This document shows, piece by piece, positions 1 to 64,000 of a DNA stretch of 64,000 nucleotides. Origin of the DNA: Diphasiastrum complanatum. Lineage: Eukaryota > Streptophyta > Lycopodiopsida > Lycopodiales > Lycopodiaceae. Every line of letters begins with the position of its first letter. Positions within the stretch are counted from its first letter, which is position 1. The position numbers and the translations under genes were made by a program. Below the pieces are notes generated by a model. The model saw only the letters and a list, made by a program, of their open reading frames with translations, was not told the DNA's origin and did no database searches. Where the stretch lies: positions 36,295,078 to 36,359,077 of the forward strand of contig CM055095.1 in NCBI GenBank assembly GCA_029204225.1, read 5' to 3'.

Positions 1-1494
1 GATGCATTGATCACCAACAATACTTGGGAGCTTGTGGATCCTCCTTCCAACAAGCATGTGATTGGTTGCAAGTGGGTATTTCGGATCAAGTTCAATCATG
101 ATGGCACCATCAACAAGCATAAAGCAAGATTATGTGCCAAAGGATTTGCTCAAATCCATGGTCTTGATTATGAGGAGACCTTTGCACCCGTTGCAAAGAT
201 GGTGACAATAAGAATTCTTATTTCTCTTGCTTGTTTTTTCAAGTGGAAGGTGTTCCAATTAGATGTATCCAATGCTTTTCTAAATGGTTATCTTGAGGAG
301 GAGATCTATATGGAACAACCTCAAGGATTCATCAAGGATGAGTCCAAAGTGTGCTTGCTCTCCAAAAGTCTTTATGGACTCAAGCAAGCACCAAGATCAT
401 GGTATTCAAGACTTAACTCTTTTCTTATCTCACTAGGATTTACTCTTAGTGACTATGATCCTTCCATGTATCTAAAGTTTGTTGATAGCAATATTGTCAT
501 TCTTCTAATTTATGTTGATGACATTATTCTTTGTGGAAGTTGTATCAAGCTAGTTGATGAAACCAAGCTAGCACTTGGATGTGAGTTTAAAATGCAAGAT
601 CTAGGAGAGATACATTACATCCTAGGCCTAGAAATTGATTTTTATGAAAATCATGTCTTTATATGCCAATCTAGATATGCTCACTCTATGTTGGAAAAAT
701 TCCATATGGAAAATTCTAAGAGCATAGATACTCCAATGGAGCAAATTGTAAAAGATCCTAACAAAGGTGATGAAAGATCCTTTGAGGACATCACACTTTT
801 TAGGAGTCTTGTAGGCTCCTTGATTTGGCTTACCATTACTAGGCCCGATTTTAGTTTTTGTGTGCACAAATTGAGTCAATTTATGCAAGAACCTAAGATC
901 CATCATTGGAAGATGGCCAAGAGGATTCTAAAATATGTATCTTCATCTTGTGATTATGGTCTACTCTATAAAAGTGAAGATCTATCCATTATTGGCTACT
1001 CGGATTCGGACTTTGCAAGTGACAAGATGGATCGAAAGTCTATTAGTGCATACACTATCTTTCTTGGAGGCAATCTAATATCTTGGCTTTCCAAAAAGCA
1101 AGATACTATATCTCTCTCTTCATGTGAGGCCGAGTACAAAGCACTCACTACAACTACCAAAGAAGTGCTTTGGATCAAGAGGTTATTAATGGAACTAAAG
1201 TGCATCAAGGAGGATGATCTACCAATGATCAAGTGTGATAACATCTCGGCCCAAGCTCTTGCCAATAATCCCATATTTCATGCAAGAAGCAAGCACATAG
1301 AAGTGGCACACCATTTTGTGAGAGAAAAGCTTATTGGAAGAGAAATCTATTTGGAGCATGTCAACTCATCCTCTTGTATTGTCGATCTACTCACCAAGCC
1401 TTTGAGCAAAAGTGCTTTCATCAAGCATAGATCTAATCTTGGAGTTATATCAAGATCAATGCTCAAATCTTCATAGATAATTTTTTAGGAGGAG
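1..1494 (+). mobile_element. Ty1/copia internal region, RT-RNase H part (5' part outside window)
   Basis: An open frame from 7 to 1476 encodes the C-terminal half of a copia polyprotein. The RVT_2-type reverse transcriptase starts near KWVFRIKFNHDGT, passes FAPVAKM and FQLDVSNAFLNG, and has the catalytic motif YVDD at about residues 168-171. The RNase H part follows (YSDSDFASD, SSCEAEY, RSKHIEVAHHFVRE) and ends near LTKPLS before the stop at 1476. No internal stop is seen. A purine-rich tract (about 1487-1494) lies directly before the LTR at 1495, as expected for the polypurine tract. Gag, protease and integrase would lie upstream of the window. Copia identity is secure; activity is not known. 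Confidence 0.93.
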
Positions 1495-2231
1495 TGTGAA
1501 GAATTGAAAAAGATTATCTATGTTAGATATAGGGGTCTTATGTTTTTTACATCAAGCATCTAGGTGTAGGATGTTGATAGGAATAAATTTGGCATAGATG
1601 GCAAATTATGCATTTCCACTTGTAATGCCACTATTGAGCCAAAATAGAGTAAGAGGCTAAACACTTGCTAATTAGAGTGTAGACAAGTGTAAAGTTTTTG
1701 TTTGATGAATTCCAAGAGGTCCAATAGGATATAGAGGTGGAACCTTGTGAGGTCCAATAGGAAATTGAGGTGTGCTTGAATATAGTCCAATAGAATTAAG
1801 AGGTGCATAGATCAATGATCCAATAGGATCAAGAGGTGACAAAATGTGGTCCAATCATAGTTAAGCATAGTGGTAGCTCGTGGACCTACTAGTATCATTG
1901 TACTCCTCATTTTGAAGTCAATTGATTTGGTGATTTCATGGATTTTGTGAGTTATTGGATTTCTAGCTTTCTCTCTCTACCCGAGAGCTCTTGATGCATT
2001 TTCTCTCTCTACCCGAGAAGAGCAACTTGTTTTTACTTAGATTATTTTTTGAATACTTCCCACACGTGTGAGTGAGAGTTGGAAGTGATTGAATGCATGT
2101 AGTAGTGTGTTTTTGCCATAGGATTCAAGATTGATCTTGAATCTCAATCTAGTCTTGATCTTGGTGCATCAACACACCTTAGGAGATCACAAGTACATGT
2201 AGTGGACAGTCCACACGTGTGAAATTCAACA
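1495..2231 (+). repeat. Copia LTR shared between two internal regions
   Basis: It begins TGTGAAGAATT right after a purine tract and ends TTCAACA. It is followed at once by TGGTATCAGAG, the initiator-tRNA-Met primer binding site. So it acts as 3' LTR of the RT region on its left and as 5' LTR of the leader and gag on its right. It is clearly related along its length to the LTRs at 54826-55616 and 58992-59814. It contains CACACGTGTG-type palindromes with the CACGTG G-box core, for example near 2052. Confidence 0.85.
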
Positions 2232-3012
2232 TGGTATCAGAGTCTACCTAAGGTTACCATGAATTTTGATCCATCTAAGTGAAAAAATTTTCATCAATCT
2301 TGAGCCAGAACTTGTCAAGGCCCATTTTCCTAGCTATCTTGTTCAATCTTGGATCAAAAGAGATCAAAAGGACATTGATTGGATCTGACCAGTACTGTAC
2401 GGAATCAGGTGCTCAGACACGTGTGAGGAACATCCAATTTCAGTTTGGAAGTTCTCTCTCATGTTTGATCCATTTATCTTGCTTGATAGCTTGTTTTGAA
2501 GCTATTTTTGTCTAGTTTCTGTTGCAATCAGTTTCATTCCATTTGGTTGAGCCAATCAAAAGTTATAAGCTTTTGAAGAGGGTTAGGTAGGGCACCTAGA
2601 CCTGGGTGGACACATTTGGTTTGGTCAAGAGATTGCTTGGTTGATCCAAAATCACAGTTGTATGCTTGCCAATCTCATCTATATGTGATCTAGGCATTGT
2701 TTTGAGATCTTAGCCATTTTGTTTCATGCAATATCATTGTATTTGAGTCAAATTTGGTTTCTTAGTGTATTTCACACGTGCTAAGAGTGTTAGATCCTAA
2801 CTTTGCCTATACTCCATCATTTGATGTGAAATAGATCTTGTTTTAGAGAGATTTGAGTAACTAGTGAGAATCAATTCACAAATTGTTGTAAGATCTTTCA
2901 TAGGAGGAGATAGTACTCAATTATCGGATCCTATTGAAAGTGTGTAACAACATTTATTGTTCATCATTTGAGTTTTCCTCACTTCAAATGTCTTCAATGG
3001 GTTCATCCTTGT
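2232..3012 (+). mobile_element. Copia 5' leader with primer binding site
   Basis: TGGTATCAGAGTCTACC at 2232 matches the initiator-tRNA-Met primer binding site of copia elements. The roughly 700 bp after it carry no convincing coding sequence but match the leader of the full-length element at 55617-56336 for long stretches (for instance around the words giving 'gttaggtagggcacctagacc'). This shows that a second element copy begins here. Confidence 0.8.
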
Positions 3013-3327
3013 TGGAACCAAGTGAAAGATTGACCACTTCAAATTATTCAATTTGGAAAATGAGGATGGAGTCCATCTTGATCCTTCAAGACGTGATTGA
3101 CATAGTTCTTGTCCTTGAAGAAGAACCACAAGTTCTTCAAGAGGTTCAAAAATACAAAAAGAGAGCTAGGATGGCTCTCCACTACATTAAGATGAATGTC
3201 TCTAATAAGATATTGAGAGAGATAGGTACTTGTACAATAGCCAAAGAAGCTTGGGATTGTCTCAAGACTATCTATGAGGCTAAGAATACCTCTAGGCTTC
3301 TCACTCTTAGGAATCAAATCTTTCAAA
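2985..3327 (+). pseudogene. Copia gag, N-terminal third, truncated at an inversion junction
   Basis: The frame starting near MSSMGSSLLEPSERL encodes the copia gag N-terminus: SNYSIWKMRMESIL, then a segment related to UBN2-type gag (MALHYIKMNV, EAWDCLKTIYEAKN). Gag similarity stops at LRNQIFQ near 3327. From there the + strand runs into the reverse complement of the rest of the same gag. The open frame to 3419 is therefore chimeric at its end. Confidence 0.85.
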
Positions 3328-4065
3328 TCTTGAGCTTGCATGATGAAGCATTAGAGGAATCATCTTCCTCCTCATCTTTGTCTTTGGATTTGACTTTGTC
3401 CTTGCTTGAGGATTGTTGATGTTGGTTCTTGCTCCTCTCTTTGTGCTTATCCTTGGCAAAGAGAGCTTTGCCATCATTATGAGTGAGAGAAATCTTGTCC
3501 ATCCTCAAGAGCTTGTACTCTTGTCTTGATTCTTCTGAAATTAGCACACTTTGGAGAGCCTCCAGACTTGGTAGCTCCTCCTTAATGGCATAGGATTGGA
3601 CAAGATTATCAAATTCACTTCTCAAGCCATTGAGAATGACTTGAACTAGCTCATTTTGATTGATGGAATCACCAATACAAGCAAGCTCTCTATGAATATC
3701 TTTTACTCTCAAAACATAACTAGATGCACTCTCATCACTCTTTTGGCTACTTTGAAAGATTTGATTCCTAAGAGTGAGAAGCCTAGAGGTATTCTTAGCC
3801 TCATAGATAGTCTTGAGACAATCCCAAGCTTCTTTGGCTATTGTACAAGTACCTATCTCTCTCAATATCTTATTAGAGACATTCATCTTAATGTAGTGGA
3901 GAGCCATCCTAGCTCTCTTTTTGTATTTTTGAACCTCTTGAAGAACTTGTGGTTCTTCTTCAAGGACAAGAACTATGTCAATCACGTCTTGAAGGATCAA
4001 GATGGACTCCATCCTCATTTTCCAAATTGAATAATTTGAAGTGGTCAATCTTTCACTTGGTTCCA
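3013..4065. repeat. Perfect inverted duplication of gag (315-bp arms, 423-bp spacer)
   Basis: The left arm, 3013-3327, and the right arm, 3751-4065, read as exact reverse complements everywhere I compared them, and their translations are identical. The spacer 3328-3750 holds the remainder of the minus-strand gag. A transcript across it would fold into a hairpin of about 315 bp. Identical arms suggest a young rearrangement, such as a strand switch during reverse transcription, or gene conversion between the arms. Confidence 0.9.
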
Positions 4066-4066
4066 C
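3323..4066 (-). CDS. Copia gag open frame, minus strand
   Basis: A 247-residue open frame reads from MEPSERLTTSNYSIWK to a lysine/acidic-rich tail (KDKVKSKDKDEEEDD). It matches the gag of the element at 56337 in order and length, up to just before the CCHC knuckle. No stop interrupts it. The rest of the element is not in continuity: the sequence to its right (4066-4088) is short unexplained DNA, then an LTR scrap. Confidence 0.85.
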   Translation of the reverse strand: MEPSERLTTSNYSIWKMRMESILILQDVIDIVLVLEEEPQVLQEVQKYKKRARMALHYIKMNVSNKILREIGTCTIAKEAWDCLKTIYEAKNTSRLLTLRNQIFQSSQKSDESASSYVLRVKDIHRELACIGDSINQNELVQVILNGLRSEFDNLVQSYAIKEELPSLEALQSVLISEESRQEYKLLRMDKISLTHNDGKALFAKDKHKERSKNQHQQSSSKDKVKSKDKDEEEDDSSNASSCKLKI

Positions 4067-4088
4067 ACACTAGAGAAATCTCACTAGA

Positions 4089-4157
4089 TTGGTGCATCTA
4101 CACACCTTAGGAGATCACAAGTACATGTAGTGGACAGTCCACACGTGTGAAATTCAA
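4089..4157 (+). repeat. 69-bp 3' end of a copia LTR
   Basis: The stretch from TTGGTGCATCTACACACC to GTGTGAAATTCAA matches the last about 70 bp of the LTR at 1495-2231. It stops where the minus-strand pol of another copia family begins, marking another chimeric junction. Confidence 0.8.
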
Positions 4158-5808
4158 TAGTGTACTCTCCACCACTATTACTCCTTAAAGCTTTTAACTT
4201 GAAAGGAAACTGCTTCTCTACATAAGCTTTAAAAGTAAGAAAAACATCATAGACCATGGCTTTTGAAGACAACATATAGATCCAAGAATGTCTTGTATAA
4301 TCATCTACAAAAGAGACAAAGCAGTTGGCTCCTCCTTTGCACTTAGTTGATGAGAAATGAACATCTGAGTGTACAAGTTCAAATGGTTGCTTTGTCTTGA
4401 TACTTGATCTAGGAAAAGGCCTTCTGTGTGACTTTGCTAGCACACAAGCTTCACAAGGTAGAAGCTCCTTTGATAGTGTATTTGGTAGACCAACAACTTT
4501 TCCTTCTTTGACCATAGATTGCATGGCTTTAAAATTGGAATGACCCAATCTCTTGTGCCACAGATCCTCCTGTAGAACCTTGGTCTCATAAGCAATATCT
4601 GAATGCTAGCACTCTCCCTAGAATCTAGTTTGTACAACTTACCAATTCTAGATCCTCTAGCAATAACTTCATTTTCTCTTGAGATTATAAACTTGTCAAC
4701 TTGAAACTTGACATCCAATCCACTATCAAACAACTGTCCTACACTAATGAGATTCTTGGTCAATCTAGGTACATACAGTACATCATGTAAGCAAAAAGAT
4801 TTTGATGATGATGCATGCAAAGGAATGCTACCTATGTCTTCAATCCTACACTCTACATCATTAGCAGTATAGATTGAATTTTTGCACCTAGATATGGCAT
4901 GAGATTAGTGTAAGAGTTCCTAGAACTAGACATATGGGAACTAGCCCCACTATCTATCCACCAGACTTCTTCATTCTTAAAAGGAAAAGATGAAAAAGTA
5001 GACATCATTAATGAATCCTCTCTTTCACTCTCTACATCCTCACACTCATCCTCATTAGTAAGGTTAGCTTGCTTAGATTGGTTCTTCTTCTTGAAACAGT
5101 TTGATGCATAGTGTCCTTTCTTGCCACAGAAAAACACTTGATCTTTCACAGTTTCTTCTTGCCACTAGATGTCGCACCTTGTGAGGACTGATCCTCACCA
5201 CCTTCTTTGGCTTTGTCCTTCTTGAAGTGTTGTTGTCCTTTGCCCTTGCCTCTTGACTTGTCTCTGATGAAGAGTGCTTTGTCATATCCACCATCTTTCA
5301 ATGAAAGTCTGTTGATCCTCAGCATCTTATTCTCTTGCCTGCTTTCGTCAACAATGAGAACACCTTGCAGTGTCTCCAAGGATGGAAGATCCTCCCTGAC
5401 AACATAAGTCTGCACAATATTGTCATACCAATCTCTAAGTCCATTTAGGACTACTTGAGCAAGTTCAGTGTTCTTAAGAGCATCACTAATACCAGCTAAC
5501 TCTTGATGAAGATCCTTAACTCTCATGACATATGATGAAGCACTCTCATCTACTCTCTGATAACTTAGAAATATTTGGTTTCAAAGTGTAATCAATCTAG
5601 AAGTATTTTTGATGTCATATATTGTTTTTAGAGTATCCCAAGCTTCCTTGGCAGTGGTGCATGTACTGATCTCTCTTAACACTTCATTGGTAACATTCAT
5701 TTTTATAAAATGAAGGGTAATTTTGGTTCTTTTGTGGAATGCTGCAGCTTCATTAGGTGCAGCAGGTTCTTCTTCAGGTCCACTCACAATATCTATTACA
5801 TCCTGTAG
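4158..5808 (-). mobile_element. Copia gag-protease-integrase fragment, minus strand
   Basis: Read on the minus strand from 5808 leftwards. Gag comes first (LQDVIDIVSG, ITLHFIKMNV, then 5526-5146 VKDLHQELAGISD). A knuckle follows in which the first cysteine is replaced (VFFCGKKGHYASNC), then protease WWIDSGASSHM, a pre-integrase segment (NLISVGQL) and integrase zinc-finger/core pieces (CEACVLAK, HSDV, FVDDYTR). It ends at NSGGEY before the catalytic Glu region. Frame changes near 5530-5580, 5150, 4850 and 4560 show that it is dead. Confidence 0.88.
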
Positions 5809-7200
5809 TTGAGTGAAAGTAACAAATTGGACGGGATTTCCAACTATGCAGTGTGGAAATTCAAAATAAAAAACATACTGATGGAAAAGGACGTGGGGAT
5901 GTTCACAGGTGATGAGAGAAGGCCGCCAAATGATGTGAACATCAAAGTGTTCGACAAGGTGGTGAGAAAAGCTTTGACCTTCATTAACTTGTCAGTGAAG
6001 GATCACATCATTACCCACATTTGTGATGATATTACACCCATACAGGCATAGGATGTGCTAAAAGAGCAGTTCGAGATGTCAAATCCGTCAAGAATCATGT
6101 TTTTGAAGTCAAAACTGAATAGTGCCCGCATGGAGCAAGGAGAGCACATTCAGACTTATATGACTAGAATCAAGACAATGAGGGATGAACTGCACTCTAT
6201 TGGTGAGTGCATACGTGATGTGGAGCTAGTGCACAATGCATTGTGTGGCATTGCAGAACCCTATCAAATGTTTGTGAGTGGAATAATATCAAGAAAAAGA
6301 TTACCAATCTTTGACGAGCTCATAGGAATCTTGATGCAGGAAGAGCAACGACAAGAAATGGTGAAAGCTAGACATCAAAATATTGACGATCAGGCACTTG
6401 CGACACACCAAAAACAAGGCAAGGGCACGGGCAAGAAGAAGTCTAAACAAAAATTTGCCAAGACTCAGGAGGATGAGGGATCTTCCAGCAAGACCAAGAA
6501 GAAAGACAAGTGCTTCCATTGTGGTAAAAAGAGGCATCAAAAGAGTGAATGTCAGAAATTCCTGGCAGAACAAGACAAGGAAAAACCAAAGCAAGCAAGT
6601 AACCTTGTCGATGAGAGTGAGATTGAAGACTCTAGTATCTTCATATTAGCATTATCATCTAATCAAGATGATCAAGTGTGGTATATTGACTTGGGAGCCA
6701 CAAGACACATGACATGTAACAAAGATTGGTTTAGTAGCTTGAAAGTGTTGGACAATGGAACGTCCATTTCACAAGCAAATGGTGATGTGTGCAAGATCAA
6801 GGGAATAGGCACCGTTTCAATCCATATACCTGATGGCAAAAGCAGAATGATCAGGGAGGTACTTTACGTACCAAGTTTGAAGAAAAATCTACTTTCTGTT
6901 GGAGTCATTACTGATCAAAAGTTGAAAGTAGAATTTGCCCATGATTCTTGCTTTGTGAAGGATGTGAACCAAAAGTTCAAAGTTATTGTGGATGCTATAA
7001 GAGAGCCAAACACTAAATTGTACAGGTTGAATGCTACAATCAAGGGGCAACATGGACTTGTCTCATCCATTCCATTGAAAATTGAATTGTGGCATAAGAG
7101 GCTTGGTCACTTGAACTTAGGAAGCCTCAGTTTGATGAGAAAATTGGAAATGGTGAGAGGATTGCCTACGATAGAAGCTCACTTGTGTGCAAAACGTACA
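5809..7200 (+). mobile_element. Copia gag-protease-preintegrase fragment, plus strand, second family
   Basis: The gag begins ESNKLDGISNYAVWKFKIK. A TAG at 6049-6051 breaks it, and it continues in the 6055-7311 frame. It has a complete CCHC knuckle (CFHCGKKRHQKSEC), a protease motif changed from DSGA to DLGA (YIDLGATRHM), a pre-integrase segment (NLLSVGVITDQ) and LWHKRLGHLN. Copia similarity fades after about 7195. The altered protease and the stop argue against function. It lies head-to-head with the minus-strand gag that ends at 5808. Confidence 0.87.
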
Positions 7201-7949
7201 AAAAGGACCAAGAGTGGATTCTTATCTGATCCTCAAGAGGGATTGGTTGTTAGATTACTTGATCTATCAATCTACTTGAGATTAAGATCAATTCTAGATA
7301 CAAAATCCTAACAAGAACAATCATTAATTGAAGGTAGGTGTACTTTCTAGTTTCACACATGTGAAACACTCTCTGAGTACGGACTCCAACCTAAAAATCA
7401 AGTACACATTGATAGCACCTCAAAACAATCAAAACAAATGTAGACAAATGAAGAGAATCACTCAAAATTGCTTCCAAAACCAAGATTGGTGTCTCACATT
7501 GATTATGGCCAAATAAGCCTCTATATATAAACTTTTGGATCTCGAGGTACTGATCATGCATCAGATCTCACATGTGTGAGGATTCCTTGTCACCATCATG
7601 CAATTTGACACTTGGATCAAAACTTTTCATTTTGGGCATTTTTGGTCTATTTTTCTACTATATGGAGATCTTCATGGAAATCTTCTAGAAGCAAAAACTC
7701 ACCTACTTCAGCTATTTCCGCACATGTGAGCTGTCCTCTACACATGGGATGTGACACCTATTCAAAATATTTTGCTCATGCAATCATTAGATTGGTGCCA
7801 TGTGTCATATCTCTAGAAAACTAGTTTTTGGCCATTTTAGCCACTAGAACTTGAATTAAATCATATGTACAACATATATATGATTATGGTACATGAAAAG
7901 TACACTAGTTTCACACGTGGGAACAGGCTCCACACATGTGTGTGTCTAT
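7201..7949. other. Non-coding stretch with several CACATGTG-type palindromes
   Basis: No gene is seen. CACATGTG and CACACGTGG-like words recur (about 7355, 7570, 7722, 7916, 7933), as they do in the copia LTRs elsewhere in the window. It may be decayed LTR or leader sequence of that family. Confidence 0.35.
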
Positions 7950-8955
7950 CCTATATACAAGATTTTTGGCCTCTAGATCATTTCCTGTGAGTATAGTGTC
8001 ATCAACATATAAAACTAAGATATTGATCTTTCCATCATTACATTTGTAGTACAATGATGGTTCATAAGAACTTACAACAAATCCAATGGAAATAAGATAG
8101 GAATGCAACCTAGAGTATCATGCTCTTGGTGCTTGCTTGAGTCCATAAAGACTCTTCTTCAAGAGACACACCTTGTCTTCTTCTCCATCTTTAATGAAGC
8201 CCTTGGGTTGGCACGTGTAGATTTCCTCTTCCAAAAATGCATTCAACAAAGCATTTGTCACATCAAGTTGGAAGAGCTCCCATTTGAAAAAAGTTGCAAG
8301 ACATATGATTAATCTAATGGTCACAAGCTTTGCAACAGGTGCAAAGGTTTCATCATAATCTATGCCTTTGACTTTCAAAAAACCTTTTGCTACAAGTCTA
8401 GCTTTGTACTTTTAAATGGAACCATCTTGATTATATTTCAATCTATATATCCATTTACAAGTAAGAGGCTTCTTTCCATAAGGTAAATCAACAAGTTTCC
8501 AAGTTTGATTTTCCATTAATGCATCAAACTCTACTTGCATAGCTTTCCTCCAATATTGAGACTTATTTGCTTTCTCAAAACTAGTTGGTTCTTCAAGCAT
8601 AGTAGTCAAGAAAGTATAAGAGTTGAGTAGTTGTGAATCTGCCCTTTGCTCCCCTTTGTCACTATAAGTGAGCCTTGATGGCTCAATCCTTGTCCTTGTT
8701 GATCTTCTTGGCACCCTTGGACTTGCAGTAGGTTCCACTTGGTCTTCATCTTCATGAAGCTCCTCCTCGGCCATAGCATGGTCTTTGACAAGTTGAGTGT
8801 TGTTGGAAGTCACCTTTCCTTTGGAGAGATTCATCAAAAAGTACATCTCTACTGGCAACAACTTTTTTGTAATAGGATCATATATCTTGTAAGCTTTCTT
8901 TCTTTCACTATAGCCAACAAAGATGTCTTTGAAAGAAGTGGCATCTATAAGTTAT
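7950..8955 (-). mobile_element. Copia integrase C-terminus and RT fragment, minus strand
   Basis: Minus-strand reading from 8955: a post-integrase segment (YSERKKAYKIYDP), then an Arg/Ser-rich linker (PRVPRRSTRTR), the RT N-terminus (WRKAMQVEFDALMENQTW, CKWIYRLKYNQDGSI), [24 protein letters not shown] and [10 protein letters not shown]. After a break near 8110 comes YVDDTILTGND. At least two frame breaks are present. It stops just after the YVDD region. Confidence 0.88.
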
Positions 8956-10020
8956 AAGCCAAAATGCATTGTAAACTACTTGAGTCCTTTTATTATTGGT
9001 CCATTGAAGCATAGATCTAATTCTATTTCACGTTTGTCTTATGAGTACAGTGCACCTTCCAAGGGTGTTTGACATTATACAATTAGATCTGAGTTTCTTT
9101 GCCAACTCAGCCATGCTTTATTGTTTCTGCTTGTAGGCCAATTCGCGACTTGTTGACCTTCTGATATTGGCATTCCTGGTAAATCTAGATTCTGGAACTC
9201 CTTCTCGGTTGATCATAAATGCTCCACAATGTAGTTTGGCAGCTCAATTCCTTCCCTTGATATGCATTAGGCACTTCCGACATTTGGAATCCGTTAGAAA
9301 AATCTTCACCAAAATCTTATAATACGCCCTCTATAACTAATACTAAGTTATGGCTTGATTCAATCAAACAAGACAAAGGGGCCATCAATTATTGGTTTAT
9401 GAAATTCACGGTTAGATATGTAGAAGAACTACTCCATCAAGGTAAAACACAAACAACTTGTAATAAAAAAAGAAGAAAGGCTTGAAAATCTTGGTTCATT
9501 TTACCAACCAAAGCTTTTCCAACACCTGCTCTCCCAACAGGCGTAGGATCCTTGCAACAACGTTTGATTTTTGTAGCAACCAGCAATGATTCTGCTCTTC
9601 TGTTGATGATCTAAAATCATAAAAGAATCTTGGGTTAGGAAGCTAGCAAATCACCAATCTTGCCAATGTAAAAAAACCAACATCTACACTATGAATGAGA
9701 TGTTAGGATACAACTGTAGGAGCTGCAATGGAGCAGAGGCTCTCTTAGGCCATTGTTTAGTAGTGTTTGTTGAGGGAATAGGCATTGGAGGCAGAAAGTC
9801 TAGTAAGGCATTTAATTTCGATAGTAGCATTTTTTCATAAGGTAGTCTCTAGAGCTACGACGGAGCCTGCAAAGGCTCCCTTTTGCCATTCATCACAATT
9901 TTTGGCTGAGAATATAGAATTGAAGCATCGATAGACCAGATGCTCCATCAGGCCATTTGATAGTAGAATGATTACAAGTAGTAATGCTTTTCCAATTTAA
10001 AGACACGAAAAGAAAACAAC
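8956..10020. other. About 1 kb with no recognised feature
   Basis: No open frame with recognisable motifs, no clear repeats and no LTR ends were seen. It separates the copia RT fragment from the unrecognised minus-strand gene. Confidence 0.4.
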
Positions 10021-10024
10021 TACC

Positions 10025-11635
10025 ATGCATAGCAAGTATGCACATGTCAGCAACAAGCATACCACATACTTCTTTTCGCTTTCAGCCTTATCTTCATGTT
10101 GTTTGGCTATCTTCAACTCTCGATCCAGCTGGACAATTTTTTGGCTGATCAGAGTGTTTTTGGATCCTAGATCAGAGATCTTCTACTCCATTTCCTTCTT
10201 CTTATCGAGCATAGACTGGATCACTTGCCCAAGGCTTGAAACCAACCCTAGAGCATCACCAGAATTGACGGTCGTGGCAGCAGCAGCAGGAGGAGGACCT
10301 GATGGTACTGTCCTTGGTTGGCGTGGAATAGGTGCCACGATCTCTTCTTCTTCAAAAATATCCTCCTCTTCAAACCCTTCAGGCACTGTGGCGTCGAACT
10401 GTTTTGGTGATTTTACAGCTATGTCGACCCGAAGTGTGGCTGGGCTACCTTGTGTGTGAGGTTGCTGGCTGGCATCTTCGACACCAACAGTAGATTCATG
10501 GATATGTCTAAATTCTCTTCCAGGGATTGGGGTTCAAAGGGCGCTGGGCTCTGGGGCATTTCAAAGATTTTGGTGGCCCCAAGGGGGTCGATATCATCGA
10601 ACATATCCATAAAGAACTGTGTGTTGGGTGAGGTGGCTTCGGTGTGCGGGGTTGAGGCGGCCTGGGCAGCTGTGATGGGAATGGATGGTCCAATGGTCAC
10701 AGACTGTCCTTGTATGGGAGCAGAGGCGAGGGAAGCATCAGAGGCTAGGGGGATGGGAAGTTCAGTGCCAACAGTAGCAGGGGGTGGAAGCGCAGCTAAC
10801 GAGAGGACGTCGTGACGCGGAAGGCGAGTCAGGAATTATGATCTCGCTGCATGGATGACGACGACTATGAGAGCTTGAGGCCTGATGAGATGATTTTGTC
10901 GGTGCTTCTTCGTAAACCGAAAGCACGAAATCTAGGTGAAAGCCATGGATTCTGTTTTTTAAGTGAGAAGTGGCTAAGAGGGACAATAAAGAGCCAACAG
11001 CAAACTGCTGCTTAGTATTGGCCTTAATAGCTCGTTTGAGCTCACCAGAAACAGTCTTGAACCAATTATATGGTTCAAGAGGGGCTTTGGCCAACTTAGT
11101 GTGGGACTCCACTATCCTGTGAAGGATTTGAAATGTGATGTGGTCTTTTCTAAGGTTGCCAACCATCAGGAAATTATTCAATAGCTAGGCAGCTGTGTGG
11201 ATGGAAGGCTCAGTGATGGCTTCCAGAAGGTAGCCATCATTGGTCCAGTGCAGATCATTGGTGAGGTCAATAAATGGCCTGATGGCATGTTTGGCGTGTT
11301 TGTGATTGGGTGAGGCCTGCGTACTAGATGATATTCGTATAGCTGCAAGTGCGACCTCAGTGACGCACACTTTGTGTGTGGCTCCCTAGAAAGTGATATA
11401 GAATTTGGATTTCTCTTCCTTTCACGTACTGAAGGCAAGAGTGATGAAATCCATATTGATACGACCCAAAAAGGCTCTCTCATGAATACCCATTGCAGTG
11501 AGTAGAGGCTCCGCAAGGGTCATCCACTGAGTGACCTTGCTTGTGCTAGGAAGAATCATGATATCCGTTGCAGATGGGACATCACGATGGATAGTATAGC
11601 GCGGAGACTGGGAAGTATCGGTAGAAGACATGATG
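10025..11635 (-). pseudogene. Unrecognised frameshifted gene with coiled-coil C-terminus
   Basis: Minus-strand frames chain into one likely protein of roughly 500 residues. It starts at MSSTDTSQSPRYTIHRD (about 11630) and continues through LTAMGIHERAF, PFIDLTNDLHWTNDG and ILHRIVESHTKLAKAPL. A Ser/Pro/Thr-rich middle (about 10400-10900) and an acidic stretch (EEEDIFEEEE) follow. The end looks like a heptad-type coiled coil (KISDLGSKNTLISQK). Frame changes near 11430, 10780 and 10400 and a TAG at about 11185 break it. The style resembles retrotransposon-associated proteins, but I do not recognise the family. Confidence 0.5.
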
Positions 11636-11849
11636 ATCAGAAAGGAATTATAAATGCGTGAAAGTGTATCAGAAGGCAATGCAGGAAATTTGGACGGCTT
11701 TGGTCGCAAAGAAAATTTGCAAGAGCTTCGCTAGCACAAGTGAGGAATGAATCAAATTCAGCCAACTTATAGGTGAATTTGGTGGGTCCATTACTCTGAA
11801 TAGTAGTTTGGCTGATTGGTTTTGAACAAAAAGCCGAGTCCATAACTAG

Positions 11850-12582
11850 AGTCCTACCTAACAGCTCGAGATCACCTCTTGTGATGAGTTATGATGAGGC
11901 TGCTATTTCTACTCGGGACTAGCTTAGAGATAAGAGACACTGAGTAAAGAATCATATGACAATTAGAGCCACTTGACACATTTTGAGGTCTTTGACCTTA
12001 TTCTTTTTTATGAAATCTTGAAATGTTTCCTTCTCCATTAGATGGTGTTCTATGGTTCTCGACATAGGCTTGTAGTTTTCTAAGTATTAGCAATGTAGCC
12101 AGTTATCATTCACTTTAGTTCCATAGGCTTCATTAAGGTGTTCTGAATCAACAACTTGGAAGGGTCCTTCACGTTGGAATTCTTATCCCTTGTGAGCTTT
12201 GGTGTTGTAGGGTAGCTCTGGTTCTCCTTCTTTTAGGACCTTGATCTATAGGTTTGGAGTGGGGGGTCCTATTGGGGGGGCACACTATTTTCGCTCCAAA
12301 TCTTTTGCCTCCCTCTACTTTTAATTCCTACTTTGGGGTTCATCGATAGGGTATATATAGGGTAGTATTGTAGTCTTTTATTCAGTTGATAATGATTGCT
12401 CTTCTTCAGCCTCACTAAATAGTCTCTCTTTCATGCTTTCTAGCCTAAGTCTTGCTTTCTAGCATAGCTAGTGAATCTTAGCTTGTAACTTGATATTAGA
12501 GCACTTTCTTGGCTAGTTGGTGTCCACTTTGGAGGAGAAATTTTTGCAGGAGAAGGTTGCTTGTGGCTGGCGCCTTATCTTC
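11850..12582. other. Non-coding stretch before the TRIM
   Basis: No gene was recognised. G-rich patches (near 12250-12280) and a short TATATATAG box near 12350 are visible. Words like TGGCTGGCGCC recur here and at about 13100-13200, so the TRIM sits in older, low-grade repeated sequence. Confidence 0.3.
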
Positions 12583-12611
12583 TATTAGAAATCCATAAAT
12601 CATAATATGGA

Positions 12612-12684
12612 TGGACATACTAGGATTCGAACCCAGGACCTCCCTCATACCGGATGGGATACTCTGCCACTAAGCTATCCGCCC
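12612..12684 (-). other. tRNA-like sequence inside TRIM LTR (downstream copy)
   Basis: Minus strand, 73 nt, starting GGGCGGATAGCTTAGTGG. A-box-like (TAGCTTAGTGG) and B-box (GGTTCGAATCC) motifs of RNA polymerase III are present. The acceptor and T arms pair. The anticodon arm is imperfect. It is part of the LTR, not a separate gene. Confidence 0.8.
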
Positions 12685-12871
12685 TGTTTGATAGTTCTCT
12701 CTACAGTGTGGATTGATATTCCAACACCCCCCCTCAAGCCACACTTGGTTGGGGTCCTAGCTGTCACCTACCCCACAACTTGGGCCACCTAACCATGGCT
12801 TTGACACCATGAACTGTTAGGTCTAACTTGGCTCTGATACCATATTAGAAATCCATAAATCATAATATAGA

Positions 12872-12944
12872 TGGACAGACTAGGATTCGAACCCAGGACC
12901 TCCCTCATACCGGATGGGATGCTCTACCACTGAGCTATCCGCCC
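12872..12944 (-). other. tRNA-like sequence inside TRIM LTR (upstream copy)
   Basis: Minus strand, 73 nt. GGGCGGA pairs with TCTGTCC (with G-T pairs), and a D arm GCTC/GAGC encloses AGTGGTA. The T arm CTGGG/CCTAG encloses TTCGAAT, and the discriminator is A. The A box TAGCTCAGTGG and the B box GGTTCGAATCC are intact. The anticodon stem has a C-A mismatch and the base before the anticodon is C rather than U, so translation use is unlikely. Confidence 0.82.
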
Positions 12945-12991
12945 TGTTTGATAGTTCTCTCTAGAGTGTGGATTGATATTCTAACATCTTC

Positions 12992-14185
12992 TACACTTGG
13001 ATCTTGGCTAGCGGCCACTTTCTCTGACATTTTTCTCTCTTTTTCTGCTTGGTGCCTTCCTACATTTGCATGGTTGAGGCTGGCACCCACCTCTTTTTTC
13101 TCATTTTATGACTGGCGCCCTGTTCTCCTACTATGATTGGCTGTTTTCGATAGGTTTTTGGCAGTTGGATACGTCTTGACATACCTCTTTTTGGCTGGTG
13201 GCCACTTTCTTCTGCATTTCAGCCTATGATGTTTGGGGAGCTGAAGAATTCTTGACATTGTGGAAAACCCCAAACACTGAAGAAAAAAGATGCCTATTTT
13301 GGGCTATCCTGTAGGGCTCATTTATAATTGAAAGGCCTGGAACATGATGACCAGAAAAAAGAGAAATGACTTGAAAACCCATTTTTTTTAAATTTTTTAA
13401 ATTTTTTTAAAAAATATTCAAATTTAAAATGCTTCAAATAAATATATCGTAATGTTAAGAAAATGTTGTATTTTGCAAGAAAATAATTCAAGCTACAAAA
13501 ATTTGGTCAATAGATTTTCATAAATAGCTTAAAATTAGCTTATATTAAATAGTAATACTATTTAAAATAAAATCATTAGATACACAACCACTAAAATACC
13601 TAAAAAATATTTTTTGCTTACTTAAAACAAAAGTTATAGTTTTTTTTTTTTGAATTTTAAAAGTTTTTCAAATTACAATTCTTGTATTGAGAAAAATATT
13701 TTTTTAATTATGTTAAAAATTTGAATCAATATTTTTAAAATTTTAAATTTTTGAAAATCTTTACTTACACTCACGTAAGTTTATTGAATATTTAAACATT
13801 AAATAAACGCAAATAGAACTACTTTACAATAATCGAGATTAAATGATTTGTGAAAATATTTAAATCACATTGAAAAAAAATCTAAAAAATCTTTTCATTT
13901 TTTATAATTTGTAACAATATTTTTTTTACAAAAATATTATAAGAACACATCTAAAACTAAAATATTGTAAACTTGACAAATCGTTACAATTTTAATTTTT
14001 GATAATAATTATCAATGTTAAAATTTTTCAAATATTTCAAATTCTAAAATTTAAATCGCTAAAAAATAAATTTAAGAATATTAAATCAATAAAAAAAAAA
14101 TTCAAAACACAATACATCAAAAAAATATAAACGCAATTATTCTTTAAAACAAAAAAGAATTTTTTATTCCCAAAAATCATCGAGG
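12992..14185. other. Non-coding, very AT-rich stretch
   Basis: 12992-13380 holds short degenerate repeats around 'ggccactttct' and 'ggctggcgcc'. From 13380 to 14170 the DNA is extremely A/T-rich with long A and T runs and no coding signal. It lies just 3' of the methyltransferase gene and may be the outer part of the same element. Confidence 0.4.
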
Positions 14186-15373
14186 TCATTTACATTTTTT
14201 TTTTTGCTTTTTCTTGAGTAGCCACTGTACTTTCAAGTGGCACCTCTTCTACAATTTTCTCGACTACAGTTACTACATTGTAATCTTGAACCAAGACATC
14301 AACAAATTCTCGTGTGTCGCCTACTTTTCCGCTAGCAGGAGGCTGAGGTTTCTTGGACAAGGGAATTATTGTATCCTCGCTGTCTAAACTCTTTTTTACC
14401 TCAGATAATTCATCTGGCAAAGTTGAAAGAGATTTCATTCTCATTTTTACAAAATCAACTAAATTAGTATCTAAATCTACTGCAGCAACATGTCTGCCTT
14501 TCTGAACAACACATGCGCTCGTAGTGCCGCTACCGCTAAATAAATCTAAAATCCAATCAGTTGGGTGAAAAAAAATATCAAGTAAATGATTAATTAATTG
14601 TTGTGGCTTTTGGTAGGAACAAGCCACGGAACCCATCATTGAATTTTTTAATTTCTTAGTCACAGCTGGATACTGGAACAAGTTTTCAAAACTTGTCAGT
14701 CCGAAAGTGTTGTAATGAAGCATCGAACGTTTGACATCCAAAGAATAATAACCGATGGTTATGTATTCTATTTCATTGCAAAGTCGAGCTCCTCCCGAGT
14801 TCCTGACATTGGGCTTGTACCTGACATGGAACATTACAAGTAAAATAAGTTTAAAATTTTAACTTTAAAATAAAAATATGAATCAAAATACAAATTAATA
14901 ATTCAGGAACTTAAAGACTTACCACACAACATTCTCTATTCCTGCATTACAGAAAGTTAGTAGAGCTTTATGTACTGATGCTGACTGTCAAGAAGAATGA
15001 AAAATAACAACTCTCCAAATTGGAGAAGTTGTGACTTCAAGAAAGCCCTGCATAAAACTATGGATTTCAGTGAATTTGAAAGGAGAATCATCATTTAATG
15101 ACTTCATATGGTATATCAACGATGTAGAGTATATAAGACCTTTTTTTAAAAAAATTTGAAATTTCTCTACAATCACCCTCCTCAACAGAGTAAAAGCATG
15201 TTGATCATCGACACTTTTGGGAAATTAGGTCTCTAATGGATCCTCCACAATTTTCTCACCCCGTGCAAATCTTTCCCTATCATTTTTTACTTTATTTTGC
15301 CTTCAGAATATGTCTCTTGAATTGCTCTGGAGGGACTTTGTTTTTTTTGTCTTCGGGAGACGGAAAAGGAAAA

Positions 15374-15527
15374 GGCTATGCTTGGCATGGGAGACAAAAA
15401 ATATAAAATAGAATAGGAGACTTAACTTATAAAAAAAAATAGTTAAATAAAGAAAAAGCTATGCTTAGCATAGGAGACATAGAATATAGAAAAGAAACAA
15501 TTACTAAGCACCTATGCTAAGCATGGG
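15374..15527. repeat. Three short palindromes inside the methyltransferase gene
   Basis: GGCTATGCTTGGCATGG (15374-15390), CTATGCTTAGCATAG (15459-15473) and CCTATGCTAAGCATGGG (15511-15527) match the unit of the large palindrome at 17871-18281. The first two are followed by similar AT-rich sequence beginning GGAGACA, suggesting a local duplication of about 84 bp. Confidence 0.8.
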
Positions 15528-16238
15528 TGAAATAAATACCATGTCTCTAAACAAAATTAAAAATGGACTCAAGGATTAATTTCGACTGCTCAGAGGATAA
15601 AGCCTCTGGGACTCATCAAAATCTTGACAATTTAACCTTGTCACAAGGGCTTCTTGAACTTTCATAAATAATTTGTGTCTGCATTTAAAAAATATAATTG
15701 TTAAAAATCCATCCAAATTATGAAAATCACTTTATTAGAAAATGCAACATAAAAATAAATATTTAGATTATGACTATTACCTCTGAAATTTTTTTCTCAT
15801 TTCTGCCAAAGAAAGTTGACCATCGGCAACTCTCAAAAGAACACTTTTTATTAGCTCCGAAGAGCTAATCCCTTGCATATTCTTCCACTCTGATATTCCC
15901 AGTAGGAATTGGCTTCAGAGTTTGAGTGCTCACAACTCTTTTTTTGGACTTTGAAGCACCTTGAGCAGGTTGGCCTTTTATTTGAAAAGTTTTCAATTTA
16001 TCAAAAAATTTATCAACAAGGGCCCACACCTAAAGTCAAAGAAAAACAAATCATTTGATAAGAAATTTAGGTAGTATTAAGGTTGAGTTCAAAATTTTAG
16101 TCTGATAAAAATAATTTAAAAGGATTACAACAGTTGTTATTAAATATAAAATTATTTAAACTTTTAGATATAAGCCTTTACTCATTATATTTTAAACCTG
16201 ATTGTTGTTTCTGTCCAAAACATAAACAATGATTAAAA

Positions 16239-17283
16239 ATGGTTCTAGCTGCTATTGCTGAGGGAAAAGATTCAGCTATTCATTACGGAGTTCAAAAGGT
16301 GTATCTATTGGACCTCGCAAGCCCGCTTCTACCACTGCTCAGGTCACAAAGTCGGCCTCTGAAAATGTTGAGGATGAACCTGTAGCTGTCCCTCATCCCA
16401 AAAAAAAAAGATCTCATAATAATTTTGAGTCTTCTCCCATTAGACCTAAGTCACGCCCAAAGACTAGGGCTATACATCGCCATAAGTCCATCCCTTCTGC
16501 TGAAAGCAAAAAAGCCGTCACCGAACCATCTATGTCGCTACCTGGTGCATCCATCCGCACTTTACAAGATACGTGTGAGCTTGTCAAATTAAGAGATGAT
16601 ATCCATAAATAAAAATAAATAAAAGAAACAACTTTGATTTTAGACATAAATCAGTGTGATAGGCCACTTGTAGACCCAATAACAGGAGACAGGCCAATGG
16701 AAGTTAGAGAACCGAATGAAACACATGTACATAATTTAAAAATAAAATTTAAAGATCATACATAGGCCATAATTACTCCCTTTATTGTTTTGGTTGATCC
16801 CAACGAATGCAACGATGTTGCAAATTTTGATTTTTCTTTATTAGATTCATATCATTTTTTTGTTCTTGGGGGCATACACAGTTTACAAGCCCGAAAACAA
16901 TTATCTCAAGAGTATCCCCATATTCCAAGCTTTCGAACTGTGAGTGCCATTGCATTTGCTGGTGTGACAGTGGAAGAAACAAAATTATTGGCTTGGGACC
17001 ACAATATTGATCAGGACTACCGGATGAAGATGACCGTGATACAAAGAATTTATTTTTTTCACAAAGAATACATGAGAGTCTCCAAAGCAGGAGATGTGAA
17101 TCAACTTGAGCTGAAAGCACTCTGTGCTCAAGAGACAGGCCTGTCTTTTGATTCGAAAAATCCTACGCAGAGCCTTACAAAATACGATAGTATTTTTCAG
17201 TTTGTTTTTTGCAGTGGCCAAGTAATTTGTTTTGCTATGCTCGTCATGGAATGCTCTGGTCATATAAGCATGAAACAAATGTA
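16239..17283 (+). pseudogene. Gene with ParB-like segment, nested opposite the methyltransferase
   Basis: One + frame runs from about 16290 to 17283. The likely start is ATG 16239, with a frame shift at the AAAAGG run near 16295. The N-terminal part is basic with an NLS-like PKKKR. The middle has TTLILDINQCDRPLVDP. The C-terminal part, from 16770, has PFIVLVDPNE, GGIHSLQARKQL and VTVEETKLLAWDHN. Their spacing resembles ParB-N domains (parameter-residue Gly-Gly motif, then an Asn-rich helix), which accompany DNA methylases in bacteria and phages. Stops at 16610, 16616 (TAA) and 16763 (TAG) would be CAA or CAG before C-to-T change. It lies within the first intron of the minus-strand gene. The ParB link is inference. 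Confidence 0.55.
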
Positions 17284-17870
17284 GACAAACATGATTAAAA
17301 ATATATTTTATAATTACACACCAAAGTAACTAGAGCTTTATCAAAATAGGCTTTGATGGCCTCGTCTTGGCAAAGTCGGATCTTTATCATAGTCTCATTC
17401 AGAATGAAAATAGAACGAGACTTATCCGTCTCCTTTACAAGTACATTCACAAAATCTTCTTCCTGATCCTCATCTGGATGATCAACAAGCAATCTTCCTT
17501 GAACTTTGAATTGTGAGTCTCCCCTGCCAGGCTTCTCAACTAAATGAATAAAAAGCTCCGAAAGCTTTGTGTTGTTGATCCCTTTGGTGAAGTAGTACAT
17601 GAATTTTTTTTTATCTTTCAACGGAATATCTTGAGATTTCTCAAAATTTTAAAAGAAATCCTCGACATTTTGAAAATTATCAAAGACAATTGAAAATCTG
17701 CAAAAAAAAAAAAACTTTTTAGAAAAATTTAAAACACTATCTTAATGAAAATACAAGTCATTTTTGTGAAAAATCTTTAAAAAACAAAACTACAAAACTT
17801 ACTAAAACATCTCAAAAGGATCACTTTTCTCAGACAAAGCCTTGTAAAACAAGAAAAATACGAGTAGCGA

Positions 17871-18281
17871 CCTATATTGAGCATAGGTTGTGTTCGAGTC
17901 CTTAGTAACAACTTATGCTTAGCATAGGATGCCGACGATATTCTTCAATTCTAACCATCTTTTGACCTATGTTGAGCATAGGGTGCATCTCTGGTCCTGT
18001 TCCAACCTATGCTTAGCATAGGTTAGCAAGCAAATTGCGAAGACATCCTATGCTCAGTATAGGTTGGACTAGAGCGCGCGAGTAATGATCTATGCTGAGC
18101 ATAGGATGTCTTCGCAATTTGCGTGCTAACCTATGCTGAGCATAGGTTGGAAGAGGACCAGAGATGCAACCTATGCTCAGCATAGGTCGAACCGTGGTAA
18201 GAATAAAGAAACAACGCCAGAATCCTATGCTGAGCATAGGATGTTACTAAGGACCCGAGCACAACCTATGCTCAGCATAGG
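17871..18281. repeat. 411-bp palindrome built from ten 17-bp palindromes
   Basis: The units are CCTATGCTNAGCATAGG or near matches. Their centres are at 17879, 17920, 17974, 18014, 18055 and at 18097, 18138, 18178, 18232, 18273. Each left centre mirrors a right centre about position 18076. The spacers are also reverse complements: 'gtccttagtaaca' near 17898 against 'tgttactaaggac' near 18242, and 'ggtgcatctctggtcc' against 'ggaccagagatgca'. The core is GCGCGC at 18074-18079. A single strand could form one long hairpin or ten small ones. Confidence 0.93.
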
Positions 18282-18306
18282 TTAGAGGAGAGGACTGGTG
18301 CAGACA

Positions 18307-18943
18307 CCTATGCTGAACATAGGTTATCCATGTTGTAAGAAGATGAATACAAATTGAAATATGAATATTTTCTAATGCAAGAATTTAATACTCATGCTAA
18401 GCATAGAGCAAAGTTAAAAATGACAATAATCTTACCGTCAAGAAATCTGTAAGCGAGAACGTATGCAAAATCTTGTAGAAGGCTGTGACTTGGTCGTAGA
18501 GATTGCTCTGGCAGCATGTGGGCTTCTGAATTCGCAAATGAGGTGAGTTATGCTTGGACTATGGTCCCTGAATACTTTTTTTTTTGAGACCCCCGCCTCA
18601 CGCCAGTCCTCCAACTTACTTCGGGACCGAGTTGCCGCGACTCACTTCACCCCACGCCGACCTCGAGTCTGAGCTGGGACCGTCCAGACCTAACCCTAAC
18701 CCTAAACCTAACCTTAACTCTAAGGATGTTGCCAAACAGTATTTAAGGCATGGTAGCCGTCGAAAATTTTAATTAACCAGTTACTTTCTAGACTTGTTGC
18801 TCATTTGCATTTAGTTGGCTATATATGTCTATTGAGATTCGCATAGGTTTTTATTTGTTCTATAACCAGCATAGGTTGCAGTTAAGTTTGAGGAGCACAT
18901 TTAGTGTGGTGTTAACTATTTGAATGGGTCTATGCTTAGCATA
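18307..18943. repeat. Outlying copies of the 17-bp palindrome
   Basis: CCTATGCTGAACATAGG (18307-18323) is a good copy. Weaker ones are at 18391-18407, 18860-18875 and 18928-18943. They extend the motif to the edge of the Ser-rich frame at 18976 but are not mirrored about 18076. Confidence 0.75.
18689..18722. repeat. Short telomere-like CCCTAA tract
   Basis: About four degenerate units, including CCTAACCCTAACCCTAAACC. This is far too short to be a telomere. Similar words occur near 33992-34012. Confidence 0.5.
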
Positions 18944-18975
18944 AGTACATAGTTAAAAAAAAATTTGAGGTTACG

Positions 18976-19374
18976 ATGTCAAGTAGTTCTGCCTCTTCTA
19001 TTCCAGGAGTTGTAACTCAATATGTTGCAACAAGTGCAACATCTTCATCTGACATTCCCAATGAAAGCTTTTTTTATAAAGCCACTCCTGAATCTGAACA
19101 TGTTTTCATAAATGATGTGGCATCCTCATCATTTACCCGTTCATCTTCTGAAATTCCTCAAGCAAGTACTTTTCAAGAAATGACGTCTGTAACTCAACTT
19201 GTATCAAATCTTTCGACCTCGTCTTCCTCTTCAGATACAGGCTTGGCACAACTGGAACATTGTTCTTTTGAACAAGTTGAATCATTGAGTGATGAGTCAA
19301 ATCTCTTCTTGATTCTCCTTGCTGCAACATTCATAATAGGTGCCCTTGGAACCCAAAGAGGCCAAGAGCACTGA
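18976..19374 (+). CDS. Hypothetical Ser/Thr-rich protein, 132 residues
   Basis: The frame starts at ATG 18976 shortly after a palindrome copy at 18928-18943. It is rich in Ser and Thr (MSSSSASSIPG, STSSSSSD) and ends with a hydrophobic stretch LFLILLAATFIIGALG that could be a membrane helix. No family is recognised. It may be a further exon or gene of the methyltransferase/ParB-like unit. Serine codons are mixed, so it is not a simple microsatellite translation. Confidence 0.35.
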   Translation: MSSSSASSIPGVVTQYVATSATSSSDIPNESFFYKATPESEHVFINDVASSSFTRSSSEIPQASTFQEMTSVTQLVSNLSTSSSSSDTGLAQLEHCSFEQVESLSDESNLFLILLAATFIIGALGTQRGQEH

Positions 19375-21150
19375 AGGGTACATCACCCACAAGAAGCCAT
19401 GACGCAGTAGAAGTTGATTAACTTAGTTTCCCTTGCATTTTCTAGTATTGGTTGATAGTTTCCATCCTCCGGAAGAGGGCAACATGGAGGTAGCTTGACA
19501 AATTACCGAGACATAGTTTTACGTTTAGATCACGCATTTCCCGTTGGATCGAATCTCTACCTTGCTATACTACAACGGAGTAGATCCTTCTTTTTTCTTG
19601 CCACCACTAACGTGGCAAAAATAAGGGCAACATTGTAATAAGGGTCCTTCCACTTGGATCCATTGCGGAGGTGAATTTGAAATGGTAATTATTCCCAAAA
19701 ATCAAACTCATTAAACCAAGGACTTTATATTCATTATGAATTGATTGTTCTTAAACCCCAGTTTTAATCAAGTTAGCTTTTGCCAATTCTAACACTCCTC
19801 CTCATCCCTTTAGTTTCTAAAACTAATCCATAAAATCAATACACAAGCAAAATACGTGTTAGGTCTACATTTTGGAGACATCACTAAGATCCTTAGGTAA
19901 CCTCCCTGGAAGCCGGTCTTCCTACGCGCAAATCCAACTCAAGGCCTATTTAGCTCCTTCGTAGCTCGTCAATGGTGGCAAAAACCTGCTCCTACACCAT
20001 AGTGTCCTATGGCAAGGTGACATGCCATGCTAAACCTGCAAACTACGATGAATCTCAACTAGCAAAAGAAAATGCTACACACGTCTAGTGATCAAGACAT
20101 CATGCCTGCATAATAGGAAAGCAAGCATCAAGCATAAAGCAAAACACTCACATCACAACCCTCTCTCTTTATCTCTCTCTCACAAACATTCACAAAACAC
20201 AAAAGGAGGGAACTCAACTTTTTGATTGAACAAACGAAGTTGGAGATCATGAAATACAAGGGATTGAACCCTTTTATAGTTGGTTCCAAATGAGTTGAGG
20301 TGGCAATTTTCTATTGGCACATTTCTAAACTTAATAGTCTAAGTTAACTTGCTTTCTTTATTTTGGCAAGTAGCTTGACTTTATAATGTTTTTGTATTTC
20401 CCTCTTGAGCCATGCCACATTTTCTATTGTGCTTCGAGGCACTTTTACCAAAATTATTTGTTTTACACTTCAAACAATATTTTGTGCTTTGCGCAGTACA
20501 AGTGCACCATTGGTGTCTGACTTTATAATTACATTACTTACAAAAGGGAAGCTGTACGAGCCCTTTGCATTATGTCTCGTGCGTTGGGTATGCACCGTAC
20601 GTGGCCAACATACAATCTTTTTGCCTGACCACCCTTGAAGGTCGAGACCATTGTCATTAATCCCATTATTATGCCGTTTGGTTGGTTTGACAGCCACTAT
20701 GCCTTTGGATTATTGAAAATGACTTGTCTTAAATGCCTTTGTTACCCTTTGAGACGAATTTTGAGTTGGCTTTTGGGTTTGGTTGAAAATTCCTTTTTAA
20801 AGTGATGAATGTTATGAATGGTTGGACTTGTTACCTTTTCTATGTTGGCTTGTGGTGAATTTCAGAGTTGGGAAGCCCGCTCAAGTTTTAGCATTGTTTG
20901 AGGCATTGACACTATAGTATCCAAGGCCTAAAACTCGAACTTCATAAAGAAAGAAAGGTCGAAGGTGGCTAGTTGAAATTTGACAGAATCTCGAAAGTTT
21001 TGAACTAGTAATATGTGTAATGGAATCTTGTCAATTTGTGTGATAAGTCATTGTTTTGCTATTTTGAAATTTTAAATTATTGGAATCTTAAAAGTTGCCG
21101 CCAAGCCATTACGTGAGGTAATGGCCATTGGCGGAACCTTTCCTCAAAAT
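19375..21150. other. No recognised gene; possible old LTR sequence
   Basis: Low-complexity CT patches (near 20160) and repeat-like text are present, but no LTR ends, primer binding site or convincing coding sequence was seen. The stretch around 19800-20300 has the look of a decayed LTR. Confidence 0.3.
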
Positions 21151-21159
21151 AATCTGCCG

Positions 21160-21990
21160 GCCTTGGGCGGCGACTATCGACACTCTCCAAGTCAACAAAT
21201 AATGTTAAGGAATGCTCCTCCCCATGGTCATTACCTATCTTCCTAGCACGTAATCCAAAGAAGACAAGCAAGAGTATATTCACTCACTCTTTTAAAACAC
21301 AAAATCATTCACTATCACATAGTACACATTAGAAAAATAGTATTTCACATTTCATCATTAACTTCAACTTCTTCCTCTAATATGTCAGTCAGCCTTGGCT
21401 TGCAACCACTGTCGCTCTCCAAATAGACAGATTATTTTTAGGAACAGTCCTCCCCATGGCCATTACCTACTCCCATCTTCCTAGCACCTCATTAATCTAG
21501 GGAATGAAAACAAAAGCAAAAACTTATCATTATTGCATAGTACATAGTAGCAATATAATATCACATTTTATCACTCTAACTTCAATTTTTACTCTAATAT
21601 GATGGCTTTGGCTTGCAACTATTGACGCCCTCCAAGTCGCATATTATTTCAAGGAACGATCATCCACATGGTAGTACCTACTAAGTGTCCCGTCTTCCTA
21701 GCACCTTCTAATCACAAAAGTCACAAGAGTGAGGTCACTAAGTCCTCTAAAGCACAAACTCATTCATACATGGTAGAAGCACATTATCTCGTATTTCATG
21801 GCTCTAACATCAAATTCTTTCTCAAAATAATTAGCCAACCTTGGCTTGCAACTACCTCCGCTCTCCACGTCGACAAATTAATTTAAAGAAAGGTACTCCC
21901 CATGACCATTACCTACTATGTGTTTTATCTTCCTAGCATCTTTCATAGGAGAGAAGTCAAACAAGAATTATTCTTCTAGAGCACAAAAAT
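21160..21990. repeat. Four diverged tandem repeats of about 212-234 bp
   Basis: The phrase CCCATGGNCATTACCTA, or close variants, recurs at about 21221, 21453, 21664 and 21898. Each copy is preceded by a 'ccttggcttgcaact...ctctccaagtc' segment and followed by 'tcttcctagcac'. The copies are clearly diverged. Confidence 0.75.
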
Positions 21991-22214
21991 ATTCATTAAT
22001 AAGTAATGGATACCTTGTGACTATTATGCCTCTTTTTTGAACATATTAAAAAGCAAAATATATATGTACTTTTAAAAAAAAAGTAGGTGTTGCTCTTTCC
22101 ACCCTGCGCGTACGTATGGCTGCCACATGGCACTTCCAGAGTTATCAGTAGAGTCAAGCTGCTTATTACGCTTCATAATGTAGGTGTGAAAAAAGTCACG
22201 GTACCCATTACGCA

Positions 22215-22334
22215 ATGGAATGTGCCGGGCAGGGGACATTCTGCCCTGTTTAGCTTTCCAGATTTTTTTAGGCTCGTCTAAAAAATTATGGAAAGCTAAA
22301 CAGGGCAGAATGTCCCCTGCTCGGCACATTCCAT
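22215..22334. repeat. Hairpin repeat of the GGGCAGAATG group
   Basis: Arms 22215-22270 and 22279-22334 are near-perfect reverse complements around an 8-nt loop. The sequence GGGCAGAATGTCCCCTGC marks the right arm. It looks like a MITE or foldback element. 'gtgactatt...cagattaaaaagc'-type sequence sits beside it at 22017 and again at 22598. Confidence 0.8.
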
Positions 22335-22597
22335 AATACATAAATGAAAATACATAAGGTGTGTACAGTAAAATCTTACATAAATCAATTGCTCAAATTA
22401 AGTTTGAGAAACATCATTATCTAAGACATAATAATAAGACCTCATTTTTTTTATACAAATTTAATTGATTGTCTTTTTGTAAGCCCCTAAAATAAAAAGT
22501 TCTCTTGAATATAATCTTGAAATCAAAATAGGTAGATTTCAAAGATGGAATTTTAATAATGATAATAATGGTCTTTGTAGTATCGTAATGGATTTTT

Positions 22598-22943
22598 GGT
22601 GACTATTCTGCCCATTTCTGAACAGATTAAAAAGCAGAATAGTCACCTATTTTTTTTTAAAAAAAATTAGTGCAGATTCTGCCTGTGTCTACCATGTGGC
22701 AACATCGGATTGGTCTCAAAAATTTTTTAGTGTTGATTTTGCTTGCACCTGCCACGTGGCAGCTAAGGATTGGTTTAAGAAGGGTCCAAAAATCCATTAC
22801 GCAATGGAAGGGGCCGGGCAGAGGCCATTCTGCCCGGTTCGGATTTCCAAAATTTTTTAGGCTCAGCCCGGAGCTGCCTGGTTCGGATTTCCAAAATCCT
22901 AAATTCTAAAATCCGAACCGGGCAGAATGGCCTCTGCCCAGCC
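22598..22943. repeat. Two more hairpins of the GGGCAGAATG group
   Basis: A small hairpin (GGTGACTATTCTGC at 22598-22611 against 22634-22647) is followed by a larger one. The larger has arms 22811-22844 and 22910-22943 with GGGCAGAGGCCATTCTGCCC and at most two mismatches. The interior repeats GGTTCGGATTTCCAAAA. Confidence 0.78.
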
Positions 22944-22960
22944 CTCTCACCTTTTATCAC

Positions 22961-23818
22961 TCTTTAACTTCAACTTTTTACTCTTCATGCACAAATCAAA
23001 CCAAACCATTGCAATCGCTCCATCCTTGAACTCCGAGAGGACAACATAGGTTTTGTGCTCGAGAACAGTCGCGACTGACGAGTAAAGCACAACACCCACC
23101 ACCTTTTTCTTTGTCGAAGCTGTTACAGAGGAATTAATATCTTTCCATCCTTATTTTTTTAAGACCTTCGCAGGCGGCAAGGAAAGGAGGGGCCGGCAAT
23201 AATCAATTAATTAGCTGGTACAAGCTACAGGAAGCTATTTGTGGGATTTCATTCCTCGTCCTATGAGTTCCGCTGATCCGCGGTCGTCAGTAGATGCTGC
23301 TACTTGGCTTTCCGAATTCAGCTCCTCTCAATCTTATAAGCGCGGCATCCTGCTCAATATCAACGTCGAACAAATTACAAAGGATTGGAAAATGTAGGCT
23401 CCTATAATTACATCTGCCACAAGCCAAATGATGTTCCCAAGCCGGATCGGAGTATCTATGCCTGCTGTCGCGTGGAGTATGTTTAAACTTTATTGTGCAG
23501 AACTTGGTGAACGAAAGTGCACAAGTACAAAAATGATGTGATTGCGCTTGATATTCTTGCAGATGCCCGTGCAGACGTTGGAACATGTAAGGGTACACCA
23601 CGGATTTTGCTTCCGCCACATCAAGCACGTCGTCGCTGGGTCGTAGAGGTATTCATAGCATGAATACCTCACAATCAGTTAGTTCCTTTCCATTCCTTTT
23701 CTTTGAAATGTAACAAAGCAAATATTCTTTCTTCTGCCTTGGTAGAATAGTGTTGGTGCTTTTTCTAAGTGATATACTAGGATCACCGTCTGAATTTGAT
23801 TAGCATTATTGCTAGCAG
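22961..23818. other. Region upstream of the diterpene synthase remnant
   Basis: The transit-peptide exon expected for a plastid diterpene synthase was not found here. No other gene was recognised. If a promoter was once present it cannot be identified by eye. Confidence 0.35.
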
Positions 23819-24155
23819 AGACTGCAGCTGAAAAGTCTTCCATCAGGCCCTCCTATTGTCATCCGACTTTGTGGAAGGAGGATTGAGTCCTTGAAAGGAG
23901 ATTATGACGACACCACGGACGAATTACAGATAATCGGCAATTTGATTGAGAAGGTTAGACAGATGATCAGAGCGATGGGCGACGGTGCAACAACATCATC
24001 GGCATACGACTCCGCCTGGGTAGCACGTGTGCCAGCTGTAGATGGATCTGGCGCTCCACAGATTCCCCTGACTGTTCAATGGATGGGCTCATGCGGCTGG
24101 GTATAGATCGATTCTTCCAAAAGGAAATCAAGGAAATGCTAGACTACGTTTACAA
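23819..24155 (+). pseudogene. Diterpene synthase: fused N-terminal exon with internal deletion
   Basis: Frame 1 reads through ESLKGDYDDTTDELQ, AMGDGATTSSAYDSAWVARV and PAVDGSGAPQ to TVQW. From 24079 a different frame reads MDGLMRLGIDRFFQKE and LDYVYK. That segment lies several exons later in intact relatives, so about 250 residues are missing. The phase-matched donor after 24155 would be GTTAGT but reads ATTAGT. Confidence 0.85.
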
Positions 24156-24273
24156 ATTAGTTCTTTTCTGCACGAAAATTATGAACTGGTGATGGTAATT
24201 GAGTGTTGTTGCTATGTTCTCTTGGAAAGACCATGAGAGAATAGATGCTGAAAGCGGGTACTGCAATGAGCAG

Positions 24274-24386
24274 GTGCTGGACAGAAACAGGGATCGGATG
24301 GGGACGCGAAAATCCAGTACATGACGTAGATGACACGTGCATGGGTTTCCGGCTTCTCAGACTCCATGGCTATGACGTTTCTTCCA
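24274..24386 (+). CDS. Diterpene synthase exon with class II DXDD motif
   Basis: Encodes [15 protein letters not shown], then [24 protein letters not shown] is the general-acid motif of class II cyclisation. The borders are CAG before 24274 and GTAAG after 24386. Confidence 0.88.
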
Positions 24387-24505
24387 GTAAGCCTCCATCC
24401 AGCTAGCCCACTCCTCCTCCAACAATTTTCTCACGAAGACGTGTTCTGAAGGCAAGGTCGAGCTTTTGTGCACACATGATTTGATTGATTATTTGGCTTT
24501 TGCAG

Positions 24506-24732
24506 AGTGCATCGAGCATTTCAAATCGGATGGCAAGTTCTTTTGCTTTGCTGGGGAGAACCAACATGGAGTGACAGACATGTTGAATCTCTACCGCGCT
24601 TCTCAGGTTAGATTCCCTGGAGAGACTATCCTGGAAGAAGCGAACGCCTATTCGAAAGCTTATCTCGCCAATGCCCTCCGAAACAAGGACGCCTTCGACA
24701 AATGGGCATTCAAAAAGGACCTCGAAGGAGAA
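24506..24732 (+). CDS. Diterpene synthase exon (gamma/beta domain)
   Basis: Encodes CIEHFKSDGKFFCFAGE, GVTDMLNLYRASQVRFPGE and DAFDKWAFKKDLEGE. GT-AG borders are intact (TTTTGCAG before, GTAAGAG after), and the phase joins SSK with the previous exon. Confidence 0.9.
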
Positions 24733-24855
24733 GTAAGAGGTTCACAGATCTCAGATCGATCATATGACGTTGGATGAAAATTCTTATATATATTGAAGCT
24801 TTGTGATAAATTAATCCAATAAGAGCTCATCAATTGAAAATTCCGTTCATTGAAG

Positions 24856-24968
24856 GTTGAATATGCCTTGAAATATCCCTGGCATAGAAGTGTACCACGT
24901 TTGGAAGCCAGAAACTACATAGAACAATACGGGCCAAATGATATGTGGCTGGGCAAAACCATGTTTAG
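24856..24968 (+). CDS. Diterpene synthase exon
   Basis: Encodes VEYALKYPWHRSVPRLEAR and YIEQYGPNDMWLGKTMF, a strongly conserved block before the class I domain. Borders: TTGAAG before, GTATCA after. Confidence 0.9.
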
Positions 24969-25105
24969 GTATCAATGCCCCGTCTATTTCAAACAGTTGC
25001 TTTTCTTTCTGCACAATCAATAAACGATTGACCTATCTTGCGCATAACTAATTAATTTGTTATTTTGTGATACAGTCTCTTATACTTACTGTGCTTCTTT
25101 TGCAG

Positions 25106-25204
25106 AATGTACAATGTCAACAACATCACATTTTTGGATCTTGCAATAGCTGATTTCAACCGCTGTCAAGCCATTCATCAGAAGGAGCTTCAGCAGATCA
25201 TTAG
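25106..25204 (+). CDS. Diterpene synthase exon
   Basis: Encodes MYNVNNITFLDLAIADFN and AIHQKELQQII. Borders: TTTTGCAG before, GTACGAG after. The next exon is 2.9 kb away. Confidence 0.9.
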
Positions 25205-25597
25205 GTACGAGACCTTTGCCCTCACCATCATCTAATAATGAGGCATATAAGGAATGCACCGCAATTGCTATTATCTCACTCAGTTATCTCTGTAGGTGCC
25301 GCTGAGGACATCAGCTAACGAGCGTTAGCAGTTGCGCTATCCCCTTCATGTGAAACGGAAAGCCACAATAGGCACAGAGCTTGTCACTCTAAATGTTTCT
25401 TGGCATTAGCATAGTGACTTTCTTCATGTGTTCCTTTTTTATTTTATTTAATGAATGCCCTCTTTTGCTAATCCTATGCTTGTAATCTTGTGCTTACGTT
25501 TTATGCTACTTAATCTCTTTGTGTGACATGTTCTTGATTTAGTACTCCAATAATGGATTGATTGCAAAGTTACCCAAGGGGGGAGGGGGGAGGTGGA

Positions 25598-25731
25598 GGG
25601 CATTCTGCCAGGAAGGGCATCCACCGTCGAGGGGAATATGTCGGACGGCCTTCCTGGGCAGAATGCTCCCAAGAGGCGTACTTCCCTGCCCTAAAAAAAT
25701 TGATTTTAGGGCAGGGAAGGTCACCTCTTGG
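25598..25731. repeat. Hairpins in the large diterpene synthase intron
   Basis: Arms 25668-25696 and 25703-25731 (CTTCCCTGCCCTAAAA core) are reverse complements with a 6-nt loop. A second pair, 25598-25616 against 25649-25667, has the CATTCTGCC core and belongs to the GGGCAGAATG group seen at 22.2-22.9 kb. Downstream, GGAGGCGCCTCC occurs twice (about 25767 and 25840). Confidence 0.75.
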
Positions 25732-26115
25732 GAAAAAGAAGGCGCACAATTTCGGTTGTGGGAGGCGCCTCCGGGAAAGGTGTTTGTAAAAAACCAATAC
25801 GACAAAAAAAAAAATGGCGCATAGACTTTGTTGTGGGAGGCGCCTCCTTTTTTTTCATAAAAAAGGAAAAAGTGATTTTAAATGGGGGAAGGCTCCCGTT
25901 CAAGGGCCTTTCACCCTAATGAAATGGGTGCCCGAGGGCCCACCAAGCAGGCGGGAGGCCCGAGGCCAGGGGCCTTTCCTTGTGTAATGACATGTGCTAA
26001 GATTTTATTTTTTTTGGGTTTTTTTTTTGCATTTTATTTATTTCATGGTTTTTTGTATTTTTTTTTGGACTTTTTTTTCCGCATATTTTTGTTGCAAATT
26101 GCCCAGAAGTTTTAG

Positions 26116-26760
26116 ATGAAAGATTTCAGAGCTATTTATTATTGCTTAAGAATTCAATTTCATAGGGATATATCTAAACGCTTGACCTTGGTCACTAAAG
26201 AGAATTATGTAGAATACATACTTGAGAGTTTTGAAATGAAAGATTGTTGTAGTATATCAATGCCACTAGATGTTGATGTCAAGTTGACTATGGGTATGTG
26301 CCCTGCTTCTGAGCAAGAGAGAGATCCGATGAATGACAAACCATACAAAAATTTAATAGGCTTGCTGATGTACGCCATGGTGTGTACTTGCCCAAGCATT
26401 GTTGTAGCTGTGACTAAACTAAGCTAGTTCTTGACAGATCCTGGGCCAAGACTACTGGGCAGCGACTCAGAGAGTCCTTCGATATCTTAGAGGAGCCTCA
26501 AAACATGGAATTCTATTCAAGGGAAATAATCAAGACATAATTGGATAAATCTGACTCAGAGTAGGCAGGCGAAGTCGACGACATGAAATCCAGATGTAGG
26601 TACATTTTCTTGTTGGCAGGATCTCCTATCAGCTGGAGCGGTTGCAAACAACACTTTGTGGTACTCTCATCGAAAAAAGCAGAATATATGGGTTTATGTC
26701 ACGCTAGTAAGGAGTATTTGTGGATTAGTGCTACGTGAATTGATGTATTTCAGACCCTGA
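26116..26760 (+). mobile_element. Degenerate copia RT/RNase H fragment in the intron
   Basis: The frame 26116-26427 encodes the RT C-terminus (YVEYILESFEMKDC, PYKNLIGLLMYAMVC, CPSIVVAVTKLS). RNase H scraps follow with several stops and frame changes (GILFKGNNQDIIG, KKAEYMGL). No LTRs were seen. Confidence 0.8.
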
Positions 26761-27128
26761 GTTGCCCAAGTTGAAATGGCATGATTAACTAACAAAATCC
26801 CATCAAAAAAGTCAATACTTAATGCATGTGCAACATTTGCTTGTTGTAAATGCTTCCAATGTTCATAGAGGGGCTAGCCTTCACGATGGCAATTTGTTGC
26901 AGCCACCATCGCACTTCAACAAGTCTCTTGACCCTCACAGTCACTAGCTTCACCAGCTTTCAAGCATCTTTATAGGGACCTCCTTCAAGCATCAACACCT
27001 TTTCCAAGCATTGAGCAGCTGCCTCTTCTAGGCAGGAGCCATCTCTAGAGCACCACGTCGTCTTCCCATTGCACCATCACTTGCATCCACTCTTCCAAGT
27101 GCATTTCCAGCATTCTAGGAACTATTGC

Positions 27129-27133
<5 letters not shown>

Positions 27134-27197
<64 letters not shown>
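27134..27197. repeat. (GA)n microsatellite, about 64 bp
   Basis: Uninterrupted GA repeat of about 32 units within the large intron of the diterpene synthase remnant. Confidence 0.97.
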
Positions 27198-27200
<3 letters not shown>

Positions 27201-27735
27201 AATTTTCCACATGTTATTCATGCCATTGACCTATCTTCTCCCCAACCTTGCAATTGGTAGAGCCCTCTCATTCTTATCCCAATCGTTATAGTTTCATCTT
27301 CTGATTGAATGAGGCACCCTTGCTCTAGTAATGTCACCTTCGGACCCATGTCCATTACATTGTTGATTGAGATCAAGTTCTTGGCCAGGAGATGCAACAC
27401 AATTTTAAGCAATGTTGTCCTCCCCTTTCCAACAAGCCACAAATTAAGAGACATATCCTCTCTCTATTATGTTGATCCTATGCTTTTCTCCAATTATCAC
27501 CTCCCCGCCATCCAAGACTAGCTCATACATGACAAATGCAGCTCTGTTGAAGGTCATGTGAGAAGTTGCAGCATAATCTAAGTACCAAGCAAGATCAAAA
27601 GGATAGCTCACTACCATTTATATATCTCAAATACAACCTTGGCCAAACTTGATTTTGACCTATCAATTCATTCTGTGACTCCTAACATCTTCCACTTTTT
27701 TGGGACATTGTCTATTAATATTCTACATAGCACGC

Positions 27736-27740
<5 letters not shown>

Positions 27741-27831
<91 letters not shown>
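27741..27831. repeat. (GA)n microsatellite, about 90 bp
   Basis: Uninterrupted GA repeat of about 45 units, some 540 bp after the first one. The DNA between them has no recognised gene. Confidence 0.97.
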
Positions 27832-27833
<2 letters not shown>

Positions 27834-28140
27834 GACAATCAACTTATAAATTACAAATGTGTTGAATCATGCATGAGGGCAACAACCTTTTACACTGAGA
27901 GAGATACAACAGCTCACTAACCATTACATCACGAAACGATGTAGTCAAGGCAATGCCAACAAACCATGAAGAGCAAGTGGGGCCTGACTCTAATAAGCAA
28001 CGTTCCGGTTTAATTTTTTGGGATTTGAATTTGAAATGAACATAGGTTGTCCAATGAGATATGATTCCCTAAGCACTACTAGCAAAGTCGTTGAAGTTTG
28101 CACTTGTATTATGATGAATAATGACGGCTGGCACTTGTAG

Positions 28141-28356
28141 GTGGTGGGACCAATCTGGTTTTACGGAGCTCTCTTTCACTCGTCAACGTCCTGCAGAAAT
28201 ATATTTTTCCATTGCAGCTTGTATGTTTGAGCCTGAATTCGCACCAATAAGACTTGCCTACACAAAAACTGCTTGCATCACCGTCATTCTCGATGACCTC
28301 TTCGACAACTATGGATCTGTTGCCGATCTCAAACTATTCCAAGAAGCTGTTAAAAG
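28141..28356 (+). CDS. Diterpene synthase exon with class I DDXXD motif
   Basis: Encodes WWDQSGFTELSFTRQRPAE, MFEPEFAPIRLAYTKTAC and ITVILDDLFDNYGS. DDLFD binds the Mg2+-diphosphate of the substrate. The exon joins the previous one in phase (AG|G for Arg). Confidence 0.92.
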
Positions 28357-29281
28357 GTGATTCTCTACTGTATTTGATAGTTGTCTAGTGCCGAAGGTGG
28401 AGCTAATTCATGTTCTTCGATGTAAATCAACATAAGCATTGAGATAACCAATAGGGTTGTGTTTTGAAGGTATATACTATTGTAAGGTGTTAAACAAAAA
28501 GGACTTTCATTATAAAATGATTTTACTTAATTTGAAGGGTGCTCCAGGGATTTTTAAGATAAACTTGACTTTCAACTTGAAAGGCTAAAATAAAAATGAA
28601 TTTTAATGAAGGAAAAATCAGTCGTCAGGAGCTGAGAGAATGCTCGAGAAAACCCATAGTCTAGGAATGGAACTTGCAAATTTTTTTAAAAACTGACTTC
28701 AAATATTGAATGCAACATGTTCACCTCTTAAAAACTGCTAAAATTTTGATTTTGTAGGGAATTTTATGTTTAGTAAAATTTGTGTAGGATTCTAAACTGT
28801 TGGCTTTTGAATATATAGCATGCACGTAGATCATTATAATACTCCAAGAAATCATGTAAAAAAATGGGAAAGTTCTACCTTGCAGGTGCTCCGACCTTTT
28901 GCACAATTTTTTGTATAAAGTAATGTTTGTAAACCTATTAATACGTGGCTAATTTCTAACCTTATAACACATTGTACCATGAAAATAATTGTTGGAGCGA
29001 TCTTTGAAAATTATGGATCCCAACGATGTTTGAAACTTATGAATATAATTTAGCATATCAAAAATAGTTTCAATTGATACACTATTCTTCAACAAGGCTA
29101 GCTACTATAATAAACTGCAATATTTAATAGTTGTAAGATTTGAAAAGGCGTTATTTTTCAAAAGGTGAAAGATGTAGGCACTGGGCTTGAGAAGACTTCA
29201 AAACACAGGCCTCCGCAGGCCTTTGATTATACACCAGTTCGTACTATAGTAGTGACTAAACCCTGTTTCTGATTGCTTCAG

Positions 29282-29420
29282 GTGGGATCCATCTGTTATT
29301 AGTGGCTTGTCAGAGGAGACAAGAGTTTCTTTCAATGGACTTTACAACACATTGAATTCGCTTGTGAAAGATGTATTTAAAGTCCAAGGACGAGATATCA
29401 GTCACTACCTTAGAGCTATA
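29282..29420 (+). CDS. Diterpene synthase exon
   Basis: Encodes WDPSVISGLSEETRVSFNG and KVQGRDISHYLRAI. Borders: GCTTCAG before, GTAAGTC after. The 925-bp intron before it shows no feature. Confidence 0.9.
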
Positions 29421-29513
29421 GTAAGTCTCTGCCTTTTGAAAATTTTTAGCATTGATCCTATCATAGTTGTAATCTGCATTTATCTGATAATTGGATTCTC
29501 AAATTTCTTTCAG

Positions 29514-29762
29514 TGGGAGGATTTGCTTTCTACATACATTGTTGAAGCTGAATGGTCAGAAAGGAAGTATATTCCATGCTTTGATGATTATGTTGAAAAT
29601 GCCAAAGTTTCCATCGCTTTGGGAACAGTCGTGCTTAACGCAATCTTTTTTTGTGGAGAGGTGCTAACTGATGATATTTTGGCACAAGTGGATTTCCGAT
29701 CCAATTTTTTGCACTTGGTTTGTCTAACAGGCAGACTCATCAACGACACCAAAACCTTTGAG
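29514..29762 (+). CDS. Diterpene synthase exon ending in the NSE/DTE motif
   Basis: Encodes WEDLLSTYIVEAEWSERKY, ENAKVSIALGTVVL and LTGRLINDTKTFE. The metal-binding NSE/DTE motif is completed by AE in the next exon. Confidence 0.92.
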
Positions 29763-29965
29763 GTACAAGAACTGAATACTGAAATATCAACAAGAATTTC
29801 ATCTCATTCTTTTCCCTTCACCATATTTGGAAATTAATTGTTCATCATTTCTGCTACCTACATGAATCAGTACCTGCAAATATTGGTCAAGTTACTTACT
29901 TTCATGCCAGTGATTTTGATTTAGAACACTGTAAAGGAAACTAAAGGATTACGTGATCTTTACAG

Positions 29966-30268
29966 GCTGAAGTAGACCGTGGGGAGCTCGCATCCAGCAT
30001 TTCGTGTTACATCAACGAGAATCCGAAAGCCTCAGAAGAGGAAGCCAAAGCCCATGTGTACGGAATCATCGACCATGCTTTGAAAGAGCTGAACCTGGAG
30101 CTTGTTCGCCCCAGCAATGTGCCCGTTATCTGCAAGCGCCTTTTGTTCAATACAGCCAGAATCATGCAACTTTTCTACATGGTCAAAGATGGCTTCGGCA
30201 TATCAGACAAGGAGATGAAAGGACACCTCCAAAAGATTTTGTTCGAACCAGTTTCAGTACAAAATTAA
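29966..30268 (+). CDS. Diterpene synthase last exon
   Basis: Encodes AEVDRGELASSISCYINE, EEEAKAHVYGIIDHALKEL, LLFNTARIMQLFYMVKDGFG and the C-terminus FEPVSVQN, then TAA. The length and end agree with the family. Confidence 0.92.
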   Translation, partial: AEVDRGELASSISCYINENPKASEEEAKAHVYGIIDHALKELNLELVRPSNVPVICKRLLFNTARIMQLFYMVKDGFGISDKEMKGHLQKILFEPVSVQN

Positions 30269-31815
30269 CCTGCAGAATGTTGACCAGATTATACATTGGT
30301 TCGAAAGCTACAAAATTTTAAATGATCATAAAATCTGTTGCTTCAAGGATGTAATATTAGCAACACAGGTTCTATTTGAGAATATACCCCATTTGCCTTG
30401 AATAGTATAACCATATGCTGTTCTTTTGATGTTCAAAAAGTGTATACATATAAGTAGGTTGATATATAATTATCCCTGCTTTTACTAAAAATGATGGGAA
30501 AACCCATGACCATATAAGAAGATTAAAGTATATAAAATAATACCGCAAAACGGCAAAAATGAATTAAGCTAATCAAAAGCTCATGAGCCGGTTGTCGGTT
30601 CATTCACCATAACAAAAAAAATGGATTTTTTTACTCCAGAACTAGTTTTTCCCTCACCATAAAATTAGTACTTTCTTTTTTACAAAGAAAAAACTATGCA
30701 GAATCTATGTGTTACGTCCATGTCCTATATATAGAATTCAGTGTAATCCTAGACTTTGATATCTGGTACTCCAATGTACGAGATTATCAGTTATGCCTTG
30801 TCATTCCGGACTAGGCCAGATATGTAAATAATAACCTTGTGAGGGCCCAGGTGCTCTAATTGGACCTATGAAGCTATTGTATGGTGATTGAATGCTTTTG
30901 GTACGAGAATAAGAGATTCTATAGGGAATATTTCTTAGCTTTTGGGGCCTATATATCCTGTAGAACCTCGCCCTCCTCATTCATTTTTTCTGTTTCCAAG
31001 AGCTAGGATCCTCTCTTGCATTCAGTCACCATGGCTTGGGGGTGAAGTGGTTAGGGTTTTCACTAGTCATTTCTTATTGGTTGGGTGGTTTGGCTCCACA
31101 GGTGTCCTTTTGGTTGCATGCAACATGATCTTGATAGATCTTTACTTGGCGATCATTATAGTGCTATCAGAGCAGAGATATATCATTTTTGGTGTTATGT
31201 TATCAATAATGATCGAGAATAACGCAAGTGTTTTTGGAATGGTTTCTATACTGATCAATGTGTGGCACTTAACTAATGAACAATTGAAACAGTCTCAATG
31301 ACCAATAGATAGAAATTCTACTAATTCAGACCGAATCTTGGGGCTTTCAAACCTGAACCACATTCTAGAAGGCATGAATTGATTGAAGCTTGAGGGGTAG
31401 ATGATTGGTTGACCAAGTGGACCAAGTACTTTAATCTACTTTGAATTCCTAAAGTATAATAGATAGCAAGTGAGAATAGAATTGGGAATTAAGGTTTGGA
31501 ATTATTTTTAAACTATCTCTGGAAATTGGTTTCTTTTCCCCAACATTTATTTACAGTTCGAGAAATCGAAGATTCTAAGGGAAGAGGTGGATGACAATCG
31601 GATAATAATCCATTTATGGAACCATTTTTGTGTTGCAATTGGATTTGGTTTAAATACTTGGAAGCTGCAAACAAAATGCAAATGGAATGTGTTCCATACA
31701 GGAATCTAGTAATTTAAATTCTTTTTGAGGCATTATAAAGCGGTTCTTTATAATGACCGAGACAACCAAGAGAACTTCTAACTTTTGGAAGGAATGTAAT
31801 TTTTCTTATTGATTC
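30269..31815. other. No recognised gene downstream of the diterpene synthase
   Basis: The first few hundred bases may be old 3' untranslated sequence. The rest carries no recognisable domain. The small open frame at 30942-31301 has no family signature. Confidence 0.35.
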
Positions 31816-32110
31816 CGAAATGGATATTGGATATCGATTACAATATTTTTTCGGTTGCATTAAGATTCTTAATGTTACTTTTGGTTTAATGAATACATTT
31901 GTCGCATTTCAACAGTCTTTGAACGATATATTTCGTGCATACCTGGGTCAATGCATAGTGGTATTCTTAGATGATGTGTTCATCTACAGAGAAATGCTTA
32001 AAGAGTATGAGAGAATTCAAGGGCTATAGGTATCTCTTGGAATGGATTGTAAATCGGATCCTATATTTGGCTATAGGGTAGTCGGTAGTATTTTTGATCT
32101 AAAAGTAGAT
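31816..32110 (+). mobile_element. Ty3/gypsy RT fragment
   Basis: Encodes LMNTFVAFQQSLNDIFRAYL followed by CIVVFLDDVFIY, the gypsy RT catalytic block (VFLDD). No RNase H, integrase or LTR follows recognisably. Confidence 0.82.
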
Positions 32111-35100
32111 GAATTCTTGGAGAGAAAACTGGTGGTATGGGACATCAATAATTTCAAAAGGACATTATATTAGAGGTATGAAAGGACTCATAATTATATG
32201 TCTTGGCAATTGCAGTACTCCTACAGTTGAATTTCTTGATAATCTCCACATGGTTGATCATCAAAGCAATTTTAGATGCTCCAGAGAATTTCTGAAATGT
32301 GTGTTATGCCTTGGGATTGTAATGTTGAATAGAAAGGATCTTCATGTGATGCATATGCAGGATTTGAAATAGTTACAATCATGAGAAGGTAGTGAAAGTT
32401 GATCTGACCACCTGGGAGGGATTAGGGATTGACATTCAAACCGAAGTAGTGGATTGGATGGAGGCCTTAGCCACTATCAATTGCTTAAATTCTATGGTAA
32501 ATCATTCAAGTAATAATTCTTCCATGCAATCTGACATAGCCAAGAAAAACGAAGTTCTAGATTTGATAAAACAAGAAGTGATTAAAAAAAAATGTCGAGT
32601 GATGTCGTAATATGTGCTACATTTCATAAAAGCACTATGTAAATCAGTACTAGAAGTATCTAATTTAGTTATACAAACTTGTCTACAATGGTGTTACACC
32701 TAAATCTTGCCATATAATGTGTTATGTGATCTGCTCCCCATGCACTTTGAACTACATCAACAAATTCACTGGTTGTTTTCTATATCATTTGTACATCAGT
32801 GTTTAAACATTTATCTTTTTTGAAATATATTCACCATGTTGTCAAGCCTTTTCCAAAATTCTGCTTCGAGTAGCTGAGTAGAACCTCATTTCTCAAAATC
32901 TTGAGTTGCAGCAACTATATATTTCCAAACTGAGTATTGAATTTTGGATTCTTTTCCATAATAATTTGTTAAAAATCTATGAGCTCCGTCTGTGTGATTT
33001 CTAACAATGGTAGGATATGAAGTTCAACTAAATATCCATGAGAGCATGTCACAATCTTCTTTCAACATACCTATAAGAGAAACGATTTTTTTTTTAGCAT
33101 AATATCAACATAGAGATCAGATTATCCATAAAGAATCTATAAAAGAGCAACTATATCTGAAAAGTTGCCAACTAGCTTTTTTGCTTTCTTCACCGAACCC
33201 TACATAGGTAATCCGAAACATTATGCATAGCTGCTGAAAAATAGAAAAAAATTTAAAATTTCATGATACGAACTCTTACAAACCGATTCCATGATACGAA
33301 CTCTTACTTCAGTGTGGAGATTATGACAAGAACTACAAATATATTATGCATGGCATATAGTAATACACAACAACTAATATAACCTTTTACAATCGTTTCA
33401 AACATGTCGAATGAATATTCAGATCAACTATGATTCACAATATTAATCAAGTCACTAATACACTACGAACCCATTTGTTAACTGGTATGGAAACTAGCAT
33501 AAATTGCAACCAAACATACTCCAACTGACAGGAACTGCATACAAAAAATAAATGATTACGGAAAATGACATAGATGAAACGAACTGAAAATAGATAAAGC
33601 CATGATGCCTATTTGTGAGTGCATATGCATGTAGCCGAAAAGCGAGGAAGTGTAGTTATGAATGCTTCAATTGATTCTACTATGTTTGCCACTTTGCTTC
33701 TGTCCTTTGCCAAGTAATGAGGTAGACAATCGATCACTCAGGTAAACAGATGTTGTAGGATTTGTAGGTCGCCAGAAAATTCTAACAAAGGGCCACAAGC
33801 AGATGCCATACTTCATATGTTTGAAAACATAGGCACAAATGACCATAGGTAGATATCTCAGAAGGCCGCAGATTCGATCCTAACCTAGGTAGGGCGGATA
33901 GGGCCAGAAATGAGCTCACAGACGAGGTTTATAATTAGGTAGAACGCCACAAAATGCAAGGTTCATGCTACACATAAGAGTGCTTAGAATCTAAACCCTA
34001 AACCCTTAAACCATTAGAAGAGTTTGATGTAATGTTATGTTCTTTGTAGATAATGTTTTTAGGACCAAGTTTGTGGTTGCTTTCTGAGTAACAATTTACA
34101 AATTTGTAAGATTGGCCTCCAAACTAGCGATGGACAGATTGGATCTACTTACAAATTAGTGGTCCTATTGTATTATAAATGCACAAAAATAGACAACTAA
34201 AAGATGCCCAAAAATCTCAATAATCAACAATTTCAAGGCTTGTAGATCTGCGACTGTCGAGAGCCTAATACAGGGCTTACTTTCCTATGACCTACACTTA
34301 GGAAAGTGCCATGTAGACAAATGACGGATTGTTAGGAGATAGTGTTAGGATAGCCGTAGGTAGGGTAACAGGATTGGGTAAGTACATGTTGTAGAATAGA
34401 CAAGAACTGCAACCAAAAGCTCAGAACAACTTACTTGGATTATGATTACAGATTGACTGGTTACATTGCCAGTTCGCTTCCACGGGGGGCCACTACCGTG
34501 CAGATAATTGTATCCTCAAAGATAAAAACTATGGCCATTATTACGTGGCTGCATTGAGATAGTATACAATACAAAAGAAAAAGAAAACGAAATATACAAT
34601 ACAAGGAAGATAGTATACAAGAAAAAGTTACAAAGAAAGAAATCTTAGTTGCACATAACAAAACAAAACAATTGTACTTGGAATGAGGCAAATCAAATTG
34701 ACAAAGTTGAGAAGAAGCGCCAAAAGCCGATCTCCAATAATCTCCTGTAGGAAAAAAAAAATGAAAAAACCCTAGAAAAATAACGCAACTTTGAGAAGTC
34801 AGTCACGAGCGTCGGATTCCAACATCTGTATTATTTGTCGGAATCTTACGTCCGCTTTATGTTTTTTTATGCACAGATAGGTGACGTCGAATTTCGAAAT
34901 GGGACGTCGGATTCTGACAAATTTATTGTGCGTCGGAATCCAACGTCCGTACAAAAAAAAAATTCGACAAATTTTTCTTTTTCAGCAATTTTTTTCCAAC
35001 TGATTATAAATATTTTTTGAATCCGTCGGAACCTTGTGTTGGAAATCATGTATTTTGTTGTTGTGTTTGAAGAGCTCTACACCTATTCTCCATTCTACGA

Positions 35101-35400
35101 ATGGAATCTCCGTTCTAGCTTTCCACGCACGGGTAGACACCATTTTTTTATAGGAAAAAGATAAAAAATCTAGAGTGCTACTGTAAAATCTGGAGAAAAA
35201 CGCTTTGTGCACAAAAATCAGAAAATCGCTGAAGAATCTGCTGGTAGCAATAACAACGATGGTCAAAAAAAGTGGTGGAAGAGACAAGTAGAGGAGGTTT
35301 AATCGCTCTAAATTTGCATGACGTCAACCTAGGACAACTAATATTCTCGTTTGAATAATCGCCAGAAATATTAATGGTAGGTGTGCAGCAACCGTTTATG
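32111..35400. other. Mostly unrecognised; weak inverted repeat at 34810-34960
   Basis: No domain is recognisable in the small open frames (for instance 32392-32610). Around 34811-34955, 'gcgtcggattccaac' and 'gtcggaatccaacgtccg' words occur in both orientations, suggesting a decayed foldback repeat. A short CCCTAAA-like word lies near 33995. Confidence 0.3.
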
Positions 35401-37200
35401 TCAAAATAAGGATGTTCTATTCAAGATGATGATGCTGTTATGATCTTGCTTTCTTCTCTTCCAAAGTCCTATGAGCACTTTGTGGTGATGATCTCCACAC
35501 AACTCGACCTCACTCTTCAAAAGGTGATCGATCATCTTCTTCAAGAAGAAATGCGGAGAAAAACCAGCGGCCTGTCCATCAAAGACAAATCCATGGCCCT
35601 GCACAACAAGAAGAAATACTATTCCAAGGGCAAGAATCAAGTGCAGCAGCAATAGCAGAAGCCTCACACTCAAGGTGAGCATGGTGGATTACGCAAGAAG
35701 CTTTTCTACAGATATTGCAAAAGAGCTAATCACCACATCAAGAAGTGTCGCATCAGGATCTACAACAAGACAAAGAAGCAACTTTAGCAGCAGCAGCCAG
35801 ACTCCTCCAACATGGTGGAATTCAAGGAGCTAGACACACATTTGTTAATGGCTTACAACAATAGTGAAGACTGTGATAGTTGGTACCTGGACAGCGGCGC
35901 TACGCAACACATGACCTCTCACAAGGAATGGTTTACGGAGTACACAGCTCACAACAAAGACCAATTCATCTACCTCGGAATTCTAGCACCATACGCGTGG
36001 AAGGCAAAGGAGCAGTGAAGATCAGCTTCAACAACGATCTGTCCATTTGTGTTCCCAACGTCCTTCACGTTCCTCAGTTATCAAAGAATCTGTTATCAGT
36101 CTCTAAGATAACTAATGAGGCTACACTATTACTTTTTTATCTAAGCAGTATACAATACTTGAGGAAGATACTACTCTGACTACATGCACTAGAGTCAGAA
36201 ATCTTTACGTACTCTCTAATTCAGTTGCATTAGCTAGTATCTCTAATGAAAATGTAAACAAAAGTGCTGTTTTGTGGCATAGTCGATTTGGACACGTGAA
36301 TACAAGATCACTTTCTTATATGCATTGTAATAATTTAGTTGATGGTTTGAATTTTCCGTCTTCATTAGATAGGAAATTTTTTTTTTGTGAATCATGCATC
36401 TATGGGAAGCACTCTAGAAGCAAGTTTCCAAAATCACACTCCATCAAAACAAAGCATGTATTAGATCTTGTACATAGTGATCTCTGTGGTCCAATGCCAA
36501 CCCCGTCATTAGAAGATGCAATCTATTTTATCACCTTCATAGATGATTATTCTAGATGGTCTACAACCATGTTCATTAAGAAGCCTTTGAAAGCTTCAAA
36601 AGATTCAAGGCCATGGATGAGACACAAACGTCTAAGAAAGTGAAGGCACTCCAAACTGATGGTGGCGACGAATACATCTCTAACGAGATTTTTGACTACA
36701 TGGCTAAACATGGTATTAGAAGATAATTCACGACTTCCTATTCACCTCAACAAAACGGAATTGTAGAAAGGAAGAATCGAACTCTTCTCAACTCAGCCAG
36801 ATCCATGTTACATCAAGCACACCTACCTGCGAAGTTCTGGGCAGAAGCTACTGCCACAGCTTGTTACGTGCAGAACAGATCCAACATCAAAGCCGTCAAC
36901 AACAAGACTCCTCATAAAGTTTGGCATGAGCACAAGCCTAGTGTCAGCCATTTAAAAATCTTTGGTTGTATATGTTTTGTTCACATTCCTAAACAACTTA
37001 GGAAGAAGCTGGATCATAGGACAAATAAGTTTATGATCCATCCACCAATGTAGTATTTGTCTCTAGGGATGTAATATTTCAAGAACATACATATTATGAT
37101 TTCAAACAGCCATCGATAAACGATGCTATGTCATTTCACCCTATTTTACGTAGCATGGATTCTTCTAACGTTGATGTTCCTTCTATAGTGTCATGTACTT
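35401..37200 (+). mobile_element. Copia gag-protease-integrase fragment
   Basis: Gag end (LLSSLPKSYEHFV, IDHLLQEEMRR), a knuckle lacking its first Cys (YRYCKRANHHIKKC), protease WYLDSGATQHMTS, pre-integrase (LSKNLLSVSKIT), integrase zinc finger (LWHSRFGHVN, CESCIYGK) and core (DLVHSDLCGPM, FIDDYSRW). A frame change near 36590 follows, then RKNRTLLNSARSML and the post-core KIFGCICFVHIPK. There are several stops. It may be the 5' half of the copia whose RT lies at 46.78-48.5 kb, with the 9-kb TIR element between them, though 350 bp of unassigned DNA precede that element. Confidence 0.85.
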
Positions 37201-37566
37201 TTAGTACATCAGTGCTTTTTAAGACAATATTATATCCATTGTAAGCTTTGTAGGCCGAAAAGGAGCTATTAGCCTTAAGAACAAGGCGGTTCCCGCTTTA
37301 GGCCCTTCAAAGTAACTAATAAGGATAATAGGCCAATAAGGGCCCAAATGCAGTTTGAATAATACTTAACAAGGGGTAACTATCCCTCAAGATAGTTAAG
37401 TTAAGCTAAGTAAGAGCATTGTCTATAACTAGGCAAGTCATTTTGTGAATCTTTTGGCTCATTTGCAAGTGAGAGCTTCTAGCTTCCTTGTGAATGTGAG
37501 CCATAAGGATCTCCATTGCTAGGTCTCATGTGCCCTATCCACATGAATCAATGCTCCATTTCATTA

Positions 37567-37599
37567 GGGGAAATATGGGCTCAAAATGGGCCCTTTAAG
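37567..37599 (+). repeat. Left TIR of the 9.0-kb element
   Basis: Starts GGGGAAATATGGG and contains CTCAAAATGGGCCCTTT. TA precedes it at 37565-37566. Confidence 0.85.
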
Positions 37600-37986
37600 A
37601 AATATCACTTTAGAGAGAGGTTACGTAGAGAGAGAATGCAAACCGGTAACTTTTGGTCGTCGTTTTCCGAGTTTTCGGCCTTGCCCGACGTTTAACTAGT
37701 ATGGTTAACTTCAGACAATGGTTAGTTTAGCATGAGATGTAATAACTTCTCTTCATGCTCGTTCCAAAATTTGGGACTAGAGCTTTAAGACTGAAAATCT
37801 TGGTGTGCTCAATGCAAAAACTGAAACGGGAGAGGCAAAACTTTTGAAATCACTATATGCTTATAGTGAAATATGAGGCGGGACGATTTTTCAATGCCAC
37901 ATAAACATTACAAAAGTAAGGAATGTTAGATCTATTCATATTGATTTATTGTAGGTACATTCATTTACATGATTGTAGCTTTAACA

Positions 37987-39830
37987 ATGGCAATGTTCCA
38001 TTTGCATGTTGCTCTTCCAATGGAATGCACTCCAATTATTAAGAAAAATGGGAAAGTTGTAGAGAATGTTGCAGCAACAGTTAGAGAATTGAGAATGAAT
38101 AATCATATGAATATAGATTTGTGAGTGGATGGATCAATTTATCCTAATGATCCAGCTACCAATTTGTGTCCAGATTTCAAGTCTGTAACTCATCTTCTCA
38201 GATATGTATGTGAAGGAAATAGCGGATTACTTGGATATTGTCAAAGGTTGCGTGACATTGGAATGCATAGCATATATTGTCTGAATCAACAATTACAGTT
38301 TGCTAATCAACAATTGCAACATGCAAATCAACAATTGCTTCATTATGTGCAACACACTAGTGCTGAAAACAATGCACTCAAGAATGCTATGTCAGAGTTG
38401 AATGCAATTGTCGCTACTCTTCGAGGATCAAACCAAGAAATGTTAGAATCCATGGAAAAGTTGTGATCCGAGAGTTTAAAATCTACTGTTGATCTAAAAG
38501 TTATCAATAAGACAATGATGAAGAGAAAAAAAAAAAAAGAGTACCGATGAAGAATATTGATGACCTATCTACACATAGTGGCAATCAGAAAAAAAGAATC
38601 TGAACATTCAAGTATGTTTTCATCTAAATTGTTTATTTGATTTGTATATGCCATTTAAGTTTGATTTGCACTTGATAACATGGATTATTTATTTATTAAA
38701 CATAATTTGAGTTTCATATGTTTGTTGCAGATCATGTTTGGTGGCAAAGAACTATTTAACAGATCGTTCATGCATTGGATCATCTTTAAGTCATGTTTTA
38801 CCAAGAGAGTCAACAAAGAAAATGATAAAAAATACTCGGTTTGAAAAAATGAAAAATGAAATTGTAGAGACTATTTTGATTAAGGTTCAATCATACTTGG
38901 ATGCGAATGTAATACAAGGTGCATGTGATGTATCTAGAATTAGCAGAAATGATTCTACTTTTTTTAGAATAGTTAAAGAAGCTTTTTCCCAAGTGATGGT
39001 GAAGAAAATTAATCTTCCGCGTCCATATCGGGTAAGATTAGTTAGAAATTTTTATAATGACGAAATGTTCAAAGTAGTTGGCCAACCACTTCATATAACT
39101 GAATTATACAAATCAGAATATGGTGAGCTCAATTACAACGATTGCAATAATATTTTCCTTGATATTGAAAATGTTCTAAAATACATTATTCGATTCTATA
39201 AACTAGACAAACATCAAGTAAATGGAAAGATCATTATTATAATAAAATTGGATGAATCTGAAATCATCAAGAGTCAGAAGTTGGAACGTGTGGGTGTCAC
39301 TTTGATGAACAAAATTTCAGATACAGATGATCGAACGTTTAGTGTTCAATCGGAAAATCACATATGGTGGTTGACGGCATTCTAGGTATACATTTCAATT
39401 TTCATTTAGAATATCTATATTAACAATTCATACCTTGCCAATTTTTACTGAAATGTCATGTATTACTTGTTTCTCTACAGGTCTTGAAAGAGGACCATAA
39501 AATACTATCATGGATATTTTCAAGAACAAATTATGGCGAGATTATAAAGAGACATTTGGAAGGTGAGAAATTTACAGTCGAAAACCATGGAAGTTTTCAA
39601 ATTCAATGGCACCTTGCAGGGGATTTGAAAACATTAAAATGTATGTATAATGTCTCTCATGGGGCAACATCAAAGCATCCATGTCTTTATTGCATGCATT
39701 AGAGAAAATTTAAGATTCAGACGGTTGGTATTGTCATGAAGGAATAATCTCCTTTCATATGGATCCAAAAATTCTAAATTTTTCTTCTTGCTCATATCAA
39801 TGTAACTCGAATAAAGGGCCATTGCAGATG
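37987..39830 (+). pseudogene. DDE-transposase-like gene, decayed and truncated
   Basis: Exon 1 (ATG 37987 to 38466) has a Gln/Asn-rich heptad stretch (NQQLQFANQQLQHANQQLL), a likely coiled coil. Exon 2 starts near 38732 and runs to 39385 with IIIIIKLDESEIIKSQKL and FSVQSENHIWWLTAF. Exon 3 from 39481 has FQIQWHLAGDLKTLKC and HPCLYCMH. An Asp in each of the last two blocks, plus a CxxC, fits the RNase-H-fold core of a transposase family. No third acidic residue was found before the gene runs into the neighbouring minus-strand gene. TGA at 38122, TAG at 39383 and TAG at 39700 each become sense if C replaces T. A shift near 39715 continues into DGWYCHEGIISFHMD. Confidence 0.55.
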
Positions 39831-39882
39831 ATCTTTTCGTAGTCTCAAAAGGTGTTAGGCAAGCATGCCAAGAGCCGTAGTC

Positions 39883-41259
39883 TTACTCAAGAAATGAAAT
39901 ACAATATCTATAACCCAATATCTTAATAGCCAAATCTGTCTTCACAAAAATTATTTTATATGTTCCTCTTGCATACTTATGGCCTCCTAAACAAACTGAT
40001 AATGATTTGATGGCCATAATGACAGTGGTTGCATATGGATTATAAGATGAATGATATATACAAATCTCATTATTTTGAAAGTTTTTCAAATAATGAGATA
40101 GAGAAACATCTTTTCTCCTAGCTGATACACCTCGGACGTCTCCATGTCTCATACCAAAGGCATCTACTTCAATAGCATCCTGTAAACGAGAAAAGAAAAT
40201 AAATTTAAAATGATACACAACACTGCAAACTCAATAAGAAAACTGAACAATATCAATACCAATATAATATCTACTTACCAGATCATAATCACCATAATCA
40301 ACGACGTTTGATCTGTTGATGTCATGTCCTCCAATGGCCTCTACATTTTCGGAGGGGATATATCTAGCCCTAGGAAGATATCTTTTTTGAAATTCCAAAA
40401 ATTCCTCCTCTGTAGGCAAAGTCTTTTCATAGGCTTTAGATTTTTCAATCATGGCCTCCAAGGCCTCATTGCCAGATTTCCAATTGTCATCTTTATCATA
40501 ATCTATCTCACTTTCAAAGTCATCATATGAGTAATCAACAATGTCAGAAAATTCTGATAAATTTTTGAGAGAGGATTTCATCCTCTCTTAAATTCAATAC
40601 ATCTTCTATATCATTAAATGAAATATAACATTCATTATTTATAAAATATAAAGAAACATCGAGTAGAGTTAATTGATTAACAGGAGATGCAGATGGAAGA
40701 GAATCAGAGAGGATTATAGAACGAGGGAAGTTTTTTAATAATCTGAAGTCACGGAAGCTTCAACTTTAACCCCTATATCAGTATCTGCATCAGTTACATC
40801 AACTGGAGTAGGTGTAGATGTTTCGATCAATGGAACAATTGAAGATTCAACCGACTCATCATATGGAATTTCAGCAGATATGTAGAACACAAAAGCCATT
40901 CCTTTGATTAGAAAGCGACATATTTTTTTGTGGATATCACAATATATATTTCTTTTGAAATGGTCATGCAAGGTAGAGTACTTTCTATTGTGTTTTTGCT
41001 TAGAGGATGGTTGGGAATGTACAAGGTCCTGAAAATGAACGAAACAAAAATTATCTATATCCAAAATAGGAGTACTACTAATCTGAAAAAAATTATGAAG
41101 ATAAGAAATTAAATTATAACGATTCTCATAAACTAGCTTATCGATATCGAAGGGAGCAAAAAAAATACTAGTAGAATGCCCTAATTTGTCAGATGGAATC
41201 TAACTCGTATTAAAAAAATCCATAAGTTTGTCATCTGAGGCCATGGAGGAACTAGCCAT
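39883..41259 (-). pseudogene. Unrecognised multi-exon gene of the TIR element
   Basis: The minus-strand start MASSSMASDDKLMDFFNT (41259) is followed by a TAG, then IPSDKLGHSTSIFFAPFD, VYENRYNLISYLHNFF and an acidic segment (TDADTDIGVKVEASVTSDY near 40740). Another exon (40581-40280) has SEIDYDKDDNWKSGNEALE and ends at a GTAAGT donor. The final exon (about 40180-39883) encodes AIEVDAFGMRHGDVRGVSAR, YNPYATTVIMAIKSLSVCLG and stops at 39883. It converges on the DDE-like gene and diverges from the H3-like gene. Family unknown. Confidence 0.5.
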
Positions 41260-42102
41260 ATTGAATCTGATATCGGTGCGATGCGTCAGATAGATATCGG
41301 TAGAGGAATAAAACAAAGTGCGTGCACTGATCCGATATGGTAAGGCCGAGAATGAAATTTTCCAAAAAGCACTGGTCAAAAGTGGCTGATATCGATTTGG
41401 CGCACCTGAATGATTGCGAGCATGCACAACAAGGGATGGCGCGCGTCGATTCAATATCGAGAGAATGAAGAAAAACAAGAAGACTAGAGAGTTTAGAATA
41501 AAAGACTACGGAATCGAAATATGGAAAGTGGTGCACATACTTATAGCCAATTCCTGTTGATCACAGTCATATATTTATCAAATAATGAATTGTGATTTAT
41601 AGCCTATATTTATCCACCAATAAGAATGAGACTAATTTGTACCTACGTCGAAATACATTAACTAGTCTAGTACTAGATTCAACAAATCATCATTAGACCT
41701 GCGCCAGAATACATTAAATAGACAATCATTAGTCTCCTAGAATAATCATTAAAAAAATTATAAATAATTGATTAATGGAAATCATTGAAAAACGTGAACG
41801 AGAAGAATTATTACAATCTCTCGTCCTATTTAAGCACCGTAAAGACGAAATTTTTTCTTTTGAGATAATGTTCATTCAGAACATTTTCATAAGTCTTTCA
41901 TTATGCGGTATGATTTTTCTGCGTATGGGATATCGGATCAGCGTGCCTGACAGATGATGTATTTGCTGCATTTGGACTGCGCGCGTCGAATCGCTATTCC
42001 AGGACCAAAATACTATCGACTCAGGTATCGCTTCGACACGTCCGACCTGAGGTCTGATCATGAAATCAACATTATCGCATGCTGATCCGCTACTACACAG
42101 TA
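41260..42102. promoter_or_regulatory. Divergent intergenic region with repeated GATATCGG motifs
   Basis: It lies between the minus-strand gene and the H3-like gene. GATATCGG occurs at about 41269, 41293 and 41929, GATATCGATTTGGCGC at about 41388, and CCGATATGG (partial) near 41330. The stretches GCGCGCGTCGATTC and GCGCGCGTCGAATC appear near 41440 and 41982. One more GATATCGG lies at 43670 inside the H3-like gene. Shared motifs on both sides suggest common control or binding by an element protein; this is inference. Confidence 0.4.
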
Positions 42103-44140
42103 ATGGCGCGGACCAAGCAGACAGCACGAGGGCATTCAAGTAAAATACCAATTTTAGGTGCGGGTCAGGAAAATTCACAACCACCACCTCGTCCACCACC
42201 ACCTCCTCCTAGGCCAAGGGGCAGAAGAAGAGACTCACCCTGGCTCAAGCATATTCGGAAGCTTCAGAAGACAAATAATCTTCTGATTCTGAAATCTCAC
42301 ATACAGAGGTCCATCAGGTAGGCGACAAGAAGTCTATCTACAGATGCAAGATGGATGGTAACGGCAATTGAGACGCTGCACACAGCATATGAGGATTTCC
42401 AGGTGAAATTTTTTTCTGATACTGTTGTTGCAGCTGTCCATGCCAAGAGAGTGACCATCATGCCCAAGGATTTCAACATTGTGTTCAGGCTTTGGGACAT
42501 ATATGACAAGTTTGCTGAATACTTTAGACATGCTCCTTCCTCTCCTTCAAAACAAGATTCAGAGAGGAGAAAACGAAAGCAATCTCAACCAACTCGGCTT
42601 GTTATTCGTATACAGAGCGGGAGTGTTTCAAAGAAGAGGAGGTCTCGCGACCCTCCATCTAAAGCGAGGGATTTTTCTAAGCCATCTCCTTTGAATACTA
42701 TTCTTTCTTCTAGGCATTCTCCTCCTAATTCTCCTCCTAAGTCTCCTTCTTCTCCTTCCACTCCATCTTTAACTTCTCCTGCTAAATCTTCCTCTCCTAA
42801 CCAATCTCCACCTCCTAAATCTCCTCCTCCTCCTAAACTCGTAAATATTAGTTCACGTCCTCCTGTTGTTGGAAGCGATTTAGATGATTTTGTTAGTGTA
42901 AAGGTAGAAGCAATTTTGAATGACAATTCCTTATGCGGTTTATCAGTGTTACTTCCGTCACCCCCTACACTTGCATGACCAATTGTTAAACACGTATCTT
43001 AAAGGTTTAGGTCCTCGATACAGTTTTAGAATGCTGAAGACCAATGCTGGTCTCCCCCTTTCTAGTTTAGATACTGGTGAATTAGAAAGTAGGGATAAAA
43101 TGCTAGGGGACAATGTAGGAGGTGGGGCAATTCAGTACTGGATGGAGTTCTTTTAGATCCCATTGTTTATAGATATTGCATTGTTTTCCCTTCAATTCAT
43201 GGCAGCATTTGATTTCCCTAATTTCAAAAGTTTGCACGATGATATGCTCCAATATGTCAGACTGGGGACTTTAATTCTCGTGCTGCCATACATAACAAAG
43301 AAAGTGTCTATTTTTCAGATTTTATTTTATTGAATTTTTTACACATTGATTCTCATAAATTTTTTGTTTTCAAATTTCGGTGATCATTGGAGCTTATACA
43401 TGTTGTCCTTGTACGTCAATGATGAGGGTGTGTAATCCAGTTTGTTTGAAGATGAACTCTATTACACACACACACACAAAATTGCCAAGACCCATATACA
43501 ATAAATACTAGAACTCTTTCCAGTACCAAATGCAAAAGCATACTCGAAGCTGAAAATGGTTGATGCAGAGGTATAAATATTTAATATCCGAGTTCGACGT
43601 GTCCTTGTAGTTATTGATTGGTTTATTTTCTCAACATGAGCGTTGATCTGATATTCAATAAAAAAATTTGATATCGGTTCGATGCGCGCTTGTTTCTGTT
43701 GTAGATTTTATTCTTACATCCTAAGCGTTGATCCAATATCTCATAATGTTCAAATTTGGATTCTACAGTCCTCCCAGCAGGTTGATTCTAGCTGTGGTTG
43801 GTATACCGTATGCAATGCCAAACACTTTTTTAATTGGCTTGCATTACAAGATGGACTTCCAAATTTGAAAGAGGTAATATTCGATTAATTACTTTTAATT
43901 GTATTTTTGTTTTTTCATATACAAACTCCCTTAACTAATCTTTGATTAATTACATTTAACTGTGTTTGTGTTTTTTTTCAGTCTAAATTCCCGAAGGTCT
44001 CCCCAATGGAGATAATGCACTTTAGGATAGAGACCATAAAGCTTGTGATTGAAAATTCATATCCAGTTGCAGTGGCCGAGTGTTCTCCACCCAAGCTACT
44101 TCCAACTGGAGAAATGGATTTAGAGATCATAGATAGTTGA
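42103..44140 (+). pseudogene. Histone H3-like domain followed by Pro/Ser-rich region and Ulp1/C48 protease-like region
   Basis: The frame from ATG 42103 starts ARTKQTAR, identical to the H3 tail through the Lys4 region; the usual Lys9 is Gly. A Pro/Arg-rich stretch follows, then IRKLQKTNNLLI (compare alpha-N of H3), helix-2 material (MVTAIETLHTAYEDFQ) and VHAKRVTIMPKDF at residues 112-124, at H3-like spacing. Residue 73 is TAG (42319-42321), where CAG would restore the reading. Residues about 136-291 are Pro/Ser/Lys-rich (SPPNSPPKSPSSPSTPS). The reading shifts near 42960 to DTGELESRDKMLGDN, then GDHWSLYMLSLYVND (43379-) and SQQVDSSCGWYTVCNA (Cys at 43793). These fit the His, Gln and Cys of Ulp1-type proteases. 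The last exons end at a GTAATA donor (43873) and 43982-44140. This copy is decayed. Confidence 0.75.
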
Positions 44141-44299
44141 TTCTGTTTAGATATTCGTCTCCCTTGATGTGGATGAGACACATGTACAAAATTTTTTAAT
44201 AGAAATATACTTAGTCTTTCTATGGTTGTTCTTACTTGTTAATTTTCCTCTTATCAATTCAGGTTATGATTCATTTATCTTCAATTTCTACTATTTTTT

Positions 44300-44530
44300 G
44301 ACATGTTTGTTTTTCATTGTCTTGGTCTGCCTTGCCTTTACCATGGTCTTTTTTGGATAAGTTCAGAATGATGATCTGATCGAACCTTTGCCATAACCAA
44401 TCCAAACATGCGACATTCGTTCACTTAGATTTGTTGCAGCAAAGCTTTGATCAGATCATCATCTGAACATATCCAAATATGTCAAGACAAGGACAATACA
44501 GACCAAGGCAATGAAAACCAAAAATACAAC
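44300..44530. repeat. Foldback repeat inside the TIR element
   Basis: Left 44300-44391 and right 44437-44530 are inverted copies. The best part pairs 'gatgatctgatc' near 44371 with 'gatcagatcatcatc' near 44450, and 'tcattgtcttggtctg' with 'cagaccaaggcaatga'. It may be a MITE that entered just 3' of the H3-like gene. Confidence 0.75.
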
Positions 44531-44567
44531 CGATATATACGAGACTTCAACAAGGGCAAGCGTCGAT

Positions 44568-44740
44568 TGTAGTGATCACTGGAGTTCAAGTGACTGAAGA
44601 TCTCCCCAATGAAGATAGTGCATTTCCTATAGGAGACAATGAATCTTGCTATCGAAAACTCATATTATTCAGTTGCAATTACATTGTGTTTTGCACCATG
44701 GAAATGGAGATCATAGAAATGAAAGAGCCTCATAGAAAAA
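44568..44740 (+). pseudogene. Diverged copy of the last exon of the H3-like gene
   Basis: GATCTCCCCAATGAAGATAG, then later GAAAACTCATAT and CAGTTGCAAT, parallel the last exon at 43990-44080 (CTCCCCAATGGAGATAATGC, GAAAATTCATAT, CAGTTGCAGT). It suggests a local duplication separated by the foldback repeat. Confidence 0.5.
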
Positions 44741-45158
44741 GTGGTTCATATATTTTTAAAAATGATGTATACAAAAAATTGTATTACATAATACAAAATT
44801 CCATAGTTCATAATCTATGGGTCTTCAATTTCGATGGATGTTCCAATGTCTTTGCATTTTATATGCTCTTCTTGCCTTATTCTTACCTGCACAAGAGAAA
44901 TTGTTTTAGTTATATATTTTATGAAACTGATTCACTTAGAAATAGAAAAAAAAGAATATTTTTATATGGCATAACGTACCTTTACACCATTCAATCAAAA
45001 TTGATAGTACTGAGGTAGATCGAATTGCAACATGTCTAGTTCTGATCGAATGTGATTGAGACACCAATCTTCCTCGACCTCAACCATTGCAAGAATGTTG
45101 TCATTTTTTTTTCACTGTTATCTGAAGTTCCTCTTGAGGGTTTATACCAAAATCTTGA

Positions 45159-46160
45159 TCAAGTGGCTTCCAAACATTTTTTGCATTTAATCCATCTTCT
45201 ATAATACAGCAGCAAAGTGAGCATTTGTTTTTTGATGTGATATCTAAATGTCATGGATGAGTAACATACTCTGCACTCAACTTGCTGATTTTGTTGTGTA
45301 TCCCAACCATCATCCAACAACTCAGCGATTATATCAGTACTCAAGTCCTTACAAATAAACATTGTTTTCATTCTCCGGACATTGCATTTGAAAAAAAATC
45401 AACAAAAATAGTAAAAGGTAGAAACCAACTTAATCTATTATTCTTTGATCTAGTGCTACATTTTAATATACTCTGAATATCAATATATAGCCTAGATCAA
45501 AAACTTTCTCAAATTGCTGCATCAGGAAATATCCATTCCTCACTCAAAAAATCTGACAAAGGATATGGCTCTAATCTACCAACTAAACCATTTTTATCAG
45601 GAAAATAGGTGTGATTATAAAAAAAACTCCTGACTCTAAAAGTGATTTTAAAGAACGACCTTTATATTGTAAAATACCGATATCCAAATGTATGACATCG
45701 ATTATTCTTACAATCGACTAAACTGATTGCCTTTCAAAGAAATTTGATGGATACAAATTTGCAAAACCAACAAAAACATCTCAAGAAAAATATAATTTAA
45801 AAATAATGCTAAATCTAAAAAAATTGAATTTGAAAACTTACAATTGCATTTTCTTCTATATTTCGGATTCAGATCATGAATGTTGAGCTCATTGTGAAAA
45901 TAAGCATGCTGAACTAAAACTTCCGTGATAGATTGACCGGTAGGTGATACTTTAAAATCCATTATCCTGCCTTTCCAAGAGCTTCTATATATGTTATCCG
46001 ATCTTTTTCTTTTTTGGAATGAGCCTTTTGCAGAGGGATGCATCAAGATCCATTGATATTTTCGATATATTCTTGGTATCCATTGATCTTCTGCATTTTT
46101 TTCATTGCAAATATTGATTGCATCAATGGTTCCTCTTGGTCTCCAATAATGTGTAGCCAT
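45159..46160 (-). pseudogene. Right-end gene of the TIR element, unknown family
   Basis: It starts MATHYWRPRGTIDAINICNE at 46160 and contains MDFKVSPTGQSITEVLVQHA before a GTAAGT donor near 45838. Later pieces give IVRIIDVIHLDIGILQYKG, LEPYPLSDF and, after breaks, WFLPFTIFVDFFS and DDGWDTQQNQQVECRVCY. It shares this block order with the gene at 61095-62004 (TGQSILEVLV, LDVIHSDIGKLQYRG, STRSKVIRLNWFL, ECRI). Conservation between two elements suggests a real protein needed by the element. Function unknown. Confidence 0.6.
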
Positions 46161-46554
46161 TAGTCAAAAATACGAGTACGCAAGCTGAGATCAGAGAGAA
46201 TGTAGAGATTGCGAGGTAAACCTAAGAATGACAAGAAAATGAGAGATAGAATAAAGAAAATGAGAGGTATACCTATAAATGACAAGAAGTTTCTTAACCA
46301 CAGTTTATGACTATTGACGTCAAATCAACCTCGAGTGAACAATGATGGGCAGCATAAGAGTATTCGGGTAGTAACTATGGTTCAATCACAATTGTTTGTT
46401 CTGCCCGACGAGATATTTGAAAATCACAAAAATTTGGCCGGAAAAGTTAAATACAGTTTCCGTCCGTCAACCACTGTTACAGTTTGTCACAGATGGACAC
46501 CATTCATTGGGACACATAAGCATTGAAAGCGTGCGAAGTCAAAAACAACATCTT

Positions 46555-46587
46555 GACAAAGGGCCCATTTTGAGTTCTAATATCCCC
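46555..46587 (-). repeat. Right TIR of the 9.0-kb element
   Basis: Read on the minus strand it starts GGGGATATTAGAA and contains CTCAAAATGGGCCCTTT. TA follows at 46588-46589. Confidence 0.85.
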
Positions 46588-46749
46588 TAATGTCATTGAT
46601 TGTACTCTTTTTGTTATTGCTAATGCAATTCCATTGTGATCTCATTGTTTCTAGATTTATATGGATATGCTATTTTGAATGCTTTGTACTTTTTTTGCTC
46701 TTAGCTTTACTTCCATAGTAATTGCAATTTGCTTATATTTGGCACATGA

Positions 46750-48510
46750 CATTTAGAACCTGTAGCTACAGCTACAAAAGATGAGCAGCCGACAGTACCT
46801 GTCATCAGACCAGACCAAGCTAGCTCAAGCAGATCTGAAAAAATTCAAGAAGAAACATCATCGCATCTTGGTCACCCAACGTCCACAGATCCTCATGGAC
46901 TCGGACAATTCTTGAGAGGTATGCACCTCAATCCTTCTGGACTTCATCAGAAGAACCAGAGAGCCTAGTCGAAGCAATTAACTCCAAGGATATTGTGAAG
47001 TGTCAAGAAGCTATGGAAAGTGAGTACAACTCACTTTTGATGAATCAAACCTAGACACTAGTACTTTCCCACTCACAAGAGAGTTATCAACAACAAGTGG
47101 ATCTTCAAGAAGAAGATCAACTTTGATGGTTCCATTGCAAAATGAAAAGCACGGTTGGTGGCTAAAGGATTCACTCAAGTACAAGGAGTGGATTATCAAA
47201 AAAATTTCAGTCCTGTCGTCAAGATGCAGTCAATCAAAACTCTCTTTGTGTTAGTAGCTGCAGAAGACCTCAAAATGTACCAAATGGATGTCAAGACAAC
47301 ATTTCTTAACGACAATGTCAAAGAGAAGCTGTATACCTTTTAACCGGAAGGATTCGAAGTCAAAGGCCAAGAGCACAAAGTGTGCATGCTACACAAAGCA
47401 ATCTCTACGGTTTGAAACAGGCCGCAAGAGCTTGGTTTGATAGAATCAACTCTTATCTCATTCAATTAGGATTTGCAAACAATTCAGCTGACTGTGATGT
47501 TTATTCAAAGCATATAGGCACCAATTCATTTCACATAGCTCTTTACGTAGATGATGCATTTATTTTGTCTAACGACACTTCTCTTCTACACACTACTAAG
47601 AGTGATCTGTCAAAGAAATTTGACACGACTGATTTAGGAGCTGTTCATACTTTGCTAGGAATTCACATTACTAGAGATAGACTTCAGAAGAAGATCTATC
47701 TTATCCAGTAGGCATATCTAAAAGGCATTTCCAAAAAGTTTCATATGTTTGATTGCACACCAATTGATACTCCATTGGATCCAAGTATAGTATTGACTAA
47801 ACCTTCTAGTGCTGAGACTGATAGTGAAGTACTCGACTTAGCGAAGTACCCTTATCATTCACTAATCGGATCTCTAATGTAAGCAATGTTGTGTACTAGA
47901 CCAGATTTAGCATACACTGTTAGCACGTTAAGTCAATTCATGTCTAATCCGAGGATCTTTCATTGGAAAGCATTAAAGAGAGTGATGAGATAAATTCAGG
48001 AAAGCTTAGATCACATTTTATGTTATGATGGAAATGCTATCGACCCACTCGTCTTGTGAGGCTACTCCGACTCAAATTGGGGAGGAATAGTCTCTATCGG
48101 AAAATCTACCTCCGGGTTCTGTTTCTATCGGCAGGGGGACCGATTTCATGAAACTCAAGAAAGCAGAAATCAGTTGCATTTTTTTCGATAGAAACAGAGT
48201 ACATTGCAGCATGTCAAACTTCAAAAGGAGTTGTATGGATCAGGTTATTACTTCACGACTTACATCACACTCAGTTCAATGCTACCACCATTATGTGTGA
48301 CAACTTGAGCTGTATTTCACTGTCATCGAATCCCAGATTTCATTGCAAATCTAGGCACATAGAAATCCAATATCATTTCATTTGGGAGAAAGTTTTCTCA
48401 GGGCAAGTGATCTTTCAATACTGCTCCACAACAAAATGGCCACAGACATCTTCACCAAAGCGCTTTTCAGAGTCAAGCACTAGAAGTTTTTGCATTAAAG
48501 AGGAGGATGA
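46750..48510 (+). mobile_element. Degenerate copia RT-RNase H
   Basis: From about 46765 a post-integrase linker is readable, then RT: MVAKGFTQVQGVDYQKNFSP, YQMDVKTTFLND, LYGLKQAARAWFDR and ALYVDDAFILSND (catalytic YVDD). RNase H scraps follow (GYSDSNWGG, IETEYIAACQTSKG, KSRHIEIQYHF). Stops occur near 47341, 47710 and 48000. It may be the 3' half of the element at 35.4-37.2 kb. Confidence 0.85.
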
Positions 48511-48517
48511 AATTTCT

Positions 48518-48640
48518 AAGTAGTTACAAGAACTTCTTAGGATGGGCCATATTTGGCCAATTAAATCCCCTTGGGGAGCACCAATATTTTTGGTTGGTAA
48601 AAAGGATGGATGTTGGACCCTTTCTGTGTCTCCTTAATCA
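48518..48640 (+). mobile_element. Short gypsy RT fragment
   Basis: LQELLRMGHIWPIKSPWGAP and IFLVGKKDGCWTLSV match the start of the Ty3/gypsy RT domain. It abuts the copia RNase H end directly, so the two are a fused junction. Confidence 0.8.
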
Positions 48641-49600
48641 TCATGATCAAGAGAGCAAAGAAGAGGCTTGGATCTCCAATCGGGTGAGTAGTCGGTGTAG
48701 TATGGGCTTCGATTCAATGGGGAGGGGGTTAAACTATAGATCTAAGATGAGATCTAAGTCTACCAAGGGTGTCAATTTTGGCGTCGGATCTAAAGGTGGA
48801 ATGACTTAGATGCAGATGTGAGGCTTCTTTCTTTTTCTATCCCTTTTACCTCTCTATATTGACGAATGATGTGGTAGATAGGCGATGGTAGGTTCGGTAT
48901 AAGGGGATTTGATCCAGATGGTAGCATTTTGAAAGCTTTATTTGGATCAAAACAGTACTCGTCGAAGCACATGTCCCACCTGGTATCCACTTTTGTAGCT
49001 GTCAATAGTATCTCCACATTATAATAGTGTTGGCTGATTCTGACGAATCCCCAAGATTCTCGACCAGAGCTAACCAAGAGCACCTCTCACCTTAGAACCA
49101 AGAGGTCTCTAAGAAGATGAGATGAACGTAGACTGAGAGCCAAGTATGAGAGCCGACGAATATTAGTTATTATCAAGATGAACGTAGATTGAGAAGACGA
49201 GATGAACGTAGACCGAGAGCCGAGTATGAGAGCTAACGAATACTAGTTAATATCGTCAAGTAGAAACTGTGTAAGCCTCATGGTGAATCTCGAAAGATGG
49301 AATGACCATGTAGGAGTTAGAATTAAAGTAGAACTATTGTATTACTATACTGTGGGTCCTATCAGTGGATAAGTACTAGTTGGCCTCACCATGAGACGAG
49401 TCGACAGGACACGCATCCCGTCAATGGCAACCTCGGCCATGCATAGGTTGCCATAGTGAAGAACTATATGTACAATGTATTTTGGTTTTGAGAAATAGAG
49501 TTATTTCATGAGCTTAGAGTGGAGAGTGCTTTGTCTGTGTTACTGTGTTGCATGATCCCTAATCATGTTTGGAACAAATTCTAGTTGGTATCAGAGCCGT
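48641..49600 (+). other. Probable LTR remnant with primer-site-like end
   Basis: TTGGTATCAGAGCC at 49585-49598 looks like an initiator-tRNA-Met primer binding site, so the sequence before it (roughly 49300-49584) could be an LTR. 'agttagaattaaagtaga...ctgtgggtcc' near 49318 resembles sequence after the RNase H scrap at 62766-62815. A block beginning 'gagatgaacgtaga' is repeated at about 49119 and 49198. Confidence 0.45.
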
Positions 49601-50270
49601 ACAGGGAGTGTACACAGTACAAGGTAGCCGTCAAAAAGAGCTTTGGAAAAAGAGTTTTCCAAAAGTTTTCTGAGAGTTCGGGATTTATGCCTCGTCGAAG
49701 AGATCTTTGGGAGAAGAGGTTTCCTAGAGTTCGTTACAGTTGCTTTTCTGCTTTCTTCCCGTCGTATCAGAGCCCTACAAGTCTTTGTTTTCTTGAAGAT
49801 CAAATTTATGTTGATGATTATAGTGTTCAAAGTCTATATATTGATTTATCGTACATGTCTTTGAATGTGCCTATAAATAACCCCTTATGTTAATTCACTG
49901 ATGGTAGGGTATTTAATAAACTTAGGCAAGAATTTAGCGATATACTTTTAGAAAAATTACATGATGACTAGAGATGAATAAAATTTTGAAATTCGTTGAT
50001 ATCAAACTAGATAATCTTGAAAACAAACGGAAATGATTCTGAAAGAATCGAAGATCTCGAAAAAATCTCGAATTCTGTGAACATCACGAAGGCACGAAAA
50101 AATTCCCGAATTTTGGAGGAATCCACAAAGAATCCCGAAAATGCCCGAAGAAATCTCAAAAATCCGTGAAAAAATTTCGAAAATCCGCGGAAAAATTTTA
50201 GAGGACGGATAACTTTCTCAAGAATCTCGAAAATCCTCGAAGATCTCGAAAACAACTGATGAGCAGACAA

Positions 50271-50645
50271 GGATTGATGAGCTGTACACAAACAAGAGAA
50301 AAATGAAAAACGTAACTTGGCTTTGTGAACTGTATTGAAATAGGAAATGAAGACATGGATTGATGAGATGTACACAAACTGAGAATCGTAGACAAGGATT
50401 GATGAGCTATACACAAACAAGAGAAAAATGAAAAACGTAGCTTGGCTTTGTGAACTGTATTGAAATAGGAAATGAAGACATAGATTGATGAGCTGTACAC
50501 AAACTAAGAATCGCAAGCAAGGATTGATGAGCCGTACACAAATAAGAGAAAAATGAAAAATGTAACTTGGCTTTGTGAACTGTATTGAAATAGGAAATGA
50601 AGACATAAATTGATTTATTGTACACAAATTGAGAATCGCAGGCAA
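50271..50645. repeat. Three tandem copies of a 125-bp repeat
   Basis: Copies start at 50271, 50396 and 50521 with GGATTGATGAGC. Each contains AACTTGGCTTTGTGAACTG or close to it. A half-repeat 'attgatga...gtacacaaac' lies inside each unit. The minus-strand open frame across it is a product of the repeat. Confidence 0.9.
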
Positions 50646-52053
50646 GAATCATGAAAATCTCCAAAAATAAAATCTGGAAGAAAAATTTCTAAAATCTCGA
50701 AAATAAAAAAAAATCCACAAAAGAATGCCAAAAATTCCCGAAATAAAAATCTCTGAAAATTTTGGAGAAAGCCATCTGCCGCGGCGAATGGACCCCCCCA
50801 CCCCCCCAAAAAAAAAATTTCAATATCCAATTTCTTTTATTATTTCCATCCGACGCGGCGGATGGAGGGGCCCAATAGAAGTTTTAAAATCCAGCTAAAC
50901 AAAATATTCAAGACCCTCTACTTATACACCCTTTAGTCACTTTCCAAGATTGATTATGGGATAATTGATATTCTACATGTCAACAACATGTGCATTTATT
51001 ATTGTGAGCTAAATTTATTTTTTGTGACCTTTAAATGAAAACTCATCTAAAAAAAAGATTGGCCACAGTTGTTGAGAAAAACACTATTGTAAGCTTCTAT
51101 ATATAGCTTGGAAAAATTCCATGCTTAACTAAATTCTTATGGGATAAATATCTGAACTTAATGGCCTCTCCTCATTCCTCATAACTATATTGCCAAAACC
51201 TTGAAACAATATATTGCAAAAATTAATATCAAACTATATTGCCAAAAAAACTAAAAACTAAAAGAAAAAACATAATAAAAAAAATTACAGAAAACTCAAA
51301 GTTAAAAATAAATAATAAAAACTACAAAATGAATAACAAAAACTCAAAAAAATATAAAACAAATCTATAATAAAAATCATAAAACTATAAAACAAATTTA
51401 AAAATTAAAAACTAAATATAAAAATTATAAAACAACTATACATATTGTAAAGTCAAACAAACTTTAAAATAAATCTAAATATAAATATTAAAGTCAAAAA
51501 ACAAACTAATAAATCTAAAAATGAATAATAAAAAGTCAAAAAACTATAACACGAATCTGGAAATTAAAAAATGCATAGTAAAAAATCAAGAAAATATACA
51601 ATAAATTTGAAAATTGAGAAAATAAATAAATAATAAAATAAATCTAAATATATATAGAGAAGTTAAAAAAAATTAAAATAAATCAAAATAAAATAATACC
51701 AATCTAGAAATTGCAAAATGAATATTAAAAAGTCAAAAAAACTATATTATAAATCTATATACTCCTCATCCCTTCATTTATTCTACATTATCAGATAGAA
51801 AAAAGAAGTAAAAAACATAAATATATTGTCAAATCCTTGAAAATACAAAATTTCAAAAAAACAACCTAAAAATAAAAAAACAAAACATAATAAAAATTTA
51901 CAATAAAACTTAAAAACAAAACAAACTCAAAATTAAAAATAAATAGTTTTTTTTTTAAAAACCTATAATCTAAAAGTTAAAAAAAATAAATGATAAATTA
52001 TCTAAACATAGATATAATAACGAACCTAAAAATTAAAAAATGAATACTAAAAG

Positions 52054-52057
<4 letters not shown>
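50646..52057. other. Non-coding, A-rich stretch
   Basis: No gene seen. 51200-52050 is strongly A-rich with recurring 'aaactaaaaaa' text. A C-run and GGCGGATGG words occur near 50770-50870. Confidence 0.5.
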
Positions 52058-52148
<91 letters not shown>

Positions 52149-52160
52149 GATATATATATA
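52058..52160. repeat. (TA)n microsatellite
   Basis: About 100 bp of TA repeat with a few TAGATA/TGTATA interruptions. Confidence 0.95.
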
Positions 52161-52164
52161 CAAA

Positions 52165-52645
52165 GGGTCTTAAAGCGCTAAAGATAAAAGGCTCAAGGAC
52201 TAAGATCGAAGGCCAAGGGCGATGGGTGAAGGACCAAAGGCTAATGACTAAGGGCCTTAGGGCTAGGACTAAGGGCTACAGGGTAAGGACCACCGCCAAT
52301 GACCAAGGACCAAGAGCCATCGGCCAAGGGAAAAGGGCCAAGGGCCAAGGGCCTAGCCAAGAGCTAGGGGCTAGGGCCTAGGGTTAAGGCTGAGGGCAAG
52401 GTTTAAGGGCCAAGGGCTAAGGTTAAGAGCCAAGGGATAAGGGCCTAGTGCTAAGGCTGACGCTCAAGGGTAAGGGCTACTGCACGAGGGCTAAGGGCTA
52501 AGGTCTAAGGGCTAAGGGTTAAGGGCCAAGTGCTAATGCTAAGGGCAAAGGGCTAAGGGCCTAGGGACAAGGGAAAGGGCTATGGGCTAAGGGTTGTGGG
52601 CTAAGGGCCATCGGCTAAAGGACAAGATCTAAGAGCTATTGTTTC
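52165..52645. repeat. GGGCTAA-type degenerate minisatellite
   Basis: About 480 bp dominated by words such as AAGGGCTAAGGGCCAAGGG, with a 6-7-bp period. The 7-mer resembles a G-rich telomere variant but is too degenerate to call one. No coding signal. Confidence 0.85.
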
Positions 52646-52749
52646 ATAATTTTGTTATAGTTTTATAATAATTTTGCTCATTTTATTTTCAATACCTATT
52701 TGGCACTATTTATTACAATTTCATAATATTTCTAGTTATACTTTCAATA

Positions 52750-54126
52750 GCATTTTTTTATTTTTTCAGAAAGAGACGGTTGCATTTGGAAATATCTTAA
52801 CAACTGAATCAAATGGAACATGTTTTTTCAGAGAAGTTGGTACGAATAAAAGTGTGGTCCTGATTTCAAAGGTGTTTAAAATGGTTTCTCCTTTGCCATA
52901 CCCTCACGGTGAATTTGATCGCCTAGGAGAAGTTCACAACTATATTTCCATCGATCCCATTGCAAAAAAAATCTTGTGGGATAATGCAGATATTGTTGAC
53001 ATGAATGAACTCGTTCTTGCCAACTGTCCATTATACAACATTCAAGATGACGTTGTTGATTGTATGCATTAGAGGAGTTTTGAGCTCCAAAAAGACCCTT
53101 TAAGAATTCGTGCAAGATGTAGTTTATATTATTAGAATATTATAACACTAATAGTTTGACTTGTCATACTTTTCAATCGTAGCTCAAAAGTATATCATGT
53201 AACATATCATTGGAAAGCCTTGTCAAGCGCTTTCCAATGCACTAAACTCTGCTAAATTTGGACTTACCACTAAAACATTATGCCATTTTTAGTGTGGAAT
53301 CAAAATGTGGACTCAAAAAGTTACGTTACGTAGATTTCAAATTCGAGTGTTTTGATTGGTCCATCTGTAAGAAAAAATTGAGAAAAAATATAAATTTTTT
53401 TTCACAAAGGTCTCTTTTGGATTTAGAACTCCTCTAATAATGGATTTTCAAGGGGTAGTAGTTTGCACTTTTAAATTCAAAGGCTATTATCCTAGTGAAA
53501 AATACTTGTTTGTTATCATGAAGTTGACTTCAATTACAACAGAAGGAAATATTACAAATGCCATGGCAGATGACGGAGACCCATTCTACAAACAAAACCA
53601 AACAATGATTTGGTGTTTGTCAAAACTGTCTTTGCACTCTAAAAAGAGAAAACATGTATCATTTACTGAACCATTAAGTAAGTGCTTTACATATTATTCT
53701 AATGGTTCCAAAAGGAACAACATCAATAAAATGTTTGCCCACCAGCCTAGTGGTTAAAAAAGGAGCAGCATCCAAAAAACGTCGACAAGATCAGTATATA
53801 ATTCAGATTATGTAAGTGGTGTAGAAGATGTCAAAAACAGATCTGCCAACTACAATCCAACAAGATCATTGACAAGTAACTATAACTCGGATATCTTGAC
53901 AAGAATCGAAGATATTTCTCATCGTCGTAATATGTCAAGATTAGTGTATAAATCAGATATCTTAACGGATGACGAGGATGTGGTTACTTGTAATACATCT
54001 GCATCAACATACAACTTGGATATTCTTACAAGTGTGGAGGATGTTGGAGAGGCTGTTGATAACAACAAAAATAAAAGACGTACTTTCAAATCGACATTCA
54101 AGCAAAATGTACATCGAATTCGTTAA
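52750..54126 (+). pseudogene. Unrecognised gene with internal repeats, interrupted by a MITE
   Basis: The first part (about 52768-53072) encodes AFGNILTTESNGTCFFREVG, YPHGEFDRLGEVHNYIS and DMNELVLANCPLYNIQDD. The second part (53440-53757) encodes VVVCTFKFKGYYPSEKYLF and KKRKHVSFTEPLSKCF. After a TAA, a repeated segment follows with YNSDILTRIEDI, YKSDILTDDEDV and YNLDILTSVEDV, units of about 25 residues. A basic end (NKNKRRTFKSTFKQN) stops at 54126. A MITE at 53072-53434 separates the parts. I do not recognise the family. Confidence 0.5.
53072..53434. mobile_element. 363-bp MITE with ends like the 9.0-kb TIR element
   Basis: The ends are inverted repeats starting GAGGAGTT, with TA on both sides (53070-53071, 53435-53436). 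The left end reads on to CTCC, AAAAAGACCCTTT. The first 30 bp match the right TIR of the 9.0-kb element at about two positions in three. The last about 110 bp resemble the right end of the relative ending at 62434 (both have TTACGTAGATTTCAAAT). There is no coding capacity, so it is a likely non-autonomous derivative. Confidence 0.8.
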
Positions 54127-54820
54127 TTTTGACAAGTGCAAATGCATTCACCTGCCGTACTTCAGATTTTTCGAAATTCGATTTCGATGAACATGATTAC
54201 ACAATGTGCAACTGATATTGATGAGTAGAGTTCATGATTGTAGTTGTAGAGTCCTGGTTACAATCTTTGTCACCATAATTATTGGACTCGTAATGTATTT
54301 AATTTAGTGAGTGTTGGCAGATTTCGAATCTGCAACAAGGCCAAATTTGGCTCCAAAAGATGTGCAATTCCTTCTATAAATTTAGTTGTAAATCCAACTT
54401 GGCAATTTTGTAGAAAGCCGACTTTTTGTATGCTAGGGTGTGGGCATGTCACCCTATTATAAGTAAATCATATTCCATGGCATGTGTGTTGTAAGACCAT
54501 GATGAATCATGATGTAGAAAGTTTAACGACTTTTAGAAATTCTAAAGGTCAAAAATAGTTTCTAATTTACAACCTTTAGAATATTGAAATAGTAAATCAC
54601 TAGTCTAAAAGGTTAAACTTCTACAGATTTGTCTAGAATTGCACCAAAGTTGTGCATCTTTTGTAATAGTCTCTTGACTAATGTAGGGCTTGGCCCAAGA
54701 CCATTAATTATAAATATGAGCCACTTTTAGTGGCAAGTGACACACTGTGATTAAATTTCTATGAGAGTTCTTATAATACAGATTGTTCAAAGTAGTATAT
54801 GATTCAGTGATATTTATGTT
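54127..54820. other. No recognised gene
   Basis: Sequence between the repeat-bearing gene and the copia insertion. Only weak A/T-rich text was seen. 54821-54825 (TCTTT) is the left target-site duplication of the copia element. Confidence 0.4.
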
Positions 54821-54825
54821 TCTTT

Positions 54826-55616
54826 TGTGAGAAATTGGCAAAAATCTAGCTTGTTATTTTTTATGATAGAAGTTTGTAAGTGAATCTCACATGTGTGGAG
54901 GATGTTCCCACGTGTGAAGAATTGTAAAGTAAATAAAAATGTTTGATATAGGGGTCTCATAGAATCTCATAGTCAAGCATTTAAGTGTAGGATGTTGATA
55001 GGGTCAAATTTGGCATAGATGGCAAATTATCCATTTCCACTTGTAATGCCACTATTGAGCCAAAATAGAGTAGGAGACCAAACTTGTGCCAATTAGAGTG
55101 TAGACAAGTGTAATGATTTTGTTTGATGAAGTTTAAGAGGTCCAATAGGATTTAGAGGTGGAACCATGAGTGGTCCAATAGAATTTAGAGGTGCATGGAT
55201 CAATGGTCCAATAGGATTAAGAGGTGGAAAAGTGTGGTCCAATCATAGTTAAGCATAGTGGTAGCTCGTGGATCTACTAGTATCATTGTACTCCTCATTT
55301 GGATCTAATTGATTATGAGATTGAGTGGATTTTGAGTGTAAGTGATTTTCTAGTTTTCTCTCTCTACTCGAGAGCTATTGATGATTTTATCTCTCTACCC
55401 GAGGAGAGCAGCTTGTTTTTACTTAGATTACTTTTGGAACACTTTCCACATGTGTGAGTGAGAGTTGGAAGTGATTGAATGCATGTAGTAGTGTGTTATT
55501 GCCATAGAATCAAAGATAGATCTTGAATCTCAATCTAGTCTTGATCTTGGTGCATCTACACTCCTTAGGAGATCACAACTACATGTTGTGGATAGTCCAC
55601 ACGTGTGAAATCAATG
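54826..55616 (+). repeat. 5' LTR of the full-length copia-type element
   Basis: Begins TGTGAGAAATTGG. The end, expected CA as in the 3' LTR, reads TG here. CACATGTGTGG and CCCACGTGTG lie near 54888-54915, and the latter includes a G-box core. Confidence 0.9.
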
Positions 55617-56336
55617 TCGTATCAGAGCCTACCTAAGGTTACCATGCATTTTGATCCATTTGAGTGAAAACTATTCATCAATCTTGAGCTAGAAGTTGTC
55701 AAGGTCCATTTTCCTAGCTATCTTGTCCAATTTTGGATCAAAAGAGATCAATAGGACATTGATTGGGTCTGACCTGGTATTGTACGGAATCAGGTGCTCA
55801 GACATGTGTGAGGAACATCCAATTTCAGTTTGGGAGTTCTCTTTCATGGTTGATCCAAAAATCTTGTCTAGATAGCTTGTTTCATTCCATTTGGTTGTGC
55901 CAATCAAAAGTTATAACCTTTTGAAGAGGGTTAGGTAGGGCACCTAGACCTGGGTGGACACATTTGGTTTGGTCAAGAGATTTCTTGTTTGATCCAAAAT
56001 CACAGTTGAATGCTTACCAATCTCATCTGTATGTGATCTAGGCACTGTTTTGAGATCTTAGCTATTTTGTTTCATGCAATATCATTGTATTTGAGTCAAA
56101 TTTGGTTTCTTAGTGTATTTCACACGTACTAAGAGTGTTTGATCCTAACTTTGCCCATACTCCATCATTTGATGTGAAGTAGATCTAGTTTTGGAGAAAT
56201 TGAGATAGCTAGTGAGAATCATCTCACAGTTTGTTGCAAGATCTTGCATAAGAGATGGTAGCACACCATTATTGGATCCTATAGTGAGAGAGAAGCAACA
56301 TTTTTTGTTCATCACTTTTATTTATCTCCACTTTAC

Positions 56337-57080
56337 ATGAATTCAATGAGTTCATACTTTTTGCAACCAAGTGAGAGATTGTCTACTTCCAATTATTCAA
56401 TATGGAAGTTGAGGATGGAGTCCATCTTGATACTCCAAGATGTGATGGACATTGTACTTGGGATTGAGGAGGAGCCTCAAGTCCTTCAAGAAGTACAAAA
56501 ATACAATAAGAGAGCTAGGATGGCTCTCCACTACATTAAGATGAATGTCTCTAATGAGATATTGAGGGAGATTGGTGATTGTTCTACATCCAAGGAATCT
56601 TGGGATTGTCTCAAGTCCATCTATGAGGCTAAGAACACCTATAGGCTCCTCACTCTTAGAAATCAAATATTCCAAAGTAGTCAAAAGAGTGATGAGAGTG
56701 CATCTAATTATGTTTTGAGAGTCAAGGATATTTATAGGGAGCTTGCATATATTGGTGACTCAATCAATCAAAGTGAGCGAGTCCAAGTCATTCTCAATGG
56801 CTTGAGAGATGAATATGTCAACCTTGTCCAATCCTATTCCATTAAGGAGGAGCTACCAAGTTTGGAGGACCTTCAAAGTGTGCTTATTTATGAAGAATCA
56901 AGACAAGAGTACAAACTCTTGAGGATGGACAAGCTATCACTCAATCATGATGATGGCAAAGTTCTATTTTCCAAGCACAAAGAGAGGAGTAAGAAGCAAC
57001 ATCATCACTTCTCTAATGACAAAGCTAAAGACCAAGATGGGAGGAGGAGGATACCTCTCATGCTTCTAATTCAAATCTCA
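56337..57080 (+). pseudogene. Copia gag with late frameshift
   Basis: MNSMSSYFLQPSERLSTSN, YSIWKLRMESILILQD, MALHYIKMNVSNEILRE and LRVKDIYRELAYIGDS follow the usual gag order. Near 57035 the frame is lost. In the neighbouring frame the reading continues EEEDTSHASNSNLKKKK into the knuckle, so a single small indel separates gag from pol here. The rest of the open frame to 57401 is out of frame. Confidence 0.88.
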
Positions 57081-57084
57081 AGAA

Positions 57085-58100
57085 GAAGAAAATCAAGTGC
57101 TTTTATTGTGGCAAGAAAGGCCATTATGCCAACAATTGCTTCAAGAAGAAGAATCAACTCAATCAAGCCAACATCACCAATGAGAAAGAAGACTATATTG
57201 CAAGTGATGGAGAAGGCTCTCTTATGGCATCAAGCTTCTCCTCTCCCGCCTTCAACAAGGATGACTCATTGTATATTGATAGTGGAGAATCTTCACATAT
57301 GTGTGGCTCCAAGCACTCTTTTTCATCTACTATGCCTTATGATGGAGTCAAGAAGACCATATACATTGCAAGTAAGCATGAGTGCAATATTGAAGGAGTA
57401 GAGATTATTCCCTTGAAGCTTGCATCTTCCAAAGATCTCTTTCTCAACAATGTTCTTTTTGTCCCAAAGCTTACAAAGAACATCTTAAGTGTTGGCCAAC
57501 TTCTTGATAGTGGCTTTGATGTCAATTTCAATATTGACAATTGTGTGATCAAGAAGGATGGTGAGATCCTTGCATATGGATCAAGATTTGAAGGCATCTA
57601 CAAATTGGATCCAAGTGAGAGTGCAAACTCTCTTAATGTTTCTTATATGTCCAATATTTCAAAGGAGGATGATCACACAAGATGCACATATCTTCTCTCT
57701 TCAAGTATTATGGTGTATGATTATTCCTTATTATTCAAAGCATATGTTGAGAAGAAATTCTCATTGAGGATCAAAGCTTTGAGGAGTATTGGAGATCTTG
57801 AAGAAATAGCACCATATGAAGTTTTATTCAAGATGAAGCCTAAGGTTGATCACCTTAGTGAACTTGGTAGTGCTTGCTTTGCACATATTCCCTTGAAAAC
57901 AAGAAGGAAGAATGATCCAAGCTCATGGATCATGATTGGATACTCATTCATCAAGGAGGACTTTAGTGTCTTTACACTCTCTATTTCAAAAGTGATTGTG
58001 AATAGAGATGTCACATTGCATAAAGATTCAATCTTGGAAGTTATCTTTTTTGAAGGTATTCAAGTTATGATGGGGCCAATGTGTGAGGAGGAGTTTCTTC
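57085..58100 (+). pseudogene. Copia knuckle, protease and deleted integrase
   Basis: The reading starts with the CCHC knuckle (CFYCGKKGHYANNC at 57098), then protease YIDSGESSHM, where the usual Ala is Glu. Pre-integrase NILSVGQLLDSGFD follows. The integrase core is collapsed: TRCTYLLSSSIMVYD and KKFSLRIKALRS join directly to EIAPYEVLFKMKPKVDHL, skipping the catalytic Glu region. The frame runs to 58339 but copia similarity fades after about 58080. Confidence 0.85.
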
Positions 58101-58991
58101 TTCATATGATTTCAAGAAGATCTTCAAGATGCATGGCCGAGTCTTTATGGCTCACCTTACATGGCAAAGAGGGGCATCTTTCATGTTGTATCTACTACAA
58201 CACATTCATATATGCTTCTCTTCCTTTGCTTGAAATGCTATCTTGCTTCATTGAATTTTTTGGATCTCAAAGTTCAAGAAAAGCTATACTAGTTTTGTAT
58301 GATGCTTATGGTACATGTTTCTTGTCATTATTGACTTAGATGTGTTTCCAATACTTTTTTAAAGCAAGATATTGCATTGTCAAAAGTATGCTCCTGGTTC
58401 TAGTAAAAACAAGATTGAGCTCGGTACTCACTTTTTTGAAAATCATGTTTTCACATGTTTTGAGGCAAATTGTAAACTCCTCTTGAGATTAAGTGAAGCA
58501 TCCAAAGTGGACACTTACATCCTTGAGAGAGTAACTAGCCTAAAAAAGATCAAGATAGATATCAAGATTAGATCCATCATGGATATAGTTCATTGTATGT
58601 GGACTAGTCAAGCTAGAAAGCATAATCTTGATAATCATCATTGTTTCACATCTTACGATCTTGATCTCCATAATCCTTATGAGGCTTGGAAGCCTCAGAT
58701 TTCTCTATTTATGGTGCATCATCCATCATGCAAGTGGAACTCTCAAAGCAAAGATCATCATCAATCATGGAGGAAGCCCATGATCATAGTGGCATATTGG
58801 TGGAGCACTCTTCAAAGGCATTGGCAAGAGATCTCTACCAAAGAGATCTTATCATGGATATGGTGAGGGTGCTGCTATGATGGATCCCTTGGCTGATCTT
58901 CACTTCTTATGCATACCAAAGGATCCACTCAAAAAAATTTACAAACTTCTCAAGTGATCTAGTACCTTTCCAAGCTATTTTTGAGGAGGAG
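58101..58991 (+). other. Unassigned interior DNA in place of RT/RNase H
   Basis: Several open pieces exist (58372-58866, 58686-58880) but none show YVDD, FAPVAKM or RNase H motifs. Words such as EAHDHSGILVEHSSKALARD and DLYQRDLIMDMV have no family I recognise. It could be captured or heavily decayed sequence. Confidence 0.5.
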
Positions 58992-59814
58992 TGTGAGAAA
59001 TTGGCAAAAATCTAGCTTGTTATTTTTTATGATAGAAGTTTGTAAGTGAATCTCACATGTGTGGAGGATGTTCCCACGTGTGGAGAATTGTAAAGTAAAT
59101 AAAAAAGTCTGATATAGGGGTCTCATAGAATTTCATAGTCAAGCATTTAGGTGTAGGATGTTGATAGGGTCAAATTTGGCATAGATGGCAAATTATCCAT
59201 TTCCACTTGTAATGCCACTATTGAGCCAAAATCGAGTAGGAGGCCAAACTTGTGCCAATTAGAGTGTAGACAAGTGTAATGTTTTTGTTTGATGAAGTTT
59301 AAGAGTTCCAATATGATTTAGAGGTGGAACCATGAGTGGTCCAATAGAATTTGAGGTTTGCTTGAAAATGGTCCAATAGAATTTAGAGGTGCATGGATCA
59401 ATGGTCCAATAGGATTAAGAGGTGGAAAAGTGTGGTCCAATCATAGTTAAGCATAGTGGTAGCTCGTGGATCTACTAGTATCATTGTACTCCTCATTTGG
59501 ATCTAATTGATTATGAGATTGAGTGGATTTTGAGTGTAAGTGATTTTCTAGCTTTCTCTCTCTACCGGAGAGCTATTGATGATTTTATCTCTCTACCCGA
59601 GGAGAGCAGCTTGTTTCTACTTAGATTACTTTTGGAACACTTCCCACATGTGTGAGTGAGAGTTGGAAGTGATTGAATGCATGTAGTAGTGTGTTTTTGC
59701 CATAGAATCAAAGGTAGATCTTGAATCTCAATCTAGTCTTGATCTTGGTGCATCTACACACCTTAGGAGATCACAAGTACATGTTGTGGACAGTCCACAT
59801 GTGTGAAATCAACA
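58992..59814 (+). repeat. 3' LTR of the full-length copia-type element
   Basis: Begins TGTGAGAAATTGG and ends AATCAACA. Relative to the 5' LTR it has an extra copy of a 'ggtccaatagaattt' unit near 59340-59380. Confidence 0.92.
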
Positions 59815-59819
59815 TCTTT

Positions 59820-60320
59820 TAAATATCAAATTATGTTTATGTTTCTTTTGAGATTCTATATCAATGTTTATGTGTAAAAGTTGTCTATGTTATTCAGATC
59901 GACATTGATTTTGGACATGATTATATCTGATTTCCCAAAAACATCCACCATAACCCCCTTGATCTAACAATTGGAATGATTTACAATTATATTAGGTGCT
60001 CATAGCTATTGGACAAAAGCATCAATAAATTCTAGAAACTAAATTGTGACTTGTTGATCAAATTTGTCTTGTTTGGCTTATAGTTGTATTGAAATGAAAT
60101 TCGAACTTGAGAAAATCCCACTTCAAGAATTAGTAAGTTTTTATTGTTTTTCTTATCTGGCTCTTTTGGTACCGTATGTAGAAAATAGTCCTAAATAAAT
60201 TAAAAAGTCCAAAATTAATTGAGACAGTGTTCTTGGTAATGACAAGGGAATGTCCAAACAATGAGTGCAATAGTCCACGAGGTTTCATGAACAACGGAAC
60301 CACTTTCTTGGGAATACAAG
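59820..60320. other. No recognised gene
   Basis: Flank of the copia insertion. No LTR ends or coding motifs were seen before the gypsy gag. Confidence 0.35.
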
Positions 60321-60329
60321 GATAAGATT

Positions 60330-61082
60330 ACCATTCAGAAATTCAATAGTGATTTTAAGACCCTTGACAATGAAGAGTGGTTGGATAAACTAGGTCATTA
60401 CTTCACCTTGTTCGATAGACCTGATCAAGTTAAAATTACTTTCGCTACAATCCATTTTGAAGAAGCAACCTATGAGTGGTGGAAGCAGAGGGAGAATAGG
60501 CTATCAATAGAGGAATGTAACACACAAACTAATTGGATGTTAGTTAAGAATGCTTGAATTGAGACCTTTAGAAGACCATTCCAAGATGATGATAACTTTA
60601 AAAGATGGACGAAGATATGCCAAAAGAGTTTGATACAAGAGTATAACTTTGATTTCTGGAGTCTAACTCTTAAGCTACCCACAATGTCTGATGCGGATCT
60701 CTTGCGAAGGTATATACAAGGACTATAACCAGATATTAGAGCTGATGTAGCATCACATTTTTGCACTGATCTGGATCAAGCTATGCGAGTGGCTCTTAAA
60801 ATCGAGCCTAAATATGCTGGTAAGTGGTCGACTAAATCGGGAGCACTCAGATATGAAGTTAATGGGCGAGAAGCAGAGCGGAATTCTGATATTCGTCGAC
60901 ATGATAAGAAAAATAGCACAATCCTTTAGTACCCGACAATTAAAGAAGCTGATTAGAGAAATAGTGGTAAGAAACAAGTGAGCAACATGGAGGACAAGCC
61001 AGAGGTGAAAATTGTCAGATCTAAGGCAAAGATAGATCGACTGCGGCAACAAGGCTTATGTTTCACTTGTAAGCAAAAATGG
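60330..61082 (+). mobile_element. Ty3/gypsy gag fragment
   Basis: Encodes DEEWLDKLGHYFTLFD-like text (NEEWLDKLGHYFTLFDRPDQ), FATIHFEEATYEWWKQREN and IETFRRPFQDDDNFKRW. It ends at the start of a zinc knuckle, RQQGLCFTCKQKW. This is the retrotransposon gag domain typical of gypsy. Stops lie at 60555, 60727 and 60927. It is cut at about 61082, where the relative of the TIR element begins. Confidence 0.82.
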
Positions 61083-62434
61083 ATAGAAGAATTTTTATAT
61101 CCTACATTCAATATCTCTAATTGTCTTACAATCCCAACCTATATCCATCATATATGAAAGAGTGTCATCTAGTACATCCTCACAAACAAATAAAGTAGAT
61201 GTTCTACGAACATTTGCACTTGAAAAGAAATCAACAAATACATATAAGGACAGAAACCAATTTAATCTAATGACTTTTGATCTAGTGCTCGCTTTCATTA
61301 AGTTTTTCAAATCTAATAGTAATTTGCATCTAAAAGATTCTGACACAATACTATCAGGAGCAAGCCATTAATCACTTCCAAAAGGTGGTAGTGAAATCTT
61401 TTCAAGCTTTCCAAAGCCTCCATGCATATCCCGAATGTACTTGGACTTATAGAAGAATATACCATTATTTGCAAGCTCTTTAGGAGTTCTTCCTCTATAT
61501 TGTAATTTTCCAATATCCGAATGAATCACATCCAATATACTTGCCAAGGATTGTGTTGGCTCCCATTCACTTATGCTAGATGGATATAAATCTACAAGAA
61601 CAATAATTGTATGATAACTAGTATGATCTCTACAAGTTCTCAGGTCATAAATGAAGAAACATAGATCCAAGCAATTTTTCAACTTACTATTACAATTTTT
61701 ATGATCATGAATATTGAAATCTTGAAGATACAGTTTTGAATGCATATAGACATGAACCAGGACTTCTAAGATTGATTGTCCTGTTAGAGAAGTCCTAAAC
61801 TCAAAAATCTTTGCTTTCCCATGAGATTTGAATGTCATCTTTCTCTTCTTCTTTGGTCAAAACATGTCTTTTGAGGATGCAAGATGCAGCAAAACCCATG
61901 TATATACCTTGTTGGTTTCCAAATGCCAACTTCATCCTTTCATTGTGAAAAATCACTGATTCAATTTTGGATCTTGGTCTCCTAGCCATAGTGATTGTTG
62001 CCACAATTGAAACACCAAATTCTCAAATCTATGACATTGAATCTAGATTCAAAATTCCATCAGACTTATCAAATGTGACCAAGGGATTGGATCACAGTGA
62101 CAACATATGATAACTATGTTTATTGTCGAACTGTGACCTATACCAATGTAGTTTGAAGTTTACCAATATACTAACTAGTATGCTTAAAAATTTTAACTTG
62201 AGACATTGTCGTTAGGTAGATTGGCACGTCTAGGACAAACATTGTCTACCAATAGAATGCTGCCCGACAACAATCTGAAATTTTTTGAAAGTTTATTTCT
62301 ATTAGTTAATTAAAATCAGCTACATTACGTAGATTTCAAATATATGCATTATGTTTGGGCCACATGTTAGACAAAATTAAGAAAAAAAAAAAAAGCACCT
62401 TTACAAAGGGTCGTTCTAGAGTTTAGAACTCCTC
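61083..62434. mobile_element. Truncated relative of the 9.0-kb TIR element (right end)
   Basis: The right terminus, read on the minus strand from 62434, begins GAGGAGTTCTAAA and continues to GACCCTTTG. It is followed by TA at 62435-62436. The gene next to it (62004-61095) is homologous to the right-end gene of the 9.0-kb element and lies at about the same distance from the end (430 bp against 427 bp). The left part is missing; it is joined to gypsy gag. Confidence 0.78.
61095..62004 (-). pseudogene. Right-end gene of the TIR relative, unknown family
   Basis: It starts MATITMARRPRSKIESVIFH and contains MKLAFGNQQGIYMGFAASC, FEFRTSLTGQSILEVLVHVY, SILDVIHSDIGKLQYRGRTP, GIFFYKSKYIRDMHGGFGKL, SESFRCKLLLDLKN and KVIRLNWFLSLYVFVDFFSS, ending near GWDCKTIRDIECRI. 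Frame changes near 61830 and 61360 break it. It is better preserved than the copy at 45159-46160 and shares its motif order. No domain is recognised. Confidence 0.65.
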
Positions 62435-62436
62435 TA

Positions 62437-62756
62437 ATGTGAGGCAAATCTTGAAAGACATTGATATAAAGTAGGAAAACTCCACGATTATATATAGCGA
62501 TAGTCAAAGTGTCATGCAGTTGGCGAAAAATCTGATGTTTCACGCGAGAACCAAACACATCGAGATTCATTATCACTTCATACGTGAGAGGCTGCTAAGT
62601 AGGGAAATAAATGTTGTTCAATATAGTATAGATGAGCAACTAGGCTCACTAAGCCACTCATTAGACAAAAGTTTGATCAGTTTAGATCAAAGCCTTTTAT
62701 TTTTAATGTTTGTTAACTTTGATGCTATGTATAAATGTGAATGAAAAATAGAGTTT
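62437..62756 (+). mobile_element. Copia RNase H end
   Basis: TIIYSDSQSVMQLAKNLMFH and ARTKHIEIHYHFIRERLL match the copia RNase H C-terminus. The TIR relative is inserted directly before it. The DNA after about 62757 resembles an LTR start also seen near 49318. Confidence 0.78.
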
Positions 62757-63147
62757 ACTTCTAAAGAGAGAGTTAGAATAAAAGTAGACTCACTATGTCT
62801 CAATACTGTAGGTCCAGTCAGGTGACTAGGACTAGTTATAAAAATTCTACTCTCTAATTTCTCATGCTCTAGGAGGACGAGGACTTCATTCTCTTTGTGA
62901 CGCATACATATTCGTAGCTAATGGTTTTCTTAAACAATCATATGTGCTAGTCCAATATTATTGAGCAAGATATGCTACTAAGTCTCTATGCACCGCATAC
63001 ATATGCAAGTCCTCCCTCCCCAAGTAAGAAATCCACATTATAATCTCTCAAAACTAACCCTAAAATTACAATTATAACATTATTATCCAAGCATCTTAAA
63101 CATGATGAAATGAAAAATTGGTGTAACTCCCTGACAATGGCGCCAAA
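62757..63147 (-). mobile_element. Leader of a minus-strand gypsy element with primer binding site
   Basis: On the minus strand, TTGGCGCCATTGTCAGGGA near 63131-63149 fits the primer binding site of Tat/Athila-type gypsy elements, which usually read TTGGCGCCGTTGCC. Little other internal sequence is recognisable to the left, and the start of this entry overlaps the copia LTR-like remnant. Confidence 0.55.
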
Positions 63148-63152
63148 ATTGT

Positions 63153-64000
63153 AGTGGGTTTTCCTATCCACCTTCAACCCTAGATCTAAGCACTTGAAAT
63201 GAAGAGGATTATTTACGTATCACATAGAAGTTCGTTCCCATGAGAGCGATAGCATAATTCAAATTCGTACACATGCTTATGATTCAACATCTAACACTAT
63301 GATCCATTAACCTAAACACCAAGATCAAGCTTACGTTTCTCTCTCTCTCTCTCTTTTCTCTCATAAAAATAGAAACAAGATTCAATCCCAACAATAAGCC
63401 AACCAAATAACAAAAGGTCATAAGAAACCATGAGAGATGGAGCAAAAAAGAAGAGCAAAGACATCCAAATCCAATTTGGTAGAGTTTCCACCTTCTTGAT
63501 TGAACATAAAAAATGAACTATAGAACACCACTATATATAGTAAATTCTAGGCACTTGGCCTCAAAGCCTATTGGCCAATTTCTACCTCTCTTATTATTTC
63601 AATTTGAAGTTTGTGGAGAATCCACTTTTATTCACTAATTTGACTATTAGGCCCTATGACATTTAATTCTTGCAATTGGCTTAATAACTAATAAAAACAT
63701 GATGACATTTGTTTTGGGACTTGGACCTAAAAATGAGTAACATTTTTTGGTATTTTTTAGACTACCTATTTTTAGGCCAAACTCATGATTTTTTTTTTTC
63801 GAGTTAATCTCTAAATTAAACCTAAAAAATGTTAAAAAAAAATGCATATTTCTAGTAGAATATTACAAATTTTTTATAGATCATTATAAACTACTTCATA
63901 AAAGCATCATAATAAAAAATGAACAACATTTTAAGACAACACTTGATTTTTGAGAATCTAAATCTCATGAAAATAAAAAAAGACTCAAATTATACTTACA
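63153..64000 (-). repeat. Gypsy 5' LTR, minus strand (extends beyond the window)
   Basis: On the minus strand the sequence before the primer site ends CCCACTACA, a normal LTR end. The LTR would run to the right at least to the window edge. It has CT-rich tracts near 63340, and no coding sequence is seen. Confidence 0.5.

Follow-up and report, generated by a model that had tools for sequence, protein, structure and literature searches.

A remodelled histone H3 gene carried by terminal-inverted-repeat transposons of Diphasiastrum complanatum

The nearest precedent for a transposable element with its own histone H3 is found in fungi, where hAT elements of Pyrenophora tritici-repentis, and of Pseudocercospora fijiensis and its relatives, carry a captured H3 gene (PMC6710886). 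For P. fijiensis the passages on these repeats give 471 that carry H3, with all of the captured copies inactivated by RIP (PMC6710886). In the passages that treat these systems both the carriage of H3 by fungal elements and element-encoded proteins that act against silencing, such as VANC and TET/JBP, are already known. A transposon lineage that keeps a remodelled histone of its own under selection was not found described in the open-licence literature.

Here we follow up an H3-like frame that an initial annotation had picked out in a stretch of 64,000 nucleotides from D. complanatum (the window, which means this whole stretch). The elements to which it belongs are, like the fungal ones in the passages that describe them, DNA transposons with terminal inverted repeats (TIRs) that bear H3-derived sequence at high copy number (PMC6710886).

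The H3-like frame of the window and its element

The frame lies at 42103-42978 on the forward strand, opens with MARTKQTARG and carries HAKRVTIMPKD as residues 113-123, and the coordinates and motifs given for it are right, as are the presence of Gly rather than Lys at residue 9 and of a Pro/Ser-rich stretch downstream. Its proposed homology to H3 is borne out, with 49 of 131 residues identical (37%) and one gap (tblastn, E=3e-19), and with an alignment score of 192 against a mean of 31.7 (SD 4.8, maximum 56) for 1000 shuffles, the H3 query in these comparisons being a sequence entered by hand. The Pfam Histone profile (PF00125) is significant at 2.7e-9 over 42322-42978, the part after an in-frame stop, and reaches 2e-19 on the H3-like gene of L021, another copy of the same family.

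As a working gene the frame at 42103-42978 does not hold up, it is closed by a TAG at codon 73, which the initial annotation had missed and where 21 of 24 aligned rows of the family have CAG (the 24 include L002 and L027, which are one and the same copy). This TAG is a C-to-T change at a CHG site, the kind of change that predominates in the family. The stop at 42978 is not the natural end either, as in copies L024 and L021 the frame continues into a protease-like region, and a deletion near 42978 shifts the reading frame of the window copy. With its in-frame TAG, its frame-shifting deletion and further missing segments the window copy is therefore a dead, broken pseudo-copy.

The frame sits inside a decayed element of 9.0 kb (37562-46592) that belongs to a high-copy family, here called family A, and the TIRs mentioned by the initial annotation are indeed present at 37562 and 46592 (Table 1). 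The exact 38-mer of the left end occurs 158 times in the genome and the exact 35-mer of the right end 351 times, with 0 occurrences of the reversed control in each case. Amongst 20 fetched family-A copies the right end is common to 7 and the left end to 2, with unrelated flanks, the left end is also visible in copy L022 after a further fetch, and copies L009, L019 and L037 begin at the equivalents of 37559-37562. Family A thus has TIRs that bound many copies in unrelated flanks, which is what defines a DNA transposon. A search with the H3-like part in the 1.74-Gb genome of the window itself gave 150 scored places (E ≤5e-71, 76-100% identity) from 7579 loose candidates, and by hand count the matched H3 stretch is free of stops in 42 of the 150 and holds a stop in the other 108. 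Some of the 150 rows, on small contigs, look like duplicates.

Some members of the family have taken other forms. An element of 2.6 kb (G000:C1:37350780-37353349) has both exact family-A ends, it is probably an internally deleted, non-autonomous derivative. In the copy at L009:4657-6330 the H3-like frame continues in frame into an inserted copia polyprotein, giving 558 codons without a stop.

The window holds other repeats in addition to this element. Pieces of copia retrotransposons are found at 7-1476, 6055-7311, 36119-37244 and 56337-58339 on the forward strand and at 3323-4066 on the reverse strand, and the H3 element is flanked by copia pieces on both sides. The frame at 14190-14834 (-) encodes an N6/N4 DNA-methylase domain (Pfam PF01555, 4.2e-11) and matches the RsrI and CcrM methylases in the PDB at 2e-5 to 6e-5. 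This frame is itself a repeat family, with all 150 scored places matching out of 3440 candidates, and represents a second high-copy chromatin- or DNA-modifying gene in the same genome.

Three H3-carrying families and a protease fusion

The H3-like gene is distinct from the normal host loci, of which 13 are full-length, ordinary H3 loci with 97-99% identity to plant H3. The host H3 at L030 has Ala31, Tyr41, Ser87 and Leu90, which we take to combine residue states that in flowering plants belong to the H3.1 type and to the H3.3 type. The H3 profile and the element ends support the proposal of a strongly remodelled, H3-derived gene inside a TIR-bearing mobile element. Of the capture as it was first put forward, the placing of H3 in an element stands and the idea of a single capture in a single element does not, as H3 is carried here by a system of high copy number that comprises three families or more. 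The initial annotation also lacked the fusion to a C48-like protease, the shared order of the genes, the absence of a target-site duplication and the selection on the H3 domain.

A search of the genome with plant H3 found many places at 44-57% identity, and of the eight that were fetched seven (L046, L047, L049-L053) belong to family B and one (L048) belongs to family C. Family B encodes a protein of 300-400 residues with the H3-like core at its end, it starts with ARTKQTAR in L046 and ARMKQTAR in L052 (the other loci stop short of the start), followed by a long Ser/Gln/Pro-rich extension and then the core with its H3-like ending, and a fused protease is absent from the stretches read. The Pfam Histone profile matches family B at 3.1e-28 and family C at 7.5e-25. 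With L048 as the query, family C gave 119 scored places at 78-100% identity out of 9623 candidates, 26 of them stop-free over the matched frame by hand count, and a complete element of 8.0 kb with the ends CATTAGAGG and CCTCTAATG is present in L054 and L055.

Families A and C have termini of the same CATTAG.GG type and a common gene order, with a transposase-like gene (+) followed by a gene that we call gene 2 (-) and by the H3-protease gene (+). In a count that drew on 150 transposase rows, at least 11 of the 119 H3 rows of family C are preceded, 3.55-4.09 kb upstream and in the same orientation, by a transposase row. The H3 domains of the three families have 38-50% amino-acid identity to one another (41% between A and C), and dS is saturated both between A and C and between A and B. 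Position 47, which is Ala in H3, is Trp in all 18 rows of A, B and C in our alignment A2, and this shared residue favours a single common origin of the H3 gene in the three families. Two scans of viral contigs, one with alignment A2 and one with the L054 transposase exon, found no relatives.

Table 1. Features of the family-A element in the window
Feature	Position	Strand	Basis or remark
Left terminal inverted repeat CATTAGGGG	37562..37596	+	inverted pair with 46558-46592
Transposase-like gene, coiled-coil-like N-terminal exon	38125..38466	+	open frame
Transposase-like gene, partly decayed exon containing VNGKIIIIIKLDES	38711..39385	+	similarity to L054
Transposase-like gene, first part of the exon containing WHLAGDLKTLKCMYNVSHGATSKHPCLYC, truncated by a deletion	39424..39702	+	similarity to family C
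Gene 2, several broken frames in window copy	39883..41257	-	open in pieces
Deletion junction, ~0.5-0.9 kb lost upstream of H3 start	42019..42020		gaps against other copies
Histone H3-like domain, codons 1-131	42103..42495	+	H3 alignment, Pfam; TAG at 42319-42321
Pro/Ser-rich linker	42496..42978	+	constraint not detectable; stop at 42978 after frame-shifting deletion
Putative C48-like protease, first part	42979..43303	+	out of frame with H3 here; in frame in L024, L021
Putative protease exon 2 with DHWSL, by analogy the motif of the catalytic His	43382..43429	+	same post-intron place in A and C
Putative protease exon 3 with QQVDSSCGWYT, by analogy the motif of the catalytic Cys	43769..43873	+	similarity to family C
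Probable last exon	43982..44140	+	open frame past acceptor-like AG
Right terminal inverted repeat CCCCTAATG	46558..46592	-	7/20 fetched copies stop here, flanks unrelated

The three transposase-like exons of the window all have counterparts in family C. The start of the first resembles L054:393-713 (49% over 51 aa, 1.4e-14), the second resembles L054:1283-1732 (48% over 134 aa, 6e-39) and the third is 62% identical to family C over 206 aa; a separate comparison of A with C gives 61% for a transposase exon. Other family-A copies are longer by around 0.84-1.03 kb between 39696 and 39709, with about 1 kb of this gene having been deleted from the window copy. In both A and C the protein has no match to a Pfam DDE superfamily above the cut-off, it matches no PDB sequence except for one match at chance level, and the fold predicted for the exon is of low confidence (mean pLDDT 38.2). 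Around its CxxC and glutamate motif the protein may have some likeness to RAG1/Transib, an impression formed by eye on which we base no claim. Gene 2 of family A resembles that of family C, which lies at L054:3082-4632 (-), with 47% identity over 146 aa (2.8e-34) and, in a separate comparison of part of the gene, 44%. There is no Pfam match above the cut-off for it in either family, and six of the seven family B loci have a relative downstream of H3 on the opposite strand.

In families A and C the H3 domain is fused to a protease-like region. The H3 frame of copy L024 spans 404 codons, up to ...LVLPYIKK, and in both families an intron at the identical place is followed by DHWSL and then by a later exon with [D]SxSCGWYT. 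Exons 1-3 of family C, when spliced into a query joined from two copies, match Pfam C48 (PF02902, Ulp1) at 5.4e-7 with 30.1 bits against a cut-off of 20.7, and the part of family C that lacks exon 3 has no Pfam match. The family-A protease has none either in repeated profile searches, it does match that of family C (blastp 4e-15; 28% identity in the first protease part, 54-55% over 38-41 aa in exon 3), and on this match it is probably also C48-like, with Pfam alone being negative.

The tail of these proteins retains its start and little else of H3. All 24 family-A rows have AAG as the Lys4 codon, and the start reads ARTKQTAR in A and in B (L046) and MDRKKQTRR or MDRRKQTRR in C. None of the A rows (12) and C rows (2) in alignment A2 has a Lys at tail positions 9, 14, 18, 23, 27 or 36, with the tail of family B compared only in part, and a Lys is found near position 14 in the window copy and in L002. 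Within the core all 18 rows of the three families retain D106, H113, K115, R116, V117, T118, K122 and D123, and 17 of them R83, the KRVTI[ML]PKD motif is nearly invariant across A, B and C, and R40, T45, R63 and K79 are changed in most rows of A2. In H3 the residues R40, T45 and R63 contact DNA, and the conserved positions that are kept here have roles in DNA and H3-H3' contacts. A centromeric histone was considered and rejected. CENH3 has no HAKRVTIMPKD and a longer loop 1, and the present proteins keep KRVTI[ML]PKD, with a loop 1 of H3 length in A and B that is one residue longer in C.

By sequence, copy L024 matches PDB chains with a best value of 5.2e-19, and the 60 chains listed out of 175 all have names of H3 types. 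An AlphaFold model of exon 1 of the H3-C48 gene is of low confidence (mean pLDDT 37.7) and places helices at 46-57, 64-78, 86-115 and 121-141 as in H3, and the best 15 Foldseek matches of this low-confidence model are H3-containing entries, all with E above 0.001 (1.3e-3 to 3.8e-2).

Insertion sites, and selection on the family-A H3 domain

No target-site duplication is present in five family-A copies (the window copy, L022 and three with both exact ends) or in one family-C copy, a fourth both-ends pair of family A being a duplicate that was left out of the count. Duplications of 9, 8, 5, 3 or 2 bases were ruled out by a check by eye of the copies with both ends and then by empty sites. The joined flanks of the family-C insertion lie inside copia and read through in frame, a search for this empty site gave 40 of 40 scored places that span the join, 7 of them matching 151/151 bases, and for the family-A copy at C3:74.36 Mb again 40 of 40 scored places span the join, 35 of them matching 81/81 bases. 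As these empty sites are ungapped, insertion adds the element alone, with no target bases duplicated.

The lack of a duplication sets the elements apart from MULE, hAT, CACTA, PIF/Harbinger and the other superfamilies that make one. Plant MULEs with Ulp1-like genes are DNA transposons that bear a C48 protease, as the present elements do, and unlike these they produce duplications of around 9 bp; we know of no H3 in a MULE. Spy, of the PHIS superfamily, was rejected as there is no AAA/TTT insertion, the junctions being GAAAC|ACATG, GCTCC|AGAGC, GCAGA|CAAGT and ATTGA|TAGGC.

Selection on the H3 domain was assessed over codons 1-131 in 23 family-A copies by setting changes present in at least two copies (shared changes) against singletons, since singleton changes are mostly neutral decay and shared changes arose in the lineage as it spread. 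Singleton transversions number 44/622 nonsynonymous (N) and 12/164 synonymous (S), a ratio of 0.97, and shared transversions number N 2/622 and S 15/164, a ratio of 0.04 (Fisher test against singletons, 1.05e-6), with the tail (0.05) and the core (0.03) in agreement. The protein sequence of the H3 domain in family A is under purifying selection. Shared transversions show no constraint in the linker (N 21, S 7) and an intermediate ratio of 0.25 in the first protease part (N 7, S 5), and shared synonymous changes mark out clear groups of copies.

The shared transitions of the H3 domain speak against this reading, with N 47 and S 22 their ratio is 1.03. We attribute this flat ratio to recurrent CG/CHG deamination at saturation, as, of the deaminations possible in the H3 region of the 23 copies, 35 out of 50 nonsynonymous ones and 13 out of 22 synonymous ones are common to several copies. 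When deamination is excluded the shared transitions are few, N 2/124 and S 4/71, and lean toward constraint. Abundant shared CG/CHG deamination is as expected of heavily methylated repeats. The other family-A genes give a weak or flat test (shared transversions of N 8 and S 1 for the N-terminal part of gene 2, N 2 and S 0 for transposase exon b), and codon-phase periodicity over 13 copies (the window and 12 loci) gives no signal, as post-insertion changes dominate.

Possible roles of the element H3

That the histone sequence is protected by selection suggests that the elements use it on host chromatin, and most likely the element H3 would act there against silencing. Our preferred reading, to which we give not quite an even chance, is of a TIR lineage with a standing, remodelled H3 of its own that acts on host nucleosomes or chaperones to keep chromatin open or to guide transposition. 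The H3 part may pair with the H4 of the host and with a partner H3, and could then be built into host nucleosomes or held by them or by H3 chaperones, such that it may bind or mimic nucleosomes as was originally suggested. A tail with Lys4 in the ARTKQTAR context and with Lys9 and Lys27 missing would for that reason be unable to carry the plant H3 silencing marks. The attached protease may strip SUMO, or process proteins, at sites occupied by the element H3. From these steps we infer deposition in nucleosomes, an action on SUMO and anti-silencing, with a net outcome in which the chromatin of the element would stay open or the transposition machinery would be guided to chromatin. A bolder form of this proposal is tentative and somewhat doubtful. 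It would make these elements a new group of plant transposons, and also a superfamily of their own whose transposase is unrecognised and which leaves its target sites unduplicated. Such a group would build or edit its own chromatin by means of a private H3 that keeps Lys4 and cannot receive H3K9 or H3K27 methylation, and of a SUMO-protease-like enzyme that strips SUMO-dependent silencing nearby.

It is also conceivable, if rather unlikely, that the H3 domain works outside nucleosomes as a chromatin adaptor for H4, chaperones or readers of the H3K4 end, thereby bringing in the protease and the transposase or picking insertion sites. The joining of H3 to an enzyme in A and C would fit with this, as would the retention of an ARTKQTAR-like start with the loss of the remaining tail, and both of the cases that were closely examined (the window and L054) are insertions within other repeats such as copia. 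However, such insertions may simply mirror the share of copia in the genome, the nucleosome-facing segment is conserved as much as the start of the tail, and family B has an H3-like C-terminus with no fused protease in the stretches read. A protein that is never deposited on element DNA and instead acts in trans, tying up H3 chaperones of the host, H3K4 readers or silencing factors throughout the genome, would account for the retention of D106, H113, D123 and R129, which face the H3-H3' contact and chaperones, next to a strongly altered tail, but the fused protease points to a catalytic role and we regard titration as improbable.

The element H3 may on the other hand do nothing at all, a host H3 having been taken up once and hitch-hiking since, with all copies decaying without function as in the fungal hAT elements. 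The window copy and most scored copies do carry stops or deletions (a stop in 108 of 150 family-A rows), singleton changes look neutral at a ratio of 0.97, and the capture of H3 by transposons is known from the passages on those fungal elements (PMC6710886). Yet the shared transversions of the H3 domain stand at 2N:15S, H3 recurs in three families whose H3 domains have 38-50% amino-acid identity, and 26 of 119 family-C rows are stop-free over the matched frame, which leaves such a simple capture with a poor chance. Least probable of all, and by our estimate very improbable, is that the H3 part is a DNA- or protein-structural piece of a polyprotein matured by the C48-like protease, its link to chromatin having been lost. 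R40, T45 and R63 and many H4-facing positions are altered in family A, as would be expected in that case, but loop-2 KRVTI and PKD are almost unaltered in all three families.

If the element H3 of our preferred reading does enter nucleosomes, it would amount to a natural experiment on which residues of the H3 tail are needed for silencing, with Lys4 still in place and Lys9 and Lys27 gone. The domain is also of a size that allows its direct expression and testing.

Compared with the fungal hAT elements, which have a transduplicated H3 and 8-bp target-site duplications in the passages that describe them, the present elements have no duplication and no transposase that Pfam recognises (PMC6710886). 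Unlike the fungal H3 of those passages, the present H3 has 37-52% identity to H3, is fused to a protease in two families and is under purifying selection in family A (PMC6710886). Spy, of the PHIS superfamily, is described in the relevant passages as a TIR element that likewise makes no target-site duplication (PMC4482050), it has an AAATTT preference and a PHIS DDE transposase, whereas the present elements have no AAA|TTT and no Pfam transposase match (PMC4482050). Viruses provide a further case of an H3-like protein encoded by a selfish element, with tails that are sometimes altered (PMC9145170); these are DNA viruses and not TIR transposons, and the passages of that review that concern them do not mention a protease fusion (PMC9145170).

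VANC of the Arabidopsis VANDAL elements is, in the passages on it, likewise an accessory protein which the element itself encodes and which is thought to influence its chromatin state (PMC5735166). VANC is a sequence-specific DNA-binding protein that causes loss of DNA methylation and is no histone (PMC5735166). Fungal transposons with TET/JBP dioxygenases and oomycete elements with SET domains also carry genes for chromatin or DNA modification, probably against silencing, in the passages that treat them (PMC12730594). Those elements encode modifying enzymes, whereas the present elements encode a histone that resembles the substrate of such enzymes (PMC12730594).
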